Source of the DNA: Pseudomonas lalkuanensis
GTDB taxonomy: Bacteria > Pseudomonadota > Gammaproteobacteria > Pseudomonadales > Pseudomonadaceae
Reading direction: 5' to 3'
DNA length: 64,000 nt
Assembly (NCBI RefSeq): GCF_008807375.1
Contig: NZ_CP043311.1
Location: 4,940,001-5,004,000, forward strand
The position numbers and the translations under genes were made by a program. Below the pieces are notes generated by a model. The model searched no databases, was not told the origin of the DNA, and saw only the letters and a program-made list of their open reading frames with translations. Position 1 is the stretch's first letter; the number at the start of each line of letters is the position of its first letter. Below are positions 1 to 64,000 of this stretch, in pieces.

Positions 1-108
1 TCGCAGGGTGACCGGATTGACCCCGGTCAGGCGCGAAACCTCCCGGATCGGGAAGAGTTCTTCCTGTTTCGGGGCGGCCGAGGCGATGGATGCACCGGAG
101 TCGGTCAT
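1..108 (-). CDS. MerR family transcriptional regulator, N-terminal part only
   Basis: Only the first 36 codons are in the window; the gene continues past the left edge. After a short Ala-rich leader the translation reads FPIREVSRLTGVNPVTLR, which matches the first helix-turn-helix of MerR-type DNA-binding domains. The start is the ATG read from 108 to 106. Effector and target cannot be judged without the C-terminal part. It is divergent from the downstream monooxygenase-fold gene and the folM-folE-folX cluster, so regulation of that side is possible but is inference only. Confidence 0.75.
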   Translation of the reverse strand, partial: MTDSGASIASAAPKQEELFPIREVSRLTGVNPVTLR

Positions 109-343
109 GGCGTGGAAATCGTCAGTGGGAGGATTCACGCAGTTTAAACCTTGTTGCGGGGATTCCAATCGACCACAGGCCACGGCAGGCGCGGGGACGA
201 CCCGCCGGTCATCCTTCCCGCTGGCGCTTTGGCGAAAAACCGGAATAATCCTTGCCTCTTTTTCAGCGCAGCCCACCACCCCGGCGCTGCGTGACGTGCC
301 CCGGCCCTATCCGGGCGGGCACTCGGTTGCAAGGAGATACACG

Positions 344-913
344 ATGTCTGCCGATCCCGTCACCCTGATGGTGGCCCGCCGCGTCGCCCGCGAGCGCTAC
401 CACGACTTCATGGCCTGGCTGCGCGAAGGCGAGCAACTGGCCGCCGACTTCCCCGGATACCTCGGCTCTGGCGTGCTGGCACCGCCTCCGGATGACGACG
501 AGTTCCAGATGATCTTCCGTTTCACCGACGAGCCGACCCTGGCCGCCTGGGAGCACTCCGCTTCGCGCCGCGCCTGGCTGGAGCGTGGCGCCGGACTGTT
601 CGAGCAGCCCCATGAGCATCGCGCCCTCGGCCTGGATGCCTGGTTCGGCAAGGCCGAGCAGCGGCCGCCGCGCTGGAAGCAGAGCGTGGCCATCTGGCTG
701 GCCTTCTTTCCCGTGTCCCTGGCCTTCAACCTGCTGTTCGGCGGCTGGCTGGGCGACCTGCCGCTGGCCCTGCGGATATTCCTCAGCACCCTGGCGCTGA
801 CGCCGCTGATGACTTATTGGTTCATCCCGCTTTCCACTCGCCTGCTGGCACCATGGCTGCAGTCGAGCCGCCCCGCCCCGGTCCGCGGCGCAACGGCGGT
901 GCAACCCCGCTGA
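344..913 (+). CDS. Antibiotic biosynthesis monooxygenase (ABM) domain membrane protein
   Basis: 189 residues. Residues about 5-95 look like an ABM-type ferredoxin-like domain (VTLMVARRV start, DFPGYLGSGV, FRFTDEPTLAAWEHS, RRAWL). Residues about 113-133 and 140-162 are two hydrophobic helices, an arrangement seen in small ABM membrane proteins of proteobacteria. The start at 344 has a strong AAGGAG ribosome site at 331; longer upstream readings lack one. No substrate can be assigned: the ABM fold is shared by true oxygenases and by proteins without known activity. It lies upstream of folM but 113 bases away, with a candidate promoter between, so it is probably a separate unit. Confidence 0.8.
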   Translation: MSADPVTLMVARRVARERYHDFMAWLREGEQLAADFPGYLGSGVLAPPPDDDEFQMIFRFTDEPTLAAWEHSASRRAWLERGAGLFEQPHEHRALGLDAWFGKAEQRPPRWKQSVAIWLAFFPVSLAFNLLFGGWLGDLPLALRIFLSTLALTPLMTYWFIPLSTRLLAPWLQSSRPAPVRGATAVQPR

Positions 914-928
914 GGCCGGCCCCGGCAA

Positions 929-956
929 TTTGTACAAGCCCCACCCCTGGTATAAC
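929..956 (+). promoter_or_regulatory. Candidate sigma-70 promoter for the folM-folE-folX operon
   Basis: TTTGTA at 929-934 and TATAAC at 951-956 are separated by 16 bases. The -10 match is good and the -35 match is moderate. The 8-base palindrome TTGTACAA overlaps the -35 box (930-937) and could be part of an operator. The first gene downstream starts at 1027. Confidence 0.45.
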
Positions 957-1026
957 TTGGTGCAGATCAGGCCGTCTGCACCACCTTCCGGCCATCGCCC
1001 TCAGTACCTCCTGCTTCGAGGCGTCA

Positions 1027-1734
1027 ATGAGCCGACCCGCTCCCATCCTCATCACCGGCGCCAGCCAGCGCGTCGGCCTCTACTGTGCCGAACGTCTGCT
1101 GGACGAAGGCCAGCCGGTGATCATCAGCTACCGCACCGAACGCGACGGCGTGAGGCACCTGCGCGAACGCGGCGCCACGGCGCTCGCTGCGGACTTTTCC
1201 AGCGAAGCCGGCATCCTCGCCTTCATCGATGAGCTCAAGGGCTGCACCGACAGCCTGCGCGCCATCGTCCACAATGCGTCGGACTGGCTGACGGAAACGC
1301 CCGGCCACGAGGCCGACGCCTTCCAGCGCATGTTCAGCGTGCACATGCTGGCGCCCTACCTGATCAACCTGCATTGCGAGGAACTGCTGCGCCGCAGCAG
1401 CCCCGCGGACATCATCCACCTGAGCGACGATGTGGCGCGCCGGGGCAGCGAGAAGCGCATCGCCTACTGCGCCAGCAAGGCCGGGCTGGACAACCTCACA
1501 CTGTCCTTCGCCGCCCGCTTCGCGCCAGACATCAAGGTCAACGGCATCGCCCCGGCACTGGTGATGTTCAATGCCGAAGACGATGACGCCTACCGCAAGA
1601 AGACCCTGGCCAAGTCGGCACTGGGCATCGAGCCCGGTCCGCAGGTGGTCTACCAGGCCCTGCGCTACCTCCTGGACAATTCCTACGTCACCGGAACGAC
1701 CCTGACACTCAACGGCGGCCGCCACCTCAAGTAG
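1027..1734 (+). CDS. folM: Dihydromonapterin reductase FolM (short-chain dehydrogenase)
   Basis: 235 residues. FolM reduces dihydromonapterin to tetrahydromonapterin with NADPH. In Pseudomonas this pterin serves as cofactor of phenylalanine hydroxylase. The sequence shows the short-chain dehydrogenase fold: the cofactor loop ITGASQRVG near residue 8, the VHNAS segment replacing the usual NNAG, and the catalytic YCASK. The start at 1027 follows a GAGG site. folE follows after 20 bases and folX 3 bases after that, which is the expected gene set for making this pterin and supports the FolM call over a generic oxidoreductase. Confidence 0.88.
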
Positions 1735-1754
1735 GCGCCGCGAGGACTGCCACC

Positions 1755-2315
1755 ATGAGCGATGAACTGGACCTGTATTACCGGGAAATCCTGCGGGGGC
1801 TGGGGGAAGACCCAGACCGAGAAGGTCTGCGCGAAACCCCCAAGCGCGCCGCCAAGGCCATGCGCTACCTGTGCCACGGCTACGAGCAGAACCTGGACGA
1901 GCTCGTCAACGGCGCCCTCTTCGCCTCGGACAACGACGAGATGGTGACCGTGAAGGACATCGAGCTCTATTCCCTCTGCGAACACCATCTCCTGCCCTTC
2001 ATCGGCAAGGCCCATGTGGCGTACATTCCCACCGGCAAAGTGCTGGGGCTGTCGAAGGTCGCCCGCATCGTCGACATGTTCGCGCGACGGCTGCAGATCC
2101 AGGAGAACCTCACCCGCCAGGTCGCCGATGCGGTGCAGCGGGTGACGGGCGCCGCCGGCGTGGCGGTGGTGATCGAAGCCCAGCACATGTGCATGATGAT
2201 GCGCGGCGTGGAAAAGCAGAATTCGGTGATGAGCACCTCGGTGATGCTCGGAGCCTTCAGGGAATCCCAGAACACCCGCCACGAATTCCTGAAATTGATC
2301 GGACGGAGTAACTAG
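1755..2315 (+). CDS. folE: GTP cyclohydrolase I
   Basis: 186 residues, the normal bacterial length. FolE converts GTP to 7,8-dihydroneopterin triphosphate, the first step of folate and monapterin synthesis, as a cytosolic decamer. The zinc and catalytic motifs are present: [10 protein letters not shown] near residue 75, the substrate segment [19 protein letters not shown], and [10 protein letters not shown] near residue 142 with the second cysteine ligand. It is the second gene of the folM-folE-folX unit. From its position it corresponds to the FolE copy linked to folX, probably not the only GTP cyclohydrolase in the genome. Confidence 0.95.
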
Positions 2316-2318
2316 AGA

Positions 2319-2693
2319 ATGCCGAGACTGGAGCCCGGAATGGCGCGAATCCGCGTCAAGGACCTGCGCCTGCGCACCTTCATCGGAATCAAGGAGGAAG
2401 AAATCCTCAACAAGCAGGATGTGCTGATCAACCTCACCATCCTCTACCCGGCCACCGAGGCCGTACGCGACAACGACATCGACCACGCGCTGAACTACCG
2501 CACCATCACCAAGGCGATCATCCGCCACGTCGAAGAGAACCGCTTCGCCCTGCTGGAACGCCTGACCCAGGAAATCCTCGACCTGGTGATGGCCAACCCC
2601 AGCGTGCGCTACGCCGAGGTGGAGGTGGACAAGCCACACGCGCTGCGCTTCGCCGAATCGGTGTCGATCACACTTGCCAGCCATCGCGAGTAA
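2319..2693 (+). CDS. folX: Dihydroneopterin triphosphate 2'-epimerase FolX
   Basis: 124 residues. FolX epimerises dihydroneopterin triphosphate to dihydromonapterin triphosphate, feeding FolM. It belongs to the FolB/FolX tunnelling fold: [15 protein letters not shown] at the N terminus and a C-terminal [17 protein letters not shown]. The start is placed 3 bases after folE; an internal ATG at 2340 (MARIRVKD) is the alternative and would remove seven residues. The FolX assignment over FolB rests on the operon with folM. Confidence 0.9.
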
Positions 2694-2797
2694 CAGGCCC
2701 GGTTCGTCGCGGACCTGTTCAGAGCCGATTGCCGGGGCCAAGGAGGGCTCCTATCATCCCCGCCAGTCCCTCCCGAAAGCCCCAGGAGAATCCTGCC

Positions 2798-3091
2798 ATG
2801 ACCGAGCAAGAACGCCTTGAACTCGAGGCCGCAGCCTTCCGCAGTCTGGTGCAACACCTGCGTAGCCGCCCCGATGTGCAGAACATCGACCTGATGAACC
2901 TCGCCGGCTTCTGCCGCAACTGCCTGTCGAAGTGGTACAAGGCCGCCGCCGACGACCTGGGCCTGGAAGTGACGCCAGACCAGGCCCGCGAAGAGATCTA
3001 CGGCATGCCCTACGCCGACTGGAAGGCCAAGTACCAGAAAGAAGCCAGCGCCGGGCAACAATCGGCCTTCAACAAAGCGAACAAAGAATGA
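2798..3091 (+). CDS. DUF1244 family protein
   Basis: 97 residues. Matches the DUF1244 family by the segment DLMNLAGFCRNCLSKWYKAAADD and the motif EEIYGMPYADWKAKYQ. The family is small, probably cytosolic and of unknown function; a conserved CRNC pair at about residues 39-42 could bind metal. The start at 2798 has an AGGAG site ten bases upstream. The stop overlaps the start of the HopJ-like gene (ATGA), so the two are translationally coupled, an arrangement I recall for this pair in other Pseudomonas. Confidence 0.85.
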   Translation: MTEQERLELEAAAFRSLVQHLRSRPDVQNIDLMNLAGFCRNCLSKWYKAAADDLGLEVTPDQAREEIYGMPYADWKAKYQKEASAGQQSAFNKANKE

Positions 3092-3429
3092 GCAACCTGA
3101 ACGACTTCCGCGCCCGCCTGCACAGCGACCAGTTCCTCTTCGCCGAGACCCTGGCCTTCATCGCCGAAGGCTACGACTACCAGCAGAGCGCCTTTGCCAA
3201 CGGCCCGGTGGAAAACGCCGCCGGCCAGAACGAAGGCTCCTGCAAGACCCTCGGCCTGGCCTTGCTGGAAGGCTTCAGCCTGGAAGAAACCCTGCTGGCC
3301 TTCGGTGAGCATTACCGCTCCGTGCTGGCCACGCCGGATGGCAACGACCACGGCAACATCCGCGCCCTGATGAGCACGGGCCTGGCCGGCGTTCGCTTCG
3401 AGCGCCCGCCGCTACAACGCAAGGCCTGA
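3088..3429 (+). CDS. HopJ family protein
   Basis: 113 residues. The sequence has the HopJ family pattern: FAETLAFI, DYQQSAFANGPVENAAGQNEGSCK and LALLEGFSLEETLLAFGEHYR. HopJ was named as a type III effector, but the family is found in many bacteria without such systems and no secretion genes are here, so an intracellular role is more likely. It overlaps the DUF1244 gene by four bases and ends just before a strong terminator. Confidence 0.85.
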   Translation: MSNLNDFRARLHSDQFLFAETLAFIAEGYDYQQSAFANGPVENAAGQNEGSCKTLGLALLEGFSLEETLLAFGEHYRSVLATPDGNDHGNIRALMSTGLAGVRFERPPLQRKA

Positions 3430-3439
3430 CCCCATCCAA

Positions 3440-3464
3440 CCGCCCCGTCCGGGGCGGTTTTCTT
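3440..3464 (+). terminator. Rho-independent terminator after the HopJ-like gene
   Basis: Seven-base-pair GC stem (CCGCCCC / GGGGCGG) with a 4-base loop, followed by TTTTCTT. It closes the DUF1244-HopJ unit, eleven bases after the stop. Confidence 0.85.
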
Positions 3465-3605
3465 ACGCTTTGGCTTCCGCATTCTGTCGGCAATGGCTGA
3501 CAGTATTCTTCTGCAAAACGCGTAGGATTCTCATCTGTTATGGATGTTTGGCCTGATCGTTCCCACACGATTGCCCAGCGACAACACCTCTTGCGGAGCG
3601 CATGG

Positions 3606-4193
3606 ATGCAGCAAACCCTCGTATGGAAGCCCCTGACGACGTCCGGCGTGGAAAGCCTGCATCTTTCCATGGATGAACAGGGCATCCATGCCAGCAGCCA
3701 TCTGGTGCAGAACCGCAACGGCCAGAGCATCGCCGCCACCTACGTGCTGGACAGCGACCCGCGCTGGCGCTTCCGCCATCTCTGGCTGAAGGTGGAAAAC
3801 CAGGGCTCGCGCAGCCTGCGCCTTGACCGTGACATCCGCGGACGCTGGCTGCTTGACGGCCAGCGCCGCCACGACCTCGACCAGTGCCAGCTGGTGATGC
3901 TCTCCGCCACGCCCTTCACCCACACGCCGGCCCTGCAACGCTGCGGCCTGGACACAGGCCAGAGCGAGCAATTGCAGGTCGCCTACATCGACCTGCCGAG
4001 CCTGCGGGTGGAAGCCCGTCAATTGCGCTACCACTGCCTGCGCCAGCAAGCCCAGAACAGCCTCTATCGCTGCGAGGCGGAAGGCCGCAAGGCAATCGAA
4101 CTGACCGTGGACCGCCAGTCCCTGCTGCTGGAAGCCCAAGGCCTCTACCAGCGTATGAGCGCGCGAACGCTGTCGTTGAATACCTGGGTCTGA
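3606..4193 (+). CDS. Putative glycolipid-binding domain protein
   Basis: 195 residues from the ATG at 3606, which has a GGAG site about eight bases upstream; an in-frame ATG at 3540 would add 22 residues with no good ribosome site. The pattern fits the Pfam putative glycolipid-binding family (PA1994 type), a beta-rich single-domain fold: GVESLHLSMDEQGIHASSHLV, YVLDSDPRWRFRHLWL and LDRDIRGRWLLDG. No signal peptide is visible. The function of the family is not established; the name comes from a structural resemblance. It appears monocistronic. Confidence 0.78.
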   Translation: MQQTLVWKPLTTSGVESLHLSMDEQGIHASSHLVQNRNGQSIAATYVLDSDPRWRFRHLWLKVENQGSRSLRLDRDIRGRWLLDGQRRHDLDQCQLVMLSATPFTHTPALQRCGLDTGQSEQLQVAYIDLPSLRVEARQLRYHCLRQQAQNSLYRCEAEGRKAIELTVDRQSLLLEAQGLYQRMSARTLSLNTWV

Positions 4194-4220
4194 TCCGCAG
4201 CGGGGCGACACCCGCCCCTG

Positions 4221-4243
4221 CCTGTAGGGGCGAATTCATTCGC
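4221..4243 (+). repeat. REP half-element
   Basis: The sequence CCTGTAGGGGCGAATTCATT continues into CGCC. The core GGGGCGAATTCATTCGC is shared with copies at 15.9 kb, 41.5 kb and 51.6 kb. Here there is no inverted partner nearby, so it is a singlet. Confidence 0.7.
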
Positions 4244-4474
4244 CAAGCAGGCCGAAGGACTGCCACGCGGCCCCCATCCCTCTCCCCCAGCCCCCGCCCT
4301 GCGCCCCGGCCCGATCGCTGCGCGCTCAGGCGTTCATCGGCACCGGAAGCGATGCTTCCAACTGCGTGCCGCTTCACCCCAGAGGGCGAGGGGTGACTCG
4401 CGTCGGCCCGGCCCAAGCCCTCCTGAAGCGCTTGTGTAGCCTGGCGCCAAGCAAGCTTGGTTTGCCCTACGCAA

Positions 4475-4504
4475 AAGAAAAAGCCCCGCATCGGCGGGGC
4501 TTTT
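4475..4504 (-). terminator. Rho-independent terminator of trxB
   Basis: On the minus strand, GCCCCGC-CGAT-GCGGGGC followed by TTTTTCTTTT. It begins 17 bases after the trxB stop. Confidence 0.85.
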
Positions 4505-4520
4505 CCTCATCAGGCTGAAC

Positions 4521-5591
<1,071 letters not shown>

Positions 5592-5755
5592 TTACCGGGC
5601 GGCATTCTATAGCGGAAATACCCGCTCTCAATCCCGGCCATAGGTGACACCTATTTGCATAACCGCGATCAAATTTGTTCCGAGCCTTTTCCAGGCTTTC
5701 CACGCCGCCGGCAAAGCCGTTAAGGTCGGCGCGTTTGCAACCTCGAGGGACCACC

Positions 5756-6508
5756 ATGCCTGCACCCGCACTTTCCGGACCGCAGTACCTCGGCGAAGGA
5801 CTGAAACTGGTCCTCAGCCCCGGACTGCGCCTGTTCGTCCTGCTGCCGCTGACCGTCAACCTGCTGCTGTTCGCCGCCCTTATCGGTTTCGCCGTGCAGG
5901 AATTCAGCGGCTGGGTCGACGCCTTCATGCCCAGCCTCCCCGAATGGCTGAGCTTCCTCCAGTACCTGCTCTGGCCGCTCTTCGTGCTGCTGGTCCTGGT
6001 GCTGGTGTTCTTCAGCTTCACCATGCTGGCCAACATCATCGCCGCGCCGTTCAACGGCTTCCTCGCGGAAAAGGTGGAAGTGGTGGTACGCGGCAAGGAC
6101 GAGTTCCCGGCTTTCAGTTGGGCCGAACTGATGGCGATGATCCCTCGCACCCTTGGCCGCGAGTTGCGCAAGCTGGCCTATTTCCTGCCACGGGCCGGCG
6201 CCCTGCTGATCCTCTCCTTCATCCCCGTCGTCAACCTGGTGGCCGCGCCGCTGTGGATCGTGTTCGGCGTCTGGATGATGGCGGTTCAGTACATCGACTA
6301 CCCGGCGGACAACCACAAGCTGGGCTGGAACGAGATGCTCGCCTGGCTGCGCGAAAAGCGCTGGCAGAGCCTGGGTTTTGGCGGCATCACCTACCTGGCG
6401 CTGATGATTCCCTTCGTCAACATCCTGATGATGCCCGCCGCCGTGGCCGGCGCGACCCTGTTCTGGGTGCGCGAGGGTGGCGACAGGCACCTCGTCCCCG
6501 AGGCCTGA
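5756..6508 (+). CDS. cysZ: CysZ family sulfate transporter
   Basis: 250 residues. CysZ is an inner-membrane channel that imports sulfate for cysteine synthesis. Several hydrophobic segments are visible: about residues 20-45, 65-90, 140-170 and 205-230. The family pattern is seen in [32 protein letters not shown] and [10 protein letters not shown]. The ATG at 5756 follows a GAGG site. A longer reading from 5675 lacks conserved residues. It is likely its own unit; the following glycosyltransferase has its own regulatory region. Confidence 0.9.
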
Positions 6509-6525
6509 GTCACCGTTCGGGGCCT

Positions 6526-6566
6526 CGTCACACAGGCGTCATCTCCTCGTCACACGGGCTACACGG
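6526..6566 (+). promoter_or_regulatory. Pho-box-like array and -10 region before the glycosyltransferase
   Basis: Three copies of CGTCA(C/T) start at 6526, 6537 and 6548, so the GTCA cores (6527, 6538, 6549) are exactly 11 bases apart. PhoB boxes consist of CTGTCAT-like heptamers with the same 11-base period, replacing the -35 box. TACACG at 6560-6565 could be the -10 element. The start codon is at 6587. This predicts induction under phosphate limitation; the flanks are less AT-rich than a classic box. Confidence 0.55.
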
Positions 6567-6586
6567 CCCGTGTCGACACTGGCGTC

Positions 6587-7774
6587 ATGACCATAGCGCC
6601 CCTGTACATCTCGCTGATCAGCGAAACCTTCCTGCCGGAAGTCAATGGCGTGGCCAATACCCTTGGCCGCCTCTGTGACGGGCTGCGCGCCGCCGGCCAC
6701 AAGCTGCAACTGGTGCGCCCACGCCAGTCCTGCGACCAGGGCCGCAGGAGCGACGACGACCTGATGCTGATCCGCGGCTGGCCACTGCCGGGCTACCCCG
6801 GCCTGCAATGGGGCCAGTCCTGCCTGCACAAGCTGTTGCGCCGCTGGCGCCAGCGCAAGCCGGATGTGCTCTACATCGCCACCGAGGGCCCGCTGGGCTT
6901 TTCCGCCCTGCGCGCTGCACGGCGCCTGGGGATTCCGGTGGTGAGCGGCTTCCACACCAATTTCCAGCAGTACACCGGCCACTACGGCGCCGGCCTGCTG
7001 ACTCGTCTGCTGACCAACTACCTGCGCTGGTTCCACAACGCCACGCGGCTGACCCTGGTACCCAGCGTCAGCCAGTTGCAGGACCTCACCCGGCGCGGCT
7101 TCGAGCGCCTGCAGCTGCTCTCCCGCGGTGTCGACGGCCAGCTGTTCAACCCGGCCCGCCGCTGCCCTGACCTGCGTGCGCAGTGGGGCGTGGGCGAGCA
7201 GGACATCGTGGTGATCCATGTCGGCCGCCTGGCTGCGGAAAAGAACCTCAACCTGCTCGGCGACACCTTCCAGCGCCTGCAACAGCATTATCCACAGCGG
7301 AACCTGAAGCTGGTGGTGGTCGGCGATGGCCCGCAGCGGGCGCAGCTCCAGCGCGCCCTGCCTGAAGCCATCTTCTGCGGCGTGCAGCGCGGCGAGGAAC
7401 TGGCGCGGCACTACGCATCCGGAGACCTTTTCCTGTTCCCCAGCCTGTCGGAAACCTTCGGCAACGTAGTGCTGGAGGCCCTGGCTTCCGGCCTTGCAGT
7501 GGTGGCCTTCGACCAGGCCGCCGCCGCCCAGCACATTCGCCACGGTCACAACGGGGCACTGGCCCTGCCCGATGAACAGGCCAGCTTCATCGAGGCCGCC
7601 ACCTGGCTGCTGGAAGACCCGGAATGCCTGCGCCGCGTTCGCCTCAATGCGCGCATGCACGCCGGACGCCTGGGTTGGGAAGCCATCGTCCAGCAGTTCG
7701 AGCAATACCTGCTGCACGCCCGCCGTCCTGAACTGGAAGCGCCAGCCGGCAGCACCCTGCCCCCGCAGGCTTAG
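6587..7774 (+). CDS. Glycosyltransferase family 4 (GT-B) protein, probable glycolipid synthase
   Basis: 395 residues. N-terminal domain begins ISETFLPEVNGVANTLGRL, the pattern of GT4 mannosyl/glucosyl transferases acting on lipids; VSGFHTNFQQYTGHYG follows. The C-terminal nucleotide-sugar domain has VIHVGRLAAEKNL and the E-x7-E motif in SLSETFGNVVLEALASG. From memory, the syntenic P. aeruginosa gene (PA0842, agt2) makes glycolipids that replace phospholipids during phosphate stress. The Pho-box-like array directly upstream fits this role. Its stop overlaps the convergent degV stop by four bases. Confidence 0.85.
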   Translation: MTIAPLYISLISETFLPEVNGVANTLGRLCDGLRAAGHKLQLVRPRQSCDQGRRSDDDLMLIRGWPLPGYPGLQWGQSCLHKLLRRWRQRKPDVLYIATEGPLGFSALRAARRLGIPVVSGFHTNFQQYTGHYGAGLLTRLLTNYLRWFHNATRLTLVPSVSQLQDLTRRGFERLQLLSRGVDGQLFNPARRCPDLRAQWGVGEQDIVVIHVGRLAAEKNLNLLGDTFQRLQQHYPQRNLKLVVVGDGPQRAQLQRALPEAIFCGVQRGEELARHYASGDLFLFPSLSETFGNVVLEALASGLAVVAFDQAAAAQHIRHGHNGALALPDEQASFIEAATWLLEDPECLRRVRLNARMHAGRLGWEAIVQQFEQYLLHARRPELEAPAGSTLPPQA

Positions 7775-8730
7775 GAGAACGCGGCAGTGGGCGCGGCGTA
7801 GGCCAGGCTCAGGGCGCCACGTCCGAGGTTGATCGCCCCGGTCGGACTGAGCATCGCCAGATGCAGCGTCACCCCCCGCTCCACACAGGCCGCCTCCAGT
7901 TCGGCGAAGCCCGGCAGGTCGCGCACCTGCGATAACTCCCCGGCGAAACTCATGCACAGCTGCGGCGCCAGCAGCTCGCCAGCCATCACCTGCGAGCGGG
8001 CGTGGACCAGCAGCTTTTCCGCTGCCTTGTCGAAGCTGGGTGCCAGGGCTACGGGCTTGTCTTCGCCCTGCAGCACGCTGATCACCGGCTTCACGTCCAG
8101 TAGCGATCCCAGCCCCAGCGCCGCCCCGCGCAGGCGGTCAAGCAGGCCGCTGCGTTCGCCCTTCTGGAAGCCACGCTGGCGCAGGTGACCGAGATCGTCT
8201 GGCAACAGGAAGGTGCAGACCTGCCCGGACAACTGCTCCAGCCGCGTCCTTACGGCGTTGGGATGGGCGCCATCGCCGATCAGCCGCATGGCCTCGGCAG
8301 CCAGCACGGCGGTGCCGGCGAAGATGTTGCCGCCATCCACCACCCGCATCGCGAAGTGCCCGGCCACGCCAGCGGCTGCACGGCGGTCGCGGTAGCGCTG
8401 GAGCAGGCCGAAGGAGGCCTGGGTGGCGTGCTCGAAGATCGGGCTGCGCCGGGAGGAGATGGTCAGGCAGATCACATGGTCGTAGCGGGTGACCAGCTCT
8501 TCCAGGAACCATTCCTGCATTTCCATGACCTGCAGCGGCTCGCTGCGATCCGCCGGCCCGGCCTTGGGCAGCAACTCGCTGTAGAAGGCCTGGGTGGCCT
8601 GGGGTACACGACGGTCCACCAGCGAATGGTCCCCCAGCCGGATACGGATGGGCAGCACCGGGATGCGGTGCTTCTGGAGAAAGTCCTGGGGCAGGTCACA
8701 GGTGGCGTCCACTACCAGGCCGATACGCAT
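7771..8730 (-). CDS. DegV family fatty-acid-binding protein
   Basis: 319 residues. DegV proteins bind a fatty acid and in firmicutes deliver it to fatty acid kinase. The start MRIGLVVDATCDLP corresponds to the DegV pattern VTDSTADLP, and the segment TISSRRSPIFEHA takes the place of the canonical lipid-head contact TISSxLSGTYQSA. The usual Ser-Gly there is replaced by Arg-Ser-Pro. MRVVDGGNIFAGTAVLAAEA corresponds to the second conserved segment. Partner kinase genes are absent from the window. Convergent with the glycosyltransferase. Confidence 0.82.
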   Translation of the reverse strand: MRIGLVVDATCDLPQDFLQKHRIPVLPIRIRLGDHSLVDRRVPQATQAFYSELLPKAGPADRSEPLQVMEMQEWFLEELVTRYDHVICLTISSRRSPIFEHATQASFGLLQRYRDRRAAAGVAGHFAMRVVDGGNIFAGTAVLAAEAMRLIGDGAHPNAVRTRLEQLSGQVCTFLLPDDLGHLRQRGFQKGERSGLLDRLRGAALGLGSLLDVKPVISVLQGEDKPVALAPSFDKAAEKLLVHARSQVMAGELLAPQLCMSFAGELSQVRDLPGFAELEAACVERGVTLHLAMLSPTGAINLGRGALSLAYAAPTAAFS

Positions 8731-8974
8731 GGGTTACTCCTTCGGCCGGTGTGCCGGCGCTTGTTGTGATGCGCGCACAGTGACGGGCGAAGGTGGGGGT
8801 GTCAGCCCAACTGAATGAGGGTTTGGGGAGAACCCGGCGCGGCGGATGCTTCCCTCCTCCGATCGCGGCCCGCCCCGGCCCCTCTCCCAGAGAGCGAAAG
8901 GGGACTCGCGCCGGCGAGGCACTGGTCATCCTGACGCCCACACGGGCCTGAAACCGGGCAGAAGCGGTGGGGCA

Positions 8975-9320
8975 GCGACTCCGCCGCTTGGGAGGCCGAG
9001 CGGAATCGTTGCAAAACGCATCGAAGCGAAGTAACAGCCGAAGGCTGGCCCGAGGGGCGTGCGCAGCGAGTCAGGGGGAAGAGCGGCATGGATGCCGCGA
9101 GAGGCGTGTGGGGCCATGGATGGCCCCTCGTGCCGTGCCCCCGGAGCAACGATGAAGCGAGGGTACCCCGGCTCAGCCGGGGCCGGATGCAGGGGCAAGC
9201 GTTTTGGTTCCCTTTTGTGGGCGGCATTCCGACGTTTGAAAAAGGGGACTCGCCTGGGAAGGCGAAACAGGAACCCGAAGCCCGCTCCGCAACGAGCTGA
9301 ACTCCCTTACCCAAATCACA
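8975..9320. repeat. Multi-hairpin interspersed repeat
   Basis: The stretch holds a series of short perfect inverted repeats: GCGGCATGGATGCCGC at about 9085-9100, GGGGCCATGGATGGCCCC at about 9110-9127, and a CCCCGGCT/AGCCGGGG-type stem at about 9167-9182. It ends in a TTTTGGTTCCCTTTT...AAAAAGGGGACTCGCC module (9201-9262). From memory, very similar sequence recurs in many Pseudomonas genomes and is often mis-annotated as a hypothetical protein. No second full copy is in this window. Confidence 0.65.
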
Positions 9321-9323
9321 AGC

Positions 9324-9352
9324 AAAAGAGAAAGCCCCGCCTGAGCGGGGCT
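9324..9352 (-). terminator. Rho-independent terminator of the flavin oxidoreductase gene
   Basis: On the minus strand, AGCCCCGC-TCAG-GCGGGGCT followed by TTCTCTTTT. It begins 16 bases after the stop codon. Confidence 0.85.
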
Positions 9353-9368
9353 TCTTCATGCCAGTGCC

Positions 9369-10478
9369 TTACACCAGGCTGCCCAGCGCATCCCGGCTGA
9401 ACGGCAGGATGTCCTGCATGCGCCCTTCACGCACTTTGACGGCCCAGTCCGGGTCCACCAGCAGGGCGCGGCCCACGGCGACCAGGTCGAACTCTTCCTT
9501 GTTCAGGCGCTCCAGCAGGCCTTCGATATTGGCCGGCTGGGCGACCTTGTCGGTCTTGACCATGAACTGCAGGAACTCGCCATCCAGGCCGACGCTGCCG
9601 ACGGTGATGGTGGGCTTGCCGGTGAGCTGGCGGGTCCAGCCGGCCAGATTGAGTTCGGAGCCTTCGAACTCCGGCTCCCAGAAGCGGCGGGTGGAGCAGT
9701 GGAAGATATCCACACCGGCATCGGACAGAGGCTTGAGGAACTCGCCCAGGGCCTCGGACGTGGTCACCAGGCGCGCGGTGTAGTCCTGCTGCTTCCACTG
9801 GGAGAAGCGGAAGATGATCGGGTAATCCGGGCCGACGGCGGCGCGGATGGCCTGGATCACCTCGATGGCGAAGCGCGAGCGGTTGGCCAGGCTGCCACCG
9901 TATTCGTCGGTGCGCTGGTTGCTGCCTTCCCAGAAGAACTGGTCGATCAGGTAACCGTGGGCGCCGTGGATTTCCACGCCGTCCATGCCGATCGCCTTGG
10001 CGTCGCGGGCGGCCTGGGCGTAGGCAGCGACCACTTCCTGGATGTCGTCCTTGGTCATGCCGTGGACGACCACCTGGCCGTCCTTCACTTTCTCGGTCGG
10101 GCCATAGCCGGGAACGCTGGCGTCCGGCTCGGTGCCCAGGCGACGCACGTTGCCCACGTGCCAGAGCTGCGGAACGATGCGGCCGCCTTCGGCGTGCACG
10201 GCATCCACGACTTCCTTCCAGCCGGCCAGGGCGTCTTCACCGAAGAAGCGCGGTACATGGGGATAGCCGTTGGAGGCCTTGTGACCGATGGTGGTGCCCT
10301 CGGTGATGATCAGGCCCACGCCGGCGGCGGCGCGGCGGCGGTAGTACTCCACCACCTTGGCGTTGGGCACGCCACCCGGGGAGAACGAACGGGTCATCGG
10401 CGCCATCACCACGCGGGTGGGCAGTTCCAGGCCGCCGAGGCGGAAGGGTTCGAACAGGGCTTGTACGGGAGCGGTCAT
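9369..10478 (-). CDS. NADH:flavin oxidoreductase, old yellow enzyme family
   Basis: 369 residues. An FMN-dependent ene-reductase of the OYE/NemA group that reduces electrophilic alkenes, quinones or nitro compounds with NAD(P)H. The TIM-barrel motifs are present: VVMAPMTRSFSPGG, LIITEGT, PQLWHVG, and DGVEIHGAHGYLIDQFFWEGSN with HGAH in the substrate-binding position. Start 10478 follows an AGGAGAAC site. A TetR gene lies directly upstream in the same direction and both share a 19-base operator-like sequence, the same arrangement as E. coli nemRA. Confidence 0.9.
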   Translation of the reverse strand: MTAPVQALFEPFRLGGLELPTRVVMAPMTRSFSPGGVPNAKVVEYYRRRAAAGVGLIITEGTTIGHKASNGYPHVPRFFGEDALAGWKEVVDAVHAEGGRIVPQLWHVGNVRRLGTEPDASVPGYGPTEKVKDGQVVVHGMTKDDIQEVVAAYAQAARDAKAIGMDGVEIHGAHGYLIDQFFWEGSNQRTDEYGGSLANRSRFAIEVIQAIRAAVGPDYPIIFRFSQWKQQDYTARLVTTSEALGEFLKPLSDAGVDIFHCSTRRFWEPEFEGSELNLAGWTRQLTGKPTITVGSVGLDGEFLQFMVKTDKVAQPANIEGLLERLNKEEFDLVAVGRALLVDPDWAVKVREGRMQDILPFSRDALGSLV

Positions 10479-10497
10479 GGGTTCTCCTGTGGCCGGC

Positions 10498-10516
10498 CAT
10501 ATGACCGGTCGTCTCG
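10498..10516. promoter_or_regulatory. TetR operator copy before the flavin oxidoreductase
   Basis: CATATGACCGGTCGTCTCG, centred on the palindrome GACCGGTC, lies 20 bases before the oxidoreductase start. An identical 19-base copy lies at the start of the TetR gene (11136-11154). Confidence 0.8.
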
Positions 10517-10535
10517 GTTTCAAGGCATTTAAAAA

Positions 10536-11126
10536 TCAGGCCCGGAGCAGCAGCTCCAGGCGGTCGACGAATGCATTCATGGGCGCCGTGCCGCCGCCCA
10601 CCTTCAGTCGCGTGAGAACGCCCTGCCAGGCGTTGGTGATGAAGGCCGCGAGGTTGGCGCAGTCTTCATCAGCCGGCAGTTCGCCCGCGGCCACGGCTTC
10701 TTCCAGGCAGGCCTGGAGGATGTCCACCGAGCCCTGCAGGATGCTTTCCACCTGCTCGCCGATGGCGGGCGAGAGTTCGGCCATCTCGAAACCGAGGCTG
10801 CCGATGAAACAGTGGTACTCGGGCTTCTCGCGGCTGGAGAAGTGCGCCAACAGCTCGCGGTAATAGCCGAGGATGCGCTGGCACGGGCTCAGCGCGGAAT
10901 TGCCCAGGGCCTGTGCATAACGATCCAGACGCGGCAGGTAGAGATACTCCAGGGCCTGGACGGCGAAGTCTTCCTTGCTGGCGAAGTAGTGATAGAAGGA
11001 GCCCTTGGGGATCCCGGCGGCCTGGACGATCTCCTGCACGCCGGTGCCGTGATAGCCACGGCGGGTCATCACCTGGGAGCCCTTGGCGAGGATGAGGTCG
11101 CGTTTGTCGAGTCGGATACTGGTCAT
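10536..11126 (-). CDS. TetR family regulator, NemR-like
   Basis: 196 residues from the ATG at 11126. The N-terminal helix-turn-helix is clear: ILAKGSQVMTRRGYHGTGV, EIVQAAGIPKGSFYHYFASKEDF. The PKGSFYHYF recognition helix and the neighbouring ene-reductase resemble NemR, which senses electrophiles through a cysteine; a cysteine in HCFIGSL (about residue 101) is a candidate sensor. An ATG at 11138 in the same frame would start inside the operator; neither start has a strong ribosome site. Likely represses itself and the oxidoreductase through the paired operators. Confidence 0.88.
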   Translation of the reverse strand: MTSIRLDKRDLILAKGSQVMTRRGYHGTGVQEIVQAAGIPKGSFYHYFASKEDFAVQALEYLYLPRLDRYAQALGNSALSPCQRILGYYRELLAHFSSREKPEYHCFIGSLGFEMAELSPAIGEQVESILQGSVDILQACLEEAVAAGELPADEDCANLAAFITNAWQGVLTRLKVGGGTAPMNAFVDRLELLLRA

Positions 11127-11135
11127 GGCGGCGAG

Positions 11136-11154
11136 CATATGACCGGTCGTCTCG
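11136..11154. promoter_or_regulatory. TetR operator copy before the TetR gene
   Basis: CATATGACCGGTCGTCTCG, identical over 19 bases to the copy at 10498-10516 and with the same orientation. The palindromic core GACCGGTC is the usual TetR-type symmetry. Position at the start of the regulator gene predicts autoregulation. Confidence 0.8.
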
Positions 11155-11268
11155 CCCTGCCCAGCACTATTGATATGCGTGATTGGCGACTACAGGAATG
11201 GAACGAATCGGCGGGGGAAACCTGGGGCGATTCCTTTCGCCCCGGTCGTCATGAGTGAGGAAGATGAA

Positions 11269-11751
11269 TCAGGCCAGGGCCTTTTCGACGGCCTGGATCA
11301 GCGCGGGATCCTCCGGTGCGGTGCGTGGCGAGAAGCGCGCCAGCACGCGACCGTCCTTGCCGACGAGGAACTTCTCGAAGTTCCAGGTGATCTCGCCGGG
11401 AAACTCCGCGCCCTCGCCTGCCAGGAGGCGGTACAGCGGGTGGCGTGCCGAGCCGTTCACTTCGATCTTGCTGCCCAGGGGGAAGGTCACGCCGTAGTTC
11501 AGGCTGCAGAACTCGCGGATCTCTTCCTCGCTGCCCGGCTCCTGCCCGGCGAACTGGTTGCAGGGAAGACCGAGCACGGTGAAGCCCTTGTCGCGGTACT
11601 GCTGGTAGAGCTTTTCCAGCCCGGCGTACTGCGGGGTCAGGCCGCACTTGGAGGCGACGTTCACCACCAGCACCACCTGGCCCTTGTACGGCGCCAACGG
11701 CAAGTCCTGACCGTCAAGCGCGCGCAAATTGAGGTCGTGAAACGCACTCAT
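11269..11751 (-). CDS. Glutathione peroxidase (cysteine type)
   Basis: 160 residues. A thiol peroxidase of the GPx fold that reduces peroxides using thioredoxin or glutathione. The peroxidatic cysteine is in NVASKCGLTPQY (about residue 36), followed by LGLPCNQFAGQEPG with the second conserved cysteine and glutamine, and WNFEKFLV near the end, giving the Cys-Gln-Trp-Asn set. The start at 11751 has a GAGGAGTC site. It lies downstream of slyD but separated by a strong terminator, so it is a separate unit. Confidence 0.94.
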   Translation of the reverse strand: MSAFHDLNLRALDGQDLPLAPYKGQVVLVVNVASKCGLTPQYAGLEKLYQQYRDKGFTVLGLPCNQFAGQEPGSEEEIREFCSLNYGVTFPLGSKIEVNGSARHPLYRLLAGEGAEFPGEITWNFEKFLVGKDGRVLARFSPRTAPEDPALIQAVEKALA

Positions 11752-11790
11752 GACTGACTCCTCGAAAATCTCAGGGATTTCACAGCAGAC

Positions 11791-11816
11791 AAAAAAGGCG
11801 CCCCGGGGCGCCTTTT
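11791..11816 (-). terminator. Rho-independent terminator of slyD
   Basis: A 24-base perfect palindrome (11793-11816) with GGCGCCCC / GGGGCGCC arms and T-runs on both strands. It lies 62 bases after the slyD stop and may act in both directions. Confidence 0.85.
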
Positions 11817-11877
11817 CGGTTTTTTCAGCTTAGCAGCCGATCAGCGATTTGCCGGGACGGCAGTCGCGGACGACCGG

Positions 11878-12363
11878 TCAGTGGTGGTGACCGCCTTCGC
11901 CGTGGATGTGACCGTGGGCGATCTCTTCGTCGCTGGCGTCACGCACCTTCATCACCTTGACCTGGAAGTTCAGGCGCTGGCCGGCCAGCGGATGGTTGCC
12001 GTCAACGGTGACGTCGTCACCGTCGATATCGCGGATGGTCACGATCTGCATGCTGCCGTCCGGGCCGGAAGCGTGGAACTGCATGCCGACTTCCAGCTGG
12101 TCGACGCCTTCGAACATGGCGCGGTCCAGGGTGGCGACCAGCTCGGCGCTGTACTCGCCATAGGCATCTTCCGGCTCGACGGCGACGTTCAGCTCGTCAC
12201 CGACCTGCTTGCCTTCCAGAGCGCGCTCCAGGCCGGCGATGATGTTGCCGGCGCCATGCAGGTACACCAGCGGGGCGCCGCCGGCGGAACTGTCGATCAC
12301 CTCACCGGCGTCGTTGGTAAGGGTATAGTCGATGGACACGGCCTTGTTGGCGGCGATCAGCAT
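11878..12363 (-). CDS. slyD: FKBP-type peptidyl-prolyl isomerase SlyD
   Basis: 161 residues. SlyD is a cytosolic prolyl isomerase and chaperone that also handles nickel. The sequence shows the split FKBP domain (YTLTNDAGEVIDSSAGGAPL, GLERALEGKQVGDE) with the insert-in-flap region (PEDAYGEYSAELV, about residues 65-130). The tail ends GHIHGEGGHHH, a short histidine-rich metal-binding end compared with the long tail of E. coli SlyD. Start 12363 has an AGAAGG-type site upstream. Only 18 bases separate it from the divergent DUF3565 gene. Confidence 0.93.
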   Translation of the reverse strand: MLIAANKAVSIDYTLTNDAGEVIDSSAGGAPLVYLHGAGNIIAGLERALEGKQVGDELNVAVEPEDAYGEYSAELVATLDRAMFEGVDQLEVGMQFHASGPDGSMQIVTIRDIDGDDVTVDGNHPLAGQRLNFQVKVMKVRDASDEEIAHGHIHGEGGHHH

Positions 12364-12381
12364 GGTGCGAGACCTTCTGGA

Positions 12382-12657
12382 ATGAATGATGAAAACGCAA
12401 GTTTAACCGCGCGGCCGGTCGATTGCGACCCGAACGCTGACGGGCGGCCCCGGCTCGTCGGCTACAGGCAAGACGAAGACGGTCACTGGGTGGCGGTGCT
12501 TTCCTGCGGCCATACCCAGCACTTGCGGCACCAGCCGCCCTGGCAGTCACGCGCCTGGGTGCTCGACCCCGACCTGCGCGCCGCCCAGCTGGGCCGCCTG
12601 TTCCCCTGCGGCTGGTGCGCCCAGGGCCTGGCGCCCGAGTCCACTGAGGAAACCTGA
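12382..12657 (+). CDS. DUF3565 domain protein upstream of ackA
   Basis: 91 residues. The DUF3565 pattern is seen from residue 26: [30 protein letters not shown], then LFPCGWC. The cysteines and histidines (SCGHTQH and CGWC) suggest a small zinc site. Function unknown. The first 25 residues are not conserved in my memory of the family. It ends at 12657, which is also the first base of the ackA start (TGATG), so it is coupled to ackA. Confidence 0.8.
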
Positions 12658-13823
12658 TGCCCGCACGCAACATCCTGGTGATCCACGCGCGCAAGACGTC
12701 GCTGCGCTTCGCCCTGGTCAACGAAGCCCACAGCCAGTTCATCCTCCACGGCATGGCCGATGGACTCGGCAGCCGCGACGCCGAATTGCGCTGGCAGCGC
12801 GGCGGTGACAAGGACAGCCTGATGATCCCCAACGCCGACCACCGCGCCGCGCTGTCGCAGCTGCTGCCCATTGTTCAGGGCGCCGCCGGTGGCAAGCTGC
12901 ACGGCGTCGGCCACCACGTGCTGCACGGCGGCGAGCTGTTCACCTCCGCCTGCCGGGTGGACACCCAGGTGCTCCGTCGCCTGCAGGCCCTGGTCCCGCT
13001 GGCGCCGCAGCAGATGCCAGCCAGCCTGGTGGGCATCGACGCCGCCATGCACCTGCTGCCGAACCTGCCCCACGTCGCGGTGTTCGACACGGCCTTTCAC
13101 CAGACCATGCCCGAGCACGTCTACCGCCTCGCCCTGCCGGACGCCGTCTACCGCGACCACGGCCTGCGCCGCTATGCCTTCCACGGCAACAGCCACCGCT
13201 ATGCCAGCCGCCGTGCCGCCGAACTGGCCGGGCTTTCCCTCGGCGACAGCTGCTGGCTCTCCGCCCATCTGGGCGAGCACTGTTCCACCTGCGCCATCGT
13301 CAACGGCCAGAGCCGCGACGCCAGCATGAACCTGGTGATGGCGAGGCGCAGCGGTGACATCGACCCGCACCTCTACACCCAACTGCACCGCAGTCTTGGC
13401 TGGAGCCTGGAGAAGATCGACCAGGTGCTGCGCCAGGAAAGCGGCCTGCTCGGTCTCTCGGAACTGGCCAGCGACATGCGCAGCCTGGAACAGGCCCGCG
13501 ACCAGGGCCACGCGGGTGCCACCCTGGCCATCGAAGTCTTCTGCTACCGCCTGGCCAGGACCCTGGCCGCCGTGGGCTGCGCGCTGCCGCAGCTGGATGG
13601 GCTGATCTTCACCGGCGAGATCGGCGAGAATTCACCCCTTGTGCGCAGCCGCACGGTGGATCACCTGAAGCTGCTCAACCTGGCCATCGACCGCGAAGCC
13701 AATGCACGCTGCGTGCGTGGCGTCGCCGGCCCCATCCACAAGCGCGGTCATCCGCGCGTGCTGGTGGTACCGACCAACGAAGAACGCCAGATCGCCCTCG
13801 ACACCCTGGCCCTGCTCGCCTGA
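12657..13823 (+). CDS. ackA: Acetate kinase homologue with altered active site (probable pseudoenzyme)
   Basis: 388 residues, close to normal length (about 395-400), colinear with AckA from end to end and in the ackA-pta locus. Catalytic motifs differ from the family: the N-terminal VLNCGSSS loop is VIHARKTS (residues 8-15), the HRVVHGG arginine is His87, the PLHNP histidine is Gln119, HLGNG is HLGEH (204-208), the GGIGEN glycine is Glu321, and about six residues of the TPLEG loop before MARRSGD (228-234) are missing. Asp144, His176, Arg231 and the TNEE end remain. The frame is intact. Acetate kinase activity is doubtful; a structural or regulatory role is inference. Confidence 0.85.
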
Positions 13824-13845
13824 ACCGCCTTTGCCAAGGAGCACC

Positions 13846-15882
13846 ATGCACTGCTTTTTCATCGCCCCGACCGGATTCGGCGTCGGCCTGACCTCCACCA
13901 GCCTGGGCCTGGTGCGCGCCCTGGAGCTGGCTGGCCTGCAGGTCGGTTTCCTCAAGCCCGTGGCCCAGCCACACCCCGGCGACCTCGGCCCGGAACGCTC
14001 CACCGAACTGGTGGCACGTACCCACGGCCTGAAGCCCCCGATGCCCCTTTCCCAGTCCCAAGTCGAGCGGATGCTCGCCGATGGCCAACTGGACGAACTG
14101 CTGGATGAGATCACCGGCCTGTTCCACCAGGCAGCCGAAGGCAAGGACGTGGTGATCGTCGAAGGCATGGTGCCGACCCGCCATGCCAGCTACGCCGCGC
14201 GGATCAACTTCCACCTGTCCAAAAGCCTCGATGCCGACGTGATCCTGGTGTCGGCGCCGGAAGACGAAAGCCTTTCCGAACTGTCAGACCGCCTGGAGAT
14301 CCAGGCCCAGCAGTTCGGCGGCCCACGCGACCCGAAGGTGCTTGGAGTGATCCTCAACAAGGTGCGCGACGAAGGGTTCGCCCGCCGTCTCAAGGACCAG
14401 TCCCCCCTGCTGCGCGGCGACGACTTCCGCCTGCTCGGCAGCGTGCCCTGGCTGGATGAACTGAACGCACCGCGTACCCGCGACGTCGCCGAACTGCTGC
14501 AGGCCCAGGTCATCAACGCCGGCGACTACGACCAGCGCCGGGTGCAGAAAATCGTGGTCTGCGCGCGCACCGTGCCCAACACCGTGCAGCAGCTCAAGCC
14601 GGGCGTGCTGGTGGTGACCCCGGGGGACCGCGACGACATCATCCTCGCCGCCAGCCTCGCCGCCATGAACGGCGTGCCGCTCGCCGGCTTGCTGCTCTCC
14701 AGCGACATCCAGCCCGACCCGCGCACCCTGGAGCTATGCCGTGGCGCCCTGCAAGGCGGCCTGCCGGTACTGGGCGTGGCCACCGGCACCTACGACACGG
14801 CGACCAACCTGAACCGGATGAACAAGGAAATCCCGGTGGACGACCGCGAGCGCGCGGAGAAGGTCACGGAATTCGTCGCACGCAATCTCGACCTCGACTG
14901 GCTGCGCGCCCGTTGTGGCGCCCCCAGCGCGAGCCGACGCCTGTCGCCGCCGGCCTTCCGCCATCGTCTGATCCAGCAGGCGCAGCTCGCCGGCAAGCGC
15001 ATCGTCCTGCCCGAAGGCAGCGAGCCGCGCACCGTGCAGGCCGCCGCCGCCTGCCAGGCCCGTGGCATCGCCGATTGCGTGTTGCTGGCCCGGCCGGAGG
15101 ATGTGCACGCGGTGGCCCGCGCCCACGGCATCGAGCTGCCCGAGGGCTTGGAGATCCTCGATCCGGACCTGATCCGTGAACGCTACGTGCAGCCCATGGT
15201 GGACCTGCGCCAGAACAAGAGCCTGAACGCGCCGATGGCCACCGCGCAGCTCGAAGACAACGTCGTGCTGGGCACCATGATGCTCGCGCTGGATGAAGTG
15301 GACGGCCTGGTGTCCGGCGCCATCCACCCCACCGCCAACACCATCCGCCCTGCGCTGCAACTGATCAAGTCGGCACCCGGCTACCGCATCGCCTCCTCCG
15401 TCTACCTGATGCTGCTGCCGGAACAGGTGGTGGTCTACGGCGACTGCGCGGTGAACCCCGAGCCCGATGCCAGCGACCTGGCGGAAATCGCCCTGCAGAG
15501 CGCGGACTCGGCCGAAGCCTTGGGGATAGTCCCGAGGGTGGCGATGATCTGCGATTCGCTCGATGAGGCCGCGCTGGCCAAGGTCCGCGAAGCCGCCCGC
15601 CTGGCCCGCGCCGCCCGCCCCGAGTTGACCATCGAAGGCCCCCTGCCCTGGTCAGCCGCCGCCCGCGAGGGCAGCACCACGGTCTTCGTCTTCCCCGACC
15701 TCGCCACCGGCGATGCAGCCTACAAGGACGCGCAGCAGAGCCACCCCGTGGTGAGCGGCGGCCTGATGCTGCAGGGCCTGCGCAAGCCAGTGAACGACCT
15801 GCCGCGCAATGTCCTGGTGGACGACATCATCCACACCATCGCCCTGACGGCGATACAGGCGGCGTGCGGCAGTGAAAGCTGA
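13846..15882 (+). CDS. pta: Phosphate acetyltransferase homologue with altered catalytic loop
   Basis: 678 residues against about 704 in P. aeruginosa. The enzyme normally converts acetyl-CoA and phosphate to acetyl phosphate. Order: P-loop-like domain (IAPTGFGVGLTS), DRTGG-type middle domain, C-terminal transferase domain from about residue 365. Retained: EGSEPRT, ANTIRP, YGDCAVNP, Arg654 and Asp660. Changed: the NDLSRG serine is Pro653 and its glycine Asn655; DLNTGN is DLATGD (618-623); VQR is AQQ (629-631); the SYSTGTSG loop is replaced by CDSLDEA (569-575); a further loop is shortened. Start at 13846 follows AAGGAG, 22 bases after ackA. Confidence 0.87.
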   Translation: MHCFFIAPTGFGVGLTSTSLGLVRALELAGLQVGFLKPVAQPHPGDLGPERSTELVARTHGLKPPMPLSQSQVERMLADGQLDELLDEITGLFHQAAEGKDVVIVEGMVPTRHASYAARINFHLSKSLDADVILVSAPEDESLSELSDRLEIQAQQFGGPRDPKVLGVILNKVRDEGFARRLKDQSPLLRGDDFRLLGSVPWLDELNAPRTRDVAELLQAQVINAGDYDQRRVQKIVVCARTVPNTVQQLKPGVLVVTPGDRDDIILAASLAAMNGVPLAGLLLSSDIQPDPRTLELCRGALQGGLPVLGVATGTYDTATNLNRMNKEIPVDDRERAEKVTEFVARNLDLDWLRARCGAPSASRRLSPPAFRHRLIQQAQLAGKRIVLPEGSEPRTVQAAAACQARGIADCVLLARPEDVHAVARAHGIELPEGLEILDPDLIRERYVQPMVDLRQNKSLNAPMATAQLEDNVVLGTMMLALDEVDGLVSGAIHPTANTIRPALQLIKSAPGYRIASSVYLMLLPEQVVVYGDCAVNPEPDASDLAEIALQSADSAEALGIVPRVAMICDSLDEAALAKVREAARLARAARPELTIEGPLPWSAAAREGSTTVFVFPDLATGDAAYKDAQQSHPVVSGGLMLQGLRKPVNDLPRNVLVDDIIHTIALTAIQAACGSES

Positions 15883-15895
15883 CTGGCTTGTTCCT

Positions 15896-15994
15896 GTGGG
15901 GGCGAATTCATTCGCTGAGCAGACCGCAGGTCTGCCTTGACTCACCGCAAATGGGGGCTGCTGCGCAGCCCATAGCGAATGAATTCGCCCCCAC
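15896..15994. repeat. Inverted REP doublet downstream of pta
   Basis: Two arms, 15896-15916 and 15974-15994, are perfect 21-base inverted copies with the core GGGGGCGAATTCATTCGC, separated by 57 bases. This is the REPIN-like arrangement of mobile REP pairs. It starts 13 bases after the pta stop. No transposase (RAYT) gene is in the window. Confidence 0.85.
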
Positions 15995-16169
15995 GAAAAA
16001 GCGAAGAGCTTTCCTGCGAGCAACTTCGACCACCCGGTCACCCTTCGCGCTTGCAGTTGAGTGAACAACCGTTAACCTTTGCCAGCATTCTGCCCGCGGC
16101 CAGGGAACGCAGCGGGCCCGTCCATAACGAGGTGGCCACGACCACCCCACGGTGAGGCTCCATCCCTTC

Positions 16170-17075
16170 ATGCTCAGCTTTATCCCCTCTCCCCTGCTCG
16201 GTGTCCTGGCGGCGCTGCTGCTGGCCCTCAACACCCTGTTCTGGTGCGTGCCGCTGTTCGCCGTCACAGCGCTGAAACTGCTGCTGCCGTTCCGTGCCAC
16301 GAAGGGTGTGCTGAACCGGGCCGCGAGCTTCATCGCCGAAGGCTGGATCAGCTGCAACAAGCTGTGGATGCGCCTGGTACGCGACACCCGCTGGGACGTC
16401 GACGGCCTGGCAGGGCTGGATTACCAGCACAGCTACCTGGTCACCAGCAATCACCAGAGCTGGGTGGATATCCTGGTCCTGCAACACCTGTTCAACCGCC
16501 GCATCCGCCTGCTTCGCTTCTTCCTCAAGCAGGAGCTGATCTGGGTCCCGGTGATCGGCCTGTGCTGGTGGGCGCTGGATTTCCCCTTCATGAAGCGCTA
16601 CTCCAAGGCCTACCTGGCCAAGCACCCGGAGAAGAAAGGCAAGGACCTGGAAACCACCCGCCGCACCTGCGCGAAATTCCGTGACAACCCGGTGGGTATC
16701 TTCAATTTCCTCGAAGGCACCCGCTTCACCCGCGCCAAGCACGATCAACAGGATTCGCCCTTCCAGTACCTGCTCAAGCCCAAGGCCGGCGGCATCGCCT
16801 TCGTGCTGGACGCCATGGGTGAGCAGCTGCATTCGCTGGTCAACGTCACCATCCACTACCCCGATGGCAACCCGAACTTCTGGACCCTGCTGGCCGGCCG
16901 CCTGCGTCAGGTCGTGGTGCGCATCGAGAAACTGGATATCCCCCGCGAATTCATCGGCCGCAACTACGACCAGGACGAGCAGTACCGGCTGGCCTTCCAG
17001 CAATGGGTTAACCGCCTTTGGGAAACCAAGGATGCCCAACTGGCGAAGCTGCACCAGCAGTTCCCGCCGGCCTGA
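16170..17075 (+). CDS. PlsC-type acyltransferase (YihG-like)
   Basis: 301 residues from the ATG at 16170; a GTG at 16152 would add six residues. A membrane-bound 1-acylglycerol-3-phosphate O-acyltransferase relative. Residues about 5-40 form a long hydrophobic anchor. Motif I is NHQSWVD (about residues 92-98), motif III is FLEGTRFT (about 175-182), then KAGGIAFVLDAM. The overall pattern is that of the YihG group, which acts on lysophospholipids in the inner membrane. It stands alone between the REP doublet and a terminator. Confidence 0.86.
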   Translation: MLSFIPSPLLGVLAALLLALNTLFWCVPLFAVTALKLLLPFRATKGVLNRAASFIAEGWISCNKLWMRLVRDTRWDVDGLAGLDYQHSYLVTSNHQSWVDILVLQHLFNRRIRLLRFFLKQELIWVPVIGLCWWALDFPFMKRYSKAYLAKHPEKKGKDLETTRRTCAKFRDNPVGIFNFLEGTRFTRAKHDQQDSPFQYLLKPKAGGIAFVLDAMGEQLHSLVNVTIHYPDGNPNFWTLLAGRLRQVVVRIEKLDIPREFIGRNYDQDEQYRLAFQQWVNRLWETKDAQLAKLHQQFPPA

Positions 17076-17086
17076 TGCCGGATACG

Positions 17087-17117
17087 AAAAGCCCGCCGAT
17101 CGGCGGGCTTTTTCTTT
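17087..17117. terminator. Bidirectional terminator between acyltransferase and EthD-like genes
   Basis: Eight-base-pair stem GCCCGCCG / CGGCGGGC with a 2-base loop, A-run before and TTTTTCTTTT after. It lies between two convergent genes and suits both. Confidence 0.85.
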
Positions 17118-17124
17118 TCCACGT

Positions 17125-17439
17125 CTATGCGGTCTGTAACACCTCATCCACCTGGAGCAACGGCGCCAGGTTGGTGTAGTTGGGGATATCGGCGCTGATC
17201 TCGTCGCCGTTCAGTTCCAGCGTGCTGCGCAATTCCTCCACCGACAGTACCCAGATATTGGCCATGCAGATGAAAGGCGCCACCGCGCCATCCACTGCGG
17301 CCAGCCCCTTGCGCACTTCGACCTTCACCAGGTTTTCGCCGATCAGGCGGGACAGGAGTGGTATGTGTTCCTCGCAGTAGTAGGTGAAGTCGAACTTGGC
17401 GCCCGGTGCATTGGGGTACGCCACAACAAAGCAGTACAT
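17125..17439 (-). CDS. EthD family protein
   Basis: 104 residues. The dimeric alpha-beta barrel EthD pattern is seen: VVAYPNAPGAKFDFTYYCEEHIPLL near the N terminus and MANIWVLSVEELRSTLE. EthD members take part in ether degradation in actinobacteria, but most family members have no known substrate. The start at 17439 has a strong AAGGAGG site. Single gene, convergent with the acyltransferase and upstream of nothing in its direction. Confidence 0.75.
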   Translation of the reverse strand: MYCFVVAYPNAPGAKFDFTYYCEEHIPLLSRLIGENLVKVEVRKGLAAVDGAVAPFICMANIWVLSVEELRSTLELNGDEISADIPNYTNLAPLLQVDEVLQTA

Positions 17440-17540
17440 GGAGCCTCCTTATCGCGATTGGCCGGGGACCTGATCCCGGATGCCCCGACAAATCAAGTGT
17501 AGGCCCGCCCATACCGGTCTGCGCGATGGCCCCCGCCCGG

Positions 17541-19697
17541 TCAGGGCGAGGGTGTGAGGCTATCGACACCCTCCCGCAAGGCACGCCAGTCCACCACCCG
17601 GGGAAAGGTCTCGGCCCTGGCCACCGGCAGCCCCGGTGCCACCAGGAAACCCTGCATGAAGGTGCAACCGTGCTCCAGCAGCCAGTCGCGCTGGGCCATG
17701 GTTTCCACCCCTTCGGCGATCACTTCCAGGCCCAGGTGGCGGCTGAGGTCGATGATGGTGCTGACCACCGCAGCATCGCGCCTCGACTCCAGCATGCTGG
17801 AGATGAACAGGCGGTCGATCTTCAGGGTGTCCAGCTCGAAGTGACGCAGGTAGGCGAGGGACGAATAGCCGGTGCCGAAGTCGTCGATGGCGATGCGCAC
17901 CCCAAGGGCACGCAGTTGCCGCAGCTGTTCGCGGGTCATCTCCAGGTCCTGCATCAGCGCGCTTTCGGTGACCTCCACTTCCAGCTGTGCGGGCCGCAGG
18001 TTGAACTCGCCCAACACCCGCCGCAGGTCGTCCACCAGTTGCGGCATGCCGAACTGCACCGGGCTGACGTTCAGGCTCACCACCAGGTCGTCGCCGAATG
18101 ACGGCTGCCAGGTGCTGCACTGGCTGGCGCCCTCGCGCAGCACCCAGTCGCCCAGACGGTTGATCAGGCGGGTTTCCTCCAACAGCGGTATGAACACGTT
18201 GGGCGCCACGGTGCCGGCCACCCGGTGTTCCCAACGCAGCAGCGCCTCGAACCCGCGCAGGCGGCCGCTCTCGATGTGGACCTGCGGCTGGTAGACGAGG
18301 TGGAAATCATTCTGCTCGATGGCGTTGCGCAGGCTTTCTTCCAGCATCAGCCGCGAGCGGGCGCGGCCGTTCATCTCCGGCGAGTAGAAGCGGTACTGCT
18401 GGCGACCGGCGCGCTTGGCCTCGTACATGGCGATATCCGCCGCACGCAACAGGCCATCCACGCTCTGCCCGCACTCAGGGAAGCAGGCGATGCCGACGCT
18501 GGCGCCGAGGGTGACGTCGATGCCTTCGATGCGATGGCGGACCGAAACCAGCTCGATGAGCTTCTCCGCCACCCGCGCGGCATCCTCGGGATGGTCCAGG
18601 GTGTCCAGCAGCGCAGTGAATTCGTCGCCGCCCATGCGCGCCAGGATGTCGTAGGGACGCAGGCAGTTCTTCAACTGCTCCGCCACCCGCCGCAGCACGC
18701 GGTCTCCGGCCTCATGGCCGAGGGAGTCGTTGATCAGCTTGAAACCATCGAGGTCCAGGTACAGCACTGCCATGCGCTTGCCGTTGCGCTCGATGCGCGC
18801 CAGGGAAGCCTCCAGGGCCTGGTGGAAACCACGACGATTGAGCAGCCCGGTAAGGGCATCGGTGATGGCCTGGGATTCAAGCTGCGCATGCAGTTGGCGC
18901 ACCACCGACATGTCCAGGGCGATGACCACCATGGAGCGCTGCAGGCGCGGCAGTGGCGACGACGACAGCGCCACTGGCAGGCACTCGCCGCTCATGGTCT
19001 TGAGGCTGGCGTCGTGGAGGCGGTAGGTCTCGTTCTGTTTCCAGTGGCGATAGAAGTCCGAGAATTTCCAATCGCTGCCCGTCTCCGGATGGGCGATCAG
19101 GCTCAACAGCGGACGACCTTCCAGATCGTCCACCGAGCCCTGGAGCATCTGCGCCATGGCCGGGTTGGCGAAGCTGATGAGGCCGTCCTCGCCGACCACC
19201 AGGATGCCTTCGGCGGCGTTCTCCAGCACCGAGGCGTTGAAGGCGCGGGCGCTGTCCAGCTGCTGGCTGAGTTGCAGCAGGTCGCGCCGGTTGCGCTCGT
19301 GGGCCAGCAGGGACTGGATCTTGTGGCGCAATACCTGGGGGTCGAAGGGTTTGAGGATGAAGTCCACCGCCCCGGAGGTATAGCCGCGCAGCACGGCGTC
19401 CTGGGTGTGGGCGATGGCGGAGATGAAAATGATCGGCGTGAAGCGGGTCAGCGGGCTGCTGCGCATCAGCCGGGCCACTTCGAAGCCGTCCATGCGCGGC
19501 ATCTGCACGTCCAGCAGGACCAGCCCGACCTGTTCTTCCAGCAGGCATTTCAACGCGGCCTCGCCCGAGTCCACGGTGCGTACCTGCCATTCGCCGTCCT
19601 CCAGCAGCGCCTCCATGGCGGCGAGGTTTTCCTGGCGGTCATCCACCACCAGCAGGATGTTGTCCGCTGGGGCCTCCTTAAGCTGCAGGTGCGCCAT
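17541..19697 (-). CDS. Response regulator with PAS, GGDEF and EAL domains
   Basis: 718 residues. Order: receiver domain with phosphorylation site Asp63 (LLDVQMPRMDG) and KPF lysine, PAS domain about 150-270, diguanylate cyclase domain with an intact GGDEF at 356-360 and the RxxD inhibitory site (RPYD) just before it, and a phosphodiesterase domain with intact EAL at 484-486, DDFGTGYSS and IAEGVE. Both c-di-GMP synthesis and degradation residues are present, so either or both activities are possible. Its start overlaps the end of the hybrid kinase gene by 20 bases, so it is very probably that kinase's output partner. Confidence 0.93.
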   Translation of the reverse strand: MAHLQLKEAPADNILLVVDDRQENLAAMEALLEDGEWQVRTVDSGEAALKCLLEEQVGLVLLDVQMPRMDGFEVARLMRSSPLTRFTPIIFISAIAHTQDAVLRGYTSGAVDFILKPFDPQVLRHKIQSLLAHERNRRDLLQLSQQLDSARAFNASVLENAAEGILVVGEDGLISFANPAMAQMLQGSVDDLEGRPLLSLIAHPETGSDWKFSDFYRHWKQNETYRLHDASLKTMSGECLPVALSSSPLPRLQRSMVVIALDMSVVRQLHAQLESQAITDALTGLLNRRGFHQALEASLARIERNGKRMAVLYLDLDGFKLINDSLGHEAGDRVLRRVAEQLKNCLRPYDILARMGGDEFTALLDTLDHPEDAARVAEKLIELVSVRHRIEGIDVTLGASVGIACFPECGQSVDGLLRAADIAMYEAKRAGRQQYRFYSPEMNGRARSRLMLEESLRNAIEQNDFHLVYQPQVHIESGRLRGFEALLRWEHRVAGTVAPNVFIPLLEETRLINRLGDWVLREGASQCSTWQPSFGDDLVVSLNVSPVQFGMPQLVDDLRRVLGEFNLRPAQLEVEVTESALMQDLEMTREQLRQLRALGVRIAIDDFGTGYSSLAYLRHFELDTLKIDRLFISSMLESRRDAAVVSTIIDLSRHLGLEVIAEGVETMAQRDWLLEHGCTFMQGFLVAPGLPVARAETFPRVVDWRALREGVDSLTPSP

Positions 19698-22600
19698 GGC
19701 GACCTCCCGGTTGTTCCAGCCAGCGGTAGAGCATGTCCAGCAGTTCCTGGCGACTCACCGGCTTGGCCAGGTAGTCGTCGGCGCCGGCGGTGATGCATTT
19801 CTCCCGATCGCCCTTCATCGCATGGGCGGTCAGGGCAATGATCGGGATGCCGCAGCCGTGCTCCTGCTTGAGCACGCGGGTGGCGGTGTAGCCGTCCATA
19901 TTGGGCATGGCCATGTCCATCAGGATCAGGTCGAAGGGCTCACGCTGGAAGCAGTCGATGGCTTCCACACCGTCGCGGGCGGCGGTGACCTTCATTCCCG
20001 TCTCATCGAGCAGGGCACTCAGGGCGTAGATGTTGCGTACGTCGTCGTCCACCAGCAGCACTCGGCTGCCCTCCAGCGGATCCAACACCGGGCTGTTCTG
20101 CGGCTGGCGCAGGCCGGAGAAGAAGCCCTGGACCGCGGAGCTGAGGTTGTCGAGGTCATCGCCCGCCTTGCGCACCACCACCGCCGAGTAGCGGCGCAGG
20201 CGCTGCAGGTTCTGCTGGTTGACGTCGACACCGGTGTTGATGACCACGCGCGAACCATCCAGCGGGCGTTCACGGTCGAGACTGTCGAGCAGCTCGAAAC
20301 CGTCCTGGTCGGGCAGGTCGAGGTCGATCACCAGAGCGGAGAACTCGCCTTCCGCGTAGGCCTTGCGGGCGCTCTCGCCATTGGCGCTGGCGACCACATC
20401 GAACCCCAGCTGCTTCAGGTGCTCGCGATAGTGCTCGCGCTCCACCTCGACGTCTTCCACCAGCAGCAGTTTGCGATCCTCCGGCGGACGGCCGCCTTCC
20501 AGGTCCTGGAATACCTGCTCCAGATCCTCGCGGGCGATGGGCTTGACGAGGTAGCGGGTGGCGTCCTCGTTCCAGTCCTGGGGCTGGGGCACGCAGGAGA
20601 TGATGTTCACCGGCGTGGTACGGTGGTTCGCGTGGCCACGCAGGCGCCGGTAGATCTGCCAGCCGCTGATGTCCGGCAGCAGGATGTCGAGGATCACCGC
20701 CGCGAACCGCTCGTTCTGCAACAGGCCGATGGCTTGCTTGCCGCTGCGGCAGTGGACACTGGAGAAGCCGTGGGCCTGTGCCTCTTCGGCGATCACCGAA
20801 GCGAAATTGACGTCGTCTTCGACGATCAGCACCGCAGCCCCCTGGCCGCTGCGCACCGGTTGCGCGGGCTCTTCGTCGTCCTTCGGCTGGCTGGCGGCCA
20901 CCGCCACCGGCAAGCGCACGATGAAGCGCGAGCCCCGCCCCGGAACGCTTTCCAGAGTGATGTCGCCGTCCAGGGCGAGCACCAGTTGACGGGTGATGGC
21001 CAATCCCAGCCCGGTACCGCCAAAGCGCCGGCTGGTAGAGCCGTCGATCTGCTGGAATGCCTGGAATATGCGCTCGTGCTGCTCCTCGGGAATGCCGATG
21101 CCGGTATCCCGGACCACGAAGCAGAGCACTTCGCGCTCATCGATCGCCGCCGCCGGGTCCAGCTCCACCGACAGTTCCACCTCGCCCTGCTCGGTGAACT
21201 TGAGGGCGTTGGACAACAGGTTGCGCAGGATCTGGTGCAGGCGCACCCGGTCGCTGTGGATAACCCGGGGCACCCCGGCCTGGATGTGCGTGGAGAGGCG
21301 CAGCCCCTTGATCTCGGCCATCGGACGCAGGCTGCCGTCCAGTTCGGCGAGCATGTCTTGCACATTGAGCGGTTCGAGCTTGAGCTGCATGCGTCCCGCC
21401 TCGACCTTGGCCAGGTCGAGCACATCGTTGATCAGCTGCAGCAGGTCGCTGCCGGCACGGTGGACGATGTCGGCGTGGCGGGTCTGCTTCTCGGTGAGGT
21501 TGCCGACCATGTTCTGCCGCAGCTGGTCGCTGAGGATCAGGATGCTGTTCAACGGCGTGCGCAGCTCGTGGGACATATTGGCGAGGAACTCGGACTTGTA
21601 ACGGTTGGCCAGCATCAGTTGCTCGGCCTGGTCACGCAGCCGCTGCTCGGCAGCCTTGCGCTCGCTGATGTCGATGATCACCGCCTGGACCATCAGTTCG
21701 CGGCCGGCGCGGATCGGCGACAGCCCCACCTCCAGCGGGATCAGGCGACCGTCGCGGTGCTGGCCGAACAGCTCGCGATTGCTCCCCATGCGCCGTTGTT
21801 CGGGTTTTTTCTGGAAGCTTTCGCGCATGGCCACATGGGCCTCGCGCAGGGACTCGGGCAGGAGCATCTCCACAGGGGAGTCGAGCATCTCCGCGCGGCC
21901 GTAGCCGAAGAGCTGCTCGGTCTGGCGGTTGACCATGGCGATCCGCCCACGGCTGTCCACCAGGACGATGGCATTGGGCGAGGCTTCGACCACCAGGCGG
22001 AAACGCTCCTCGGCGCTCTTGCGTGCCTGCAGATCCACCAGGATGAACAGGTAGCGCTGGTCATGGCCGTGATTGATGGTGCTCAGGCTGAAGGCCACGG
22101 CGATGCGCTCGCCGTCATCCTGCAGCAGCTCCGTCTCCACCAGGTCGGTGGGTGCCTGCCGGGACAACTGTTGCGACAAGTCCAGCAGGCCTGGCAGGAA
22201 CCGGCGCAGGTTCTGCCCCACGAGGTTTTCCGCCACGCCGCCGAACAGGTCCGCGGCACGGGCGTTGGCCATCTCGATGCGGCCATCCTCGAGGCAGGTC
22301 AGGGTAGCCACCGGCAGATGCTGCAGCAGCATACGGAAGCGCTCTTCGCGCTCGGCCAGCTCGTTGGAGATAGACCTGGAGAGCAGCAACTGACGCTCTC
22401 GCTGGTAGAGGTAGCCGCCCACCAGCAGCGACAGCAGCATCGCGGCGGCCAGGCCGGTCCACAGGCTGAAGGCGATGCGATTGTTGCCGAGCATCGCCTC
22501 GTACTGCGCTGTACTGCCCACCCCCAGGGCCCAGGTGCGGCCGAACAGCTTCAGCTCCTCGACCCTGTGGAAGCGTGGCTGGCCAGCTTCCTCCTGGTGA

Positions 22601-23406
22601 CCGAGCATGGGCGCGTCGGGGCTGCCCAGGTCCTTGAGGTCTATGCGGTAGTAGTTGCTCTGGGTACCCAGGATGCCGTCCATCAGATCGTTCAGGCGAA
22701 AAGCGCCGCAGACCATGCCGACCAGCGCCGCGCGCCGCTCTTCCTCCGTGCTGCTGGGTGCGTCCGGGCGGTACACCGGCATGTAGAGCAGCAGCCCGGT
22801 CTGTGCCTGCTGGTCGGTCTCCTGACGGAGCTTGAGCGGTCCGGTGAGACTGGGCTCGCCACTCGCCCAGGCAAGCTCGATGGCGTCCCGACGCACCGCC
22901 TCGGTCAGCATGTCGAAGCCCAGGGTGCGGCGATTGCGCCAGTCCATGGGGCTGGTGTACTGCACCACCAGATACTGTTCCCGGGGTTCTGTGGGAAAGA
23001 CGCGGAAATCCCGCCGGCCCTGCTCCCAGATCTCGCCGAGGAACTCATTGAGTTCCTCGTGCTTGAGATAGCGTGCCCAGGCCAGCGCCTGAATGCCCGG
23101 GTAGCGCTCCTGCAATTGCAGCTGGTCGGTGGCCCGCGCCCACTCTTCAGCCGACACGGAGTTACTGCCGACCATCAGGCCGGCCATGCCACGCAGCACC
23201 ATCTCGTAGGCGCGCATCCTGATACCGATGCGCTGGGCGATCTCCTGCGCCTCGACCTGGAAACGCTGCTCGTGCTCGGAGCGGTTGCGCGACTCCAGGG
23301 CCAGCCATTGCCAGAGCACCAGCCCCCCGGAAACGAGCATCAGGGTGAACGTCACCAGCAACGGCAACAGGTACATGCGGAGTCGGGGGATTTGACGTTC
23401 GTCCAT
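19678..23406 (-). CDS. Hybrid sensor histidine kinase with CHASE, PAS and three receiver domains
   Basis: 1242 residues from the ATG at 23406, which has an AGGAG site; a longer reading from 23457 lacks one. Order: membrane helix about 11-37, periplasmic CHASE-type sensor (ERYPGIQALAWARYL) to about 300, second helix about 310-335, two PAS domains, HisKA with His613 (NMSHELRTPLNS), HATPase, then three receivers with acceptor residues Asp907, Asp1028 and Asp1164. It lacks an Hpt domain, so relay to the last receivers or to the GGDEF-EAL partner needs another route or direct transfer. The ligand cannot be predicted. Confidence 0.93.
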   Translation of the reverse strand: MDERQIPRLRMYLLPLLVTFTLMLVSGGLVLWQWLALESRNRSEHEQRFQVEAQEIAQRIGIRMRAYEMVLRGMAGLMVGSNSVSAEEWARATDQLQLQERYPGIQALAWARYLKHEELNEFLGEIWEQGRRDFRVFPTEPREQYLVVQYTSPMDWRNRRTLGFDMLTEAVRRDAIELAWASGEPSLTGPLKLRQETDQQAQTGLLLYMPVYRPDAPSSTEEERRAALVGMVCGAFRLNDLMDGILGTQSNYYRIDLKDLGSPDAPMLGHQEEAGQPRFHRVEELKLFGRTWALGVGSTAQYEAMLGNNRIAFSLWTGLAAAMLLSLLVGGYLYQRERQLLLSRSISNELAEREERFRMLLQHLPVATLTCLEDGRIEMANARAADLFGGVAENLVGQNLRRFLPGLLDLSQQLSRQAPTDLVETELLQDDGERIAVAFSLSTINHGHDQRYLFILVDLQARKSAEERFRLVVEASPNAIVLVDSRGRIAMVNRQTEQLFGYGRAEMLDSPVEMLLPESLREAHVAMRESFQKKPEQRRMGSNRELFGQHRDGRLIPLEVGLSPIRAGRELMVQAVIIDISERKAAEQRLRDQAEQLMLANRYKSEFLANMSHELRTPLNSILILSDQLRQNMVGNLTEKQTRHADIVHRAGSDLLQLINDVLDLAKVEAGRMQLKLEPLNVQDMLAELDGSLRPMAEIKGLRLSTHIQAGVPRVIHSDRVRLHQILRNLLSNALKFTEQGEVELSVELDPAAAIDEREVLCFVVRDTGIGIPEEQHERIFQAFQQIDGSTSRRFGGTGLGLAITRQLVLALDGDITLESVPGRGSRFIVRLPVAVAASQPKDDEEPAQPVRSGQGAAVLIVEDDVNFASVIAEEAQAHGFSSVHCRSGKQAIGLLQNERFAAVILDILLPDISGWQIYRRLRGHANHRTTPVNIISCVPQPQDWNEDATRYLVKPIAREDLEQVFQDLEGGRPPEDRKLLLVEDVEVEREHYREHLKQLGFDVVASANGESARKAYAEGEFSALVIDLDLPDQDGFELLDSLDRERPLDGSRVVINTGVDVNQQNLQRLRRYSAVVVRKAGDDLDNLSSAVQGFFSGLRQPQNSPVLDPLEGSRVLLVDDDVRNIYALSALLDETGMKVTAARDGVEAIDCFQREPFDLILMDMAMPNMDGYTATRVLKQEHGCGIPIIALTAHAMKGDREKCITAGADDYLAKPVSRQELLDMLYRWLEQPGGRHGAPAA

Positions 23407-23557
23407 GCAGTCTCCTGTCCTTTCCATGGCCGCCGTCACCTCGCAAGGAATGCACACAAGCGGTTCCGGCCGGGCTCAACGGAGCCCTGCAACGCAGTCT
23501 AGACAGGAAAGTGCGAACTGGCGTTGAGCCAGTAATCGAGCGACGAGCGGCAGGAAC

Positions 23558-23585
23558 GAAAAGGCCCGCTGTTGCGGGCCTTTTC
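23558..23585 (-). terminator. Rho-independent terminator of the OmpA-type lipoprotein gene
   Basis: GAAAAGGCCCGC / GCGGGCCTTTTC stem with a 4-base loop; T-run on the minus strand. It begins 14 bases after the stop. Confidence 0.8.
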
Positions 23586-23599
23586 GGAGAGAGCGGGTA

Positions 23600-24301
23600 T
23601 TACTGCTGCGGAGCCTGAGCGCCGGGGATGGGGGTCAGCTTGATTTCCACGCGGCGGTTCTGCGAACGGCCCGCTTCGTTGGCGTTGGTCGCAACCGGCT
23701 GGTCCGGGCCCATGCCACGGGAACTCACGCGGGCGCCGTTGACGCCCTGGGCCATCAGGTAGTTGGCCACGCTCTGGGCGCGCTGTTGCGACAGGTTCAT
23801 GTTGTATTGGTGGCTGCCGGTGCTGTCGGTGTGGCCAACCACTTCGATGTTGTTCTGGTCGTACTGCTTGAACGAAGTCGCCAGGTTGTTCAGCGGGGTG
23901 TAGAAGTTGCTGGCGATATCCGCCGAATTGGTAGCGAAAGTGATGTTGCCGGGCATGATCAGGTTGATGTTGTCGCCCTGGCGCTGCACCTGCACACCGG
24001 TGCCTTCCATGCTGCGACGCAGTTCGGCTTCCTGCTTGTCGACGTAGTAGCCGTAGCCCGCGCTGGCAGCTCCCGCTACGGCGGCACCGATCAGCGCACC
24101 CTTGCCACGGTTGTCATGGTTGATCGCGGCGCCCGCTACGGCACCCGCCAGGGCGCCCAGGGCACCGTACTTGGCGGTCTTGCTCATGCCGCCTTCGGCG
24201 GGAGCCTGGACTTCACCCTGTTGGTTGTAGGGGTTCTGAGCACAACCCGACAGCATGGCGAAAACGGTAGCGGCGATGATCAGGCGACGCGGGGTGAACA
24301 T
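23600..24301 (-). CDS. OmpA family lipoprotein
   Basis: 233 residues from the ATG at 24301 (AGGAG site upstream). A signal peptide ends in the lipobox LSGC (about residues 16-19). A glycine-zipper region follows ([37 protein letters not shown]). The C-terminal OmpA domain about residues 110-225 carries the peptidoglycan-binding pattern GHTDSTG, LSQQRAQSVANYL and NRRVEI. Probably an outer-membrane lipoprotein tied to peptidoglycan. A candidate extracytoplasmic sigma factor promoter lies upstream. Confidence 0.9.
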   Translation of the reverse strand: MFTPRRLIIAATVFAMLSGCAQNPYNQQGEVQAPAEGGMSKTAKYGALGALAGAVAGAAINHDNRGKGALIGAAVAGAASAGYGYYVDKQEAELRRSMEGTGVQVQRQGDNINLIMPGNITFATNSADIASNFYTPLNNLATSFKQYDQNNIEVVGHTDSTGSHQYNMNLSQQRAQSVANYLMAQGVNGARVSSRGMGPDQPVATNANEAGRSQNRRVEIKLTPIPGAQAPQQ

Positions 24302-24349
24302 GGACGATTTACTCCTGAAAAATCTTTTAGCCGATATGGCTGCGGGCAA

Positions 24350-24376
24350 TTAGACATTAGAACGCGTAAAAATTCC
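24350..24376 (-). promoter_or_regulatory. Candidate ECF sigma (AlgU/SigX-type) promoter of the OmpA lipoprotein gene
   Basis: On the minus strand GGAATTT (24376-24370) and GTCTAA (24355-24350) are 14 bases apart. This is near the sigma-E-type consensus GGAACTT with 15-16 bases to GTCTAA. The start codon is 49 bases downstream. Confidence 0.4.
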
Positions 24377-24381
24377 GTATA

Positions 24382-25023
24382 TCAGGCCCGCACAAACGGA
24401 TTCTCGCGCATTTCGTCGCCCAGGCGCGTGTCCGGACCGTGGCCGGTGACCACGGTGGCTTCCTCATCCAGGCTGTACAGACGCTGCTTGATCGACCGCT
24501 CGATGGTGTTGTAGTCGCCGCCCCAGAGGTCGGTTCGGCCGATGCCGCGGCGGAACAGGGTGTCACCGGCGATCAAGAGCTTGGCCTCGGGGAACCAGAA
24601 ACTCATGGAGCCGGGCGTGTGCCCCGGGGTGTGCAGGGCCACCCCGCAACCACAGGCAAGCTCCTCGTCGTCGGCCAGCCACTGGTCGGGAGCCGGCACC
24701 GGCTTGTAGGGCACGCCGAACATGCGGCACTGCATTTCCAGGTTGTCCCAGAGGAACTGGTCTTCCTTGTGCAGGTGCAGCGTCGCACCGGTGGCCTTCT
24801 TCAACTCGCCGGAAGCGAGGAAGTGATCCAGGTGGGCATGGGTGTGGATGATGCTGACCAGCTTCAGCCCATGGGCCTCCAGCCGCGCCAGGATCAGCTC
24901 ATGGTTGCCGCCCGGGTCGACGACGATGGCCTTCCTGCTGACCGGATCGCCGATCAGGGTGCAGTTGCACTGCAACGGGCCGACGGGGAAGGTTTCACGG
25001 ATCAGGGCGGTGGACTGGGTCAT
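24382..25023 (-). CDS. MBL-fold metallo-hydrolase (glyoxalase II-like)
   Basis: 213 residues from the ATG at 25023. The zinc motif THAHLDH (about residues 61-67) is complete, followed by TPGHTPGSMSFWF and GDTLFRRGIGRTDL, and a late TGHGPDT histidine. The pattern is that of the YcbL-like glyoxalase II group, which hydrolyses thioesters such as S-lactoylglutathione, but other thioesters are possible. It is downstream of the AraC gene in the same direction, 49 bases apart, and may share its transcript. Confidence 0.88.
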   Translation of the reverse strand: MTQSTALIRETFPVGPLQCNCTLIGDPVSRKAIVVDPGGNHELILARLEAHGLKLVSIIHTHAHLDHFLASGELKKATGATLHLHKEDQFLWDNLEMQCRMFGVPYKPVPAPDQWLADDEELACGCGVALHTPGHTPGSMSFWFPEAKLLIAGDTLFRRGIGRTDLWGGDYNTIERSIKQRLYSLDEEATVVTGHGPDTRLGDEMRENPFVRA

Positions 25024-25072
25024 CGGGCGGCTCCGGTACGGCGGTGCGCTCTGCGGCGCAGGGGGAATGGCA

Positions 25073-26092
25073 TCACGGCCCGGAACGATAATCGCCCGGC
25101 AGCCTGCCCGTCCATTTCTTGAAGGCCCGGCGGAAGTTGGAGGGGTCGTTGAAACCCAGCAGGTTGGCGATCTCGAACAACGGCAACTGGGTGGCGCTGA
25201 GGTATTGCAGGGCCAGGCCCTTGCGCACCTCATCCAGCACCTGTTGATAACTCGTCCCCATGGCCGCCAGGTGCCGGCGCAGGCTGCGGCCACTGGTGTG
25301 CAGGGCGCGGGCGGCGCCGTCGAGGTCGGGAAAATCGCCAGGGCGCGCCAGGAGCAGTCGGCGCACGCGGGTCAGCAGCGCATCCTGCACGTCCAGTGTG
25401 GCCAGCAGCGCCTCGCACTGTTGCTCGCACATCTGCACCGTGGCCGGGTTGGCCAGCGCCATCGGGCGCTCCAGGTAAGCCTTGGGCAGGCTCAGCCAGT
25501 GGCACGGCTGGCCGAATTGCGCCGGTACGCCGAACACCTCCGCATAACGTTCCGCATATGCGGGGGCCGAATGGGCGAAACCCACCTGCTGGCCACGCAG
25601 TTCTTCGCCCACCAGGAAGCGGGCGATGCTGAAGAAGCTGGCCAGCAATCCCTCACCGGCAAAGCGCCCCAGAGGCCCCATGGGGAAGGATTCGGTGGCG
25701 CGCAGTTGCAGGCAATCCCCCTGCTCCGCCAGCTCCAGCTCATAGGCCAGGCCCAGCACCCGGTAGTACTTCAGGGCGAATTGCAGGGCGCGGCCGAGGT
25801 TGGCGCTGGAAAGCACCGCGTAACCGAGGATGCCGTGGGTGGACACGTTCAGGCGCTGGCCCAGCACCAGGCCCAGGGCCGGCTCGCGGCACAGTTGCAG
25901 GGCGGCGCCGGCGAGCTGGTTGAAATCGAGGAAGGACAGCCGGCCATTCGGATTGCCGAGGATCTCCGGCCGCACCCTGGCGCCTGTGAACAGCGCCTCG
26001 CGCGCCACGCCCAGCTCCTCGGCCAGCCCGAACAGGGCTTCGGCATAGGCGACGGGCACCAGTTCGGCGGAGAAGGTCAGGGGTTGTTTCAT
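25073..26092 (-). CDS. AraC family regulator with arabinose-binding-type N domain (OruR-like)
   Basis: 339 residues from the ATG at 26092. The N-terminal half (about 20-200) resembles the arabinose-binding-like sensor common in Pseudomonas AraC regulators (LSFLDFNQLAGAALQLCREPALGLVLGQRL, GILGYAVLSS). The C-terminal double helix-turn-helix is complete (AARALHTSGRSLRRHLAAMGTSYQQVLDEVR and LPLFEIANLLGFNDPSNFRRAFKKWTG). By synteny it corresponds to PA0831, which I recall as OruR (ornithine utilisation). It is divergent from the next gene with 122 bases between, a likely control region. Confidence 0.88.
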   Translation of the reverse strand: MKQPLTFSAELVPVAYAEALFGLAEELGVAREALFTGARVRPEILGNPNGRLSFLDFNQLAGAALQLCREPALGLVLGQRLNVSTHGILGYAVLSSANLGRALQFALKYYRVLGLAYELELAEQGDCLQLRATESFPMGPLGRFAGEGLLASFFSIARFLVGEELRGQQVGFAHSAPAYAERYAEVFGVPAQFGQPCHWLSLPKAYLERPMALANPATVQMCEQQCEALLATLDVQDALLTRVRRLLLARPGDFPDLDGAARALHTSGRSLRRHLAAMGTSYQQVLDEVRKGLALQYLSATQLPLFEIANLLGFNDPSNFRRAFKKWTGRLPGDYRSGP

Positions 26093-26214
26093 TTGGGCGT
26101 CTTGTTCTGGTTGTGGCCGGATATGACCCGAAGGTTGGCAGAAGATAACCTTGTCCGACAAAACCCGGCAAGCGGATATTGGGACCATGGTCCATACAGC
26201 CTCAAGGAGCCCCC

Positions 26215-27051
26215 ATGGCCAGCACCACACCCGAAGGATTGGTTATCCGTCCGCGCCACATGGATTTCGAGTTTCCCGATCCGCTGCCCCGCCACTGGCA
26301 CAGCGGCGACGCCTTCAAGAGCCACCTGTTCGACGCCATGTCGGTGCTTTTCCCTGACGGCGAACGTTTCTTCATCGACTCGGTGCGCCAGTTCCGCGAC
26401 CAGATCGAGGACCCGGTCCTGAAGGAACAGATCCGCGGCTTCATCGGCCAGGAAGGCCACCACAGCCGCGAACACCTGGAATACAGCAACCGCCTGCGCG
26501 ACCTCGGCTATGACATCGGCACCATCGAACGCCGTGCCCAGGCGCGCATCCGATTCACCCAGAAGAAGTTCTCCGCCCGCCGCCAGCTGGCCGCCACTGC
26601 GGCCCTGGAGCACATCACGGCGATCATGGCCGACGGACTGCTGAAGAATCCGGAATACATGGCCGGCGCCCACCCGGTGATGGCGCGGCTGTGGCGCTGG
26701 CACGCACTGGAGGAAACCGAGCACAAGGCGGTGGCCTTCGACGTCTACAACCAGGTCTGCGGCAGCCACCGCATGTTGCGCCGGGCGATGCTGATGGGCA
26801 CCTTCTTCTTCATCCTCGACACCACCCGCGGCCTGGCCCACATGCTCAAGCGCGACGGCCTGCTGTGGAACTGGCGCGTCTGGCGCGACGGCCTGAACTG
26901 GATGTGGGGCCGCAACGGCATCTTCCGCCCGCTGGTCGGCACCTACCTGGACTTCTTCAAGAAGGGCTTCCACCCCTGGCAGCACGACAACCTGGACCTG
27001 CTGTACAAGACGCGGGAAGAGTTCGACGTGGCGCAGGCGAGTGCGGCCTGA
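26215..27051 (+). CDS. Metal-dependent hydrolase family protein (Pfam Metal_hydrol type)
   Basis: 278 residues from the ATG at 26215 with an AAGGAG site. Glu/His-rich helices of a di-metal four-helix bundle are visible: GQEGHHSREH (about residues 80-90), ALEHITAIM and WHALEETEHKAVAFDVY (about 160-178). This matches the predicted metal-dependent hydrolase family, related in fold to ferritin-like oxygenases. A hydrophobic segment follows at about 190-210. The reaction is not known. Divergent from the AraC gene. Confidence 0.82.
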   Translation: MASTTPEGLVIRPRHMDFEFPDPLPRHWHSGDAFKSHLFDAMSVLFPDGERFFIDSVRQFRDQIEDPVLKEQIRGFIGQEGHHSREHLEYSNRLRDLGYDIGTIERRAQARIRFTQKKFSARRQLAATAALEHITAIMADGLLKNPEYMAGAHPVMARLWRWHALEETEHKAVAFDVYNQVCGSHRMLRRAMLMGTFFFILDTTRGLAHMLKRDGLLWNWRVWRDGLNWMWGRNGIFRPLVGTYLDFFKKGFHPWQHDNLDLLYKTREEFDVAQASAA

Positions 27052-27069
27052 ATGATGCGTGGATATGAA

Positions 27070-27100
27070 AGAAAACGGCCCTTCGGGGCCGTTTTCCTTT
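27070..27100 (+). terminator. Rho-independent terminator
   Basis: GAAAACGGCCC-TTC-GGGGCCGTTTTCCTTT. It begins 19 bases after the metal-dependent hydrolase stop. Confidence 0.85.
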
Positions 27101-27106
27101 GATTGG

Positions 27107-27170
27107 GTAGGGTGCGCCGTGCGCACCAGGAAGTCCGCACGGGCAACTCGGTGCGCGCGGCGCATCCTAC
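27107..27170. repeat. GTAGGGTG-type inverted intergenic repeat
   Basis: Arms 27107-27127 (GTAGGGTGCGCCGTGCGCAC) and 27150-27170 are imperfect inverted copies around 22 bases. This and two other elements (39383-39409 and 63525-63607) share the GTAGGRTG ends and sit between convergent genes. Confidence 0.65.
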
Positions 27171-27176
27171 GGTGGA

Positions 27177-28118
27177 TCACCCCAACAGAAAGCGCATCGC
27201 ATCCGCCGCGCTCTGCTGCGGAATCTCTTCCATGGGGATATGCCCCACCCCAGGATAGGTCTTCACCTGGATACCCGGCAGGTCGCGCTGCCAGAGCGGT
27301 ACGTGCCTGGGTGAAATCCAGCGGTCCTTCTCGCCCCACATCAACAGGGTCGGCGCCTTGATCTGCGCCACGCGCCGGCCGCTTTCCCCCAGCTCTTGCT
27401 GGTTGACCTTCAGCAGCACGCGGAAGATGTCCATCATCGCCCGGCGGTTGCCCGGCCGGCGGGTGATGTCGTAGTAGCGGTCCACCACGCCGGGCTTGAT
27501 GCGTCCGGGCTCGCCATAGACTTCCTTGATGCCCTGGGCGATCAGGGCGCGCGGCATCCACATCGGCATGGCCAGGGTCGCTCCGGGCAGCGCGGCGGCG
27601 GCGATCATCCAGGGCACCTTGCGCATCTGGTAGCCGGCCGGGTCGATCAGCACCAGCTTGTCCACCCGCTGCGGCTGGGCCAGGGCGAAGTTCCAGGCGA
27701 TGAAGCCACCGAGGGAGTTGCCGGCGATGGAGGCCTTGGTCACGCCCAGGTAGTCCATCAGCAGGCCGAGAATGCCGATCATGCGTTCGGCCGAGTAGTC
27801 GCCGCTGCGCTTGGGCCCGGTGAGGCCGAAACCCGGCACGTCGAAGCGGATGATCCGGTAGTGCGGGGCGAAGGCCTCGACCCAGTCGTCCCAGGTGTGC
27901 AGAGAGGCCACGACACCGTGGATCATCACCAGGGCCGGTTTGTCTCGGCTGCCTTCGTCGCGGTAGTGGACGTTGAAGCCATCCAGCTCGATGAAGCGGG
28001 AACCGCTGTCGGCGCTGGCGTAGCGCGCCTTGAGGCGGTCGAGCGGCAGGGAGCCGAAGCCCAGGCGGGCGAAACCGGCGGCAAGGGGCGGCGACAGCGG
28101 CAAGCTGGATGCGGACAT
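27177..28118 (-). CDS. Alpha/beta hydrolase
   Basis: 313 residues from the ATG at 28118 (GAGG site); a GTG three codons upstream is an alternative. The fold motifs are complete: oxyanion MIHGVVASLHTWDDW, nucleophile GNSLGG (about residues 135-140), acid WGEKDRW, and base GVGHIPMEE. A hydrophobic N-terminal segment may anchor it. The pattern is that of serine esterases and haloalkane-type hydrolases; the substrate is not known. The TetR gene 69 bases upstream in the same direction may control it. Confidence 0.88.
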   Translation of the reverse strand: MSASSLPLSPPLAAGFARLGFGSLPLDRLKARYASADSGSRFIELDGFNVHYRDEGSRDKPALVMIHGVVASLHTWDDWVEAFAPHYRIIRFDVPGFGLTGPKRSGDYSAERMIGILGLLMDYLGVTKASIAGNSLGGFIAWNFALAQPQRVDKLVLIDPAGYQMRKVPWMIAAAALPGATLAMPMWMPRALIAQGIKEVYGEPGRIKPGVVDRYYDITRRPGNRRAMMDIFRVLLKVNQQELGESGRRVAQIKAPTLLMWGEKDRWISPRHVPLWQRDLPGIQVKTYPGVGHIPMEEIPQQSAADAMRFLLG

Positions 28119-28187
28119 GCGGGGCACCTCGTGGTTTTTGTTATCGAGGGCCTATCACAGCACGGGGCCCGGCCTGCCGCGCCCAAC

Positions 28188-28850
28188 CTAGGTTGAGCGT
28201 CGACAGAGCGCCGAAATCAGCAGGTCGCCAAGGACGGTCTTGGCGTGTTCGATCCGTGCCGCCGACGCCGCACCGGCCAGCAGTTCCAGGGACGCTGCTT
28301 CCATCGCCCAGATCAGCGCGCGGTAGGTCAGCGGGTCGCGTTCGTCGCCCTCCCCGTGCAGGCGCTCGGCGAGCAGGCGGCCCATTTCCTCGTGGGCGCG
28401 CTGGCGATGGCTGGCCAGGGGAGAGTCGGCACGCAGCGCTTCTTCCTGCATCAGGCGGATGATGGGCCCCACGGCCAGGTGGTAGTCGAAGAAGCGCGCC
28501 ACCATGCCACGTAACCAGGCCTCGGCGCTGCCGGCATCGCCCTGCATCTCGCGAAAGCGCGCCAGCAGCAGGACCACGGCCGTGCGATAGATGCTTTCCA
28601 GCACGTCCATCTTGTTGGCGAAGTATTTGTAGAAGGTGCGCCGCGACACCCTGGCCGCGTCCAGCAGGTCGTTCACCGTGGTTTCGGCAATGCCCCTGCG
28701 GGCGAACACCGGGATGGCCGCCAGTTGGATATTGGCCCGCAGCAGGTGGCCCACCAATGGCCCTTCGCCCTCTCCCTGCTGGCGCACGGCGTTGAAGCCA
28801 CCCAGGTCCTCGAACACCGCGCGTACGGCACCCTGCTCGCTCGTTTCCAT
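28188..28850 (-). CDS. TetR family regulator
   Basis: 220 residues from the ATG at 28850. The DNA-binding domain starts late, at about residue 35: AAIPVFARRGIAETTVNDLLDAARVSRRTFYKYFANKMDVLESIYR. The ligand domain gives no recognisable specificity. Same strand as the alpha/beta hydrolase, with which it is syntenic in P. aeruginosa as I recall. Divergent from the secreted protein gene at 28941. Confidence 0.88.
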   Translation of the reverse strand: METSEQGAVRAVFEDLGGFNAVRQQGEGEGPLVGHLLRANIQLAAIPVFARRGIAETTVNDLLDAARVSRRTFYKYFANKMDVLESIYRTAVVLLLARFREMQGDAGSAEAWLRGMVARFFDYHLAVGPIIRLMQEEALRADSPLASHRQRAHEEMGRLLAERLHGEGDERDPLTYRALIWAMEAASLELLAGAASAARIEHAKTVLGDLLISALCRRST

Positions 28851-28940
28851 CGGCCTGCATCCCCAACCAAGGCGCGGGTGACGGCGCAGCACGGCCTCGC
28901 TACTCTTGGCCGGCCCTCCCCCGCAGGATTGTCCAGACCG

Positions 28941-29801
28941 ATGACGCTATCACGCCCCCTGCTCTGGCCGCTGGCCATCCTTTTGCTGGTTTTCGCGCGG
29001 TTCACGCCGGCCGCCGAGCTGTTCTACCTGGGGCAGAAGATCCCGGACATCCAGCGTCCCTGGGTCAGCGCCGACTATCACCAGTTGCTCCTGGCCCTGC
29101 AGAAGATCGACACCACCCAGGTCAACGCCCTGCCCCGGCGCAGCGGCGAATTCACCGGCCCGATCTACACGCGCATGGTCAGCGAGGACAACTTCAAGCC
29201 ACAGCTGAACATCTACGCACCGCTGGAACTGCGGCAGAACGAGGCGCGTGACGTGCTGTTCCAGCTCAAGGAGCTGATGCGCCTGTATTTCGACTTCAAG
29301 GCCGCCCAGCAGCCCTACGGGGCGGAGGCCCTGGGCCTGATGACCTATTCCATGCGCCAGCAGGCCATCCTCTTCACCCTCACGGTGGAGTTCTGGATGA
29401 CGCTCTCGGAGAAGGAGCAGACCAGCCAGATCCGCCTGCAGGGCCTGCAGGAGACCAAGGCCGCCGCAGCCATGCTGACCTCCAGCGCGCTGGACTACCT
29501 GGGCCTGACACGCCAGTTCAACCGCGAGGACCTGGTGCTCTACAGCGCCGAACTGGCCAAGCTGTTGCCGGAGCTGTTCGTGCATCTGCCGGCCGACGTA
29601 CGCGGACAGTTACTGGCACGGGTGGGTGAACTGGCCGACAAGCATCAGTACAGCGAAGTGCGCGGCAACATGGCCGACCTGCTGCCGGTGCTGGTCGGCA
29701 TCCAGCAGGACGTGGACGCCCAGTTGGCCAGGCCGGCGCCAGCCAAGCCGGCCCAACCGGCGCTGGACCTCTCGGTACCGCCGGCCGCTTCAGCGAAGTA
29801 G
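28941..29801 (+). CDS. Secreted protein of unknown function
   Basis: 286 residues from the ATG at 28941. A signal peptide is visible (basic start, hydrophobic core, cleavage after FTPAA at about residues 21-25). The mature part is helical, rich in Gln, Leu and Ala, with no recognised domain; the tail is Ala-Pro-rich. I do not recognise a family. Its 3' end overlaps the convergent LAL regulator by 12 bases. Codon use is like the neighbours, so it is very likely real. Confidence 0.75.
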   Translation: MTLSRPLLWPLAILLLVFARFTPAAELFYLGQKIPDIQRPWVSADYHQLLLALQKIDTTQVNALPRRSGEFTGPIYTRMVSEDNFKPQLNIYAPLELRQNEARDVLFQLKELMRLYFDFKAAQQPYGAEALGLMTYSMRQQAILFTLTVEFWMTLSEKEQTSQIRLQGLQETKAAAAMLTSSALDYLGLTRQFNREDLVLYSAELAKLLPELFVHLPADVRGQLLARVGELADKHQYSEVRGNMADLLPVLVGIQQDVDAQLARPAPAKPAQPALDLSVPPAASAK

Positions 29802-32510
29802 GCCCAGGGCCTTGGCCCGGGCCACGGCCTGGGTGCGGCGCTCCACGCCCAGCTTGCTGTTGATGTGGCGGGCGTGGCTCTTCACCGTGTGCAGGGAGAT
29901 GAACAGCCGATCGCTGATCTCCTGGTTGGAACAGCCCTGGGCGATCAGTTGCAGCACCGCCAGCTCCCGTGAACTCAGTGCCTCGGCGGCGCCCGCATCC
30001 ACCGGCATCACGACGTCGGCGCCGGGCAACAATTCGAGCAGTTCCCGCACATTGTCCGGCGAGTGCGTCGCCAGTTGTTCACGCAGCCATTGCGGGTGCT
30101 GCTCCAGCAGCTCGCGATAAGGCAGCAGGGAGCCGCTTTCCAGGCTTTCCAGGGCGCGTTCGAGCAGCGCCGCGGCCTCTCGCTCGCGGCCGGCGCGGAG
30201 CAGGCTCACGAGTTGCAGCCGCGCCCCCAGCGCCACATGCATGATCCCCTGCCCCTCTGCCTTCTCCAGCAGGGCGCGCAGTCGCGCCTCGGCCTCCGCG
30301 GCCTTGCCCTGGGCACGAGCCAGCGCAGCCGATTGCTGCTCGATGCACAGCGGCAGCAACGGATGGAATTCGGGCGCGGCGGCGGCGCCTTCGCCGGCAT
30401 AGGTTTCCGCCAGACGCGGCAGCCAGGCCTCGGCCAGCTCCAGCTGCCCCTGGGCCAGCCAGAGCTCGCACTTGGACAGGGTGATCATGGCCAGGTAATA
30501 GACCGGCGGCACGTCCCAGATGTGCATCAATCGCTCGGCCTCGGCCAGTTGCGCGAAGGCGGCGGCGAAGCGGCCCTCGCGGCCCTCCAGTGCCGCCAGG
30601 GCACAGTGTCCGATCAACAGGCTGATGTCACGGCAGGCGCGGGCTTCGGCGATGCCGGCCTGCAGGCTGACCCGCGCGGCCTGGTTCTGCATCCGCATGC
30701 ACAGCAGGAAGCCCTGGTAGAGCATCAATCGTGCACGGGCCACACAGGCCCTGGGCACATCCACACCGCGCAGACACTCCAGGCCCTGCTGCACTTCGGC
30801 CTGGGCACGCAGGGTTTCACCACGCGCCTGCAGGACGCGGGCACGGTCGTAATGAACCAGAGACTCGAACAGCGGGTTGGCGCCGCGTTGGGCCATCTCC
30901 AGGGCGTCGCGGTTCAGGCCACGGGCCCGCCAGAGGTCGCCGCGCACCAGGGCGAGGTTCCCCAGCAGGGAAAGGCACAGGTGGCGCTGGCCATAGTTCT
31001 CCGGCGACAGCGCAGTCAGCGCCTCGGTGCAGAAATGTTCGGCGCGCTCGATATCGCCACGACCGCGGGCGATCAGGCCGCTGATGGCCTGCCATTGCAC
31101 CAGCAGGCTGCGCTGTTGCGCGGCATCCGGCGCCGGCAGGAAGCGCGCCAGGTTGCCGGCCAGTTCTTCCGCCGCATCCAGCTGGCAGGCCAGGCCCAGG
31201 GCCAGGCTGTAGAGCACGATCAGTCGTGGTGTGCTGGAGAGGAGACTGTCGGGCAGGTCCATCTTCCAGCGCAGCAGCATGGCGATGTTCTGGTTGGCCA
31301 GCAGTTGTTCTTCCGACAGGTTCTGCACCAGCGAGGCCGCCACATCGGGCTGGCCGGCGCGCAGCGCCTGTTCCACCGCTTCGTCCAGCAGGCCGCGCGC
31401 GCTGAACCAGCGGCAGGCCCGCAAGTGCATGCCGGAGGGCGCCAGGCTGGTGGTGCCGCGCGTGCGCAGCAGGTCGGAGAACAGGTGGTGATAGCGGAAC
31501 CACTGGCCCTGTTCGTCCAGCGGCACCAGAAACATCTGGTGGGCCTGCAGGTGCCGGAGGATGGCGGCGCTGTCGTGGCTTTCGCGCACGGCATCGCAGA
31601 GTTCGGCGCAGAAACGCTCGAAGCGCGCGGTCTCGAAGAGGAACGCCTGCACTTCCGGTGGCTGCCGCTCGATGACTTCTTCCAGCAGGTATTCACGAAT
31701 CAGGCTTTCGTCGCCCCGGGCAACCTGCCCCGTGCCAGTGCCGGCAGGTGCATCCTGGCCGGAGAGCAGCCACAGGCGCAGGCCCGCGACCCAGCCTTCG
31801 CTGCGCTGCAGCAGGCCTTCCAGCTCTTCGCCCTCGAGCCTTGCGCCCTGGCTGCTGAGCAGCGCCAGGCATTCGTCTTCGGTCAGGCGCAGGTCCTGCT
31901 CGTTGAGCTCCAGCAGGTGACGTGAAAGGCGCAGCCGCGCCAGGTGCCAGTCCGGACGCTGGCGGCTGGTGACCAGCAGCACCCAGCCGTCCGGCAGGTG
32001 GTTGAGGAGGAACTGCAGGCAGCGGTCGAGCACCGCGTTCTGCGCCAGGTGATAGTCGTCCAGCACCAGCAGCAGGGGCTGGTTGGCGTCGAAGCGTTCG
32101 GCAACCTCGTCGAGCAGGCCATCCAGCCACTGCTCGAAGGCGAACGGCTGGTGCCGCTGGCGCATCTTCAGGTGCCCCATGGCTTCGTCGCCCAGGCCCG
32201 GATAGAACTGGCGCAGGCCGTCCAGCAGGCGCTCGAGGAAGCGTCCCGGGTCACTGTCGCGCCGGCTCAGGCTGAGCCAGAGGCTGTGCCAGCCGTGGGG
32301 CAGGCTTTCGCAGAATTCGATGGCCAGGGAGCTTTTGCCGAAACCGGCCGGCGCGCTGAGCATCAGCAGGCGGCCTTCGAGACCATCGGCAAGCCGCTCG
32401 CACAGGCGCGGGCGCGGAACATGGCCGGCGGGACGCGGCGGGCGGAAGAAGCGCGCATCCGCCAATGGGGCGGACGGCGTCACGGAGCGCGAACTGGTCA
32501 GTACGGTCAT
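29790..32510 (-). CDS. LAL-type LuxR regulator (MalT/AlkS-like)
   Basis: 906 residues from the ATG at 32510. Walker A APAGFGKSS is at about 53-61 and Walker B LLLVLDDYHLA at about 135-145; a long TPR-like helical region covers about 400-830; the C terminus is a LuxR helix-turn-helix (LSSRELAVLQLIAQGCSNQEISDRL, TVKSHARHINSKLG). Such ATP-dependent activators respond to small inducers, as MalT does with maltotriose and AlkS with alkanes. It lies directly downstream of the DUF1302-DUF1329 genes, which are the likely targets. Confidence 0.92.
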   Translation of the reverse strand: MTVLTSSRSVTPSAPLADARFFRPPRPAGHVPRPRLCERLADGLEGRLLMLSAPAGFGKSSLAIEFCESLPHGWHSLWLSLSRRDSDPGRFLERLLDGLRQFYPGLGDEAMGHLKMRQRHQPFAFEQWLDGLLDEVAERFDANQPLLLVLDDYHLAQNAVLDRCLQFLLNHLPDGWVLLVTSRQRPDWHLARLRLSRHLLELNEQDLRLTEDECLALLSSQGARLEGEELEGLLQRSEGWVAGLRLWLLSGQDAPAGTGTGQVARGDESLIREYLLEEVIERQPPEVQAFLFETARFERFCAELCDAVRESHDSAAILRHLQAHQMFLVPLDEQGQWFRYHHLFSDLLRTRGTTSLAPSGMHLRACRWFSARGLLDEAVEQALRAGQPDVAASLVQNLSEEQLLANQNIAMLLRWKMDLPDSLLSSTPRLIVLYSLALGLACQLDAAEELAGNLARFLPAPDAAQQRSLLVQWQAISGLIARGRGDIERAEHFCTEALTALSPENYGQRHLCLSLLGNLALVRGDLWRARGLNRDALEMAQRGANPLFESLVHYDRARVLQARGETLRAQAEVQQGLECLRGVDVPRACVARARLMLYQGFLLCMRMQNQAARVSLQAGIAEARACRDISLLIGHCALAALEGREGRFAAAFAQLAEAERLMHIWDVPPVYYLAMITLSKCELWLAQGQLELAEAWLPRLAETYAGEGAAAAPEFHPLLPLCIEQQSAALARAQGKAAEAEARLRALLEKAEGQGIMHVALGARLQLVSLLRAGREREAAALLERALESLESGSLLPYRELLEQHPQWLREQLATHSPDNVRELLELLPGADVVMPVDAGAAEALSSRELAVLQLIAQGCSNQEISDRLFISLHTVKSHARHINSKLGVERRTQAVARAKALGLLR

Positions 32511-32612
32511 CACCCAGCTTCTAGGAATGTTGTGCGTGCGGGGGCGCAAACCCGAACGAGCCTAGCTGTTCGGGGGACCCAATAGAAGCCCCGCCGGGAA
32601 GGAAGTACAGAC

Positions 32613-32639
32613 AAAGAAAAGCCGGCCCGGAGGCCGGCT
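32613..32639 (-). terminator. Rho-independent terminator of the DUF1329 gene
   Basis: AGCCGGCC-TCCG-GGCCGGCT on the minus strand followed by TTTTCTTTG. It separates the DUF1302-DUF1329 unit from the LAL regulator. Confidence 0.85.
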
Positions 32640-32663
32640 TCACTACAAGGTGTTGCAGGTGTA

Positions 32664-34037
32664 TCAGCGAACGCCCGCCTGGCGCAGGGCCGCCGGGGTG
32701 TAATCGCTTTCGCCAGCGGTGTAGCTGAAGTCGTAGGACTGTTTCTCCTCGTTCTTCATGCCCAGCGCCAGGTAGCGGCCAGACAGCAGGTCGTAGAGGC
32801 TTTCCAGCGTGTACCACGGCACCTGGTGGTTGTAGTAGTACTGGGCATGGGCCTCGGCGACGCGCCACAGGGTGCCACGACCGTCGTAGTGGTCGATGGC
32901 GGCGGCCTGCCAGGTGTCCTCGTCAATGTAGAAGTCACGTTTGGCGTAGATGTGGCGCTCGCCCGGCTTCAGGGTCGCAACCACGTGCCACACGCGGTGC
33001 AGCTCGTAGCGGGTCAGGTCCTGGTTGATGTGGCCGGCCTTGATGATGTCGGCGTACTTCAGGTTCGGACCATCCAGCTTGTAGCTGTTGTAGGGGATGT
33101 AGATCTCCTTCTTGCCTTCGAGCTTCCAGTCGTAGCGGTCCGGCGCACCGTTGTACATGTCGAAGTTGTCGGAAGTACGCAGACCGTCGGCGGCGGTACC
33201 CGGACCGTCGTAGGACACCTGCGGAGCACGGCGTACGCGGCGCTGACCGGCGTTGTAGAGCCAGGCCAGGCGCGGTTCCTTCACCTGGTTGAGGGTCTCG
33301 TGCACCAGCAGCACGTTACCGGCCAGGCGGGAAGGCGCAGTCACCCGCTGCTTGAAGTAGAACAGCACGTTGCTCGGCTTGCTCGCGTCGTAGTCCTTCA
33401 GCTTGTCGCGGAAGGTGAACTCATCCTGGAAGTACACCAGGCTGTAGGAGCCGTTCGGCTGCGGGGTCGCCTGGGTTACCAGACGACGCACGCTGCCACC
33501 ACGATAGCGGGTGATGTGGTTCCAGATCGCTTCCAGGCCGTTCTGCGGAATCGGGAAGGGGTTGGCGGTGCGGAAGTCTTCCAGGCCGTTGCCGCCTTCA
33601 ACCAGTTTGGTGTGGGTGGCGTTGTACTGCGTGGCCGCGAGCACGTCCGCCGGAACGGTGGCGGTGCGGTGGGTCTTGAACACCGGCATCTTGTAGGTGT
33701 CGGGGTAGCGCTTGAACATCGCCAGCTGGCCGGGAGTCAGCTTGTCCTTGTACTGGTCGACGTTCTGCGCGGTGATGGTGAACAGCGGCTGCTCACTGGC
33801 GAAGGGGTCCGACAGGAAGCCACGGGCATCAGCGGTGCCGGCACTCTTCGACAATCCGCCAGTCCACTCGGGGATGGAACCATCGGCGTTACCGGCCTTC
33901 TCGGCGCCCAGCGGGGTCAGGGTGGAGCCCAGTTTGGCCGCTTCATCGGCGGATACGGCCGCCATGACGCTGGTGGCCAGCAGGGAGAGCGCCAGCGCGC
34001 CGGTTTGCAGCAGACTCTTTGTTGTTTTCATTTTCAT
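32664..34037 (-). CDS. DUF1329 family periplasmic protein
   Basis: 457 residues from the ATG at 34037 (GAGGAAG site). A signal peptide ends near ATSVMAA (about residues 22-28). The family pattern is clear: SADEAAKLGSTLTPLGAEKAGNADGSIPEWTGG, then YPDTYKMPVFKTHRTA and YAKRDFYIDEDTWQ. DUF1329 proteins have a LolB-like fold and accompany DUF1302 barrels, probably to pass hydrophobic molecules through the periplasm; that is inference from context. It follows the DUF1302 gene after 25 bases in one operon. Confidence 0.9.
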   Translation of the reverse strand: MKMKTTKSLLQTGALALSLLATSVMAAVSADEAAKLGSTLTPLGAEKAGNADGSIPEWTGGLSKSAGTADARGFLSDPFASEQPLFTITAQNVDQYKDKLTPGQLAMFKRYPDTYKMPVFKTHRTATVPADVLAATQYNATHTKLVEGGNGLEDFRTANPFPIPQNGLEAIWNHITRYRGGSVRRLVTQATPQPNGSYSLVYFQDEFTFRDKLKDYDASKPSNVLFYFKQRVTAPSRLAGNVLLVHETLNQVKEPRLAWLYNAGQRRVRRAPQVSYDGPGTAADGLRTSDNFDMYNGAPDRYDWKLEGKKEIYIPYNSYKLDGPNLKYADIIKAGHINQDLTRYELHRVWHVVATLKPGERHIYAKRDFYIDEDTWQAAAIDHYDGRGTLWRVAEAHAQYYYNHQVPWYTLESLYDLLSGRYLALGMKNEEKQSYDFSYTAGESDYTPAALRQAGVR

Positions 34038-34062
34038 CGTCTTCCTCAAGATTGCAGTCCGC

Positions 34063-36012
34063 TTAGAAGTTCACGCCGAAGCTGAGCGCGAGGAAATCGC
34101 GGTCGATCAGGGTGTTGTACTTGCCACCGAAGAAGTCGGTGTAGGACAGGCTGGCGGTGTAGGTGTTCTGGTACTCGGCATCCAGACCCAGGCTCACGGC
34201 CTTGGCGTCTTCGGTGAACAGGCCGTTCGGGCCGTAGCCGTCGACGTCATGGGACCAGGCAATGTTCGGCTTCAGGTTGATGCCGGCGAACACGTCGTTG
34301 TAGTCCCACACAGCGCGCATGCGATAACCCCAGGCGGTGCTGGTGACGAAGCCGTCGTCTTCGCAGTACTTGCTGACGTTTTCAGCTGTAGCGCTGCCCA
34401 GGGTGCTGATATTGAGCGCCACGCACTGGTTGTTCGGCAGCGGGCCGGGGCCGAAGACCGGGTCGCGGCCATAACGCGCCTTGCTGGTGCTTTCCAGGCC
34501 GCCAGTGTGAACCACACCAATCTCACCCACCAGGGTCAGGCGGCTGGCACCCATGACCTGATCGAAGAAATGGGTGAAGGTGGTCTGGAACTGGCTGATC
34601 TCCTTACGGCGGTAGCCATGCAGGTCAGTGCCCGGGGAGCCTCTCAGCACCGAAACGCTGGGGTTCAGCGGAGTCAGGCCAGCGAACAGGATATCGGTGG
34701 TGTTGAGCTGCACCGGGGCATTGGGCCGGTAGCTGAACTCGCCGCTCCAGGCCGTGCCAGTGGGCAGCGTAGTGGAGAAGCTCAGGCCGAAGAGGTGGAT
34801 GTCTTCCGGATACTCGACGAAGTACTGGGAATTACCCGCAACGACCAGGGGCGCCAGCTGTGGGGTGAGTTGGCCAGCAATCGCGGCCGCACCGGGTACC
34901 CCGGCCTGTGCCAGGGCCTGGGCCAGTTGCGGGCCGAAGCCACGCGGGTTGCCGGGCGCAAACAGGCCGAAGGTGCTGGCGGGCGCAGCCGATCCACTGA
35001 AGATCGGGGCACGGCTGTGATAGTTCATGTAATAGGCGCCGAACTCGGTGTCCAGCTCCTCGGCGAAATAGCGGAACGCCATGCCGTACTGGCCATCGTC
35101 ATCGGCGTCACGGTCAGCCCCGCGACGGACGATCACGCCCTCGTCCGGATTGCCCCAGGTGACGCCGTTATTGCGCAGCACACGCTGCACGACGGGCGAG
35201 ATACGCCCCAGCGAGTTGGCCAGTTGGGACTGGGTGCGCAGGACGGCCAGGTTCTGGTCACAGCCATCGGCGATCACGTCGGGCTGGGCGAAGAAGGTGC
35301 CGCAGTTGTCGACGACCGTCTGGTCCCACTCCAGCTGGTAGAAGGCCTCGGCGGACAGGTTGTCGGTCAGGCTCTGGGACACATAGAACATGTTGACCGG
35401 GATCAGGCCTTCCTTGATCTCGGCGCCGGGACGGCGGAACGCGGACACGTCGATCGGGTTGATCGAGTTGATGCTGTTGCCGATGAAGGTGCTTTCACCC
35501 CAGCTCACCACCTGCTTGCCCAGGCGCACGCTGCCCGGCAGGTCGGCGATGTTGTAGTTGTGGTAGACGAAGGCGTCGAGCAGTTGTGCGCCGGAGGACT
35601 TGGCGCCTTCCTTGCGGCCGCTGTCGTCGATGTCCTTGAACGGACGGCTCTCGTCCTTCAGCTCGAAGTCGTACCAGTACTTGCCGCGCACGAAGACGCC
35701 GGTATCGCCGTACTTCAGCTCGAGGTCATGGATGCCCTTGAAGATCTTCGAGAAGGTTTCGCCCTTCTTGAAGTTCAGGTGAGAGTCGTCGGAGGTCTGG
35801 GACAGACCATCCCCACCGTTGTTGACGCCGATCAGGTCCTTGTCGGCTCCCCGCATCGACCAACTGGCCCCCACGGACAGCGAAGAGTCGAATTGACCTT
35901 CGATTTCACCGATGTTGAACGTCACGCCGAATGCCGGAGCTGCAAGCGTGGAAGCGAGGCTGACGGCCAGTGGCAGTTTTGCCAGGCGCCAGAACGTTGT
36001 GGTTGTTGTCAT
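34063..36012 (-). CDS. DUF1302 family outer-membrane protein
   Basis: 649 residues. A signal peptide ends near AAPAFG (about residues 24-29). The mature protein has alternating beta-strand pattern and ends with FGVNF, an aromatic C-terminal residue as in outer-membrane barrels. Family segments: GQFDSSLSVGASWSMRGAD, VRLGKQVVSWGESTFIGNSINSINP. Likely a large channel for hydrophobic substrates. The operon with DUF1329 and the upstream acyl-CoA ligase points to uptake of fatty acids, alkanols, terpenoids or steroids; the substrate is not shown by the sequence. Confidence 0.9.
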   Translation of the reverse strand: MTTTTTFWRLAKLPLAVSLASTLAAPAFGVTFNIGEIEGQFDSSLSVGASWSMRGADKDLIGVNNGGDGLSQTSDDSHLNFKKGETFSKIFKGIHDLELKYGDTGVFVRGKYWYDFELKDESRPFKDIDDSGRKEGAKSSGAQLLDAFVYHNYNIADLPGSVRLGKQVVSWGESTFIGNSINSINPIDVSAFRRPGAEIKEGLIPVNMFYVSQSLTDNLSAEAFYQLEWDQTVVDNCGTFFAQPDVIADGCDQNLAVLRTQSQLANSLGRISPVVQRVLRNNGVTWGNPDEGVIVRRGADRDADDDGQYGMAFRYFAEELDTEFGAYYMNYHSRAPIFSGSAAPASTFGLFAPGNPRGFGPQLAQALAQAGVPGAAAIAGQLTPQLAPLVVAGNSQYFVEYPEDIHLFGLSFSTTLPTGTAWSGEFSYRPNAPVQLNTTDILFAGLTPLNPSVSVLRGSPGTDLHGYRRKEISQFQTTFTHFFDQVMGASRLTLVGEIGVVHTGGLESTSKARYGRDPVFGPGPLPNNQCVALNISTLGSATAENVSKYCEDDGFVTSTAWGYRMRAVWDYNDVFAGINLKPNIAWSHDVDGYGPNGLFTEDAKAVSLGLDAEYQNTYTASLSYTDFFGGKYNTLIDRDFLALSFGVNF

Positions 36013-36198
36013 CGACGCTACTCCATGTGTTTTTTGTTATTGATGGTTGCGGACTATAGCCAGCGGGTATTAGCGCTTGATCCCTCGAAAGTGTGATTTG
36101 GAACCCCCAGGCACTCTGGCTCGCACCTTCCGACGGTCTAGTCCGATCCTTCGGTAGGAAAGATAGCCAGTAATTTGCAGAAAGCAGCAATTAACAAG

Positions 36199-36214
36199 CC
36201 AAGCGTTTGCTTGG
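36199..36214. promoter_or_regulatory. Palindrome in the DUF1302 control region
   Basis: CCAAGCGTTTGCTTGG, 6-base arms with a 4-base centre, lies 187 bases before the DUF1302 start. A further pair of direct TCCGA repeats 13 bases apart (36129 and 36142) lies nearer the gene. These are candidate sites for the LAL regulator or a fatty-acid-responsive repressor. Confidence 0.4.
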
Positions 36215-36225
36215 TTGCTTGCACA

Positions 36226-36261
36226 AAGAAAAGCCCAGGCCGCGCAAGGCGCGGCCTGGGC
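36226..36261 (-). terminator. Rho-independent terminator of the acyl-CoA ligase gene
   Basis: GCCCAGGCCGCG-CCTTG-CGCGGCCTGGGC on the minus strand followed by TTTTCTTTG. The stem has 12 base pairs. It begins 24 bases after the stop. Confidence 0.85.
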
Positions 36262-36285
36262 CGGGGTGAAGCGAAGCGGGCCGGG

Positions 36286-37968
36286 TCAGAGAGCGGAGAG
36301 GAATGTGCTGCCTGTCGCCTGCCATTGGGCGATGTCGACACGAATTCGTTTCTTGTCCAGCTTGCCCACGCTGGTCTTGGGAATTTCAGTAACAAGCGCG
36401 ATCTGGCTGGGAATTGCCCACTTATTGATGTGACCTTGCTCAACGAAGGGCTTGAGGTGCTCTTTCAGTGCCTTGGCATCCAGGGCCTGGTTGTCACGAA
36501 CCACCACCAGGGCGAAGGGACGCTCGCCCCACTGCGGATCGGGCACGCCGACCACGGCCACTTCCCGCACCGCCGGGTGACGGCTGATGAGGTCTTCCAG
36601 TTCCAGCGAGGAGATCCACTCGCCGCCGGTCTTGATCACGTCCTTGATGCGGTCGCGGATATCGATGAAGCCCATGCCATCCAGCGTGGCCACGTCCCCT
36701 GTGTGCAGCCAGCCGTGCTCCCAGAGCTCCTCGCTCTTCTGCGCTTCATTGAAATAGCCGTAGGTCAGCCAGGGCGCACGCAGCACCAGTTCGCCCTGGG
36801 ATTCGCCGTCCACCGGCTGGAACCGGCCGTCGCCATCCATGATGGCCGCCTCCACCAGCGGTACCGGCACGCCAGCCTTGATGCGGTAGGTGATGCGCTC
36901 ATCCTCGCTACCGGCCAGCAGTTCTTCGTTGAGATGCGCCACCGAGATCAGCGGGCAGGTCTCGGACATGCCGTAGGCGGCGGTGAGCTGGATGCCACGG
37001 GACTTGGCGGTTTCGTACAGGCTGCGATTCAGCGCACTGCCGCCGATGATCATCTTCAGGCCGCCGAAATCATGGCCCTGAGCGGTGGGCGCGTTCATCA
37101 CCATTTGCAGGATGGTGGGCACGCAGTGGGAGAAGGTGACCTTTTCCTCGCGGATCAGCTTGCAGAGCATGTCCGGTTCGTAGCGGCCGGGGTAGACCTG
37201 CTTCACCCCAAGCATGGTGGCCACGTAGGGCACGCCCCAGGCGTGGACGTGGAACATCGGGGTGATGGGCATGTAGACGTCGTCGGTCCCCATCAGCCGG
37301 ATGCTGTCCAGCGCGCCGATGGTGGACGCCATGGACAGGGTGTGCAGCACCAGTTGGCGATGGGTGAAGTAGACGCCCTTGGGATTGCCGGTGGTGCCGG
37401 TGGTGTAGAAGGTGGTGGCCACCGAGTTTTCATCGAAATCGGGGAAGTCGTACTTCGGGCTGGCAGCGGCCAGCAGCGTCTCATACTCGCCCACCAGGTT
37501 CGGCAGATCGGCATCGTGGTCGGTGCCGTCGGTGAGCAGCAGGGTCTTTTCCACCGTGGTCAGCTGGCTGCCGATGGCCTTGAAGATCGGCAGGAACTCG
37601 CTGTTGACCAGCACGAAGCGGTCGTCGGCGTGGTTCATGGTGTAGAGGATCTGGTCCGGCGAAAGGCGGATGTTGATGGTGTGCAGCACGGCGCCGATCA
37701 TCGGGATGGCGAACATGCACTCCAGGTAGCGATGGCTGTCCCAATCCATCACGGCAACGGTATCGCCGGCCTTCACCCCGGCCTCGGTGAGCACGTTGGC
37801 CAGGCGCGCAACGCGTTCATTGAAGGCGGCGTAGCTGTAGCGGATACGGTCGCGGTAGACGATCTCGCGGGTCTTTTCGTAGCGGCTGCCGGACATCAGC
37901 AGGCGCTTGATCAGCAGCGGGTAGACGTAGGCGTTGTCGGCGGGCTTGATGACGCGGGTCTGAAGCAT
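36286..37968 (-). CDS. Medium/long-chain fatty acyl-CoA ligase (AlkK-like)
   Basis: 560 residues from the ATG at 37968 (AGGTG site). An AMP-forming ligase that activates fatty acids to acyl-CoA. Motifs: phosphate loop [11 protein letters not shown] (about residues 186-196), [27 protein letters not shown] and the C-terminal lysine in [11 protein letters not shown]. The sequence resembles AlkK-type medium-chain ligases ([21 protein letters not shown]). It lies upstream of the DUF1302-DUF1329 operon, the LAL regulator and near a thiolase, so a role in breaking down a fatty or branched acid is likely. Confidence 0.92.
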
Positions 37969-38147
37969 GAGGCGCACCTGGTGAGGTTGGAGGACTTTTT
38001 GTTGTTCCCGACTTTAGGCCCCCAGGTCCAGGCGCAAATCAGTCAAAAGAGTGATTTGATGGGTGACTCTTTTTAGCATTCCGGTCACGAGATAGAATCC
38101 GGGACCCCGGCCGGTCGCGGCCCGTTATCCACAGAGGTAGGTTCGAG

Positions 38148-39323
38148 ATGTCCGATATCGTTATCGTCAGTGGCGCCCGTACACCCATGGGCGGCTTCCA
38201 GGGCAGCCTGTCCGGCGTTTCCGCCGTGGACCTTGGAGCGCTGGCCATACGCGAGGCCGTCAACCGCGCCGGCATCCAGCCGGCCGATGTGCAGGAAGTG
38301 ATCATGGGCAACGTCCTGCCCGCCGGCCTCAAGCAGGGCCCTGCCCGCCAGGCGGCGCTGAACGCCGGCCTGCCCGCCGCCACCGGCTGCACCACCATCA
38401 ACAAGCTCTGCGGGTCGGGCATGAAGGCGGTGATGCTGGCCCACGACCTGCTCAAGGCCGGCAGCAACTCGGTGATGGTGGCTGGCGGCATGGAAAGCAT
38501 GTCCAACGCCCCCTACGTGCTGGAAAAGGCCCGCACCGGCCTGCGCATGGGCCACGGCGAGATCAAGGACCACATGTTCCTCGACGGCCTGGAAGATGCC
38601 CGCACCGGCCGCCTGATGGGCTCCTTCGCCCAGGAAACCGCCGACAAGTACGGCGTTTCCCGTGAAGAGATGGACGCTTACGCCATCGAATCCCTCAAGC
38701 GCGCCCAGGCTGCCATCGCCGATGGCTCGCTGACCGCCGAAATCGTTCCGGTCACCGTAACCACCCGTAAGGGTGAGGTGGTAGTGAAGGACGACGAGCA
38801 GCCGCTGACCGCCAACCTGGACAAGATCCCGGGCCTGAAGCCCGCCTTCCGCAAGGACGGCACCATCACCGCGGCCAACGCCAGCTCCATTTCCGATGGC
38901 GCCAGCGCGCTGGTCCTGATGACTGCCGAAGAAGCCCAACGCCGTGGCCTCAAGCCCCTGGCGAAGATCGTCGGCCACGCCACCCAGAGCCAGGACCCGA
39001 GCGAATTCACCCTGGCCCCCATCGGCGCCATGACCAACCTGTTCAAGAAGACCGGCTGGAACAAGGACGACGTGGACCTGTTCGAGATCAACGAAGCCTT
39101 CGCCATGGTGACCATGCTGGCCATGCGCGAACACGGCCTGGACCACGCCAGGGTCAACGTCTACGGCGGCGCCTGTGCCCAGGGCCACCCGGTGGGCTCC
39201 ACCGGCTCGCGCATCATCATCACCCTGATCAACGCCCTGCGTAACAAGGGCGGCAAGCGAGGCATCGCCTCGCTGTGCATCGGCGGCGGCGAGGCGACCG
39301 CGGTGGCGATCGAGCTGCTGTAA
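38148..39323 (+). CDS. Acetyl-CoA acetyltransferase (thiolase)
   Basis: 391 residues. A thiolase II enzyme condensing or cleaving acetoacetyl-CoA. The nucleophile is in NKLCGSGMKA (Cys88), the histidine in GHPVGSTGSR (about residue 349) and the second cysteine in CIGGGEATA (about 379). All catalytic residues are present. The call is AtoB/PhaA-like; a degradative or synthetic role cannot be separated by sequence. Divergent from the acyl-CoA ligase, which suggests a shared pathway. Confidence 0.93.
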   Translation: MSDIVIVSGARTPMGGFQGSLSGVSAVDLGALAIREAVNRAGIQPADVQEVIMGNVLPAGLKQGPARQAALNAGLPAATGCTTINKLCGSGMKAVMLAHDLLKAGSNSVMVAGGMESMSNAPYVLEKARTGLRMGHGEIKDHMFLDGLEDARTGRLMGSFAQETADKYGVSREEMDAYAIESLKRAQAAIADGSLTAEIVPVTVTTRKGEVVVKDDEQPLTANLDKIPGLKPAFRKDGTITAANASSISDGASALVLMTAEEAQRRGLKPLAKIVGHATQSQDPSEFTLAPIGAMTNLFKKTGWNKDDVDLFEINEAFAMVTMLAMREHGLDHARVNVYGGACAQGHPVGSTGSRIIITLINALRNKGGKRGIASLCIGGGEATAVAIELL

Positions 39324-39340
39324 GGGCTGTTGCTGGAACA

Positions 39341-39370
39341 AAAAAAGCGCGGTCGATACCGCGCCTTTTT
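39341..39370 (+). terminator. Rho-independent terminator of the thiolase gene
   Basis: GCGCGGT-CGAT-ACCGCGC preceded by AAAAAA and followed by CTTTTT. Begins 18 bases after the stop. Confidence 0.85.
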
Positions 39371-39382
39371 CATGGGCAAGAC

Positions 39383-39409
39383 GTAGGGTGGGCTTCCGCC
39401 CCACCCTAC
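39383..39409. repeat. GTAGGGTG-type hairpin repeat between convergent genes
   Basis: GTAGGGTGGG and CCCACCCTAC are perfect 10-base arms around 7 bases. Same family of ends as the elements at 27107 and 63525. Confidence 0.7.
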
Positions 39410-39413
39410 ACAT

Positions 39414-40598
39414 CTATGCGGCCACCACCTTCGCCTCATGCGCCGGCGTTTTCGGAAACACCAACGCCGCCCCGAAGGTCAGCACGGCAAAGCCCGTCAT
39501 GACCAGGTACAGACCAGTCAGACCCTGCCGCGGTTCGATGAACGCGATCATCGGGATCGCCGCCGCGCTAGCCCCGAAGGAAACGAAGTAGCGCAGCGCG
39601 AACACCCGCGCCTGCCACTGCGGCGCGACGAAATTGGCCACCATCGAATCGTTCACCGTCACCTGGCCGAACACCGCGAACATGAATGCCGCGCCCAGCA
39701 GGATCACCACCCAGCCGTCAGCCCAGGCCATCGCCAGCAGCAGCGGCGCCTGGCAGAAGGTCAGCAGCACGAAGGGCAGCTTCAGGCTGACCCGGTCGAT
39801 CACCCGGCCGATCAGCAACTGCGCGATGGCGCCGAAGGCATAGGCCAGGCTGACCACTACGCCGAGGGTTTCCGGAGCGGCGAAGAGATCATGCAGACGC
39901 TCCTGGAACAGCTTGGGATAGGTCACGGTGGAGGCGTTGAACACCACGCCACCGGTGGCGGTGACCAGGGCCAGCACACCGAAGACCAGCGGCATCGACA
40001 CGCGCATGCCGCTCCCGATGCGCTTGGCCCCGGCGGCCAGGGCCGGTGGAGTTTCGTCCTTCACGCACCAGGCGAACCAGAACCCCAGCAACAGGGCCAC
40101 GACGCCCGGCAGGATGAACGCGGCGCGCCAGCCGAAACGCGCAGTGAGAAAACCAGTGAGCAAGGCGGCGAAGGCGACGCCCAGGTTGCCCCACATGCCG
40201 TTGATGCCGATTTCCCGCCCACGGTTCTCGGCGTGGGCCACCAGCATGGCGGTACCAACGGGGTGGTAGATGGCGGCGAACACGCCTACCAGGGTCAGGC
40301 CCGCCACGAGCGCCGGCACCGACGTGCAGAGGCCGGTGAAGATGGCCGCGGCGCCGATGCCGACAAAGAACAGCAGCAGCATCTGCCGCCGGCTCCAGCG
40401 ATCTCCCAGCCAGCCGGCCGGCAGGGAACAGGCGCCGAAGGCGATGAAGCCCCCCAGCGACAAGCCAATCAGCTCGCCGTAGGACAGGCCGAAATCGCGG
40501 CCCATGCCGAGCACGGCGGCCGGGAAGATCAACATGAACATGTGGTCGATCACATGGGCGGCGTTGATGAAGCGGATGACGGTTCCAGGTCGATTCAT
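39414..40598 (-). CDS. MFS transporter
   Basis: 394 residues, twelve predicted hydrophobic helices. The MFS signature GWLGDRWSRRQMLLLFF lies between helices 2 and 3 (about residues 62-78), and the second-half equivalent LIGRVIDRVSLKLPF lies near residue 262. No substrate-specific motif is recognised. It is divergent from an AraC regulator (113 bases between the starts), which may control it. Confidence 0.88.
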   Translation of the reverse strand: MNRPGTVIRFINAAHVIDHMFMLIFPAAVLGMGRDFGLSYGELIGLSLGGFIAFGACSLPAGWLGDRWSRRQMLLLFFVGIGAAAIFTGLCTSVPALVAGLTLVGVFAAIYHPVGTAMLVAHAENRGREIGINGMWGNLGVAFAALLTGFLTARFGWRAAFILPGVVALLLGFWFAWCVKDETPPALAAGAKRIGSGMRVSMPLVFGVLALVTATGGVVFNASTVTYPKLFQERLHDLFAAPETLGVVVSLAYAFGAIAQLLIGRVIDRVSLKLPFVLLTFCQAPLLLAMAWADGWVVILLGAAFMFAVFGQVTVNDSMVANFVAPQWQARVFALRYFVSFGASAAAIPMIAFIEPRQGLTGLYLVMTGFAVLTFGAALVFPKTPAHEAKVVAA

Positions 40599-40711
40599 GG
40601 CGGCGTTGTTCTGGTTGTTGGAAGTGCCATGCTAGGTTGTCCAGAAAGACCCAACCTGCCATAGAAGTCATCGAAACGGACATGCTGATCAGACTCCACC
40701 AGCAAGGACGC

Positions 40712-41497
40712 ATGAGCGCAGTCGCCCGCGACTATGAGGACGGCGCCCATGTCGAGCGCCATCTCCACGAGGAAGCGCAGTTCCTCTATGCCGCGCGCGG
40801 CCTGATGCGCCTGGTCACTGCGGCCGGCGCCTGGGTGATCCCGCCGACCCAGGCGGTGTGGATTCCGCCAGGGGTGGAGCACCAGATTTTCATGTCCGGA
40901 CAGGTCGAGATGCGCACCCTGTTCATCGCTGCAGAAGTCGCCCCCGCGACGCTGGACGAGTGCTGCGTGCTGGCCGTCTCGCCGCTGCTGCGCGAACTGA
41001 TCCTGCGGGCGATTCAGCTGGAGGATCCGGACGCCGTGGAACACCGGGCCCTGGTGCAGCGGCTGATCCTCCTTGAAATTGCCGCCCTGGAACGCATGCC
41101 CCTGCACCTGCCATTGCCGGAGGACCGACGTCTGCGAGCCATCTGCCTGGCGCTGCTACAGGCTCCGGAACAGGACCGCACGCTGGAAGACTGGGGGCTG
41201 GAAGTCGGCGCCAGCAGCCGCACCCTGGCCCGGCTGTTCGCCCGCGATCTCGGCATGAGCTTCAACGACTGGCGCCAGCAACTGCGGCTCACCGAGGCAC
41301 TGCCCCGCCTATTGTCAGGGCAGAGCGTGCAGAAAGTGGCCGTCGATCTGGGTTACGGCAGCGGCCGCGCCTTCAGCGCCATGTTCCGGCGCCTGCTGGG
41401 GAAGAACCCGAAGGAGTACGTGGCCAGCCTGGGTCAGCTGGCCACACTTGAAAAGGACGTTTCAGGAGCCTGTGGGAGCGAATTCATTCGCGAATGA
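40712..41497 (+). CDS. AraC family regulator with cupin N domain; C terminus formed by a REP element
   Basis: 261 residues from the ATG at 40712, chosen for its AAGGA site and fit to the cupin start (ARDYEDGAHVERHLHEEAQFLYAARGLM); an ATG at 40682 and a TTG at 40637 are alternatives. The C-terminal helix-turn-helix pair is complete (LEVGASSRTLARLFARDLGMSFNDW and VQKVAVDLGYGSGRAFSAMFRRLLG). The last eight residues, CGSEFIRE, and the stop codon are read from a REP element (41469-41512). Divergent from the MFS gene and probably its regulator. Confidence 0.83.
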   Translation: MSAVARDYEDGAHVERHLHEEAQFLYAARGLMRLVTAAGAWVIPPTQAVWIPPGVEHQIFMSGQVEMRTLFIAAEVAPATLDECCVLAVSPLLRELILRAIQLEDPDAVEHRALVQRLILLEIAALERMPLHLPLPEDRRLRAICLALLQAPEQDRTLEDWGLEVGASSRTLARLFARDLGMSFNDWRQQLRLTEALPRLLSGQSVQKVAVDLGYGSGRAFSAMFRRLLGKNPKEYVASLGQLATLEKDVSGACGSEFIRE

Positions 41498-41512
41498 ATG
41501 CGCTCCCACAGG
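41469..41512. repeat. REP palindrome overlapping the AraC gene end
   Basis: A 44-base near-perfect palindrome: CCTGTGGGAGCGAATTCATT on the left, with a mirrored right half to 41512; one mismatched pair. It supplies the last codons of the AraC gene and sits 17 bases before the end of the convergent LysE gene. Confidence 0.85.
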
Positions 41513-41529
41513 AGAGAGCTTCAACCCGA

Positions 41530-42159
41530 TTATTTCAGCTCGGTAAAAGCCAGCTTCACCCCCAGCCCCACCAGGACCGCGCCCATCAGCCGGTCGAACC
41601 AGTGCCCCATGCGGGCGAAGCCGGCACGTACCCGGCGCTGGCTGAACAGCATCGCCACCAGGCTGAACCAGGCGGCGGTGGCGAAGGCCAGGTAGACGCC
41701 GTAGCCGGCCTGGATCGCCAGCGGCGTGTGCGGGTTGATGACCACGGTGAACAGCGACAGGAAGAACAAGGTCGCCTTGGGATTCAGGCCGTTGGTGACG
41801 AAACCGGTGACGAAGGCCCCGCGCGGGCTGCGCTCGCCGGCCATGAGGGCGGCCTCGGCGGCAACCGGGTCGGCGGGCTGGGCGCGCAGGGCCTTGATGC
41901 CGATGTACAGGAGGTAGGCAGCCGCGGCCCACTTCAGCGCGTTGAACAGCATGATCGACTGGGACACGATCAGGCCGATGCCCAGCAGCGAATAGGCCAC
42001 ATGCACGAAGATGCCGGTGCCTACCCCCAGCGCGGTCCAGGTACCGGCGCGGCGCCCGTGGGCCACGCTCTCGCGCACCACAATGGCGAAGTCGGGTCCG
42101 GGGCTGGCCACAGCCAGCAGGTGGATCAGGGCGACGGTGAGGAATTCCGTCCAGTACAT
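41530..42159 (-). CDS. LysE family amino acid exporter
   Basis: 209 residues from the ATG at 42159 with a GGAGG site; the frame is open far upstream, but nothing there is conserved. Inner-membrane exporter of the LysE/RhtB family. Motifs: LLAVASPGPDFAIVVRESVAHGRRAGTWTALG, then KATLFFLSLFTVVI. Six hydrophobic segments are expected and about five to six are visible. The exported amino acid is unknown. It is divergent from hprA. Confidence 0.9.
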   Translation of the reverse strand: MYWTEFLTVALIHLLAVASPGPDFAIVVRESVAHGRRAGTWTALGVGTGIFVHVAYSLLGIGLIVSQSIMLFNALKWAAAAYLLYIGIKALRAQPADPVAAEAALMAGERSPRGAFVTGFVTNGLNPKATLFFLSLFTVVINPHTPLAIQAGYGVYLAFATAAWFSLVAMLFSQRRVRAGFARMGHWFDRLMGAVLVGLGVKLAFTELK

Positions 42160-42240
42160 GCGACCTCCGATGGATGCAACAAGCTTTGGTAGGCTGGCAA
42201 CCTTACGCCTTCCCACGCCCCCGAAAAAGGTACAGCCCGC

Positions 42241-43203
42241 ATGAACAGCAGTCGCGCCGTCTTCCTCGATCACGCTTCCCTCGACCTCGGCGACCTCGAC
42301 CTGGCTCCCCTGCGGCAGGCCTTCGGCCAACTGGACCTGCACGCGCAGACCGCTGCCGACGAAGTCGCCGAACGCTTGCGCGGCGCCCAGGTGGCGATCA
42401 GCAACAAGGTCCGCATCGACGCCAGCGCCATGGCCGCCAGCCCGGACCTCCAACTGATCCTGGTGGCCGCTACCGGCGCCAACAACATCGACCTCGAAGC
42501 GGCCCGCGCCCATGGCATCACCGTCTGCAACTGCCAGGCCTACGGCACGCCGTCGGTGGCCCAGCACACCCTCGCGCTGTTGCTCGCCCTGGCCACCAGC
42601 CTGCCGGACTATCAGGCGGCCGTACGCGCCGGCCGCTGGCAACAGGCCAGCCAGTTCTGCCTGCTGGACTTCCCCATCTTCGAACTGGAAGGCAAGACCC
42701 TCGGTCTGCTCGGTCACGGTGAACTGGGCGGAGCGGTGGCACGGCTGGCGGAAGCCTTCGGCATGCGCGTACTGCTGGGCCAGTTGCCGGGACGCCCGCC
42801 CCGCGCCGACCGCCTGCCGCTGCATGAACTGCTGCCGCAAGTGGATGCGCTGACCCTGCACTGCCCGCTCAATGAACAGACCCGCGACATGATCGGCGCC
42901 GCCGAACTCGCCCTGATGAAACCTGGCGCCCTGCTGGTCAACACCGCCCGTGGCGGCCTGGTGAACGAAGAGGCCCTGGCCGCTGCCCTGCGCAGTGGCC
43001 ACCTGGGGGGCGCCGCCACCGACGTGCTGACCCAGGAACCGCCGCGCGATGGCAACCCGCTGCTGGCCGCCGATATCCCGCGTCTGATCGTTACCCCCCA
43101 CAGCGCCTGGGGTAGCCGTGAGGCGCGGCAACGCATCGTCCTGCAGCTTGCCGAGAACGCCACGGCCTGGTTCAAGGAATCGCCCGTCAGAGTCATCGGA
43201 TAA
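42241..43203 (+). CDS. hprA: D-2-hydroxyacid dehydrogenase, glycerate dehydrogenase type
   Basis: 320 residues. Reduces hydroxypyruvate or glyoxylate with NAD(P)H. The cofactor motif LGLLGHGELGGAVARLAEAFG is at about residues 158-178; the second glycine of the loop is His (GHGELG), as in hydroxypyruvate reductases of this group. Catalytic arginine is in NTARGGLVNEEAL, glutamate in QEPPRDGNPL and histidine in TPHSAWGS. Neighbours rsmC and lysP are the same as in P. aeruginosa PA4626-PA4628. Confidence 0.9.
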   Translation: MNSSRAVFLDHASLDLGDLDLAPLRQAFGQLDLHAQTAADEVAERLRGAQVAISNKVRIDASAMAASPDLQLILVAATGANNIDLEAARAHGITVCNCQAYGTPSVAQHTLALLLALATSLPDYQAAVRAGRWQQASQFCLLDFPIFELEGKTLGLLGHGELGGAVARLAEAFGMRVLLGQLPGRPPRADRLPLHELLPQVDALTLHCPLNEQTRDMIGAAELALMKPGALLVNTARGGLVNEEALAAALRSGHLGGAATDVLTQEPPRDGNPLLAADIPRLIVTPHSAWGSREARQRIVLQLAENATAWFKESPVRVIG

Positions 43204-43210
43204 TTCCCAC

Positions 43211-43248
43211 AAGACCCTGATAAAATTCGCTGCTTTTATCAGGATCTT
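43211..43248 (+). promoter_or_regulatory. Stem-loop covering the rsmC ribosome binding site
   Basis: AAGACCCTGATAAAA (43211-43225) and TTTTATCAGGATCTT (43234-43248) pair over 14 of 15 positions with an 8-base loop. The only likely ribosome site of rsmC, AGGA at 43241-43244, lies within the right arm; the ATG is at 43255. It could lower rsmC translation or end hprA transcripts, although no T-run follows. Confidence 0.65.
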
Positions 43249-43254
43249 CTTCAG

Positions 43255-44253
43255 ATGGACCCACGCAGCGAAGTCCTGCTTCGACAGGCCGAACTGTTCC
43301 AACGCCCGCTGTTGCTGGCCGGGCTGCCGGCGGACGACCTGCTCGGCGCCCTGCCCCAGGCCAGCGGCTGGAGCTGGCACGCCGGCGACCAGGCCACCCT
43401 GGAAAGCCGCTTCGCCGGGCGCAGCCAGTTCGGCACCACGCCGCCGGAGCATGCCTTCGAGGCCGCCGTGCTGTTCCTCCCCAAGTCACGTGAACTGACC
43501 GACTACCTGCTGGCCGCCCTCGCCGCCCGTCTGCCCGGCGGCGAGCTGTTCCTCGTCGGCGAGAAGCGCGGCGGCATCGAGCGTGCCGCCAAACAGCTGG
43601 CCGCTTTCGGCAAGCCGCGCAAGCTGGATAGCGCCCGCCACTGCCAGCTCTGGCAAGTGACCGTCGAGCAGTCCCCCGCAATTCCCGACCTGGAAGCCCT
43701 GGCCCAGCGCTACCGCCTGGACCTGGCCGACGGCCCGCTGGAAGTAGTCAGCCTGCCCGGCGTGTTCAGCCACGGCCGCCTGGATCGCGGCAGCGCCCTG
43801 CTCCTTGCGCAACTGGACGGATTGCCCAGCGGCCACCTGCTGGACTTCGGCTGCGGCGCCGGGGTGCTCGGCGCAGTGCTCAAGCGGCGTTATCCACAGA
43901 ACCGGTTGAGCCTGCTGGACGTGGATGCCTTCGCCGTTGCCAGCAGCCGCCTGACCCTGGCCGCCAACGGCCTTGAGGGCGAGGTGATCGCCGCCGACGG
44001 TATTCACGGTGCCCCCGAGGAGCTGGCCGCCATCGTCAGCAATCCCCCCTTCCACCAGGGCGTGCACACCGACTACCAGGCCAGCGAGGACCTGCTGCGC
44101 GAGGCGCGGAATCACCTGCTGCCCGGTGGCGAGCTGCGCATCGTGGCCAACAGCTTCCTCAAATACCCGCCGCTAATCGAGTACCATCTCGGCCCCTGCC
44201 AGACCCTCGCCGAGGGAGACGGCTTCCGCATCTACCGCGCCCGCCGGGGCTGA
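43255..44253 (+). CDS. rsmC: 16S rRNA (guanine-1207-N2)-methyltransferase RsmC
   Basis: 332 residues. Methylates G1207 of 16S rRNA in the 30S subunit with S-adenosylmethionine. Two methyltransferase-like halves, as in the family: a degenerate N-terminal one (to about residue 160) and the active C-terminal one with [21 protein letters not shown] (about 198-218), [12 protein letters not shown] and the catalytic NPPFHQG (about 264-270). Starts 51 bases after hprA, behind a strong stem-loop. Confidence 0.93.
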
Positions 44254-44342
44254 CCTGGCGGGCCCTGGCCCTTTATCCATACTCAAGCGGCGTCAAAGGC
44301 CGCCGTTCCCCGGTTGCGGCCGGGGGCGACCTGGAGTTTTTC

Positions 44343-45812
44343 GTGACTGATCTGAACACTGCCACTCCCGCCAAGGATGGGCTGCACCGCTCCCTCAAGC
44401 CCCGCCACCTGAACATGATCGCCATCGGCGGCTCCATCGGCACCGGCCTGTTCGTCGCCTCCGGCGCCACCGTGGCCAGCGCGGGTCCCGGTGGAGCGCT
44501 GCTGGCCTACGCGCTGATCGGCCTGATGGTCTATTTCCTCATGACCAGCCTCGGCGAGATGGCTGCGCACATCCCGGTTTCCGGCTCTTTCAGCACCTAT
44601 GGCAGCCGCTTCGTCGACGATGGCTTCGGTTTCGCCCTTGGCTGGAACTACTGGTACAACTGGGCGGTGACCATCGCCGCCGAGCTGGTGGCAGCCCAAC
44701 TGATCATGAGTTTCTGGTTGCCGGACGTACCCGGCATTTACTGGAGCGCTCTGTTCCTCGGCCTGATGTTCCTGCTCAACTTCGTCTCGGTGAAGGGCTT
44801 TGGCGAGAGCGAGTTCTGGTTCGCGCTGATCAAGGTGGTGACGGTGGTGGTGTTCATCGGCATTGGCCTGGCCACCATCTTCGGCATCATGGGCGGCATC
44901 GAGTCCCCGGGATTCAGCAACTTCACCCAGGGTGACGCGCCCTTCGTCGGCGGCCTGCAGGCCATGGTCGGGGTGGCGATGATCGCCGGTTTCTCCTTCC
45001 AGGGCACCGAGCTGATCGGCATCGCCGCGGGCGAGTCGGAAAATCCGAAGAAGAACATCCCCATCGCCATCCGCCAGGTGTTCTGGCGCATCCTGATGTT
45101 CTACATCCTGGCGATCTTCGTGATCGGCATGCTGATCCCCTACACCGAACCGAACCTGCTGAAGAACGACGCCAGCGACATCAGCGTGTCGCCCTTCACC
45201 CTGCTCTTCGAACGCGCCGGATTCGCCGCGGCCGCCAGCGTGATGAACGCCGTGATCCTCACCGCCATCCTCTCAGCCGGCAACTCGGGCATGTATGCGT
45301 CCACCCGTATGCTTTACAACCTGGCACTGCAGGGCAAGGCGCCCAGACTGTTCGCCAGCCTGTCCGCCAGCGGCGTGCCGCGCAATGCGCTCTACGCCAC
45401 CACTCTGGTGGGTGCGCTGTGCTTCTTCACCTCCATCGTCGGAGACAGCACGCTCTACACCTGGCTGCTGAACACTTCGGGCATGTGCGGCTTCATCGCC
45501 TGGCTGGGTATCGCCATCTCCCACTACCGCTTCCGCAAGGGCTACCTGATCCAGGGCGGGCGCCTGGCCGACCTGCCCTATCGCGCCAAGCTGTTCCCCT
45601 TCGGCCCGCTGTTCGCCTTCACCCTGTGCCTGCTGATCACCCTCGGGCAGAACTACCAGGCCTTCTTCGGCGATCGCATCGACTGGGCCGGCCTGGCCGC
45701 CACCTACATCAGCCTGCCGCTGTTCCTCACCATCTGGCTGGGTTACCGCCTGAAGAAGGGCAGCCGCCTGGTGAGCTATTCGGAGATGGACGTCCGCGGC
45801 GGCGACAACTGA
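44343..45812 (+). CDS. lysP: Lysine-specific permease LysP
   Basis: 489 residues from a GTG start at 44343. Inner-membrane amino acid/proton symporter of the APC family with about 12 helices. The sequence follows E. coli LysP closely: LKPRHLNMIAIGGSIGTGLFVASG, ALGWNYWYNWAVTIAAELVAAQL, GFSFQGTELIGIAAGESENP, LSAGNSGMYASTRMLYNLA. In E. coli LysP also controls CadC; no cad genes are here. Separate unit from the following riboswitch gene. Confidence 0.93.
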   Translation: MTDLNTATPAKDGLHRSLKPRHLNMIAIGGSIGTGLFVASGATVASAGPGGALLAYALIGLMVYFLMTSLGEMAAHIPVSGSFSTYGSRFVDDGFGFALGWNYWYNWAVTIAAELVAAQLIMSFWLPDVPGIYWSALFLGLMFLLNFVSVKGFGESEFWFALIKVVTVVVFIGIGLATIFGIMGGIESPGFSNFTQGDAPFVGGLQAMVGVAMIAGFSFQGTELIGIAAGESENPKKNIPIAIRQVFWRILMFYILAIFVIGMLIPYTEPNLLKNDASDISVSPFTLLFERAGFAAAASVMNAVILTAILSAGNSGMYASTRMLYNLALQGKAPRLFASLSASGVPRNALYATTLVGALCFFTSIVGDSTLYTWLLNTSGMCGFIAWLGIAISHYRFRKGYLIQGGRLADLPYRAKLFPFGPLFAFTLCLLITLGQNYQAFFGDRIDWAGLAATYISLPLFLTIWLGYRLKKGSRLVSYSEMDVRGGDN

Positions 45813-45866
45813 CCGCCCGACAATTCGCGCTTGCCGGGGCAACCCGGCTTGTGCAAAATGCGCCCC

Positions 45867-45996
45867 GTCCTAGGGGAGTAGTCTCCCGCGAGCGCCCTGC
45901 TCGCCCGGCGTGCGTCAACACACTTGGTCCACAGACCATGGCGCATGCGACCCAGAACCTGCATAGACAGGTCCGCGGTTTGACAAGACCTATGAC
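45867..45996 (+). ncRNA. yybP-ykoY (manganese) riboswitch aptamer
   Basis: The 5' conserved segment GGGGAGTAG (45873-45881) and the 3' segment GACAAGACCTATGAC (45982-45996) match the yybP-ykoY aptamer. Helix P1 forms from GTCCTAGG (45867-45874) and CCTATGAC (45989-45996), 7 of 8 paired. GTCAACACACTTGG and CATGGCG-CGACCC segments lie between. It precedes a GDT1-family gene, the usual target of this Mn(II)-sensing class. Confidence 0.88.
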
Positions 45997-46058
45997 ACAC
46001 ACAACCTGACCCGGGGCGGGCAGATTGCGTGTGTCATGGTGATTAGTCGACCCGCCCC
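45992..46058 (+). promoter_or_regulatory. Interleaved hairpins of the riboswitch expression platform
   Basis: ATGACACACACAA (45992-46004) pairs with TTGCGTGTGTCAT (46025-46037), 12 of 13; GGGGCGGG (46013-46020) pairs perfectly with CCCGCCCC (46051-46058). The arms alternate, so the two hairpins exclude each other. The first arm also overlaps the 3' strand of P1. The second hairpin ends just before the ribosome site (TAGGAA, 46061-46066). Confidence 0.75.
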
Positions 46059-46071
46059 CGTAGGAACCCTG

Positions 46072-46656
46072 ATGCTGGAATCCCTCTTCGTCCCGACACT
46101 GATCGTTGCGCTCGCTGAAATCGGCGACAAGACGCAGCTGCTCGCGCTGCTTCTCGCCGCCCGCTTCCGCAAACCCTGGCCGATCATCTGGGGCATAGTC
46201 GCTGCCACCCTGGCCAATCACTTCGCCGCGGGTGCCGTGGGTTCCTGGGTCGCCAGCTTCTTTTCCGCCGCCACCCTGAGCTGGATCCTCGCCGCCTCCT
46301 TCGCCGCCGTCGCCGCCTGGACCCTGGTCCCGGACAAGCTGGATGACGACGAGGAGTCCGGCTTGAAGAAATACGGCCCCTTCGTCACTACCCTGATTGC
46401 CTTCTTCCTCGCCGAAATGGGCGACAAGACCCAGGTCGCCACGGTGATGCTGGCTGCCCAATACCCGCATTTCGTCATGGTCGTCATGGGCACCACCCTC
46501 GGCATGCTGATCGCCAACGTACCAGTGGTACTGGCCGGCAACTTCGCCGCCGATCGCCTGCCGCTGGCGCTGATCCGTCGCCTGGCCGCCGCTGCCTTCG
46601 CCGCCCTGGCCGTCTACGCCGCCTACGAAGCCCTGAAACTCAGCGGAATGCTCTGA
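46072..46656 (+). CDS. TMEM165/GDT1 family manganese exporter (UPF0016)
   Basis: 194 residues from the ATG at 46072, placed after the riboswitch; a start at 46036 would lie inside the switch. The family's two repeated ion-binding motifs are present: ALAEIGDKTQ near residue 10 and FLAEMGDKTQ near residue 115, each in the first helix of a three-helix repeat, with an acidic loop DKLDDDEES between. The family moves Mn(II)/Ca(II) against protons. The manganese riboswitch supports a role in Mn efflux. Confidence 0.92.
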   Translation: MLESLFVPTLIVALAEIGDKTQLLALLLAARFRKPWPIIWGIVAATLANHFAAGAVGSWVASFFSAATLSWILAASFAAVAAWTLVPDKLDDDEESGLKKYGPFVTTLIAFFLAEMGDKTQVATVMLAAQYPHFVMVVMGTTLGMLIANVPVVLAGNFAADRLPLALIRRLAAAAFAALAVYAAYEALKLSGML

Positions 46657-46822
46657 GTGCTCGAGTGAAGCGTACCCGTCACCGCGTCCGGCTGACGGGC
46701 ATCGCGGCGATCTCCCTTCGCCCAGGCCGCGAACATGCCGCCAGCTGGCGGCGTTTCGGCCAATGGCGGCACCGGTCGAATCGGTAAAGTGGCGCACTGG
46801 ATCAAGCGCACGGGAGCGCAAC

Positions 46823-47266
46823 GTGTCACTGGACGATATGAAGCGGCTGGTTCGCCAGCACATCGAGCTGTCGTGGAACAAGGGTCGCCTGGCCCTGGCC
46901 GAACAACTGCAGAGCAAGGACTTCCTCTACAAGAGTTCCTTCATCAGCCGTCCCTTCACCAGCAATGGCTATAGCCAGATGGTGGCGAACATTCGCGACG
47001 CCATGCCGGACCTGGAAGTCGTGGTCGAGGAATGCATAGCCGAAGGCAACAAGGTGGTGACCTGGTGCACCCTGATCGGCAGCATCCAGAAGCCCGCCCT
47101 GGGCTATCCGCCCAGCGACAAGGTGCTGAGCATCTCGGCCATGGCCTTCTGGACCTTCAACAGCCTGGGTGAGGTGCAGGAGATCTGCACCATGTTCGAC
47201 ATGGAAAGCTTCCGTGCCCAGCTCGGTCTCTCGACCCAGCACTTCGCCGAAAAAGCCCTGCCCTGA
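46823..47266 (+). CDS. SnoaL-like / NTF2-fold protein
   Basis: 147 residues from the GTG at 46823, which has a GGGAG site eight bases upstream; an ATG five codons later is an alternative. The pattern is that of SnoaL-like ester cyclase-related proteins (HIELSWNKGRLALAEQLQSKDFLYKSSF, MPDLEVVVEECIAEGNKVVTWCTLIGS). Enzyme activity is not predictable. Single gene between the GDT1 gene and the convergent epimerase-like gene; syntenic with PA4630 from memory. Confidence 0.8.
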   Translation: MSLDDMKRLVRQHIELSWNKGRLALAEQLQSKDFLYKSSFISRPFTSNGYSQMVANIRDAMPDLEVVVEECIAEGNKVVTWCTLIGSIQKPALGYPPSDKVLSISAMAFWTFNSLGEVQEICTMFDMESFRAQLGLSTQHFAEKALP

Positions 47267-47295
47267 TCAGGGCTCCACGGCTGTTCGCAGGGCGC

Positions 47296-48279
47296 CTAGA
47301 GATAGCCGTTGCCGCGGAACCAGGCGATGGTGCGTTCGAGAGTGACCTCCAGCGGCGTTTCGGCGACGAAGCCCAACTCGTGGCGCGCCTTGCTGCCATC
47401 GAGGAACTGCCCGCCTGCCATGACCGCAATGGCGGTGTCATTCAGCTTGGGCAACTCGCCCGACAACCGGAATCTCAAGCGCCCGAGCACCGCCATACCC
47501 TTGGCCAGCGCCAGCGGCATGGGTTGCGGCGGCTGCACGCCGAGCAGGTTGGCAATGCGTTCGGTCAGCTCGGCCATCTCGATGTTCCGCCCGGTCAGCA
47601 GGTAGCGCTCGCCCGCCCGCCCCTTCTCCAGCGCCAGCAACAGGCCGCGCCCGGCATCGGCGGCATCCACCACGTTGCGCCGGCCGGGTACGTAGTGGGT
47701 CATCCAGCCATGCGCGATGGCGGTGACGATGCGTCCGGTACTGGGGCCGACGTCGAATTCCCCCAGGCACATGCCCGGAATGCCGATGATCACCGGCAGA
47801 CCGCTGCGCGCCTGTTCGCGGGCCTGCTCATCCAGCGCCCACTTGCAGAGCAGGTAGGGGTTCTTCCAGCGCGGCATCCCTTCGTAGAACAGCCCCTCGT
47901 GGCCAGGCAGGCCTTCGGGGTGGCGCGGCAGGGCGATGGCCGCGCCGGTATAGAGGATGCGCGGCACGTGGGCGGCGAGGCAGGCAGCGTAGAAATGATT
48001 GGTTTCGTCGAGGGCGCTGGCAACTTCTTCCTGCCAGCGTCGCGGACGCTTCGGGTAGCTGGCAGCGCAGAAGATCACACCGTCCAGCCCGGTGAGGGCG
48101 CGGGTCAGGCCCGCATGGTCGAGCAGTTCGGCGGCCCGGCATTCGGGCTCCAGGTAGGACAGCCTTTCGATCCGTGAGGACGGCCGGTGAATCAGCACCA
48201 ACTGGTGCCCCGCGGCCTTCACTGCCCGTGCCGCGTGATGGCCGAGCAGCCCTGTTGCTCCAAGTACGGCGATTTTCAC
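47296..48279 (-). CDS. NAD-dependent epimerase/dehydratase family protein
   Basis: 327 residues. Extended short-chain dehydrogenase fold: cofactor motif VLGATGLLGHHAARAVKAAG (residues 5-24), FCAASYPKRP, and the catalytic YLLCK (about residues 142-146). NGxYL-type C terminus. Family members act on sugar nucleotides, flavonoids or sterols; no substrate can be given. Convergent with the SnoaL-like gene and followed upstream by the M48 gene on the same strand, 113 bases away. Confidence 0.86.
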   Translation of the reverse strand: MKIAVLGATGLLGHHAARAVKAAGHQLVLIHRPSSRIERLSYLEPECRAAELLDHAGLTRALTGLDGVIFCAASYPKRPRRWQEEVASALDETNHFYAACLAAHVPRILYTGAAIALPRHPEGLPGHEGLFYEGMPRWKNPYLLCKWALDEQAREQARSGLPVIIGIPGMCLGEFDVGPSTGRIVTAIAHGWMTHYVPGRRNVVDAADAGRGLLLALEKGRAGERYLLTGRNIEMAELTERIANLLGVQPPQPMPLALAKGMAVLGRLRFRLSGELPKLNDTAIAVMAGGQFLDGSKARHELGFVAETPLEVTLERTIAWFRGNGYL

Positions 48280-48392
48280 TGCAACTCCTCATCCGCTGGA
48301 GATTCGCCGCCCCGGAGCGCCCGGGGTGGCGGCAAGCAGTCTAGAACGCGGGTTGCCGGGATGCCAGGCGTGAGCATCCGGCAACCCTGACC

Positions 48393-49211
48393 TCAGCGTT
48401 GGCCCTTGGCTTGCTGGTACAGCGGCATCACCTTCGGAATGGCCGCCTTCAAAGAAGACATGCGCGTGCTGGACGACGGGTGAGTGCTCATGAACTCCGG
48501 CGGGGCGCCACCACCAGCCTGCTCCATCTTCTGCCAGAGGGTGATGGCGGCGTTCGGGTCGTAGCCTGCCCGTGCTGCGAGTTCAAGGCCGATCAGGTCA
48601 GCCTCGTTCTCGTTGGAACGGCTGTTGGGCAGGGTCATCAGGTATTCCACCCCCGCATTGGCCATCCCCAGGCCGGCCTGGCCGACGCCCAGCACCGAGC
48701 CGATCTGGTTGGCCATCTGCACGCCATAGGCCTTGGACATGGCTTCGCGACTGTGCTCGCGCAGGGCGTGGGCGATTTCGTGGCCCATCACCGCGGCCAG
48801 CTCGTCGTCGGTGAGCTTGAGCTTATGGATCAGGCCGCTGTAGACGATGATCTTGCCGCCCGGACCGCAGTTGGCATTGAGCTCGTCGCTGTCGATGACG
48901 TTGGCTTCCCAGGCCCACTGCGCCGCGTCCGGACGGAAGGCCGAAGTCTGGGCGATCAGGCGTTTGGCGATGGCGTCGACACGGCGGGCGTCGCTGCTGT
49001 TCTTGTCCAGCACGCCCTTCTGTTGGGCTTCGCTCAGGGTCTGCTGATAGGACTGGGCGTACATCTGATTGAGCTCGCTGGTCGACAGCATGCTGAACAT
49101 GTACTGCTTGCGCTCGACGCCAACCGCTCCGCCACTGGTGGTGTTGACGGCCTGGCATCCTGCCAGGAGAAGGGCCGCGGTCAGCCCGGACAGGTAAAAC
49201 AGCTTGGCCAT
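48393..49211 (-). CDS. M48 family metallopeptidase lipoprotein
   Basis: 272 residues from the ATG at 49211. A lipoprotein signal peptide ends in LLAGC (about residues 14-18). The zinc motif HEIAH (about 136-140) and the downstream NENEADLIGLELAARAGYDP glutamate complete the M48 active site. The family includes BepA/LoiP-type periplasmic quality-control proteases. The position upstream of a chemoreceptor is as in P. aeruginosa (PA4632-PA4633, from memory). Confidence 0.9.
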   Translation of the reverse strand: MAKLFYLSGLTAALLLAGCQAVNTTSGGAVGVERKQYMFSMLSTSELNQMYAQSYQQTLSEAQQKGVLDKNSSDARRVDAIAKRLIAQTSAFRPDAAQWAWEANVIDSDELNANCGPGGKIIVYSGLIHKLKLTDDELAAVMGHEIAHALREHSREAMSKAYGVQMANQIGSVLGVGQAGLGMANAGVEYLMTLPNSRSNENEADLIGLELAARAGYDPNAAITLWQKMEQAGGGAPPEFMSTHPSSSTRMSSLKAAIPKVMPLYQQAKGQR

Positions 49212-49320
49212 GGTGGCTCTCCATCGTTTCGCAAGGTCGGTAATGCTACGGCTGGCCTGTGACCCGGGCAACCGCGTCGCATGTAGACAAGCAGGCGACG
49301 CTTTTAACTGCATCGGCGAC

Positions 49321-49348
49321 TCAGGAAATTTAACAGTACGGCCGATAT
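49321..49348 (+). promoter_or_regulatory. Candidate FliA (sigma-28) promoter of the chemoreceptor gene
   Basis: GCCGATAT at 49341-49348 matches the FliA -10 consensus GCCGATAA in 7 of 8 positions. TCAGG at 49321-49325 is a weaker -35 match at about the right distance. The start codon is at 49385. Chemoreceptors are standard FliA targets. Confidence 0.5.
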
Positions 49349-49384
49349 ACAGATTCACGGTGAAATAGCTTTTTCGGAGCCCAC

Positions 49385-51523
49385 ATGAAGTTCAGGTCCA
49401 TTCAGTTCTCCATCGCAGCCCTGGCAGGAGCCAGCGTACTGGCGGTGGTTGCCGCCCTGGTGCTCTACGCGCTGTTTTCCGGCGCCCGCACCCAGGAACT
49501 GGTGCAGCAACGCACCCAGGCGCTGCTCGAACAGGTGATCAACGAGCGCCTGGTGGCGCTCGCCAGTTCCCAGGTCAGCCAGATCCAGCGCGAACTGGAG
49601 CTGCCGCTGGGTATCGCCAAGAACATGGCCAACCTCAACAGCCTTCTGGGTGAAACCGACGATGCCGGCAATCCCCGGCTGAGCATCAGCCGCGAGCAGT
49701 TGAACAACCTGGTGCGCCAGACCACCGAGCGCAACCCCAAGTTGAACGGTAGCTACATCGGCTGGGAACCCAATGGCATCGATGGTGCCGACGCCAGCTA
49801 TGCCGGCCAGAAGGGCAACGGTTACGACGGAACCGGCCGCTTCCTGCCGTGGTGGTTCCGCAATGCCGACGGCAGCCTCGGCCAGGACGCCATCGGCTTC
49901 ATGGAAAGCCAGAAGATGCTCAACACCGGTGTTCGCGAGGGCGAGTACTACCTCTGCTCGAAGGAACGCAAGAAACCCTGCGCCATCGACCCTGCCCCCT
50001 ACGACGTGGGTGGCAAGATCATGATCCTGTCGTCGTTCACCGCACCGATCCTGATCAAGGGCGAGTTCCGCGGCATAGCCGGCGCGGACTTCTCCCTGAA
50101 CTTCATCCAGGACCTTCTCGGCGAGGCGGACCAGCACCTCTATGAAGGCGCCGGCGACATGGCGCTCATCGCCAGCAACAACCGTCTGGTGGCCTATTCC
50201 CGGGACAGCTCCAAGCTGGGTGCAGAAGCCTCGACAGTGCTCGACGCCAGCACCATGGATAGCCTGCGCAGCCTGAATGGCAACCAGCCGGTGTATCGCA
50301 TCGACCAGGCCAACCAGCGCATCGAACTGGCAGTTCCGTTCGGCATCGGCGACACCGACGCCCACTGGGTACTGCTGATCCAGTTGCCGGTTCAGGCGGT
50401 GATGAAAGAACTGACCCAGTTGCAGGCCGACCTGGCCGCCCAGCGCGACGCCGATATCTTCGGCATGACCCTGGTGGGCTTGTTGATCGCCGGCCTCGGC
50501 CTGCTGGTGATCTGGTTCGTCGGCTACGGCATCGCCCGTCCGCTGCGCCAGATGGTCAGCATGCTCGACGACATCGCCAAGGGCGACGGCGACCTGACCC
50601 AGCGCCTGCACAACGACCGCGCCGACGAAATGGGTGCCATCGCCGGCGGTTTCAACACCTTCCTCGGAAAGCTCCAGTCGATGATCAGCCAGGTCGTGAC
50701 CTCGGTGCAGAAGGTCAGCGATTCGTCCGAGCACACTGCCGACATCGCCATCCGCACCAACCAGGGCGTGCAGAAGCAGTTGGCCGAAATCGAGCTGGTC
50801 GCCACCGCGGTCCACGAAATGACGGCTACCGCCCAGGACGTGGCGCGCAATGCCACCCATGCGGCGGAAGCGGCCAGCCACGCCGACCAGGCAGCCAACC
50901 ACGGCAAACGCATCGTCCACAGCACCGCCGAAGCCATCAGTGCCCTGGCCACCGAAATCGGCCGCGCCGTGGGCGTAGTGCAGAACCTGGCCAAGGACAG
51001 CGAAAACATCAACGCCATCCTGGTCGCCATCCGCGGTATCGCCGAGCAGACCAACCTGCTGGCGCTGAACGCGGCCATCGAGGCGGCGCGTGCCGGTGAA
51101 CAGGGTCGCGGCTTCGCGGTGGTGGCAGACGAGGTGCGCAACCTGGCGCAGAAGACCCAGCAGGCCACCGAAGAAATCCAGAGCATGATCCAGCAACTGC
51201 AACACGGCACCCGCGAAGTGGTGAAGGTGATGCAGGACAGCCAGGACAAGACCGACACCAGCGTGCAGCACGCCAACGAGGCCGCGCACGCGCTGGAGTC
51301 CATCACCCAGGCGGTATCGGTGATCAATGACATGAACACCCAGATCGCCAGCGCCGCCGAGGAACAGAGCGCCGTGGCCGAGGACATCAACCGCAACGTG
51401 ATCAACATCGGCCAGGTGGCCAACGAGGTCGCGGGCGGTGCCGACGAGGCCTCCCAGGCCAGTGCGGAACTGACCAAACTCGCCGAGCAACAGCGGCGGT
51501 TGATCAATCAGTTCAAGGTGTAA
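49385..51523 (+). CDS. Methyl-accepting chemotaxis protein
   Basis: 712 residues. Order: membrane helix about 7-33, large periplasmic sensor of Cache type (about 35-350; [47 protein letters not shown]), second helix about 360-385, HAMP domain, and the signalling domain with the conserved hairpin tip [38 protein letters not shown] (about 555-592). The ligand is unknown. No C-terminal CheR-binding pentapeptide is seen. Monocistronic with its own terminator. Confidence 0.95.
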
Positions 51524-51530
51524 AAGCAAA

Positions 51531-51559
51531 AGCCCCTCACACGAGGGGCTTTCTTCTTT
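51531..51559 (+). terminator. Rho-independent terminator of the chemoreceptor gene
   Basis: AGCCCCT-CACACG-AGGGGCT followed by TTCTTCTTT, seven bases after the stop. Confidence 0.8.
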
Positions 51560-51602
51560 CCTGTGGGAGCGAATTCATTCGCGAATGATTTCGCTCCCAC
51601 GG
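51560..51602. repeat. REP palindrome
   Basis: CCTGTGGGAGCGAATTCATT and a mirrored right half ending CGCTCCCACGG form a hairpin with two imperfections. It closely resembles the copy at 41469-41512 and lies between convergent genes. Confidence 0.85.
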
Positions 51603-51616
51603 CTACCCGCGTCGAT

Positions 51617-52231
51617 TCACGCCGGCGTCAGGCACTCCGGCCCATCGAGCTTGGGATCGTTCACCAGACTGGCCAGGGCGCGTTCGCGCAATTGCGGACC
51701 GGGATTGCTCAGCAGTTCGAGCAGTTGCATCGGTGTCGAGTCGGTGGCGAGCCAGAGGCGCTGGGCTCGTTCATCCAGCACCAGCGGACGGCGCAGGTCG
51801 GCGACCGGCCGGGTGACCATCGCCAGGCTGAGATACTCCACATCCCCCACCGGGTAAGCCTCCCAGAGCCCCGCCATGTACAGGGTCCCGCCCTCGGCGC
51901 TGATCCAGTACGGGCGCTTGCGCACGCCGCGCCACTCATAGAAGCCGTTGGCCAGGATCAGGCAGCGCCGCGAGCGGAAGGCTTCGCGGAACATCGGCTG
52001 GTCGGCCAGGGTTTCGGCGCGGGCGTGAGCGGGAGTCTTCGTCAGGTCAGTGAGCCAGGCCGGGGTGAGCCCCCAGCGGGCCATGTCGGCGCGACGCTGG
52101 CCGTCCAGCTCGCGCAGCATCAGTACCCGGCCGCCTGGCGCAAGGTTCCAGTGCGGCTGGTGATCGGCGGGGAATCCGGGAAGGGCCGCCAGCGCGGGCG
52201 TCCAGCGGAACAGGGCGAAGCGTCCAGACAT
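51617..52231 (-). CDS. SRAP (YedK/HMCES) family protein lacking the catalytic cysteine
   Basis: 204 residues. SRAP proteins form a covalent crosslink to abasic sites in single-stranded DNA through Cys2, exposed after methionine removal. The fold segments are present (GRFALF, WNLAPGGRVL, WGLTPAWL, ARAETL, RRCLILANGFYEWR, RRPLVL). However, residue 2 is Ser (MSGRF instead of MCGRF), the NAR asparagine is His69, and the HDRRP histidine is Asp145; Glu99 of YEW is kept. The codon for residue 2 is TCT on reading the minus strand. It follows DUF2007 and CPXCG genes in one operon. Confidence 0.85.
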   Translation of the reverse strand: MSGRFALFRWTPALAALPGFPADHQPHWNLAPGGRVLMLRELDGQRRADMARWGLTPAWLTDLTKTPAHARAETLADQPMFREAFRSRRCLILANGFYEWRGVRKRPYWISAEGGTLYMAGLWEAYPVGDVEYLSLAMVTRPVADLRRPLVLDERAQRLWLATDSTPMQLLELLSNPGPQLRERALASLVNDPKLDGPECLTPA

Positions 52232-52255
52232 TGGGCAGCCAGTTCGGGTCGGGGA

Positions 52256-52516
52256 TCAGCAGAGCAGAGTGCCGGGGTAGCTGTCGGGCTCTTCGCTCGC
52301 CAGGGGTTGCGCGGCATTGTACGCGGCGATCAGCCCGCTGGCGCGTTCGGCGTCCTCGTCCTCGACCAGCAGGCCGAGCAGCCCGGACACCGGCAGCTCC
52401 CCGATGCCGCCCAGCAGGTGGCCACCGGCCAGGTAAGCCTCCACGCCTTCGCTGGCCAGCATGCCCATGAGCAGTTCCGCTTCGATCAGATCCCTGGGCT
52501 CATAGATGCGCCGCAT
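52256..52516 (-). CDS. DUF2007 family protein
   Basis: 86 residues. The pattern RRIYEPRDLIEAELLMGMLASEGVEAYLAGGHLLGGIGELP and LLVEDEDAERASGLIAAY fits DUF2007, described as a putative signal-transducing PII-like fold. Function unknown. Its ATG overlaps the stop of the CPXCG gene by one base (TGATG), so translation is coupled. Confidence 0.85.
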   Translation of the reverse strand: MRRIYEPRDLIEAELLMGMLASEGVEAYLAGGHLLGGIGELPVSGLLGLLVEDEDAERASGLIAAYNAAQPLASEEPDSYPGTLLC

Positions 52517-52698
52517 CAGTCATCCTCCCGGCGAACCTCCAGACTCCACTCCCGGCCATCGGTCCAGAGCAGGAACAGGATGGGCCGACAGCAGACCGGG
52601 CAGTCCTCGATGTACTGCTGGTCGCCACCGGAGAGATCCAGCACGGCTTCGGCCGGCTCGCCGCAATAGGGGCATTGATAGCCCTCCGTTTCCAGCAT
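52516..52698 (-). CDS. CPXCG motif cysteine-rich small protein
   Basis: 60 residues from the ATG at 52698. Two cysteine pairs, CPYCG (about residues 9-13) and CPVCC (about 33-37), form a likely zinc ribbon; IEDCPVCCRPI is typical of the CPXCG family. Function unknown. First gene of the CPXCG-DUF2007-SRAP operon; divergent from the acyltransferase gene at 52803. Confidence 0.85.
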   Translation of the reverse strand: MLETEGYQCPYCGEPAEAVLDLSGGDQQYIEDCPVCCRPILFLLWTDGREWSLEVRREDD

Positions 52699-52802
52699 CC
52701 CCGCCTCCCGTGTGACTTGCCTGTATAATCGCCGGTCTACTTCAGGCTCCGCGCTGCGGGGCCTCCACCTACACCCAGCCGATTCCAGAACAAGAGTGAC
52801 CA

Positions 52803-53966
52803 ATGGGCGAATTTGAAGCCATCCGACCCTATGACGATGCCGAGGTCTCGACGGTGCTTTCGCGCCTGTTCGCCGACGACGCTTTCCTCGGCACCCTCAC
52901 CCGCTATCGTTTCCCGAAGCTGGCGGGCCCGCTGGGCTGGCTCCTCAAGCCTGTTATAGCTCATCGGCTGCGTCGCGAGTTCGCCAGCATCGATTCGGTC
53001 GCCGCGCTGCAGGACCGCATCGAACCCTATGTGGACAACACCATCGAGCGCGCCACCGACGGCGTGACCTACTCGGGCGTGGAACGCCTGAAGCCGGGCA
53101 CCGCCTACCTGTTCCTGGCCAATCACCGCGACATCGTGATGGACCCGGCCTTCGTCAACTACGCCGTGTACCACGCAGGCCTGCCGACGCCGCGCATCGC
53201 CATCGGCGACAACCTGCTGCAGAAGCCCTTCGTCAGCGACCTGATGCGCCTGAACAAGAGCTTCATCGTGCACCGCAACCTGGCCGGCCGCCGCGAGAAG
53301 CTGGCCGCCTTCCAGTTGCTGTCGGCCTACATCAATCACTCGATCTGCAAGGACGGCCAGTCGATCTGGATCGCCCAGGCCGAAGGACGCGCCAAGGACG
53401 GTGACGACCGCACCGACTCGGCGATCCTCAAGATGTTCCACATGAGCCGCAAGGATGAGCCTTTCCCGGACGTGATCCGCGACCTGCACCTGATCCCGGT
53501 GTCCATCAGCTACGAGTACGATCCCTGCGACCAGGCCAAGGCCCGCGAGCTGCAGGTTCGCGCCAGCACCGGCGGCTACGCCAAGGCGCCGGGTGAGGAC
53601 GACGCGAGCATTGCCCTGGGCATCACCGGCTACAAGGGTCGTGTGCACATCGCCTTCGGCAGCGAGATCGGCAGCGCCAGCGAAGATGCCAAGCAACTGG
53701 CCCAGGAGATCGACAAGCAGATCCTCGGCGGCTACCGGCTGTTCCCCGTGCATTACCTGGCTTACGCCATGTGGAACGAGCGCGACCCCGAGCTGCACGT
53801 GCCGACGGCGGCCGAAGTCTTCGACGAGGACGAACTGGCCCGTGCCCAGGCCGAGTGGCAGAAGCGTCTGGGCGCCTGCCCGGAGGTACAGCGCCCCTAC
53901 CTGATCCAGCAGTACGCCACCCCGGTGCGAAACCAGTACCGGATCAAGGCCGGGCTGCCGCTCTGA
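52803..53966 (+). CDS. PlsC-like acyltransferase domain protein
   Basis: 387 residues. Family of glycerolipid acyltransferases. Motif I is NHRDIVMD (about residues 106-113), in which five residues, not four, separate His and Asp; motif III is AEGRAKDGDD (about 194-203), matching the EGxR pattern. No clear membrane anchor is seen. Long C-terminal region about 260-387 is of unknown role. The spacing in motif I seems characteristic of this branch, not an error, since the reading frame is solid. Substrate unknown. Confidence 0.82.
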   Translation: MGEFEAIRPYDDAEVSTVLSRLFADDAFLGTLTRYRFPKLAGPLGWLLKPVIAHRLRREFASIDSVAALQDRIEPYVDNTIERATDGVTYSGVERLKPGTAYLFLANHRDIVMDPAFVNYAVYHAGLPTPRIAIGDNLLQKPFVSDLMRLNKSFIVHRNLAGRREKLAAFQLLSAYINHSICKDGQSIWIAQAEGRAKDGDDRTDSAILKMFHMSRKDEPFPDVIRDLHLIPVSISYEYDPCDQAKARELQVRASTGGYAKAPGEDDASIALGITGYKGRVHIAFGSEIGSASEDAKQLAQEIDKQILGGYRLFPVHYLAYAMWNERDPELHVPTAAEVFDEDELARAQAEWQKRLGACPEVQRPYLIQQYATPVRNQYRIKAGLPL

Positions 53967-53990
53967 TTCGCATCAAGCCCCAGCACAAAC

Positions 53991-54020
53991 GAAAACGGCG
54001 ACCCGAAGGTCGCCGTTTTT
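53991..54020. terminator. Terminator between convergent genes
   Basis: AACGGCGAC / GTCGCCGTT stem with flanking A- and T-runs on either side, 24 bases after the acyltransferase stop; it can act on both strands. Confidence 0.8.
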
Positions 54021-54030
54021 CATTACGGAG

Positions 54031-54315
54031 TCAGACCTGGGTACTGGCCCAGGAGACGCCGAGGGCCACGGCCAGGCTGAAGTAGCCGAAAGCGTAGAAG
54101 AAGCGATTCAGGCGCTGCGTCGACTCATCCTGGACCGTGGGGCCGTCCACCTCTTCCAGCTCGCTTTCGGCGGCCAGACGGGCGATGGAGCGCTGTTCGC
54201 GCCAACGGGTAGCCAGCAGCACCCAGGCGCCAGCACATGCAAAGAACAGCGCCAGGCCATTCACGACCTGGGCGGGGTGGGCCAGAAACATGGCCCAAAG
54301 CGCCTGCAGCGACAT
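54031..54315 (-). CDS. Small inner-membrane protein of unknown function
   Basis: 94 residues from the ATG at 54315. Two hydrophobic helices, about residues 13-35 and 74-92, are joined by a charged segment (RWREQRSIARLAAESELEEVDG). I do not recognise a family. It is convergent with the acyltransferase gene and lies downstream of yajG on the same strand, with a terminator between. Confidence 0.7.
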   Translation of the reverse strand: MSLQALWAMFLAHPAQVVNGLALFFACAGAWVLLATRWREQRSIARLAAESELEEVDGPTVQDESTQRLNRFFYAFGYFSLAVALGVSWASTQV

Positions 54316-54472
54316 CTCAAACTCCGCTTCAGGGGTGCAGCCGTGCACGCAACCTGCAAGACAAGGAACGGTCCGCCCTGATTCCGGGCGGTTCTCGGAA
54401 TGGCGCAGAGTTTACCCAACCAGCGGCTCGGCTGATGGACGTTCCGACGAATGCCGCCGCTGTCCTGCCGGA

Positions 54473-54502
54473 AACGAAAAAGCCCGGCACATGGCCGGGC
54501 TT
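54473..54502 (-). terminator. Rho-independent terminator of the YajG-type gene
   Basis: AGCCCGGC / GCCGGGCT stem with a 5-base loop and T-rich end on the minus strand, 18 bases after the stop. Confidence 0.8.
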
Positions 54503-54519
54503 TCTCATTCGGGGTCCGC

Positions 54520-55104
54520 TTACTGCTGGGACAGGACCTGACCGATGGTCGGATCCTTGAAGGCGCGAGTCAGGGCGTCGCTCAGCACATCGCTCACCAG
54601 CTTGGTGTTGGTCTGCTGGTTCGGCGCGGTACCAAAGCGCTGGTTCAGCGAAGCACCGTACTTGCCGCTGTAACGGCGGGCGCTGTTCTGCACGTCGACG
54701 CGGAAGCTGGCGCTGATGTTGGCCTCGGTGACGTAGGTTTCCTTGGGCGACTGGTACTTCAGGTCGGCCAGGGTCAGGGTCAGCTGCGGCGCGTTGTAGG
54801 CGTTGGGCGACGGGGTGAAGCCCAGCAGGCGCACGGCGGCCTCCGCTTCAGCCTGCAGGCGCGGCAGGATGTCCTGGCTCTGCACGCTGATGGCGCTGGT
54901 GTCGGCATAGATGCCACCACGGGTACCGAGGACCGGGGACGGACGACCGTCGGCAACACGCACGACCACCGGCTGGCCTTGGCCATACGGAGTCAGCGGG
55001 CCGGTGAGTTTGGGTTGCGGGCTGAGTTGCTGCGGGCTGAGGGCACAGCCGACCAGAGTCAGGCTGAGGGCGGCCAGCAGGCCAAGCAACGAGCGTTTCA
55101 GCAT
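54520..55104 (-). CDS. YajG family lipoprotein
   Basis: 194 residues. A lipoprotein signal peptide with lipobox LVGC (about residues 17-20). The family pattern is seen in VVVRVADGRPSPVLGTRGGIYADTSAI and LKYQSPKETYVTEANISASFRVDV, and the late NQQTNTKLVSDVLSDAL. Located in the outer or inner membrane facing the periplasm; function not known. Its ribosome site (GGAGAG) is just upstream. Single gene. Confidence 0.88.
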   Translation of the reverse strand: MLKRSLLGLLAALSLTLVGCALSPQQLSPQPKLTGPLTPYGQGQPVVVRVADGRPSPVLGTRGGIYADTSAISVQSQDILPRLQAEAEAAVRLLGFTPSPNAYNAPQLTLTLADLKYQSPKETYVTEANISASFRVDVQNSARRYSGKYGASLNQRFGTAPNQQTNTKLVSDVLSDALTRAFKDPTIGQVLSQQ

Positions 55105-55279
55105 GCTTTATCTCTCCAGGAATGAAAGCAAAACGGCCGGCAGTATAACCAGCCGGCCGGGGTACTGACAGTGCGCCAGCCCCGTGCAATATCAGACCGC
55201 CATCCGCCGGTGCGGTTCCTGTCATGCCCCTGTCACGCCCGCATGGGATAAAGGCGTTGCCCCTTTTGGAGTAGCCCCG

Positions 55280-55513
55280 ATGATCCTCTTCTGGTCCCTG
55301 TTCGCACGCCGCCCGCAACGCCGCAGCTTCGCCCTGGTGGATCAGGCCGGGATCTGCCGTGGCCTGCACCAGGGAATCGACCGGCCGGCCAGCGGCAACT
55401 GGGTCGAAGTCAGCGAAGCCAGCATTGCCTGGCTCGACCAGCCCCTCCCCGCCAGCGCGCGCGTCGCACCGGTCGTCGGACAATCTTCGCGCCGCCGTGC
55501 GTTGGCAGCCTGA
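55280..55513 (+). CDS. Small hypothetical protein
   Basis: 77 residues from the ATG at 55280 with a GGAG site ten bases upstream. No family recognised. It is basic at the N terminus (FARRPQRRSFALVDQ) and Ala/Arg-rich at the end. No membrane segment or signal peptide. The good ribosome site and Pseudomonas-like codon use support it, but it could be lineage-specific. Confidence 0.6.
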   Translation: MILFWSLFARRPQRRSFALVDQAGICRGLHQGIDRPASGNWVEVSEASIAWLDQPLPASARVAPVVGQSSRRRALAA

Positions 55514-55865
55514 CCGGCGGAAGAAGAAAAGTCACACCGGGCGCCCTATTCGCCTCATTTCATCGTTATAATCGCCCCCCGATTATAAGGTCGTCTCCTG
55601 ATCGGGCCTCGCAACACCGCACCTCGCGCCAGCTTGGGCATCCGCACAGCCCCACAGAGAGCCGTCCACTTTTCGCGCTGCCACTTGTTGGCTTGCCGCA
55701 TCCTTCCGCCCGTATTGCAAACGTTTGTTGCAGGGACGCACGCATGGCAACGCGCGTGCAGACGGAAGCGGCTTGTCCGGGAGCAGGCGATTCTTTTGAG
55801 GTTCACGACTCCAAAAGAGCGTGAGATGACGGTTTTTCACTACTTCACGAGAGAGTGGCGAGCAA
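55514..55865. other. Long leader region upstream of mqo
   Basis: This 352-base gap holds no convincing gene. It contains two symmetric sites: a 9-base inverted repeat with TATAAT on both strands (55566-55588) and the palindrome CAAACGTTTG (55718-55727). If transcription starts at the first, the mqo leader would be about 290 bases. Confidence 0.55.
55566..55588. promoter_or_regulatory. Symmetric promoter-like palindrome upstream of mqo
   Basis: TTATAATCG (55566-55574) and CGATTATAA (55580-55588) are perfect inverted arms around CCCCC. Each strand carries a perfect TATAAT (-10) hexamer. No good -35 is seen for the plus strand, so an activator would be needed. Confidence 0.5.
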
Positions 55866-57383
55866 ATGGCGCAAAACGATTACGAAGCAGTGGACGTGTT
55901 GCTGGTCGGGGCCGGCATCATGAGCGCTACGCTGGCGGTACTGCTTAAAGAGCTCGATCCCGGCATCAAGCTGGAGATCGCAGAACTCCGGGAGTCGGGG
56001 GCCATTGAGAGCTCCAACCCCTGGAACAACGCAGGAACCGGTCATGCTGGCCTCTGCGAACTGAACTACACGCCCCAGGCGGCCGATGGCTCCATCGACA
56101 TCAAGAAGGCCGTCAACATCAACGCCCAGTTCGAGGTTTCCAAGCAGTTCTGGGCCTACATGAGTGGCAAGAGCGCGTTCGGCTCGCCCAAGACCTTCAT
56201 CAATCCTGTCCCGCACCTCTCCTTCGTGCGCGGTGACAAGGACACCGCCTTCCTCAAGAAGCGCTTCGAGCTGCTCCGCCAGCACCACGCCTTCGGCGAG
56301 ATGGAATACACCGAAGACCGCGCCACCATGGCCAAATGGGCGCCGCTGATGATGAAAGGACGCGATGCGTCCGAGAAGATCGCCGCGACCCGCGCCCTGA
56401 ACGGCACCGACGTCAACTTCGGCGCGGTCACCAACCAGCTGCTGCAGTATCTCGAGAGCCTGCAGGGCACTCGCGTCAGCTACTTCCAGAAAGTCACCGA
56501 CCTCAAGCGCACCGACAGCGGCTGGAAAGTCAGCATCAAGAACACCCAGACCGGCGCCAATCGCGAAGTATCCGCGCGCTTCGTGTTCCTCGGCGCTGGC
56601 GGTGGCGCGCTGCCGCTGCTGCAGCTTTCCGGTATCGAAGAAGGCAAGGGCTTCGGCGGCTTCCCGGTCAGCGGCCAGTGGCTGCGCTGCGACAATCCCG
56701 AAGTGGTCAGGCAGCACCAGGCCAAGGTCTACAGCCAGGCCGAAGTCGGCGCCCCGCCGATGTCCGTGCCGCACCTGGACACCCGCGTGGTCGATGGCAA
56801 GAAGTCCCTGCTGTTCGGACCCTATGCCGGCTTCACCACCAAGTTCCTGAAGCACGGTTCCTTCATGGACCTGCCGATGTCGGTCCGCCCGAGCAACCTC
56901 CTGCCGATGCTCTCGGTGGCCCGCGACAACATGGACCTGACTCGCTACCTGATCAAGGAAGTGATGCAGTCCCAGGATCAGCGCCTGGATGCCCTGCGCA
57001 AGTTCTACCCAGAGCTCGACCCGGCCGACTGGCGCCTGGAAGTGGCCGGCCAGCGCGTGCAGATCATCAAGAAGGACAACAAAAAGGGCGGCGTCCTGCA
57101 GTTCGGCACCGAACTGGTCTCCTCCGAAGACGGCAGCATCGCCGCCCTGCTGGGTGCCTCCCCAGGTGCTTCGGTGACCGTCTCCATCATGCTCAACCTG
57201 ATCGAGCGCTGCTTCGCCGAGCAGGCCCGTTCCGAGCAATGGGCGACCAAGCTGAAGGAAATCTTCCCGGCCCGCGAAAAGGCCCTGGAAAGCGACGCGG
57301 CCCTGTACCGCGACGTCAGCGCCCGTTCCGACGCGGCGCTGGGCCTGACCAGCGTCAACACTGCGACCCAGAGCATCGCCTGA
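55866..57383 (+). CDS. mqo: Malate:quinone oxidoreductase
   Basis: 505 residues. An FAD-dependent peripheral membrane enzyme that oxidises malate to oxaloacetate and reduces quinone in the TCA cycle. Motifs: [19 protein letters not shown] (about residues 9-27), [22 protein letters not shown], and the C-terminal [16 protein letters not shown]. By synteny it is the mqoB type (PA4640), the main copy in P. aeruginosa. The ribosome site is GAGAG-like. A long leader precedes it. Confidence 0.95.
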
Positions 57384-57406
57384 GTCCCGGCAGCACGCTG
57401 AATCAA

Positions 57407-57431
57407 ACCGCCCTTCGGGGCGGTTTTTTTA
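57407..57431 (+). terminator. Rho-independent terminator of mqo
   Basis: ACCGCCC-TTC-GGGGCGGT followed by TTTTTTT, 24 bases after the stop. Confidence 0.88.
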
Positions 57432-57452
57432 TGCCTGAAAAAACGCTTTCCA

Positions 57453-57476
57453 TAGGAGCGAGCTCTGCTCGCGAAT
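57453..57476 (+). repeat. REP variant singlet
   Basis: TAGGAGCGAGCTCTGCTCGC followed by GAA. This is a second REP type (GAGCTCTGCTCGC core), seen in many Pseudomonas genomes from memory; only one copy lies in this window. Confidence 0.6.
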
Positions 57477-57489
57477 CAGCGCGCCCATG

Positions 57490-57516
57490 AAAAAGCCCGC
57501 TCTAGGGCGGGCTTTC
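57490..57516 (-). terminator. Rho-independent terminator of the PA4642-like gene
   Basis: AAGCCCGC-CCTAGA-GCGGGCTT on the minus strand followed by T-rich sequence, 17 bases after the stop. Confidence 0.75.
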
Positions 57517-57532
57517 AACAGCTAGAAGGAAT

Positions 57533-57820
57533 TCAGCCGCGGGCGGCCTTGATCACCTCGATATAGGGCTCAGCCATGCGCTGATCCTGGATCAGGGCGA
57601 TGAAGTCATTGCCCTTTTCATCCTTGGCGTTGAGGTCGTAACCGGCCTCGATGAAGAAGCCGACGAAGCGCTCGAAGTCGTCGATGCGCAGACCGCGATA
57701 GGCCTTGATCAGCTTGTGCAGCGAAGGCGGTGTGGAGTCGGCCGGCTCGACCGTGAGGAACAGCTTGATCGAGTCATCGGAGATTTCTTCGCCAATCACC
57801 TGCTTCTTGTCTTTACGCAT
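57533..57820 (-). CDS. PA4642-like small protein
   Basis: 95 residues. Conserved in Pseudomonas at this locus as I recall; the segment LHKLIKAYRGLRIDDFERFVGFFIEAGYDLNAKDEKGNDF reads like an ankyrin-like helical repeat. Cytosolic, no known function. Start at 57820 followed by basic residues. Single gene with its own terminator. Confidence 0.75.
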   Translation of the reverse strand: MRKDKKQVIGEEISDDSIKLFLTVEPADSTPPSLHKLIKAYRGLRIDDFERFVGFFIEAGYDLNAKDEKGNDFIALIQDQRMAEPYIEVIKAARG

Positions 57821-57884
57821 CGCTCACATCTCTCGGGCCGGGTATCTCGGGGGCGGGCAGTTTACCCCCGCCCGGCCTCCACGC

Positions 57885-58373
57885 TCAACGCGGGCGTACC
57901 GCACCGCTGTGCAGGTCGGCCCAGACATGGCCGTTGGGATAGCTGAGGAACTGGCAGTAAACCGGCCCGTTGCGCAGCAGATCGACTACCGCCGCGTACT
58001 GCGCCATCGGGTAGTTCAGGCTGAGGATGCGGGTCTGCGGGTCGTAGCTGGGCTTCTTCAGGCTCTTGCCTTCGCCGTCGAACTGGATCACCACCTGACG
58101 CACATCGGCGCCCTTGCTCAGCGGTTTGCCCTTCAGCCGCACTAAGGTGGGCGAGGTGATGGGAATCGGTTGCTGGTTGGACTGGCGCTGGCTTCCCAGC
58201 ACTACCGCGTACTCGGTGATCTGGATCAGCTGTTGCATTTCGGGCTCTTCCTGGCGCAACGACAGGTCGTCCGGCGGCAGGAACTGGGCATGCATGGGGA
58301 CGTTATCAGCGGCACCTGCGGGCAGGCAGAGGATCAGCAGGAGAGCAGCGCCAAAGCGCGAGGGGGCGGACAT
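57885..58373 (-). CDS. Exported protein of unknown function (PA4643-like)
   Basis: 162 residues from the ATG at 58373 (GGAG site). A signal peptide ends near LPAGAA (about residues 18-23). The mature part has no recognised domain; it contains DPQTRILSLNYPMAQYAAVVDLLRNGPVYCQF. It is conserved in position in P. aeruginosa as I recall. Divergent from the SulP gene. Function unknown. Confidence 0.75.
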   Translation of the reverse strand: MSAPSRFGAALLLILCLPAGAADNVPMHAQFLPPDDLSLRQEEPEMQQLIQITEYAVVLGSQRQSNQQPIPITSPTLVRLKGKPLSKGADVRQVVIQFDGEGKSLKKPSYDPQTRILSLNYPMAQYAAVVDLLRNGPVYCQFLSYPNGHVWADLHSGAVRPR

Positions 58374-58502
58374 CGAAAGCTCCAACAGCGAGGGAGCGCC
58401 GCACTCTAGCACGGCCCCGGGTCGCTCTGGCATACGACTCAGGTCAGCCCCGCGAACCGCCGTCACGCCCTATACTCGGCGGGTCGCAGCGAAGGAGCCG
58501 CC

Positions 58503-60257
58503 ATGTCCGCATACCTCCCCCCTCTTTTCGCCGCCTTGCGCCAATCCCTGCGCGAGGGCTACAGCCTGGCGAACCTGCGTGGCGACCTGGCCGCCGGGGT
58601 GACCGTCGGCATCATCGCCATCCCGCTGGCCATGGCGCTGGCCATCGCCGTCGGCGTGGCCCCGCAACATGGTCTCTACACGGTGCTGCTGGCGGCACCG
58701 CTGATCGCCCTGAGCGGCGGCTCGCGCTTCAACATTTCCGGCCCCACGGCGGCCTTCGTGGTAATCCTGCTGCCCATCACCCAACAGTTCGGCCTCGGCG
58801 GCCTGTTGCTCTGCACGCTGATGGCCGGGCTGATCCTCATCGCCATGGGCCTCGCGCGGCTGGGGCGGCTGATCCAGTTCATCCCCTATCCGGTGACGCT
58901 CGGCTTCACCGCCGGCATCGGCATCGTCATCGCCACCCTGCAGATCAAGGACCTGCTCGGCCTGCAGTTGGCCGAGACGCCGCAGAACTATGTGGACCAG
59001 CTGTACCTGCTGACCCATGCGCTGCCGACCACGCACCTGGGCGATGCGCTGGTGGCCATTGCCTGCTTCGCGGTGCTGGTGATCTGGCCGCGCTTGGTAC
59101 CCAAGGTGCCGGGCCACCTGGTGGCCCTGGCGCTCGGGGCAATGCTCGGACTGATGCTGGAGGTACTGGGCCTTCCCGTGGCCACCCTGGGCGAGCGCTT
59201 CAGTTATGTGGTCGACGGCGTCAGCCATCCCGGTATCCCGCCCTTTCTGCCAACTTTCGCCTGGCCCTGGCAGCTACCGGGGCCGGATGGCCAGCCGCTG
59301 GGCCTGTCGTTCGAGCTGATCCGCCAACTGCTGGCACCGGCCTTCGCCATCGCCATGCTCGGCGCTATCGAGTCGCTGCTCTGCGCCGTGGTGGCCGACG
59401 GCATGGCAGGCACCCGGCATGACCCCAACGCCGAACTGCTTGGCCAGGGCCTGGGCAACCTGGTCGCTCCGCTGTTCGGCGGCATCACCGCCACCGCCGC
59501 CATCGCCCGCAGTGCCGCCAACGTACGCGCTGGAGCCGGTTCGCCCATCGCCGCCATCATCCACGCCGGCGTGGTGCTGCTGGCCATGCTGCTGCTCGCA
59601 CCGCTGTTCAGCTACCTGCCAATGGCGGCCCTGGCGGCGCTGTTGCTGATGGTGGCCTGGAACATGAGCGAGGCCCGCCATGTGGTGCACACGCTGCGCA
59701 TTGCGCCGCGCAACGATGTGCTGGTCCTGCTCACCTGCCTGGTGCTGACGGTGTTGTTCGACATGGTGCTGGCGGTAGGCGTCGGCCTGTTGCTCGCCGC
59801 GGGCCTGTTCATCAAGCGCATGAGCGACCTCACCGACGCAGCGCCCCTGCCCCGCCATTTTCACGAGGCACTGCGCGAGCTGCCCGAACAGGTGCTGGTC
59901 TACGCCATTCGCGGGCCGCTGTTCTTCGGCGCGGCGGAGAAGGCGCTGAGCGTGCTGCGCCGCTTCAACCCGGAAGTGAAAGTGGTGATCGTCGAGATGA
60001 GTGCCGTGCCCATGCTGGACATGACGGCGCTGGCAGCGCTGGAAAACCTGCTGCACGATTACGGCCGACAAGGCGTCGGCCTGGTACTGGTGGGTACGTC
60101 ACCCCGGGTGCGGCTGAAGCTTCGCCGCGCCGGCGTGCATCGGGAAACGGGAAAACTGGCCTACGTGAAAACCCTGGAACAGGCTCGCAGCAAGGCATTG
60201 CGCTGGCTGGAACCAATCGCGGATCAGGCGAACAGCGAGGTCATCCAGGCCAGGTAA
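58503..60257 (+). CDS. SulP family anion transporter with STAS domain
   Basis: 584 residues. Inner-membrane SLC26/SulP carrier with about 12-14 hydrophobic helices (residues about 25-430) and a C-terminal STAS domain (about 455-560; VVIVEMSAVPMLDMTALAAL). Motifs: AGVTVGIIAIPLAMALAIAVG and SRFNISGPTAAFVV. DauA/YchM-like; substrates of such carriers include sulfate, dicarboxylates and bicarbonate. The 3' end overlaps wbuC (convergent) by 34 bases. Confidence 0.9.
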   Translation: MSAYLPPLFAALRQSLREGYSLANLRGDLAAGVTVGIIAIPLAMALAIAVGVAPQHGLYTVLLAAPLIALSGGSRFNISGPTAAFVVILLPITQQFGLGGLLLCTLMAGLILIAMGLARLGRLIQFIPYPVTLGFTAGIGIVIATLQIKDLLGLQLAETPQNYVDQLYLLTHALPTTHLGDALVAIACFAVLVIWPRLVPKVPGHLVALALGAMLGLMLEVLGLPVATLGERFSYVVDGVSHPGIPPFLPTFAWPWQLPGPDGQPLGLSFELIRQLLAPAFAIAMLGAIESLLCAVVADGMAGTRHDPNAELLGQGLGNLVAPLFGGITATAAIARSAANVRAGAGSPIAAIIHAGVVLLAMLLLAPLFSYLPMAALAALLLMVAWNMSEARHVVHTLRIAPRNDVLVLLTCLVLTVLFDMVLAVGVGLLLAAGLFIKRMSDLTDAAPLPRHFHEALRELPEQVLVYAIRGPLFFGAAEKALSVLRRFNPEVKVVIVEMSAVPMLDMTALAALENLLHDYGRQGVGLVLVGTSPRVRLKLRRAGVHRETGKLAYVKTLEQARSKALRWLEPIADQANSEVIQAR

Positions 60258-60697
60258 TCCGCCACGCCCTCTTCACCCTCGCGAGGTGCCCAGGCGGGTA
60301 GTTCGCCGTCGCCCACTGGGCGATAGGGGCCGGCCTTGCATTCGAACAGGATGCTGTCCGGCTCCAGCACCACCAGGGCGTGGAACACCCCCGGAGGCAG
60401 GTCTACGCCGACGCAGTCACCACCGGCCACGAGGTCACGCTGATCGATCACCTTGCCAGCCTCGTCGAAGATCAGCAGGCCCAGGCGTCCCTTGAGCACC
60501 AGCAGGCTTTCCGCCTTGTCGGCAGACAGGTGACGGTGAGGCGGGATGTAGGTTCCGGGCTGCAGCCCTACCGCCATGCGATGGCAGGGCTCTTCCATGG
60601 CGTGGAAGTTATGGTGCTGGCGCTTGCGCGGGCTCGCCGCGGACCTCCCGGCCAATTCGGCGAACAAGGCCTGATCGAGGAAGCGTGGCGAACTCAT
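60224..60697 (-). CDS. wbuC: WbuC family cupin-fold metalloprotein
   Basis: 157 residues. The cupin pattern PPHRHLSADKAESLLVLKGRLGLLIFDEAGKV and the metal histidines HRH and FHALVV fit the WbuC family, which is linked to lipopolysaccharide gene clusters in other bacteria but of unknown activity. It follows hpt on the minus strand with 3 bases between, so they are co-transcribed. It overlaps the convergent SulP gene by 34 bases. Confidence 0.85.
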   Translation of the reverse strand: MSSPRFLDQALFAELAGRSAASPRKRQHHNFHAMEEPCHRMAVGLQPGTYIPPHRHLSADKAESLLVLKGRLGLLIFDEAGKVIDQRDLVAGGDCVGVDLPPGVFHALVVLEPDSILFECKAGPYRPVGDGELPAWAPREGEEGVADYLAWMTSLFA

Positions 60698-60700
60698 GGC

Positions 60701-61258
60701 TCAGAGCCCCTTGACCGCGAAGATACCGGCGGCGTTGCGCCAGTAGCCCTTGTAGTCCATGCCGTAGCCGAAGATGTAGCGGTCTTCGCAGGGCAGGCCC
60801 ACGTAATTGGCCTTCAGGTCCGGGCGGGCCTTGCGGTCGTGGGTCTTGTCGATCAGCACGGCGGTATGCACGTTGGCGGCGCCCGCGTGTTTGCAGAAGT
60901 CGATGATGGCGGCCAGGGTGTGCCCTTCGTCGAGGATGTCGTCGATGATCAGCACATCGCGGTCGATGAAGGAGATTTCCGGCTTGGCCTTCCAGAACAG
61001 CTCGCCGCCGCTGGTTTCATTGCGGTAGCGGGTGGCGTGCAGATAGGACAGCTCCAGGGGGAAGTCCAGCTTGGGCAGCAGCTTGCCGGCGAAGATCAGG
61101 CCGCCGTTCATGACGCAGAAGACCACCGGGTTGCGCTCGGCCAGTTCGCCGTTGATGGCTTCGGCGACCTGGGAGATGGCAGCCTCGACCTGGGCGTCGG
61201 TGTACAGGCAATCGGCTTCGGCCATTACCTGGCGGATGTGTGCGAGATCGGCGGACAT
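60701..61258 (-). CDS. hpt: Hypoxanthine-guanine phosphoribosyltransferase
   Basis: 185 residues from the ATG at 61258. Purine salvage: converts hypoxanthine and guanine to IMP and GMP with PRPP. The PRPP motif VLIIDDILDEGHT (about residues 100-112) is complete, with FCVMNGGLIFAG earlier and the base-binding KANYVGLPCEDRYIFGYGMDYK segment. Probably the first gene of an hpt-wbuC unit. Confidence 0.95.
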   Translation of the reverse strand: MSADLAHIRQVMAEADCLYTDAQVEAAISQVAEAINGELAERNPVVFCVMNGGLIFAGKLLPKLDFPLELSYLHATRYRNETSGGELFWKAKPEISFIDRDVLIIDDILDEGHTLAAIIDFCKHAGAANVHTAVLIDKTHDRKARPDLKANYVGLPCEDRYIFGYGMDYKGYWRNAAGIFAVKGL

Positions 61259-61535
61259 GGCAATTCCTCTGGATTCAGCGGGGAACATGCGCGGTTCCCG
61301 GTTAAAACTTGAACAGGTCGTCAAGATAAAAGTCGGCAAAGGTACTCATCCGCCTGCCCCTGAGCAAGCCCCGACGGACGAGCGTCGACCATACTGCAGC
61401 GGCTGCGCCGCGTGTGACAGTTCCTTGCGTGACCGCGACATCAGTGGCCCGGACCCACCAGTCAGTGCAGCACAGCCTGTAGTCAATGGATTAAGCTAAC
61501 GCAATTTTTTTGCCAGCCCGCCGGAGAACCTTCCC

Positions 61536-62174
61536 ATGCCCATCCGTGAGATCCGCCATCCGCTGATCCGCCACAAGCTCGGCCTGATGCGCCGCGCCGA
61601 CATCAGCACCAAGAACTTCCGCGAACTGGCACAGGAAGTCGGCGCCCTGCTGACGTATGAAGCGACCAATGACCTGCCCCTGGAAAACTACGAAATCCAG
61701 GGCTGGGCCGGCACCGTGCAGGTGGAGAAGATCGCCGGCAAGAAGATCACCGTGGTGCCCATCCTGCGCGCCGGCATCGGCATGCTGGACGGCGTGCTCA
61801 GCCTGATTCCGGGCGCCAAGGTCAGCGCCGTGGGCGTGGCCCGCAACGAGGAAACCCTGGAAGCCCACACCTACCTGGAGAAGCTGGCTCCGGAGATCGA
61901 CGAGCGCCTTGCGCTGATCATCGACCCGATGCTCGCCACCGGCGGATCCATGGTCGCTACCATCGACCTGCTCAAGCGTGCCGGCTGCAAGGAAATCCGC
62001 GCCATGGTGCTGGTCGCCGCCCCCGAAGGCATCAAGGTGGTCAACGATGCCCACCCGGACGTGATGATCTACACCGCCTCCATCGACCAGAAGCTCAACG
62101 AGCACGGCTACATCATTCCCGGGCTCGGGGATGCCGGCGACAAGATCTTCGGCACCAAGCAGAAGGAAAACTGA
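61536..62174 (+). CDS. upp: Uracil phosphoribosyltransferase
   Basis: 212 residues. Pyrimidine salvage: uracil plus PRPP to UMP. The PRPP-binding [10 protein letters not shown] (about residues 129-138) and substrate motifs [12 protein letters not shown] and the C-terminal [17 protein letters not shown] are complete. Ribosome site GGAGAA at about 61523. Three bases separate it from uraA, so the two form one operon, with permease and enzyme working together. Confidence 0.96.
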
Positions 62175-62177
62175 TCG

Positions 62178-63455
62178 ATGAGCGACGACTTCAAGGACCC
62201 GCTCTGGCGCCAGGTCATCTCCGGCGCGCAGATGCTTTTCGTGGCCTTCGGCGCCCTGGTGCTGATGCCGCTGATCACCGGACTGGACCCGAACGTAGCG
62301 CTCTTCACCGCAGGCCTCGGCACCTTGCTGTTCCAGCTGGTCACCGGCCGCCAGGTGCCGGTGTTCCTGGCCTCCAGCTTCGCCTTCATCACCCCGATCA
62401 TCCTCGCCAAGGGCCAGTTCGGCCTGGCTGCGACCATGGGCGGCGTGGTGGCGGCGGGTTTCGTCTACACCTTCCTTGGCCTCGCCGTGAAGATCAAGGG
62501 CACCGGCTTCATCGACCGCCTGCTGCCGCCGGTGGTGATCGGCCCGGTGGTGATCTCCATCGGCCTGGCCATGGCCCCCATCGCCGCCAACATGGCCATG
62601 GGCAAGGGCGGTGACGGCGCCGAGCTGATCCCCTACGCCACCGCCATGTGGATCTCCATGCCGGCGCTGCTGACCACCCTGGTCGTCGCCGTGTTCGGCA
62701 AGGGCATCTTCCGCCTGGTGCCGATCATCTCCGGCGTGGTGGTGGGTTTCGCCCTGTCGTTCTGGTTCGGCGTGGTGGACACCGCGAAGATCGCCGCCGC
62801 GCCCTGGCTGGAACTGCCGAACTTCGTCGCTCCGGAGTTCAACCTGCAGGCCATCCTGTTCATCGTCCCGGTGGCGCTGGCTCCGGCCATCGAGCACATC
62901 GGCGGGGTGATCGCCGTAGGCAGCGTGACAGGCCGCAATTACCTGAAGACGCCCGGCCTGCACCGCACCCTGCTGGGCGACGGCCTGGCCACTTCGGCCG
63001 CCGGCCTGTTCGGTGGTCCGCCGAACACCACCTATGCCGAAGTGACCGGCGCGGTGATGCTGACCAGGAACTACAACCCGAAGATCATGACCTGGGCTGC
63101 CGCCTTCGCCATCGGCCTGGCCTTCATCGGCAAGTTCGGCGCCATCCTGCAGAGCATCCCGGTACCGGTGATGGGCGGCATCCTCTGCCTGCTGTTCGGC
63201 TCCATCGCCGCAGTTGGCCTGAACACCATGATCCGCCACCAGGTGGACCTGGCCGAAGCGCGCAACCTGGTGATCGTTTCCGTGACCCTGGTGTTCGGCA
63301 TCGGCGGCATGCTGGTGGGCACAGGTACCGGCCAGGACGACTTCGGCCTGAAGGGCATCGCCCTCTGCGCCATCGTTGCCATCGCGCTGAACCTGATCCT
63401 GCCGGGGCACCAGACCTGGAAGCATCAAGCCGCAGACGATGCGCCACATATCTGA
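62178..63455 (+). CDS. uraA: Uracil:proton symporter UraA (uracil-xanthine permease family)
   Basis: 425 residues. Inner-membrane uracil importer of the NAT/NCS2 family with about 14 helices. Motifs: GAQMLFVAFGALVLMPLITGLDPNVALFTAG, LLPPVVIGPVVISIGL, VALAPAIEHIGGVIAVG (the catalytic Glu-His region) and NTTYAEVTGAVMLTRNYNPK. Directly after upp. A perfect 34-base palindromic terminator follows. Confidence 0.94.
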   Translation: MSDDFKDPLWRQVISGAQMLFVAFGALVLMPLITGLDPNVALFTAGLGTLLFQLVTGRQVPVFLASSFAFITPIILAKGQFGLAATMGGVVAAGFVYTFLGLAVKIKGTGFIDRLLPPVVIGPVVISIGLAMAPIAANMAMGKGGDGAELIPYATAMWISMPALLTTLVVAVFGKGIFRLVPIISGVVVGFALSFWFGVVDTAKIAAAPWLELPNFVAPEFNLQAILFIVPVALAPAIEHIGGVIAVGSVTGRNYLKTPGLHRTLLGDGLATSAAGLFGGPPNTTYAEVTGAVMLTRNYNPKIMTWAAAFAIGLAFIGKFGAILQSIPVPVMGGILCLLFGSIAAVGLNTMIRHQVDLAEARNLVIVSVTLVFGIGGMLVGTGTGQDDFGLKGIALCAIVAIALNLILPGHQTWKHQAADDAPHI

Positions 63456-63464
63456 GGCCGCAAC

Positions 63465-63498
63465 ATGAAAAAGCCCCGCAATTGCGGGGCTTTTTCAT
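63465..63498. terminator. Terminator of upp-uraA
   Basis: A perfect 34-base palindrome (arms ATGAAAAAGCCCCGCAA and its complement), with T-run on both strands; it can serve uraA and the convergent MFS gene. Confidence 0.88.
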
Positions 63499-63524
63499 GG
63501 CGCTTCGCCGTGCGGGGAATGCCG

Positions 63525-63607
63525 CAGGATGAGTAGAGCGGAGCGAAACCCATCGAGTCGGATTGATGGGTTTCGTTCCTCGCGGAACGCCGTCCGCCCC
63601 ATCCTAC
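63525..63607. repeat. GTAGGATG-type inverted intergenic repeat
   Basis: Inner arms CGAAACCCATC (63544-63554) and GATGGGTTTCG (63565-63575) are perfect; outer ends GCAGGATG and CATCCTACG complete the inverted structure. Third member of the GTAGGRTG family here; it reaches into the last codon of the convergent MFS gene. Confidence 0.65.
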
Positions 63608-64000
63608 GAAGCAGGTTGTGCTTCACGCAGCATGCTGTCGTCCTGCGCTTCCGCGCCCCAGTTCTGCAGCTGCTGCAGGCTCTCGCGATAGGGCTTGAGG
63701 CCCAGTCCCAGCAGGAGCACCGAGCTCGCCACCGCAATGGTGGTGACGATCACCAGCGAATAGCGCAACGCCTGGTCGTCAGCGAATACATAGTCGGTTA
63801 CCAAAGCGACTGCGGTGGGGCCCAAGCCCAGGCCGATCAGGGTGATCACGAACAGGTAGATGGCCGAAGCCTGGCCGCGCATAGAGTTGGGCATGATTTC
63901 CTGGATCGCAGCCGGCGCCACTCCGAAGGGCATGCTCAGGCAGAAGACCGTGGGCGCCATCAGCACCGTGACCCAGAACGAATCGTCCATCAGCGGGAAC
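63604..64000 (-). CDS. MFS transporter, C-terminal part only
   Basis: The last 131 or so residues of a gene that begins beyond the right edge. Hydrophobic helices are visible: about VTVLMAPTVFCLSMPFGVAPA, YLFVITLIGLGLGPTAVALVTDYVF and YSLVIVTTIAVASSVLLLGLG. The segment MPNSMRGQASAIYLFVITLIGLGLGP matches MFS proteins of the spinster-like group (MRGQASAIYLF pattern). The substrate cannot be judged from this part. Confidence 0.8.
   Translation of the reverse strand, partial: FPLMDDSFWVTVLMAPTVFCLSMPFGVAPAAIQEIMPNSMRGQASAIYLFVITLIGLGLGPTAVALVTDYVFADDQALRYSLVIVTTIAVASSVLLLGLGLKPYRESLQQLQNWGAEAQDDSMLREAQPAS

Follow-up and report, generated by a model that had tools for sequence, protein, structure and literature searches.

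Both active sites of the ackA-pta pair are altered in a clade of Pseudomonas, suggesting a possible pair of pseudoenzymes kept under purifying selection

The stretch of DNA analyzed here (the window) comprises 64,000 nucleotides of the Pseudomonas lalkuanensis genome and carries an ackA-pta locus in which the catalytic regions of both gene products are altered. The first gene (12657..13823, forward strand) is an open frame for a divergent AckA, a putative pseudo-acetate kinase of 388 amino acids, so that the position, length and intact frame given in the initial annotation agree with the sequence. The protein matches PF00871 over its full length with 328 bits (cut-off, 22), and its 317 bits against TIGR00016 exceed the cut-off of 293 for membership of that family. 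A profile search showed it to be the sole PF00871 match in the 6.06-Mb single-contig genome. The second gene (13846..15882, forward strand), identified from profile matches and alignment, encodes a Pta of 678 amino acids with an altered catalytic domain. Upstream, a DUF3565 gene (12382..12657, forward strand) overlaps the start of ackA, its stop codon and the ackA ATG forming the sequence TGATG, an arrangement in which translational coupling is possible. This gene served as a selection control, as did an FKBP-type isomerase gene (slyD-like; 11878..12363, reverse strand), a glutathione peroxidase gene (gpx; 11269..11751, reverse strand) and an acyltransferase gene labelled plsC (16152..17075, forward strand). 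When we compared the neighborhoods of 14 taxa from the clade with the altered pair and 12 taxa with canonical genes, slyD and gpx were present in all 26, and plsC in 13 of the 14 and in all 12. The gene order at ackA-pta is common to the clade and its canonical relatives, and no new gene was found beside ackA-pta in the clade.

Of the 18 genomes searched in the genus, 13, which make up the P. resinovorans group and include that of the window, encode the divergent AckA, with 87 to 100% identity and no internal stop. Named carriers include Pseudomonas sp. JM0905a and BN411 (98%), P. resinovorans DSM 21078 (96%), P. taiwanensis xwS3 (93%) and P. boanensis DB1 (87%). Since 13 genomes agree, sequencing error is ruled out as the cause of the changes. 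Among the matches listed from a genome scan (80 of 526 loci), 7 had 87 to 98% identity and 73 had at most 74%, with canonical NCGS starts; among those listed from a protein search (120 of 7920), 10 had 87 to 95% and the others at most 74%. Within both sets of listed matches, the divergent form is confined to the genus of the window. The other five genomes of the genus comprise three with a canonical ackA (G001, G002 and G005; 72 to 73% identity to the window AckA), one with a canonical-type gene whose frame is broken (G017) and one with a deletion remnant (G013). The break in G017 (L112/L113) is a single one in a C-rich stretch, where sequencing error or a fresh loss is possible. It is also the only frameshift that a check of sister genomes turned up in the genus, and all 13 divergent frames are free of stops. 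A second, canonical ackA, the search for which had been proposed in the initial annotation, was detected with PF00871 neither in the window genome nor in any of the 18 genus genomes, and each clade genome holds at most one PF00871 gene. Elsewhere in the family, G026, G028, G032 and G033 have two or three AckA homologues each.

G013 lies inside the clade. Most of its ackA is deleted and no AckA match is left, while pta is intact. The remnant (1373-1500 of L121) sits between DUF3565 and pta and aligns to the start and end of the divergent ackA, as well as to the K13-T14-S15 stretch, which is of the divergent type, and to a further stretch of 12 residues. This loss shows that the role of AckA is dispensable in at least one species and, given that pta was kept, that AckA and Pta do not strictly depend on each other, unless the loss happened only recently.

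In order to locate the changes in AckA, we reduced 111 loci to 98 distinct genes (13 divergent and 85 canonical) by removing L001, a repeat of the window, and duplicates. In the canonical set, 206 columns reach a conservation of 95% or more, and of these the 13 divergent proteins all have 23 fully replaced and 6 missing. Eighteen of the 23 replaced columns lie at most three residues from a listed ligand site or in LOOP3; for the conserved columns without full replacement the figure is 66 of 177 (Fisher p = 2.3e-4), so the concentration of changes at the active site, already claimed in the initial annotation, goes beyond chance. The listed sites are 20 ligand and metal sites of StAckA from PMC3475010, with positions transferred by motif. 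Every one of the 13 divergent proteins has lost ten of these, half of the listed sites of an acetate kinase, by replacement or deletion.

The altered sites, all on the forward strand, are distributed over the known motifs. The former PHOSPHATE1 loop (12684..12707; canonical NCGSSS..K) now reads H10-A11-R12-K13-T14-S15 followed by R17, turning VINCGSSS into VIHARKTS and replacing Asn10 by His and, mildly, Lys17 by Arg; H10, A11, R12 and R17 are found in all 13 proteins, while positions 13 and 14 vary. At 12915..12923, H87 stands for Arg91 of MtAck and StAckA and L89 for Val93 of StAckA in all 13. The canonical LHN has become Q118-Q119-M120 (13008..13016), with Leu122 replaced by Gln or Asp and His123 of StAckA by Gln; Q119 and M120 occur in 13 and Q118 in 12 proteins. 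In the former PHOSPHATE2 motif (13275..13280; canonical NG), where HLGNG has become HLGEH, E207 and H208 take the places of Asn213 and Gly214, H208 in every divergent protein and position 207 varying among E, A, D and L. Finally, the second Gly of GGIGEN in the ADENOSINE motif (Gly333 in StAckA, Gly331 in MtAck) is E321 (13617..13619) in all 13. Of these changes, VIHARKTS, His87, Gln119, HLGEH and Glu321 had been pointed out in the initial annotation and are all present in the sequence. Its deletion of a TPLEG loop stands as a loss of LOOP3 but not in extent: six residues (GLTPLE, Pro234 included) are gone in all 13 proteins at 13326..13331, and the Gly that follows is N225.

Ten StAckA sites are kept in all 13 proteins, namely Asp150, residue 181 (printed as Ala181 in PMC3475010 and Phe in our alignment), His182, Gly212, Arg243, Asp285, Arg287, Ile334, Asn337 and Glu387. 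In the numbering of the window AckA, this leaves Asp144 and Glu375 as metal ligands, along with His176 and Arg231, and Asp273, Arg275 and Asn325 on the adenosine side; the retention of Asp144, His176 and Arg231 had been noted before. Of the 23 replaced columns, 14 show no variation within the clade, while for all columns the figure is 285 of 388, so that the new residues are somewhat less conserved than the average column and are alone no proof of a new site. An AlphaFold model of AckA (pLDDT 73.7, with weak loops, from 58 close relatives), which we used for the fold only, retrieved acetate and propionate kinases in Foldseek, the best being KpAckA 7fj7, Thermotoga 2iir and Salmonella 3slc.

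Published mutants give an idea of what these replacements may cost. Table 1 of PMC4390882 gives specific activities about 118- to 200-fold down for each of the Asn211Ser, Gly239Ser and Gly331Gln variants of Methanosarcina AckA, and PMC6461089 reports a kcat of 0.3% of wild type for MtAck R91A. In the clade, Arg91, Asn211, Gly331 and the PHOSPHATE1 and LOOP3 positions are altered together. Judged from these residues and mutants, there is good support for a loss of normal AckA catalysis, and normal acetate kinase activity of the divergent protein appears very unlikely. That it could still be a working acetate kinase with unusual residues, as the TIGR00016 score of 317 versus 293 bits would allow, is hardly credible, given that it combines changes at residues that, when altered singly, cost other AckAs about 99% of their activity (PMC4390882, PMC6461089), and that Pta is altered as well. 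Two AcsA proteins score over the cut-off in the window genome, so activation of acetate is still possible there; a phosphoketolase, as another source of acetyl phosphate, was searched for in that genome and gave no match.

The changes in Pta were absent from the initial annotation. We retained 87 distinct genes from 102 loci with a full Pta after dropping six repeats and duplicates, 14 from the clade (G013 included) and 73 others. These 73 conserve 398 columns at 95% or more; 26 of the columns differ in every clade protein and 91 in one or more of the 14. The main losses fall into the last part of the PTA_PTB domain (residues 561-678; 15526..15879, forward strand): the YSTG of the YSTGDSG motif is deleted and an Asn is replaced by Asp (D623) in all 14 proteins, and in 13 of the 14 most of the KAPNSPVAG loop is missing and SRG reads PRN, with the catalytic-site Ser replaced by Pro (P653) and the Gly by Asn. 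Most of the clade thus lacks some of the site-1 residues and conserved catalytic-domain loops of a phosphotransacetylase. In MtPta, replacing Ser309 and Arg310 strongly affects kcat (PMC6461089), and Asp316 is the proposed base (PMC9706017); the correspondence to MtPta Ser309 and Asn279 was placed by motif, not by structure. An alignment of 41 Pta proteins, clade included, shows no variation at the active-site Arg (R654) and Asp (D660). As for an acetyl-CoA pocket of the kind seen in MaeB, K627 and Q630 are likewise invariant and Y626 nearly so, yet the Asn-to-Asp change and the deleted loop are found in the clade.

Profile scores follow this pattern. PF01515 gives 397 to 402 bits in four canonical-type genomes, 340 in G010 and 251 to 280 in the other 13 clade genomes. 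The window Pta is above the cut-offs of PF01515 (265 bits; cut-off, 24) and PRK05632 (783 bits; cut-off, 418) and, as the one protein scanned against it, below the equivalog cut-off of TIGR00651 (268 versus 311 bits). G010 is an intermediate: its Pta keeps the SRG motif and the loop and its AckA already has the active-site changes, showing that the Pta catalytic domain kept changing after AckA had changed. The model of the window Pta has a mean pLDDT of 80.0 and predicted secondary structure throughout, with partly lower confidence in the C-terminal domain. As for a replacement Pta, the only other PTA_PTB match per genome is one of 24 to 32 bits in a 337-amino-acid frame, which we take to be PdxA, and this candidate was rejected. 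Among relatives without AckA, Pta gave no match in G022 and G029 and weak matches in G038 and G043. In the outgroup, the Pta proteins of L088, L092, L094-L096, L098-L100, L103, L106 and L108, mostly from the Stutzerimonas stutzeri group, share 61 to 63% identity with that of the window and those of other loci, S. azotifigens (L060) included, about 70 to 75%, so a replacement of pta in the S. stutzeri group is possible.

One-ratio codon models, fitted separately to 14 clade genomes (13 for AckA) and 12 canonical ones, gave omega values of 0.040 (clade) and 0.063 (canonical) for AckA. For Pta, the corresponding values were 0.030 and 0.069 for the AAA_26 domain (residues 1-210; 13846..14475, forward strand), 0.009 and 0.042 over the 120 codons of the DRTGG domain (residues 211-330; 14476..14835, forward strand), the most constrained part of Pta, 0.033 and 0.048 for the first part of PTA, and 0.111 and 0.035 for its last part, which is relaxed threefold and still constrained. 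The neighbors gave 0.027 and 0.066 (slyD), 0.019 and 0.041 (gpx), and 0.068 and 0.104 (plsC). Since omega is lower throughout the clade, AckA, with a clade-to-canonical ratio of 0.63 versus 0.41 to 0.65 for the neighbors, is neither relaxed nor tightened relative to them, and only the last part of PTA is relaxed; the DRTGG domain looks tightened relative to the neighbors.

The conserved ligand residues could fit a different explanation, in which AckA and Pta would now be enzymes for other substrates, AckA for example an acyl-phosphate phosphatase or a kinase with another donor, whereas Pta would transfer a different acyl group. Asp144, Glu375, His176, Arg231, Asp273, Arg275 and Asn325 of AckA persist in all 13 proteins, 14 of the 23 replaced columns carry one new residue throughout the clade, and Pta keeps R654 and D660. 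However, both phosphate loops, LOOP3 and the acetate pocket of AckA were lost together, and a freely varying position 207 and a relaxed last part of PTA are unlike a newly tuned active site, so we regard this new chemistry as unlikely, though a serious competitor.

Branch models of 16 of the 26 taxa (15 for plsC) add a time course, with nine stem tests (threshold, p < 0.0056) and imprecise stem estimates. For AckA, omega was 0.071 in the background, 0.265 on the clade stem and 0.050 within the clade (p = 8e-5 for stem versus background), and a stem value of 1 is disfavored (2dlnL, 5.8). The DRTGG stem reached 2.9, not distinguishable from 1 (p = 5e-4 versus background), and that of the first part of PTA 0.33 (p = 6e-4); with AckA, these are the tests that passed. 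The AAA stem (0.47, p = 0.022) missed the threshold, and the last part of PTA was not significant (0.14, p = 0.15; 0.119 within the clade). The neighbor stems were not significant either (p = 0.84 for slyD, 0.31 for DUF3565, 0.25 for gpx and 0.055 for plsC), although plsC, with an estimate of 1.76, is not a clean control. Relative-rate counts of G000 against G005 with PA7 as the outgroup were 61 to 21 for AckA and 29 to 2 for the last part of PTA, and in protein trees the clade is monophyletic, with stems of 0.228 for AckA, 0.175 for Pta and 0.048 for three joined neighbors. Both ackA and pta thus went through a burst on the clade stem followed by constraint.

This pattern bears on two further explanations. 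If the canonical proteins already had a moonlighting role, for example in a complex or in regulation, it may simply have been kept once fermentation became unnecessary, with nothing gained; the unchanged constraint of AckA relative to its neighbors and the shared gene order agree with this, but plain loss of catalysis does not predict a stem burst in the DRTGG and first PTA parts as well, and we consider it distinctly unlikely. A slow decay with lag, with both genes on their way out, could draw on the ackA deletion in G013, the relaxed last part of PTA and the intermediate Pta of G010. Thirteen stop-free frames and an in-clade AckA omega of 0.040 over a tree length of 2.9 speak against it and make it highly improbable. 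The latter value, far from 1, together with the single ackA and the accelerated stem, supports the suggestion of the initial annotation that the protein was repurposed rather than decaying.

A kept fold, lost catalytic residues and purifying selection are found together here, the combination that marks pseudoenzymes. We therefore see an even chance that the ackA-pta pair consists of pseudoenzymes acting as a non-catalytic ligand sensor or scaffold, with activation of acetate left to AcsA. In the clade ancestor, AckA would have lost its ATP-phosphate and acetate/acetyl-phosphate sites and Pta would have begun to lose its CoA/acetyl-phosphate site; the loss of the sites is an observed sequence change, and that of the activities we infer from published mutants. 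The AckA body and the AAA and DRTGG domains of Pta then came under the strong purifying selection that we observe, indicating that these parts still do something. AckA and the N-terminal domains of Pta might form the sensor or scaffold; DRTGG, under tighter constraint than any other part, would be its likely sensory core. More speculatively, the invariant basic H10-A11-R12 may face E321 and H208 across the old AckA cleft and could hold the AckA domains closed without ATP, where the ATP phosphates once bridged them. A regulatory role is known for the DRTGG domain of CBS-pyrophosphatases. Its occurrence in those proteins is described in PMC7226116. In a stronger version, a single bacterial genus would have turned the whole AckA-Pta pathway into a non-catalytic sensor of two proteins (a DRTGG-centered Pta and an AckA with its ATP cleft closed by cross-cleft charges, H10/R12 towards E321) that signals to a partner; this is tentative, and we would not favor it over its negation. 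Several observations count against the pseudoenzyme reading: the G013 Pta does without AckA, R654 and D660 are kept, the last part of PTA is still constrained and shows no significant stem effect, plsC is not a clean control, G010 keeps SRG and the loop, and neither a ligand nor a partner came to light. With ten AckA ligand sites kept, other catalysis also seems possible. After its ackA loss, G013 shows no private change in the AAA or DRTGG domain; its ratio of private amino-acid to private synonymous changes over the whole Pta is 0.52, in the upper half of the 14.

The AckA-Pta pathway and the signal acetyl phosphate are both textbook material, and the clade may offer a natural separation of catalytic from non-catalytic AckA and Pta roles, a question that a soil bacterium makes accessible to testing. 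Both proteins still pass the NCBIfam models TIGR00016 and PRK05632, so automatic annotation calls them enzymes, and metabolic models of clade species would hold a fermentation route that is probably lacking. Among the open-licence papers listed in literature searches, none describes, judged by titles and the starts of abstracts, a Pseudomonas AckA that is inactive. There are precedents for pseudoenzymes and for PTA domains without catalysis; a clade-wide AckA-Pta pair with both sites altered was not found among those papers.

Compared with canonical AckA (PF00871, TIGR00016), the clade protein has the same fold, the same locus and about 72% identity to Pseudomonas AckA, but PHOSPHATE1, PHOSPHATE2, LOOP3, the adenosine Gly, Arg91, His123 and the acetate pocket are changed or deleted. 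The ASKHA kinase-like fold has been reused without kinase activity in ROK repressors, which have an added DNA-binding domain, and in TsaB, which has an active paralogue as its partner; unlike systems with an active paralogue, the window genome has no active AckA paralogue. A ROK repressor (5f7p) appears at rank 48 among the Foldseek matches to the AckA model. For Pta, the closest parallel is the PTA fold of MaeB hybrid malic enzymes, which according to PMC7902834 apparently lacks catalytic residues and acts as an acetyl-CoA sensor, and malic-enzyme chains match the C-terminal domain of the window Pta with 94 to 125 bits. However, the PTA of MaeB is fused to a malic enzyme, whereas the clade Pta stands alone as an AAA-DRTGG-PTA protein next to an altered AckA and has lost part of its CoA-side residues, which makes CoA sensing doubtful. 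The pyrophosphate-dependent acetate kinase of Entamoeba histolytica also differs at the Gly331, Asn211 and Gly239 positions (PMC4390882); that enzyme is active with pyrophosphate/phosphate, whereas the clade AckA is additionally changed at its acetate-side sites.
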